Position numbers and translations under genes: made by a program
Part shown: one piece after another, positions 1 through 13,047 of the stretch
Layout: each line of letters begins with the position of its first letter
Position numbering within the stretch: the stretch's first letter is position 1
The notes under the pieces: generated by a model
Seen by the model: only the letters and a program-made list of their open reading frames with translations
What the model was told of the DNA's origin: nothing
The model's database searches: none
Assembly (NCBI GenBank): GCA_002449915.1
Contig: DJXY01000142.1
Span: 1-13,047, forward strand
Source: Oribacterium sp. UBA6992
GTDB taxonomy: Bacteria; Bacillota; Clostridia; Lachnospirales; Lachnospiraceae
DNA: 13,047 nt
Direction: 5' to 3'

Positions 1-1
1 C

Positions 2-142
2 CACTTGGTTACGCCGTATGCACCCAGCGATGCAGGCGTTGAGGCAGCATTGCAGCAATATAGAAAATCATCCGAAACAAGATACTATTCTTTGTTTCGG
101 ATGATTTTTCAAATCAATCGGATGAATTTTAAATCAAATTAA
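2..142 (+). other. Left-edge open frame, possible tail of a truncated gene (unresolved)
   Basis: The plus-strand frame starting at base 2 is open from the window edge to a TAA at 140-142. Its first 20 or so codons (LVTPYAPSDAGVEAALQQY) have a coding-like composition and could be the C-terminus of a gene entering from the left. The later codons run through a perfect hairpin at 64-108 and look less protein-like, so a real gene may end elsewhere. Other frames, including one closing at 42 and minus-strand frames, cannot be excluded. I do not recognise a family. The stretch 109-241 shows no convincing gene on either strand. Confidence 0.2.
64..108. terminator. Perfect 17-bp hairpin, probable (bidirectional) terminator
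   Basis: Bases 64-80 and 92-108 are perfect inverted complements (17 bp) around an 11-base loop. On the plus strand the stem ends in a run of five T (105-109), and the left arm begins with four A, giving a short T tract in the minus direction too. It lies 134 bases past the stop of the DUF2798 gene and may separate that gene from whatever lies to the left. The stem is AT-rich at its base, and the U tract is short, so the strength is uncertain. Confidence 0.55.
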
Positions 143-221
143 CAATGCACTATTGCAAGGAAGCACAAGCTTCTATACCTTCTATACCGGGCTTGAGTTC
201 TACAGCAAAACCCCACGCGGC

Positions 222-257
222 ATTAAGCACGTCAGAACCAATTAAGCACGCCGGAAC
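222..257. repeat. Short tandem duplication across the DUF2798 stop codon
   Basis: ATTAAGCACGTCAGAAC (222-238) and ATTAAGCACGCCGGAAC (241-257) are 17-base direct copies with two mismatches at a 19-base period. The right copy holds the last codons and TAA of the DUF2798 gene and the left copy lies just after the stop. Because 19 is not a multiple of three, a duplication here could have changed the protein's end. It may also be chance similarity sharpened by drift. Confidence 0.5.
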
Positions 258-721
258 AGGAGTGCGAAAATATGCCTGCCCGCTGGCCCTGCAAAAAAGA
301 TCTGCCAGATTAAAGCCATGGGAAAATTAATAATGCTAGTCTGCAGCCAGACACTAACGAGTCCTGCCTCAGCATAATCCTTGAACAGCAGCGTCGCAAT
401 GAGACTCATCGCCGGGCACATAAGACAGACGGTAAGTGCACATCGGATCAGAAGTACAAAAAAGAATGGCATCTCCTGCGTTGCAACGCGACTTGTCAGT
501 GCCATCACCGGCCGCTCCATGACAAACAATTCCAAAAGGATCGCGGCAGGCCACATAATCCGCAGTTCACCCAGAGCCATCATAAAAATTGCATCCTTCA
601 TCCCGCCGATATTGATCGCAATATTGTAGCAGATCATCGCATATACCATAAGAAACGCCATGATGATCGTAAAAATAACATTCTCAAGCAGATTTCGTGG
701 AAACATATTGTTTTGGGACAT
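242..721 (-). CDS. DUF2798 family small membrane protein
   Basis: A 159-residue integral membrane protein of unknown function. It matches what I know of clostridial DUF2798 proteins: two related halves, each opening with a hydrophobic segment and a phrase like 'FTIIMAFLMVYAMICYNIA' and, in the second half, 'MCPAMSLIATLLFKD', then 'NFPMALIWQIFFAGPAGRHIF', ending in basic residues. Four membrane spans are likely. The start at 721 is chosen over the in-frame ATG at 784 because GAGAGGAGT lies seven bases before it and family similarity begins there (MSQNNMFPRN). The gene appears to be transcribed alone, with a dyad about 70 bases upstream and a hairpin beyond its end. No function can be inferred from its neighbours. 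Confidence 0.88.
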   Translation of the reverse strand: MSQNNMFPRNLLENVIFTIIMAFLMVYAMICYNIAINIGGMKDAIFMMALGELRIMWPAAILLELFVMERPVMALTSRVATQEMPFFFVLLIRCALTVCLMCPAMSLIATLLFKDYAEAGLVSVWLQTSIINFPMALIWQIFFAGPAGRHIFALLFRRA

Positions 722-789
722 AAAAAAACTCCTCTCAAGATCAACGTGTTGTTCGTTATCACTGACAGGAGTGTGCGTTTCCAATAATA

Positions 790-838
790 CCGTATAGAAA
801 AATGTAACCCGACTAAAGTATCACATTTTTCTAAACGG
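790..838. promoter_or_regulatory. 16-bp inverted repeat upstream of the DUF2798 gene
   Basis: Bases 790-805 (CCGTATAGAAAAATGT) and 823-838 (ACATTTTTCTAAACGG) are inverted complements with one mismatch, separated by 17 bases. The dyad ends about 70 bases before the chosen start of the DUF2798 gene. It could be an operator for a dimeric regulator, or a hairpin ending transcription that arrives from the right. A TATTAT at 783-788 (minus strand) could be a -10 box, but I find no good -35 at standard spacing, so the promoter is not assigned. Confidence 0.5.
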
Positions 839-883
839 CGCAAGCTTTTCCTTAATAATCCGGATGCATACCAGATAAATCTC

Positions 884-970
884 TCAGTGCTTTACGCGTG
901 CTTTCAGCACTCTGCCGGGTTTGAAGCGGACCGCTTTGATTCCGTTTTTGTCCGCATACAGTATCTTTAT
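884..970 (-). pseudogene. Fragment resembling the C-terminus of an HU-type DNA-binding protein
   Basis: On the minus strand an open stretch of 28 codons runs from just after an in-frame TAG (971-973) to a TGA at 884-886. Its end reads IKAVRFKPGRVLKARV, which fits the conserved C-terminal pattern of HU/IHF proteins (a hydrophobic residue, F-K-x-G-K/R-x-L-K, then V). The roughly 60 residues that should precede it, including the beta-arm, are absent and no ATG or GTG exists in this frame. It is best read as a decayed remnant, but the match is short and could be accidental. Confidence 0.3.
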
Positions 971-1015
971 CTATATAAATATTATGCCATATGCGCACTA
1001 AAATTTCGAGGAAGT

Positions 1016-1053
1016 GCCGCCTAGCTCATGACTAAAGTCACGAGCTAGGCGGC
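1016..1053. repeat. Long GC-rich hairpin downstream of the MBL-fold gene
   Basis: GCCGCCTAGCTCATGACT (1016-1033) is complementary to 1036-1053 with one mismatch, giving an 18-bp stem and a tiny loop. It begins 22 bases after the stop of the hydrolase gene, where an intrinsic terminator would be expected, yet the minus strand beyond it has no T tract (ACTTCCTCGAAATTTT). It may be a weak or factor-assisted terminator, a dispersed intergenic palindrome, or the remnant of a mobile-element end. The loop CATGACT-AAAGTCACG recalls hairpins near IS200/IS605 right ends, but no transposase remains. Confidence 0.6.
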
Positions 1054-1074
1054 AAAATAGTCAAAATTATTTCT

Positions 1075-2049
1075 CTAAGCTTCATGCAGGATCCGACTGA
1101 TCTCGATCTCTCCCTCTGCATTTTTACTATATCCATACCAGACTCCGCTTTCCGGTGTCAAAAACGAAGTCGACTGCTGTTCCGCATTGCAGATTTCACT
1201 AAATTTTTCTGCCATTTTGTCCAATTCATCATACGAGAAATGCTGCTGATGCTCCGGAAGCGCCGATTTTGCCTTTACAGAAGCGATCCACTTGCCCATC
1301 GGTTCACAATTCGGGTGACGTCGATCACCGCCAAAGCTTCGGCCTGCTGTCTGATACATAAACAAATCCGGCTTTGCATCTCTATAAAAATATGCACGTG
1401 TTTCAAAACCCATACCGTCCGGCTGCATTTCCGAATTCCACAGCAAGATCTGAAAACCCTCATCTGTAGTAATTTTAAGATTTATCAGTTCCCTTTCATA
1501 GATCCACTTGTAGAGCTGATAAAAATCTACCTTGCCATTACTATCCTTATATAAGCTGCCGCCTGCACCATTTAGCGGTGAAACCGCTCTGCCGACATTA
1601 TGGTTTGAACGACAAGTTTCCATGGTGAAACCTGGAAAATCAAATCTGTCATGTGCCCCGGCTTCTGTAAAATAATGAGAAAAATAATCTATGTTCTGAT
1701 CCACAATTACAGAGGGAATCGTATGCTCAGGGATAATGATGTGCGCCTCCGGATAATGCTCCAGTACCGAATGCAAATCTCCTGTATGGTCAAAATGTCC
1801 ATGTGTCAGCACGATCACATCCGCTCCATGAACCCATTCTCCTGCGGATTTATCTGTGGGAGTATACTTATATTCATTATGCGGATCATTGGGATCATCG
1901 AAATACGGATCCATTACAATGGTTTTACCGTTAGGAAGCACAAATTCGTAGAAATTTACTCCATTCCAGCGAAGCCGTAAAAGAAGCTCATTATCATCCC
2001 ATTCCTTGGTCTTCATTTTCTCTCTATCTACAACATGGCTCATTTTCAT
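1075..2049 (-). CDS. MBL-fold metallo-hydrolase (UlaG-like superfamily member)
   Basis: A 324-residue probable metal-dependent hydrolase of the metallo-beta-lactamase fold, cytoplasmic (no signal peptide or membrane span). The family's HxHxDH metal site is present as HGHFDH (residues 83-88) after the strand ADVIVLTH, and MDPYFDDP near residue 46 fits the strand and loop that open the fold. H150 (in CRSNHNVGR) is a candidate third ligand and H267 or H270 (PEHQQHF) a candidate last one. The usual bridging Asp near residue 205 is not obvious; the region reads LLWNSEMQPDG, so D211 is a possibility. The start at 2049 has GAGAGGA eight bases upstream. It follows the SLC13-like permease by 41 bases on the same strand, suggesting joint expression and action on an imported compound. 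The substrate is unknown; lactonase or phosphodiesterase activity is a guess. Confidence 0.85.
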   Translation of the reverse strand: MKMSHVVDREKMKTKEWDDNELLLRLRWNGVNFYEFVLPNGKTIVMDPYFDDPNDPHNEYKYTPTDKSAGEWVHGADVIVLTHGHFDHTGDLHSVLEHYPEAHIIIPEHTIPSVIVDQNIDYFSHYFTEAGAHDRFDFPGFTMETCRSNHNVGRAVSPLNGAGGSLYKDSNGKVDFYQLYKWIYERELINLKITTDEGFQILLWNSEMQPDGMGFETRAYFYRDAKPDLFMYQTAGRSFGGDRRHPNCEPMGKWIASVKAKSALPEHQQHFSYDELDKMAEKFSEICNAEQQSTSFLTPESGVWYGYSKNAEGEIEISRILHEA

Positions 2050-2090
2050 AATTTAAATCCTCTCTTCTTTTACTTTAACACGACAATATC

Positions 2091-3392
2091 TCAAAATGCC
2101 GGTATAAACGTCATGGTACATACAACTGAAATCACACAAATGATCAGCGAAGGCAGCCATCCCATCTTCAGCAGATCGCCCTGATCATAGCCTCCGGCTC
2201 CCATCATCAACGGTACGGTCGAAGTAGCGCTGGGAGTGAGGAACGCTGTAAGGCATGCTGCATTCAAAAGAACCAGTGGTCCGACCGGATTACAGCCCAA
2301 AGATTTGCAGGTCAGCACTACAATAGGAACAAAAATATTCATGACGCTCTGATTTTGCATGAATTGTGTCAAAATAAATGGTATTACAAAGAAAGCAGCT
2401 CCAATAATATAGCTATTTTTAGTATCGCCAAGAGAAATTGCTACCGCATTTCCGATGACATCTCCAAGTCCGCAGTTAACCATAGCTCCACCAACACTCA
2501 ATGCTGCTACAAGCATAAGGATGATCATAAAGGGGACAGATGCCGTCGCTTCTTTAGGTTTCAGAACTCCGGTAACGACTTCCAGCGCAGCACCAGTCAT
2601 GGCGATCTGCCAGTTTGCTACTCCAAGCTGCTTGGAAAAAACAAGTCCAAGTGTGGTGATTGCAAATAGAAAATATCCGAGAAACTCCTGCAATGGAGGA
2701 AGCGGCTCTTTAGCCGATTGTGCCTTGCCACCGCCCATCTCTAAGGGTATTGTCGGACTCGCAGGCGCAAGTTTCGGAGCAATAATAGTTGCATAAATTA
2801 TGATGACAATAGCCGACAAAATCCTGCCTTTAAAAGGATCCAGCAAAGACATGGAATACTCTGTATAACCATAGCTCTCAAGGTATGCATTTTGCTGTGC
2901 AAACATAGTAGCACCAGTTCCAAGTGGTAAAACTCCGCATGTACCCACAGCTACAATACCTAATGAAAACATGGCCTTAGAAGGACTGACCCCGGCTGCC
3001 TCACAAGATGCTGCGAGAAGAGGCGCCATGATGGTAAACACTGCTACAGGACTAGGGATCAAGTTGCAAAGCACAAAGGTAATGAGCAAATACCCTGCCA
3101 GCATATTTGTAAATTTTCCCCCGGCAATTTTAATGATCAAATGTGACAGCTTTGACACCGCCTGCGTACGGTTAAAACCAGCTGCCACCACAAACATGCC
3201 TGTAATCAGCAGCACATTGGCATTGGAAAAATTAGCAAGAACTGCCTTTGGTTCTACCAAGCCAGAAAAAGATGTCAGTATAATTGCACATAGTGCAACC
3301 ACACCATTGGTAGTGTGAAGCCGTTTTGCCAGAACATAACCGCCGATCAAAAAGACAAACAGCCCCAGACATAAATACATTTGCGTAGTCAT
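2091..3392 (-). CDS. SLC13/DASS-like anion permease
   Basis: A 433-residue membrane transporter with about 11-12 hydrophobic segments, of the ion-transporter/SLC13 superfamily (di- and tricarboxylate, sulfate and similar anions, usually Na+- or H+-coupled). Two inverted structural halves are visible. Each has the re-entrant loop signature: CNLIPSPVAVFTIMAPL (residues 109-125) in the first and LTPSATSTVPLMM (385-397) in the second, corresponding to the S-N-T/S-A-T substrate and cation motifs of VcINDY-type proteins. A hydrophilic loop (about 208-235) separates the halves. Length fits the compact bacterial members. GGGAGGT lies seven bases before the ATG. It is followed by the MBL hydrolase 41 bases downstream and preceded by a LysR gene 173 bases upstream, so it is probably induced by that regulator. 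The exact substrate cannot be read from sequence. Confidence 0.88.
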   Translation of the reverse strand: MTTQMYLCLGLFVFLIGGYVLAKRLHTTNGVVALCAIILTSFSGLVEPKAVLANFSNANVLLITGMFVVAAGFNRTQAVSKLSHLIIKIAGGKFTNMLAGYLLITFVLCNLIPSPVAVFTIMAPLLAASCEAAGVSPSKAMFSLGIVAVGTCGVLPLGTGATMFAQQNAYLESYGYTEYSMSLLDPFKGRILSAIVIIIYATIIAPKLAPASPTIPLEMGGGKAQSAKEPLPPLQEFLGYFLFAITTLGLVFSKQLGVANWQIAMTGAALEVVTGVLKPKEATASVPFMIILMLVAALSVGGAMVNCGLGDVIGNAVAISLGDTKNSYIIGAAFFVIPFILTQFMQNQSVMNIFVPIVVLTCKSLGCNPVGPLVLLNAACLTAFLTPSATSTVPLMMGAGGYDQGDLLKMGWLPSLIICVISVVCTMTFIPAF

Positions 3393-3418
3393 TTCTTACC
3401 TCCCGATCATACACTGTT

Positions 3419-3446
3419 CCTGAGACACGAAATGCAGTATCTCAGG
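3419..3446. promoter_or_regulatory. Small hairpin in the leader of the permease gene
   Basis: CCTGAGA (3419-3425) and TCTCAGG (3440-3446) form a 7-bp stem, with one mismatch then two more possible pairs inside. It lies 27 bases before the permease start, upstream of the ribosome binding site. There is no T tract, so it is not a terminator; it could be an operator half-site pair or an mRNA-stabilising stem. A TATAAA a few bases upstream on the minus strand (reading TCTATAAAAGCC) could be a -10 box, but no good -35 goes with it. Confidence 0.35.
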
Positions 3447-3514
3447 CTTTTATAGACTCTATGTCTATTTTAGATGTCATGAATGGGGTTGGCTAATAGA
3501 TATATTACTTGCAC

Positions 3515-3533
3515 TTATGCCGTTTTGGTATAA
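3515..3533. promoter_or_regulatory. T-N11-A inverted repeat, candidate LysR-type operator
   Basis: Read on the plus strand, TTATGCC (3515-3521), five bases, then GGTATAA (3527-3533) form an inverted repeat with one mismatch. It contains the T-N11-A spacing that LysR-type regulators typically recognise. It lies between the LysR gene and the permease gene, about 123 bases before the permease start, where an activator's recognition site would normally lie. The assignment is inferred from motif and position. Confidence 0.5.
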
Positions 3534-3565
3534 CTAACAAGTCGCATTGCACCGCTTTATCCAAC

Positions 3566-4492
3566 TCACATAATCGTCCAGATACACTGGGTCAGACAGT
3601 TTCTTAATGCTTCATACCCCTCTGTCTTTTCAAATCCATTTCTGCATACCAGATATTTCCACTGCTCAATGTCATCTTTGGGATCCAGGCGCACAAACCT
3701 GCCTGAATCCGCACAGGAATATAGCAGATCGCTTCCCGTAGCAGTAAAAACATAGTTTCCTTCTCCCTCATCAGCAAGATGCATGCGCTGGTACATGTTA
3801 TCCTCGAGAATCATCGTTACATCACAATTAAATTTTTCACATAGTAAACGGATATTGTTATAACTTGCCGATCCCTCACGATTGGCAATGACCGGCTCCT
3901 GGATCAGATCTTTCATGCAAACCACTGGAATATTGTATTCAGAAACCTGATATGTTTTTGAGAGAAGCGCACTTTGTTTTGATAGATAAATACTGGTAAA
4001 AGCTCTGGAGCTTTTTTCATAATGGAGTCCCTGCTTAAAACGTGTAACACTAAGGCACGCAACATCTATTTCTCCCCGCATGACATCTTCATGCAGCCTT
4101 CTGCTGGAGGCAGAACGAATGTCTATCATATATCCTGCACCGTTTTTGTAAAACCATTGCAATATTTTGCTGGAAATTGCAATCGCCTGCTGAGGTGCCA
4201 ATCCAAACAAAATTCTCTTCTCATCTCTCTGGCGGCGTCGCTCAAGCTGTGCAAGGAATGCATTATGCACGAGCAGTATCTCCTTGGCCATATTGAGATA
4301 TAGCTCTCCAGCTTCTGTGACTTCAGACTGCTTCCCCTTACTTCTGTCAAATAGAGATATATGATATTCCGCTTCAACCTTACGTATTGTACGTGATAAC
4401 GCAGGCTGCGCTATATGAAGCTGTTCTGCAGCCTTATTAATGCTGCCACATTCAACAACAGCAGCAATACGCCTGATATCCTCTATATCCAT
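3566..4492 (-). CDS. LysR-type transcriptional regulator
   Basis: A 308-residue DNA-binding regulator of the LysR family, normal in length. The N-terminal winged helix-turn-helix is clear: the recognition region reads SINKAAEQLHIAQPALSRTI (residues 17-36), followed by the wing IRKVEAEYHISLFDRSKGK and the linker helix to about residue 90. The rest is the usual two-lobed periplasmic-binding-like effector domain, with the RILFGLAPQQA strand opening it near residue 93. The start at 4492 has AGGTGA seven bases upstream. It is transcribed in the same direction as the permease-hydrolase pair, an arrangement less common than the divergent one. The T-N11-A repeat in the 173-base gap makes that pair its likely target. 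The effector is probably the permease's substrate or a derivative, but that is inference. The 56-base gap upstream has a weak CGTAA/TTACG dyad (4517-4545) that might serve autoregulation. Confidence 0.92.
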   Translation of the reverse strand: MDIEDIRRIAAVVECGSINKAAEQLHIAQPALSRTIRKVEAEYHISLFDRSKGKQSEVTEAGELYLNMAKEILLVHNAFLAQLERRRQRDEKRILFGLAPQQAIAISSKILQWFYKNGAGYMIDIRSASSRRLHEDVMRGEIDVACLSVTRFKQGLHYEKSSRAFTSIYLSKQSALLSKTYQVSEYNIPVVCMKDLIQEPVIANREGSASYNNIRLLCEKFNCDVTMILEDNMYQRMHLADEGEGNYVFTATGSDLLYSCADSGRFVRLDPKDDIEQWKYLVCRNGFEKTEGYEALRNCLTQCIWTIM

Positions 4493-4548
4493 AGTAAATC
4501 ACCTAAGCAAATATTCCGTAAGTCATTCGTTCGTCATCAGTTACGACA

Positions 4549-4758
4549 TCATTCCATTGAATCTTTCTCAATCTCCTGCTGCTTCTCTAACAGAAATTTC
4601 TCCAGGTCCTTGAATGCCAATAAAAAGCTATCCTTTAGCAAAATCATCAGTTCATCTGCATCTTCTTCATTATATATATGCGTAGACTGATTCCGTTTCT
4701 TCAACATAAGAAGCCAGACATTCTCATCCTGCAGAAATCCTGTCTTTACAGATAACAT
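4549..4758 (-). pseudogene. N-terminally truncated HepT-like HEPN protein
   Basis: An open frame of 69 codons equals only the C-terminal half of a HI0074/HepT-type HEPN protein (usual length about 130-145). It aligns with residues from about 67 onward of the complete paralogue at 5204-5608: VKTGF...NVWLLMLKKRNQSTHIY against IKTAY...SVWLEMLEERNKTAHIY. The catalytic and modification motif R-x4-H-x-Y is retained (R22, H27, Y29), but the N-terminal helices that pack the HEPN four-helix bundle are missing. The ATG sits 12 bases after the MNT stop, immediately after an in-frame TAG, with no clear ribosome binding site. This suggests an internal deletion that removed the first 65 or so codons. A short product could still be made by translational re-initiation. 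Most likely it is a broken toxin gene. Confidence 0.75.
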
Positions 4759-4770
4759 CTACAATAGTTC

Positions 4771-5076
4771 TCAATCTTTTTCATAGATCGTCACTCCGTC
4801 TTTCTGAATCTCCTTACGCAGATCATCCGAAACCATCTGATCCATATCAATCAGATCAAAAGACAAAAGACTCCAGGTTTTTTCCTGTATGTCATCATAA
4901 AACCGGTCAAAATCCCCACCATAAACCGCAAGATCAATATCACTCCGAGCCGTGTTGGTTCCTCTTGCTCTTGATCCAAACAGAACAAGCTTTTTTACAG
5001 ACGCAGCCTCTGCAAAGCGTAATATATCCCGCATAGCTCTCCCGGGAATCATACTTTCCTTGAATTGTTTAGTCAT
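4771..5076 (-). CDS. MNT-type nucleotidyltransferase, MntA-like antitoxin (second module)
   Basis: A 101-residue minimal nucleotidyltransferase of the MNT (HI0073/MntA) class. The signature G-S-x10-D-x-D is complete: FGSRARG (residues 33-39) then SDIDLAV, with GS at 34-35 and metal-binding D46 and D48; the third Asp is likely D74 in LLSFDLIDMD. Characterised members of this class add AMP to the tyrosine of the partner HEPN toxin's R-x4-H-x-Y motif and so silence it. Here the partner directly downstream is truncated, so this antitoxin is either orphaned or acts on the intact HepT next door. It is clearly paralogous to the MNT at 5595-5933 over its whole length, ending DGVTIYEKD against DGVLIYGEI. 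A GTG at 5085 is in frame, but the Shine-Dalgarno spacing favours the ATG at 5076. Confidence 0.88.
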   Translation of the reverse strand: MTKQFKESMIPGRAMRDILRFAEAASVKKLVLFGSRARGTNTARSDIDLAVYGGDFDRFYDDIQEKTWSLLSFDLIDMDQMVSDDLRKEIQKDGVTIYEKD

Positions 5077-5080
5077 AACT

Positions 5081-5088
5081 CTCACCCC
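5081..5088 (-). promoter_or_regulatory. Ribosome binding site fixing the second MNT start
   Basis: Minus-strand GGGGTGAG lies four to seven bases before the ATG at 5074-5076. The alternative upstream GTG (5083-5085) falls inside this site itself, which argues against its use. Confidence 0.6.
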
Positions 5089-5203
5089 ATCGCGATTACA
5101 AAATACTATCTGTTTTCTGCGCCGCCTACATGAGCACCAGATCTGCTTTTTCTTAGGGAAAGCAATTATGCAGTATAGAGAAGAGAGTGCCCATTACCTT
5201 CAC

Positions 5204-5608
5204 TTATAAGTTTTCCAGACTATCTCCATAACGTTCCAGAAGCTTTTCTTCCAGCTTGTTAAATTCCGGAATATATTTACTGATGATTTTTTCAACCAAC
5301 TGGACTGCCGCGTTTTCATCATAGATATGTGCGGTCTTATTACGTTCCTCCAGCATTTCCAACCAGACCGACTCCGTCAGAAAATCATAGTATTGATACG
5401 CAGTTTTGATAATCTGTCTCGGCGAACCTGAAGCCGCCTCAACACTCCCCTCGTATTTCAGTAGTTCCTTTAGAAGTTTCCAGGACAGTTCAAACTGAAT
5501 CATAAACTTATCGATGATTCCACTGACAATAAACGTATTCCCCAGATCCTCACCTTCCGATGTCCTTAGTACTTGCAAATTATTTTTAAAATTTTTAAAT
5601 TTCTCCAT
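5204..5608 (-). CDS. hepT: HepT-like HEPN toxin (nucleotidyltransferase substrate-binding protein family)
   Basis: A 134-residue, full-length, all-alpha HI0074/HepT-family protein. The hallmark R-x4-H-x-Y is R89, H94 and Y96 in ERNKTAHIYDE. In studied HepT toxins R and H form the HEPN ribonuclease site, and the Tyr is the residue AMPylated by MntA. Earlier helices carry the family pattern FELSWKLLKELLKYEG (residues 39-54), and the C-terminus is a long charged helix (VQLVEKIISKYIPEFNKLEEKLLERY). It overlaps the MNT gene by 14 bases in another frame, the classic coupled arrangement of these pairs. The start at 5608 has GGGG about ten bases upstream inside the MNT gene. It should act in the cytoplasm as an RNase toxin held inactive by its neighbour. 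The gene symbol follows the family, not direct evidence. Confidence 0.88.
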   Translation of the reverse strand: MEKFKNFKNNLQVLRTSEGEDLGNTFIVSGIIDKFMIQFELSWKLLKELLKYEGSVEAASGSPRQIIKTAYQYYDFLTESVWLEMLEERNKTAHIYDENAAVQLVEKIISKYIPEFNKLEEKLLERYGDSLENL

Positions 5609-5933
5609 AGATCAGAACCCCATCTCTTGCGATCTCCTGCTTAAGCTTCTCGGAAATCTCATCATCCATATTAATAATGTCAAAAGAAAGCAATGTGCTG
5701 GTATGATTATCAATGTCATATACAAGATCATAAAAATTCCGACATCCGCAAACCGCAAGATCAATATCACTCTTTGGAAGTTCTTGTCCACGAGCACGAG
5801 AGCCAAATAGGAGAATGCTTTTGACTTCATATTTCTGCCCCAGCTCCCGCAGTTCTTCCAAAACAATTTTAGGTATATGAAATTCTTCGCCGGCCTCATG
5901 CATCAGTACATATGAATCTTCAGAATTGGTCAT
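5595..5933 (-). CDS. mntA: MNT-type nucleotidyltransferase, MntA-like antitoxin (first module)
   Basis: A 112-residue MNT-class nucleotidyltransferase. It has an N-terminal helix (PKIVLEELRELGQKYEVKS), then LLFGSRARG with GS at 44-45 and SDIDLAV with D56 and D58, giving G-S-x10-D-x-D, and a third Asp at D85 in LLSFDIINMD. This is the fold that AMPylates, and thereby neutralises, the HepT toxin encoded by the overlapping downstream gene. The frame stays open to an ATG at 6047, but those extra 38 codons show no family character. The ATG at 5933 is preceded by GGAAGGGG about ten bases away and is chosen. The gene begins 133 bases after the flippase stop with no visible terminator between, so read-through from the polysaccharide operon is possible besides a local promoter. 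Confidence 0.88.
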   Translation of the reverse strand: MTNSEDSYVLMHEAGEEFHIPKIVLEELRELGQKYEVKSILLFGSRARGQELPKSDIDLAVCGCRNFYDLVYDIDNHTSTLLSFDIINMDDEISEKLKQEIARDGVLIYGEI

Positions 5934-5964
5934 CTGCTCATTGCCCCTTCCTAAAAGCCTGAAT

Positions 5965-5992
5965 AATCTACTGGAATTTTCAAGTTTCTCAA
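5965..5992 (-). promoter_or_regulatory. Candidate sigma-A promoter for the first MNT/HEPN pair
   Basis: On the minus strand TTGAGA (5987-5992) and TAGATT (5965-5970) are separated by 16 bases, near the consensus for a housekeeping promoter. The -10 ends 31 bases before the chosen MNT start, leaving a short leader that holds the GGAAGGGG ribosome binding site. It is supported by sequence match and position only. Confidence 0.4.
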
Positions 5993-6066
5993 AAATAATA
6001 GCGCACCGCAAGGCGTATAATTTGACGTTTACCATAAGAATGCACAAACCACCAGCCCGTTTTATG

Positions 6067-7521
6067 TCACATCCACTCTCTCATTTTCCGGGCAACATCA
6101 TTTTTAATTTCGACCACCAGCGGCTCTTTTGTAAATAGCAGGAACATCGCATATCCAGCAAAAAACAGAACCGCTGAAATCACCAAGATGACAAAGGTAT
6201 GTACTCGCAGGTATTTGGTCCACACGCTAAGCAGTAGCCCTGCCATAATCGCAGCACATATCCGTTGATAATGAACACTAATCAGCGCCTTTCGGATTTC
6301 TTGTTTTAAACACCTGTACTGTACCACCAGCACGGCAAATTCCGCAACCAGCGTTCCGATTGCCGCTCCGGCAGAAGCAAATCTCGGTATACATATGGCA
6401 TTAATAATAAAATCCAGGACTGCACCAGTAATGACAGAATGCAGCAAAATATTTTCTCTCCCCAATGGCACCAGCATTTGTATACCCAGAAGGTTAGTGA
6501 TGCCAATAAACAGCACCGTCGGCATGATGATGATAAGAGGCATGACAGCACTCTCATAGGCACTTCCCGAAAGAAAGAAAATACTTTCCTTTGCAAAAGC
6601 CATGAAATACACCACCAGTGGTGAAGCCATCAAAAAAACAAAATTCAGTGCTTTACCTGTAATCTTTTTAAGATCGTCCATCATGCCATTTTCAACATAA
6701 TAGGAGGCTCTGGGCAAAAGAACACTCCCAAGTGAAGTAACAAGAGACGCCAAAATAGACTTGATTTTAATGGCAACATTGTAATAGCCAACTTCCGTAT
6801 CCATCGTCATAAAACCAAGCATCACATTATCAAGACTTGTGTATATTGTACCGGCACAGGCGATGGCAAAAAAAGTAAGGACAGGTTTAAAATGCCTTTT
6901 TAAGCAATACTTCCCCATCCACTTCATGGAGATATACTTACGTACATTAATGAAATTTAAAATATTGGAAGCGGATCCGGCAAAAATAGAAATGGCCCCA
7001 TACATGACATAGTCCTGCTGTTTATGGATCAATAGAAACATCGCGAGGATGGCTATCAATTTAAAAATCACCGAGCGTATGGTGATGTAGGTATATTGTT
7101 CGAGGGCTTTATAGAGCCATTCCATGCCGATCGCATTTAAAACGATCGTAAAGCTGATGATTACATAGAGCTCTCTGTCGCTTTGCAGCCTGGGAATGTA
7201 TTTTAACGCAATCCCCAAAGCAACATATGAAAGCACGCACATAAAAAGATTGATCATCAGCAGTTCATGTACCACTCTTGTCAGTTCTTCCTTGTCATCT
7301 CGTACCCGGGCGCATGCCCTGATTCCATACGTGGGAATGCCTAATTCTGAAACCATTACAAAATAGGAAATGAATGAAGTCGCAAACGAAATCTTCCCCA
7401 TCCCCGCCGGTAACAGGATTCTCGAAATATACGGGAAGGTAATCAGAGGAAAGAAAATGTATGATGACATCGTAAGCATCATATTCATTATGAAATTAAC
7501 TTTAAGTGATCCGCCCTTCAT
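6067..7521 (-). CDS. Wzx-type oligosaccharide flippase (polysaccharide biosynthesis protein)
   Basis: A 484-residue polytopic membrane protein of the MOP superfamily with about 14 hydrophobic segments, the expected length and topology for Wzx flippases. The N-terminus (LTMSSYIFFPLITFPYISRIL, then GMGKISFATSFISYF and ELGIPTYGIRACA) is the typical opening of these proteins. Internal landmarks such as TSLDNVMLGFMT, DTEVGYYNVAIKI and SAVMPLIIIMPTVLFIGITN also fit. It would flip lipid-linked repeat units made by the two upstream enzymes to the outer face of the membrane for the polymerase. The ATG at 7521 is preferred over the one at 7530 because AAGGA has a nine-base spacing to it but directly abuts the other. 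It follows the glycosyltransferase gene by 17 bases, so the two are co-transcribed. It is the last polysaccharide gene in the window. Confidence 0.92.
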   Translation of the reverse strand: MKGGSLKVNFIMNMMLTMSSYIFFPLITFPYISRILLPAGMGKISFATSFISYFVMVSELGIPTYGIRACARVRDDKEELTRVVHELLMINLFMCVLSYVALGIALKYIPRLQSDRELYVIISFTIVLNAIGMEWLYKALEQYTYITIRSVIFKLIAILAMFLLIHKQQDYVMYGAISIFAGSASNILNFINVRKYISMKWMGKYCLKRHFKPVLTFFAIACAGTIYTSLDNVMLGFMTMDTEVGYYNVAIKIKSILASLVTSLGSVLLPRASYYVENGMMDDLKKITGKALNFVFLMASPLVVYFMAFAKESIFFLSGSAYESAVMPLIIIMPTVLFIGITNLLGIQMLVPLGRENILLHSVITGAVLDFIINAICIPRFASAGAAIGTLVAEFAVLVVQYRCLKQEIRKALISVHYQRICAAIMAGLLLSVWTKYLRVHTFVILVISAVLFFAGYAMFLLFTKEPLVVEIKNDVARKMREWM

Positions 7522-7530
7522 TCCAAACAT

Positions 7531-7535
7531 TCCTT
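7531..7535 (-). promoter_or_regulatory. Ribosome binding site deciding the flippase start
   Basis: Minus-strand AAGGA ends nine bases before the ATG at 7519-7521 and touches the alternative ATG at 7528-7530. It lies in the short gap after the glycosyltransferase stop codon. Confidence 0.55.
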
Positions 7536-7538
7536 ACA

Positions 7539-9368
7539 TTATTTCTTCATTTCCTTTTCTGTCAGCCCAAGATACTGTCTCCACATTTTGTCGGAACTTA
7601 ACTCGGGAGCCGCCTCTCGGAATCTCTTTGCAGTTTTCCTATACTTACCCAAAATCAGCCCTGCCGATTTTAAATAGATCCCGATAAACATCACCATCTT
7701 CCGGTAATCCCTATCAGCAACGCATGCTTTTCCGCTTGTTGGTTCATAAAGCACGACTTTTTTATGCCGGAAACACTTAAAGGCGTCATCCGTGGCAGCA
7801 ACACTTACGACTTTTTGATCCCCCGGCAGCAGCCAGCCATTAAAGCTAATCAGCTTAATAAGATTACCGAAACGGAATGGACGGGAAGCTTTTTTCCGCA
7901 TGATCTTATCAAGATTAAAGCTCTCCATAGCCTCCGCAATCTCTCCCTTATTTGCTTCATACGTTTCATCAAGTTCCTGATACGGCCGCAGTGGAAACTG
8001 CTTCCCTACAAACCCGCGTACCTTTTGATTCAGCCTCTCAGCATCAACGTGCATAAGCCACTCCGGCCCGCGGCAAAAATCCTTAAGCCCTTGATATACT
8101 AAAAACGCCTCGGCGTATCGATAGGATATCAGCATCGAGGTAAGCGAACCCCAGATTCTGGTGAGTACCTGAAAAGATGATTTTTCCGGTTCAAATAATG
8201 CTTCCGTAATCAACATGTTCCGGAGATCATAATATCTGTTGGATCCTGCGAATGTGACATCCGCGCCATTATGCCAGACACTCACGCCGTTCAGTAAGAC
8301 CATACCTTTATCGGTATTTCGCAGTCCATAGGAAATATCATCCTGATGAATAAATACCGGTAAGGGCAGGTTATCTTTGCGCACAACTCCCATGGAATAG
8401 CAACAGCACCACCAACCCGGATACGTCATTTTGTGGGATGACTTTGCCGCATGCATAAACTCTGCAAGGCAGTTCTCAAACTTTGAGAGATCATAGAACT
8501 GATGGTCCAGATGAATCTGAAAGTCCTGATACCACTGCATACCAACCTGCATGATGGTTGGATAATCTTCTCTTAACAAAGTCCCCCCAACGATAATATC
8601 CTTCCACTCATCCTTGACCATGGACAGAAAGCCATAGAGCCTTACCAATAGATCCAGATCATAAACCGTATCATCATCCATCAGCACAATATGGCTTAGA
8701 TGAAAGGTCTCTTTTTGATCGATTGCCGCCAGCATGCCTCGCGTAAACCCACCTGCTCCGCCAACATTCGCATTAGGTAAGATGGAGATCCTGCCTTCTG
8801 CACTTTGAAGAATCGATTTTACATCATCCCGTTCCAGCAAGGTATTTCCATTATCTACAACAAAGACATAAACATGGCCCGCCGCTTCTGTTCCTGCCTC
8901 TAAAAAGCGGATCATCCGCTGCAGGTTCTGGATAATATATTTTTCTCTTTTGAATGTGCAGATATCCACTGCCAGATTGACCGGACGTACGGACGAAGCG
9001 TTTCCTTCAAACCATCCGCTTAATGTCCGTTCCTCATCGGATACTCCCGGGTCCTCTTTAAGTGAAAACCAGAAGACTCCATGATCATAGCTTGCGTAAG
9101 GATATTCCAGGTCATACTCTTTTAAGATTTCAGAATCCAGTATACTCTCCGAGAGAACCTCTTTGTCATGCATCAGACGCACAGACTGGTAGCCCTTTAC
9201 GTAAAGCTGCAGGCTCAGGGATGTCAGTTCCGTGTAAACCTTCCGTTTTTCTATTTCAAAAAGGTTAAAATATCCATTTACATCCACCCACTGATCGTTC
9301 TTATGATAATAAAGTGATGGTTCAGAACAGATCGCACTGTCCGGCATCATTATGCTTTGCAGTCTCAT
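7539..9368 (-). CDS. GlfT2-like galactofuranosyltransferase (GT2 family)
   Basis: A 609-residue glycosyltransferase whose order of motifs follows mycobacterial GlfT2. It has an N-terminal beta-rich domain (to about residue 125), then the GT-A domain starting VNLAVDICTFKRE (130-142). NANVGGAGGFTRG (199-211) follows, then the metal-binding MDDDT with D231-D233, the acceptor-site pair W319-W320 in GWWCCCYSM, D343-D344 in HQDDISYGLR (catalytic base region) and H366 in SVWH. A helical C-terminal domain completes it. Known relatives transfer galactofuranose from UDP-Galf to a lipid-linked glycan on the cytoplasmic face. All key residues are present, so it should be active, but donor specificity is inferred. 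The start is the first ATG after an in-frame stop; AAGGGG lies rather far (13 bases) upstream. It sits between the initiating sugar transferase and the flippase. Confidence 0.88.
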   Translation of the reverse strand: MRLQSIMMPDSAICSEPSLYYHKNDQWVDVNGYFNLFEIEKRKVYTELTSLSLQLYVKGYQSVRLMHDKEVLSESILDSEILKEYDLEYPYASYDHGVFWFSLKEDPGVSDEERTLSGWFEGNASSVRPVNLAVDICTFKREKYIIQNLQRMIRFLEAGTEAAGHVYVFVVDNGNTLLERDDVKSILQSAEGRISILPNANVGGAGGFTRGMLAAIDQKETFHLSHIVLMDDDTVYDLDLLVRLYGFLSMVKDEWKDIIVGGTLLREDYPTIMQVGMQWYQDFQIHLDHQFYDLSKFENCLAEFMHAAKSSHKMTYPGWWCCCYSMGVVRKDNLPLPVFIHQDDISYGLRNTDKGMVLLNGVSVWHNGADVTFAGSNRYYDLRNMLITEALFEPEKSSFQVLTRIWGSLTSMLISYRYAEAFLVYQGLKDFCRGPEWLMHVDAERLNQKVRGFVGKQFPLRPYQELDETYEANKGEIAEAMESFNLDKIMRKKASRPFRFGNLIKLISFNGWLLPGDQKVVSVAATDDAFKCFRHKKVVLYEPTSGKACVADRDYRKMVMFIGIYLKSAGLILGKYRKTAKRFREAAPELSSDKMWRQYLGLTEKEMKK

Positions 9369-9463
9369 AATTATCTTTTATCCCCTTTGCAATATCAACA
9401 AAGCCTTTACACCGTTGATCGGCCAAACACCTGGGATACCCGGCTTTTTACCAATACCAGAAC

Positions 9464-10939
9464 CTAGTCTGCTCCCTTGTGGGTAAATACGATCGCAACT
9501 GTTTTAAATAATATCTTGATATCAAGCCAGAGGTTCCAATTGTCAATATACTCGCAATCCAGACGTACAATTTCTTCAAAATCCTTGATGTCGGATCTTC
9601 CGCTGACCTGCCACATCCCTGTGATTCCCGGCTTCATGCTGAGACGCCGTTTATGGTAATTGGAATACTCTTTGAATTCTCCGACCGTAGGCGGGCGCGT
9701 ACCTACTAAAGACATATCTCCCTTCAGTACATTAAAGAACTGCGGAAATTCATCAAGACTGGTTTTACGGATGAATTTGCCCACCCGGGTGATTCTCGGA
9801 TCATCCTTGATCTTAAACATAAGGCCGTGCATCTCATTCTGTTTCATAAGTTCTGCCTTGCGGGCTTCAGCGTCCTGATACATGGACCGGAACTTATACA
9901 TTTTAAACTTCCGGCCATTTTTACCGACACGCTCCTGCGCAAATATAACCGGCCCGGGAGAATCCAGCTTGATCGCTATGCCAATAAAAACAAACAGTAT
10001 CATGGCAATCAGCGACCCGACAAGACCTCCCAGAATATCCATGATTCGTTTTGCGGCTAGCCACCGCAGCTTGATCATCGGCTGCTCCATGATCATCATC
10101 GGGATAGATCCCAAATATGCCAGCCGGCACGTGGTCTTTGGCACATACTTTTTTGTCTTCCGGGCAATCCGATGCTCGAGATGCTCAATACTGGAAAGGT
10201 TGAGATGCACAGAAATGCCCATTTGTATAAAGTTTTCCACCGCTTCTGTGATCAATGGATTTTCATTATCAGGCACAATGATAAAAATTTCATCCATTGC
10301 ACTACTGCGCACCCATTCCACCAGTGAACTGGCATCTGCCACAACAGGCACATGATCAATCTCGCGTGGCTCTACGCCCTCCGTCACGGAATCTTTTGTT
10401 TCATTGACCAGCATTAATCCAACCAGCCGGCGCGACCAGTCCTTTTTTAAAAGATCTGTAATTCCTGCTGCTCTACCGCTGGTCGTGACCACACCCACCA
10501 GAGATGCCGCCGTCGTCTGATAAAAATGGTTCATAATAAACCGCTGCATAAGTCCAAGCAGAACCGCCAAAATAATAAAATGAAACAAGATTGTCAATAC
10601 AAAGTAATGCCGGGAAGCGGTAATATCATTTTTTTCAATCAACAAAATCACTGCCCAGATGCCGGAAAAATAAATGGTCGCTTTGAGGGATTTAATCGCG
10701 TATTTATATGCCGGTAGACGTTCAAAAGCATATCTGCCATCATAAAGCGCAAGAATCATGGCGATCATCTCGGCAGCCATAACCGGAAAAATTGCGCTCA
10801 CCCAGGTATTTCCTGCGAGAAACTCTTTTGTAAGCTTTGCAGCATTTTTAAGTAATCCGATAGCCAGAACACTGCTCAAAAAGGCAGATAACAAATATAG
10901 TATTGTTGTGATCGTTAACTCCAGTTTCTTTCGCTTCAT
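9464..10939 (-). CDS. Polyprenyl-phosphate sugar-1-phosphate transferase (initiating enzyme, WbaP/CpsE type)
   Basis: A 491-residue membrane enzyme that loads the first sugar phosphate onto undecaprenyl phosphate, starting each polysaccharide unit. The N-terminus has four or five membrane spans (about 11-31, 47-66, 84-101, 113-131). A Rossmann-like CoA-binding-type domain (141-285) follows, then the catalytic bacterial sugar transferase domain. This holds KRIMDILG (297-304) and a re-entrant hydrophobic helix, DSPGPVIFAQERVGKNG (326-342), YKFRSM (348-353), DDPRITRVGKFIRK, and the catalytic Asp-Glu pair D396-E397 in TSLDEFPQ. FNVLKGDMSLVGTRPP and KPGITGMWQVSGRSD (436-450) complete it. This layout is that of the large polyisoprenylphosphate hexose-1-phosphate transferases. 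GAGG lies about nine bases before the ATG. It starts 24 bases after the polymerase-like gene ends and is followed 95 bases later by the GlfT2-like gene. The sugar (galactose, glucose or another) cannot be told. Confidence 0.93.
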   Translation of the reverse strand: MKRKKLELTITTILYLLSAFLSSVLAIGLLKNAAKLTKEFLAGNTWVSAIFPVMAAEMIAMILALYDGRYAFERLPAYKYAIKSLKATIYFSGIWAVILLIEKNDITASRHYFVLTILFHFIILAVLLGLMQRFIMNHFYQTTAASLVGVVTTSGRAAGITDLLKKDWSRRLVGLMLVNETKDSVTEGVEPREIDHVPVVADASSLVEWVRSSAMDEIFIIVPDNENPLITEAVENFIQMGISVHLNLSSIEHLEHRIARKTKKYVPKTTCRLAYLGSIPMMIMEQPMIKLRWLAAKRIMDILGGLVGSLIAMILFVFIGIAIKLDSPGPVIFAQERVGKNGRKFKMYKFRSMYQDAEARKAELMKQNEMHGLMFKIKDDPRITRVGKFIRKTSLDEFPQFFNVLKGDMSLVGTRPPTVGEFKEYSNYHKRRLSMKPGITGMWQVSGRSDIKDFEEIVRLDCEYIDNWNLWLDIKILFKTVAIVFTHKGAD

Positions 10940-10963
10940 CTATCCATCCTCTTTTAAAAGATT

Positions 10964-13047
10964 TCATGCAACAATCTGCCCGGCAGCATCATAATGCGTT
11001 TCAGAAATCACCTGATGATTGGCATCGTATTTCCTGACAATATGCGCAAAGCCGTTGATATTATTTACCGGTTGACCATCCGTATCATAGTATTTCTCAT
11101 CAATGACATTCCCGTTATCATCATATTGACGGTCAATTGCAGAAATACCATCCAGATTCCGAATGGGCTTATGATCCGTACCGAAATATTCATCCCGGAT
11201 GACCTGGTGCCGCTCATTAAATGTACGGTGAATTTCTGCGTATCCGCTTGTATTCATGACAAGCTGATTATCCTTATCATAATAACGTATTACATTAATA
11301 TTGCCATTATGATCATATTCGTATTCACACGCGGCATATCCATCCGAGGTCATTGTTTTATTGCCATCCAGATCATAATACTCTTCTCTTACCTTCTGGC
11401 GATATTTATTTAGGAAAATATGCGTATCCAAATCGACCTTACGTGTATATGAGATACTGTTAATCCTAAGTGTCCGTCCCGAATCCGCAATAGCAAGGAA
11501 CTCGATATCCTGATATCCTCCTGACCAGAAATCAATCGTCGCTGTATAATGACCATTGGCATCAAACTGACTTCGGCTTACCGGGACTTCAGCACACTGT
11601 ATTTCTCCATTATACGCAGTTACTCTCAGCAGCGCCACCTCATAGTCGTCCGTATATGCTTGATCCGGATCGGAAATCGCAATATCATAGGTAACCGTGT
11701 ACATTCCTTCATAAAGATTAACGTACGGACCATGAAGCATGGAATGCTGCGCCCCATCCAGCATAATGGAACCTGCCGCTGTCTCAGGCAGCTGATTTAA
11801 TCTGGCCTGTTCCGCAAGATCCACCGGATAAACCGCAGGGCAATATCCGGTGAAATGATATCCCTCATTTTGCAGCGCAGTAATTACCCCTCTGTCATTG
11901 GTATATATTGCATGTTTATCTGAAATGGGAGTATATAGAAATCCGGTCTTACTAAATACTTTGGAATCAAAATCCCGTGCCATAACCACCGTTGTATTCT
12001 GACCATGCGCAAGTTCCTCACCGCTAAAGACCGATCTATGGATCCCGGGAAATCTGCGGTGATAAACTTCCGGGAAGTCCGTTACATACAGATTTCCTGT
12101 TTTTGCTTTCAAAATAGCTTCAATTGACTCAGCGTCCTCTGCAAGCAGGTCCTGCTGCTGCAGCTCTGCCTGATGAATCACGTAATTTGCGGCTGCAATC
12201 GTAATCGTATATATCAGTACCACGGAAACAACGATAACCGGGATCCCCTTTAGTTTTAAATCAAGATCTTTTACAGCACCAGCCTCGTTGTTTGCGCATT
12301 TTTTGAGCGCAGCATGATAACAGCACCACATAAGCGCCGCCAGTGTCATGAGCATCATGAGGACGAACGCGAATACCACTGCTTCACGTTTCCCGTCTCC
12401 GGTCAGATGCACTGCCTGCACCAAGGTGCGCATCCAGTCAAGAGCGGTCCGAAAAACAAGGCCCATCACGGTCAGCGGAAGCAGGGCAGCAAATTTTGGC
12501 AGCATCTGTTGTATGCCTGCAGAAGCCGCATTGCTACAGACCTTATCCTCAGTCTGAGCGCCCGTGATTTCTGCTGCTTTGGCCTTATACACATGCATAT
12601 GAGCAAAGGGCATAATCAGCAGAATATTGTAATGAACCTCCATAAAATGATGCTCGGAAATAGAATGAAAGGCAATGATTGCCATAACTGCCGCAAGCCT
12701 GTAATTGCCGCACTTGATCGCCTTTTGCGTCATCCAGCACCAGAGTACACAAATACAAATCAGCAGTACCCAGCCGTATCGCACAAGGATCAGCATGTAA
12801 GTGCTATCAATAAAATTATAGTTCAGCGCGGAATATACACTGGAGCCTGCACCAATCATTTCAAATGGTACGCCAAACGGATGCAGTCCATGCTGTGTAA
12901 CCGCATCAGATGCAAGCTGTACACGATTGGACAATAATTCATTGATCCGGTACGCAAAGCCATAATTTTTTTGTAACGCGTAGGTAAGCGTCATCATTCC
13001 TACGGCTGATACAGGAAACATGATAACATAAAGGAAATGTACCGTAT
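10964..13047 (-). CDS. O-antigen polymerase/ligase-like membrane protein with extracytoplasmic repeat tail (partial)
   Basis: The frame is open to the right edge, so the 5' part lies outside the window; numbering here starts at the Met at 13021. The first 150 or so residues have the look of the C-terminal half of Wzy/WaaL-type proteins. They include a large polar loop (20-70, with HPFGVPFEMIGAG and NFIDSTYMLILVRYG) and then spans with FHSISEHHFMEVHYN (118-132). Further spans lie near 175-192, 213-233 and 258-281. The last span follows a Lys-rich segment, so by the positive-inside rule everything after residue 285 is outside the membrane. That tail is an unrecognised mixed domain (300-415), a beta-rich domain (about 420-530, with GPYVNLYEGMYTVTYD and a jelly-roll feel) and 32-residue YD-like repeats (548-685). 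It would polymerise or ligate repeat units at the outer face. The fusion is unusual; assignment of the membrane part is fairly sure, but polymerase versus ligase is open. Confidence 0.8.
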   Translation of the reverse strand, partial: TVHFLYVIMFPVSAVGMMTLTYALQKNYGFAYRINELLSNRVQLASDAVTQHGLHPFGVPFEMIGAGSSVYSALNYNFIDSTYMLILVRYGWVLLICICVLWCWMTQKAIKCGNYRLAAVMAIIAFHSISEHHFMEVHYNILLIMPFAHMHVYKAKAAEITGAQTEDKVCSNAASAGIQQMLPKFAALLPLTVMGLVFRTALDWMRTLVQAVHLTGDGKREAVVFAFVLMMLMTLAALMWCCYHAALKKCANNEAGAVKDLDLKLKGIPVIVVSVVLIYTITIAAANYVIHQAELQQQDLLAEDAESIEAILKAKTGNLYVTDFPEVYHRRFPGIHRSVFSGEELAHGQNTTVVMARDFDSKVFSKTGFLYTPISDKHAIYTNDRGVITALQNEGYHFTGYCPAVYPVDLAEQARLNQLPETAAGSIMLDGAQHSMLHGPYVNLYEGMYTVTYDIAISDPDQAYTDDYEVALLRVTAYNGEIQCAEVPVSRSQFDANGHYTATIDFWSGGYQDIEFLAIADSGRTLRINSISYTRKVDLDTHIFLNKYRQKVREEYYDLDGNKTMTSDGYAACEYEYDHNGNINVIRYYDKDNQLVMNTSGYAEIHRTFNERHQVIRDEYFGTDHKPIRNLDGISAIDRQYDDNGNVIDEKYYDTDGQPVNNINGFAHIVRKYDANHQVISETHYDAAGQIVA
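10967..11380 (-). repeat. Tandem 96-base (32-residue) YD/RHS-like repeats
   Basis: Four complete units of exactly 32 residues, 11380-11285, 11284-11189, 11188-11093 and 11092-10997, are followed by a ten-residue fifth (10996-10967) cut off by the stop codon. The unit has the form YYDxDGxxxxNxxGYAxxxRxYDxNxxVixE. Aromatic-Asp pairs and Gly/Asn turns are conserved while codons have diverged, so the array is old rather than freshly expanded. It resembles the YD repeats of RHS and wall-associated proteins, which often bind carbohydrate. Confidence 0.85.

Follow-up and report, generated by a model that had tools for sequence, protein, structure and literature searches.

A Wzy/WaaL-type membrane core joined in one gene to a predicted outer jelly roll and YD/RHS-type repeats in Lachnospiraceae

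It is poorly understood how Gram-positive bacteria hold on to a polysaccharide as it grows, control its length and get it through the wall. Wzy polymerases are hard to study because nearly the whole enzyme lies inside the membrane. A Wzy-type enzyme with a large, confidently predicted soluble outer domain would offer an experimental handle, since such a domain can be produced by itself, assayed for binding and deleted from the gene. The DNA analyzed here (the window: 13,047 nucleotides of Oribacterium sp. UBA6992, assembly GCA_002449915.1, contig DJXY01000142.1) ends in a gene that a preliminary description had read as a polymerase- or ligase-like membrane protein running into an outer tail of YD repeats. 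This locus raises the question of whether one gene truly encodes both parts, what the parts are, and what such a tail could do for a polymerase.

One gene encodes core and tail

The reverse strand of the window holds a stop-free frame of 693 residues (10964-13045), the C-terminal portion of a longer fused polymerase gene (Table 1). Contig C27, 13,790 bases long, has a 58-base run of N directly beyond the window end, past which the frame continues for 228 further codons up to an ATG in the contig’s final bases, giving 941 codons with the N run included. A gap-free copy of 928 amino acids, P0001, is recorded on two contigs, the longer of 21,393 bases, and supplies the N-terminal part missing from the window. 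It is identical to the C27 frame at 228 of 228 residues before and 693 of 693 residues after the N run, has zero residues at the position of the run itself, and starts 7 residues upstream of the ATG of the C27 frame. The last predicted helix ends at about P0001 525–531, and one frame does run some 400 residues past the last membrane span, as first described.

Could two genes instead have been fused by a frameshift, a mis-assembly or the N run? The run does break the frame just outside the window and, among 14 loci from named genomes, the frame of L029 breaks after the extra membrane helices, before the alpha/beta part, that of L031 stops inside the core, and L028 is cut by a contig end. The remaining 11 loci carry core and tail in a single frame, nine of them with repeats (L018–L025, L027) and two without (L026, L030). 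The 14 loci come from Butyrivibrio sp. AE2015, Lachnospiraceae C6A11 and YSB2008, whose records carry no metagenome-assembly label and which are among those with a single frame, and from metagenome assemblies, mostly of rumen by their titles, with one labelled Chloroflexi; the RUG-series assemblies we take to be of rumen origin. These loci, the identical uninterrupted copy on a longer contig and a single confident AlphaFold2 model of the protein (pLDDT 91.7, pTM 0.90) reduce an artefact to a negligible probability: the core–tail join is real and lies within one gene. The L029 break (frames 1387–3015 and 2976–3358) may be a sequencing error or real.

Table 1 Features of the fused gene and its neighbors, in window coordinates
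Feature	Position	Strand	Basis or remark
Fused polymerase gene, C-terminal 693 codons and stop	10964..13045	-	Continues on contig C27 to base 13789
Wzy/WaaL-type membrane core, C-terminal part	12587..13045	-	P0001 residues 236-388
Large outer loop with conserved R276, G300, D315 (GN1-type motif R-X23-G-X-G)	12803..12970	-	Alignments; motif definition PMC12502699
E366-H367-H368 motif, predicted outer face	12647..12655	-	Nearly invariant across the tailed family
Three extra membrane helices (P0001 408-446, 454-487, 502-531)	12158..12529	-	AlphaFold2 model, loop charges
Small alpha/beta module (P0001 545-637)	11840..12118	-	AlphaFold2 model
Carbohydrate-binding-module-type jelly roll (P0001 638-772)	11435..11839	-	Structural comparison
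About four and a half 32-residue repeats of YD/RHS type, with alternation at a 64-residue period	10967..11395	-	Structure, self-similarity
Polyprenyl glycosylphosphotransferase (priming transferase), 24 bases downstream	9464..10939	-	PF02397; TIGR03025 above cut-off
Family 2 glycosyltransferase, weakly similar to galactofuranosyltransferases	7539..9368	-	PF13641, PF00535 above cut-off; GlfT2 domains below
Wzx-type flippase	6067..7530	-	PF01943, PF13440

Membrane core, gene neighbors and predicted outer tail

Structural comparison of the AlphaFold2 model gave the O-antigen ligase WaaL as the best match for the membrane core, which has the multi-helix membrane fold characteristic of the Wzy/WaaL (GT-C_B) group. 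The GN1 motif of type-B Wzy proteins, RX(11–24)GXG, is matched by R276-X23-G300-X-G302. The GN2 motif, HNX9GX(2–4)G, is only half matched, by D315-S316-X9-G326, without the HN and without the second G; three type-B Wzys lack both GN1 and GN2 (PMC12502699). Over 62 tailed relatives G300 is the sole invariant residue, and those conserved in at least 90% include R149, D159, R276, G288, G293, G302, D315, Y318, G326, R351, E366, H367 and H368; across a set of 14 tailed and tail-less relatives, R276, G300, D315, Y318 and G326 are invariant (P0001 numbering). Members of clan GT-C1 have one or two conserved Arg with a proposed role in binding the diphosphate; activation of the acceptor is ascribed to an Asp or Glu in most of the polymerase families and to His in the ligase (PMC10920833).

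Neither Pfam nor NCBIfam profiles matched the membrane core of the window protein, and the same held for the tested relatives with this core type, tail-less ones included; given the high sequence diversity of Wzy proteins, a match to a curated profile is a weak test of membership. Sub-cut-off matches on the cores of relatives (DUF5389 in P0053, DUF4131 in P0003, PRK11380 in P0035, ChrB_C and a phage holin in P0027, Pex24p in L036) were taken as chance. Searched against solved structures, a profile of nine tail-less relatives matched none up to an E value of 10, and a profile of the 62 tailed relatives matched an RHS protein, through the repeats, and two helical proteins by chance.

The gene stands in the setting of a Wzx/Wzy cluster, with flippase, priming transferase and glycosyltransferase genes beside the polymerase and all three downstream neighbors running in its direction. 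Relatives of these neighbors recur in the 14 named-genome loci, many of them on short contigs, with the priming transferase in nine, the GlfT2-like gene in three and the flippase in one; G003, a genome of the same genus, keeps the order, with the priming transferase after the fused gene. Together with the WaaL match and the GN1 motif, this setting supports the original reading of the membrane part as polymerase- or ligase-like, and the searches that might have shown it to be neither did not do so.

Farther along the window, three reverse-strand genes at 4771–5085, 5204–5608 and 5595–6047, by Pfam two small ones of nucleotidyltransferase fold and an NTase_sub_bind (PF08780) partner, are arranged like MNT/HEPN-type toxin–antitoxin pairs. 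At 2091–3392 and 3566–4492, also on the reverse strand, a CitMHS/sodium:sulfate-symporter-type transporter adjoins a LysR-type regulator.

Beyond the core, the model contains three extra membrane helices that are absent from relatives of about 410 amino acids. On a count of 15 membrane helices, assigned by hand from the model’s secondary structure with the conserved loop set outside and with the large catalytic loop and C-terminal linker omitted, the predicted inner loops carry 23.0 K+R per 117 residues compared to 7.9 per 97 in the outer loops (mean over 62 sequences). The predicted topology thus places the tail outside the membrane, with the extra helices bringing the C-terminus out; the outer-face position first proposed agrees with the loop charges, and a cytoplasmic tail, which would have spoken against it, is not what the topology predicts.

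The modeled tail begins with the alpha/beta module, for which phmmer searches of solved structures and Pfam returned chance matches only and structure-comparison lists were filled by the adjoining jelly roll. The latter, initially noted simply as a beta-rich domain, has no Pfam match and in the model adopts the jelly-roll fold of carbohydrate-binding modules (CBM6/15/35/36); across 10 aligned relatives GPY, G and Y residues are invariant, with no conserved Trp.

Repeats begin at about P0001 786 (window 11395) and comprise four full 32-residue units plus 15 residues. Self-similarity was highest at an offset of 64 and next at 32, the best offset being reached in none of 2000 shuffles. The full units are diverged, sharing 6–13 of 32 residues in pairwise comparison, and Tandem Repeats Finder reported no repeats there at the DNA level. 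For the window protein, scores fell below the cut-offs of both PF05593 (12.2 vs 22 bits) and TIGR01643 (12.8 vs 15.8 bits); structural comparison found the YD-repeat fold, at 1.9 Å over 114 residues, confirming the repeats as YD/RHS-type, and some proteins with more units exceed the PF05593 cut-off (P0009, L035, P0060).

Relatives and the number of repeats

We collected 92 proteins through three protein searches, in which candidates spanned 0.55–1.75 times the query length, so that tail-less forms were excluded. By profiles, 63 of these contain core, alpha/beta module, jelly roll and repeats, and 10 the same without repeats; seven have the tail parts and repeats with no match to the window-type core, and 12 have repeats only. 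Among the seven, P0048 (735 amino acids, three hydrophobic segments) is probably a truncated piece, four match PF04932 (P0055, P0078, P0079 and P0086, only P0078 above cut-off), P0073 has no profile match, and the last is P0080. Some members carry other modules: choline-binding repeats take the place of the YD repeats in P0054, an acyltransferase domain precedes the core in P0053, and a C-terminal ILEI-like domain scores just below cut-off in P0007 and P0027. ILEI has the FAM3/PANDER fold. In POMGnT1, a FAM3B/PANDER-like domain serves as the carbohydrate-binding stem (PMC8478517).

Ten of the 12 repeat-only proteins have one hydrophobic segment, TIR and nSTAND proteins among them. P0084, P0087 and P0088 consist of a TIR domain, one hydrophobic segment at about residues 180–212 and then at least 10 YD-type repeats, and are possibly surface-sensing TIR proteins whose repeats form an outer ectodomain; a PADLOC SAVED/TIR model additionally matches P0087. 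In P0056 and P0089 an nSTAND-type NTPase is followed by one or more hydrophobic segments and the same YD-type repeats.

Tail-less cores of about 400–440 amino acids occur in the same genus and family. The architectures therefore form a series, from core only, through core and jelly roll (about 755 amino acids), to forms with 1 to about 25 repeats added, and its presence inside one bacterial family provides a ready-made comparison. With up to two candidates scored per genome, some part of the profile was matched in 74 of 397 family genomes, with rows spanning core and tail in at least four, namely the window’s own genome (with repeats) and G360, G184 and G126 (without). Among 17 genomes of the genus, core, tail and repeats occur together in two (G000, G003), and in G014 the tail sits on another core. 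This G014 gene (L003, 1–3279, forward strand) has the same alpha/beta module, jelly roll and repeats behind a membrane part unmatched by the core profile; the next gene (from 3450) resembles the priming transferase of L007 by its first residues. Across 392 genomes of the order, scored at up to four candidates each, the tail alone has matches in at least 17, in eight of these 17 to the repeats only. Many relatives from the rumen share the arrangement, which could keep hold of the sugar chain as it grows or steer it.

In a tree of 50 cores, which sampled 25 of 62 repeat-bearing rows, tail-bearing members form one group of 36 rows (support 99/97); tail-bearing L032–L034 and P0049 fall outside it, L034 and P0049 on long branches of unsure placement. 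A single origin of the repeats is not supported, as the tree needs seven changes of the repeat-bearing label, at least four of them forced by well-supported branches.

Comparing homologues, as the preliminary description had suggested, gave repeat numbers from 0 to about 25 among 73 members (0–24 by a stricter count). That description also proposed that repeat number tunes function between strains, which the closest pairs do not bear out. At 84% identity or above over the core-to-jelly-roll part there are seven pairs, of which three are repeat-free and four are repeat-bearing with tail lengths equal within one residue, a weak test at strain level since the collection was clustered at 90% identity and could hide variation between near-identical strains. 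At 55–75% identity, the difference is about one, two or five units in some pairs and zero in others. Repeat number thus changes over evolution, with no change between close strains in evidence. Within the tail the jelly roll stays constant, and the repeats are an evolutionarily labile extension, replaceable by other known or suspected glycan-binding modules. Repeat-rich relatives also drew odd Pfam matches (malate synthase N, peptidase M66, DUF3725, LysX_preATP_grasp and others), which were read as repeat noise because no single stretch passes alone.

What the tail may do, and comparison with known systems

What is computed is a WaaL/Wzy-fold core with conserved residues on its predicted outer face and an alpha/beta module, jelly roll and repeats modeled outside the membrane. 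From this we lean, by a modest margin over even chances, towards a polymerase of a Wzx/Wzy cluster whose outer jelly roll, perhaps with the repeats, binds the growing polysaccharide. The core would join lipid-linked repeat units flipped by the neighboring Wzx, and the jelly roll, perhaps aided by the repeats, would bind the product beside the active site; such binding would keep the polysaccharide engaged, favoring processivity and acceptor capture, and would guide it off the membrane towards and into the wall. That the tail binds glycan is plausible, its ligand most likely the cell’s own glycan or the wall beside the active site; we infer the binding, the ligand and any effect on the polymer from the architecture.

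The protein could instead be a WaaL-like ligase that transfers completed polysaccharide to an acceptor in the wall or on the surface, its tail holding that acceptor or reaching into the wall. WaaL is the best structural match, a PF04932 “O-antigen ligase” core occurs in some relatives that share the tail, one relative carries choline-binding, that is cell-wall-binding, repeats, and by our own reading the L020 cluster seems to carry a second Wzy-like gene. However, the fused gene is the sole polymerase candidate found around the window, on a contig that ends just upstream, and PF04932 spans ligases and polymerases alike (PMC12502699). The acceptor-activating His of the ligase is replaced by Asp or Glu in most GT-C1 polymerases (PMC10920833), a distinction that is not decisive here, where E366, H367 and H368 are all conserved. 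Overall we consider a ligase unlikely. In L020 (Butyrivibrio sp. AE2015), the membrane protein directly after the fused gene (9474–10754, forward strand) has no Pfam or NCBIfam match and by eye resembles a tail-less Wzy-like protein.

Another reading is a Wzy polymerase with a tail that handles no polymer and acts as a passive spacer or as an adhesin-like anchor to the cell wall or surface; to our mind it is about as improbable as a ligase. Repeats of the same type do occur without a polymerase, on proteins with a single N-terminal hydrophobic segment (P0060, P0067, P0057) and after the membrane segment of the TIR and nSTAND proteins, which suggests that they serve as a general ectodomain, and their number is evolutionarily labile. 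Yet jelly roll and alpha/beta module are kept in 73 of 73 core-profile members, with or without repeats (a set biased by queries that include the tail), and this pair of domains recurs on a second polymerase type, suggesting a job tied to polymerases.

Less probable again is a built-in chain-length ruler, replacing or complementing Wzz, in which repeat number sets polymer length. The wide range of repeat numbers would suit a ruler, as would the lack of a PF02706 (Wzz) match in seven of 13 genomes, which means little because the genome of L018 gave no match though it has a Wzz-like gene. In L018 and L028 a gene of this kind stands immediately upstream of the fused one, and a third lies on a different contig of the window’s own genome with another GlfT2-like gene, all three scoring below the PF02706 cut-off; ten collected members, moreover, have no repeats at all. 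We therefore rejected a replacement for Wzz as the main reading, and the chain-length setting proposed at the outset is unlikely as a substitute for Wzz. On the contig in question (L048, contig C67 of G000), the Wzz-like gene directly follows the second GlfT2-like glycosyltransferase, read as such from its sequence, and these genes may be part of the fused gene’s polysaccharide cluster or of a different one.

Returning to a polymerase with a glycan-binding tail, a more specific version would unite catalysis and polymer handling in one polypeptide, the jelly roll clamping the nascent chain and a rod of YD repeats leading it through the wall. We hold this version only tentatively and think it more likely wrong than right. 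If it were true, repeat number would set reach or length, and the tail would be a device that had been fitted to two or more kinds of polymerase core and swapped with other glycan-binding modules. The model has about two strands per 32-residue unit, and β-strands are spaced about 0.5 nm apart; 4–25 units would by this estimate extend some 4–24 nm, at the upper end as far as a Gram-positive wall is thick.

Each part of the protein is of a known kind, and we found no description of a polymerase fused to YD/RHS repeats in the open-licence literature searched: the available part of PMC10920833 does not mention fused or additional soluble C-terminal domains, nor do those of PMC12419801 and PMC12004945 mention the fusion. 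With Wzy polymerases (CAZy clan GT-C1, GT125–GT129) and WaaL (GT121) the window protein shares the core fold, the GN1 motif, conserved Arg and acidic residues predicted to face outward, and Wzx and priming-transferase neighbors. Pneumococcal Wzy proteins have 400–477 amino acids (PMC12502699), whereas in the window protein a core without a curated-profile match is extended by three membrane helices and some 400 residues on the outer side. The C-terminal carbohydrate-binding module of Wzt, in ABC-transporter O-antigen systems, is likewise an appended module recognizing the pathway’s own glycan, but it sits on a transporter’s nucleotide-binding domain and recognizes a capped chain end (PMC3482155, PMC11127046).

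With RHS/YD-repeat proteins such as RhsA, Tse5 and Tc toxin C subunits, the tail has the β-strand repeat fold in common. It differs from this class, to which teneurins also belong, in its 32-residue units, sub-threshold profile scores, unit number of 0 to about 25 and place on a polymerase, and the window protein has no C-terminal toxin. Mycobacterial EmbC uses a lipid-monophosphate sugar donor, is not known to carry a YD-repeat extension and has a membrane core unrelated to that of the window polymerase. It is likewise a polymerizing transferase embedded in the membrane, and the hydrophilic C-terminal domain that follows has two parts, one of them lectin/CBM-like; substituting conserved Trp at two sugar sites of that domain inhibited chain extension (PMC3044687). 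By analogy, we propose that the tail described here may work as the C-terminal domain of EmbC does, on an unrelated polymerase.
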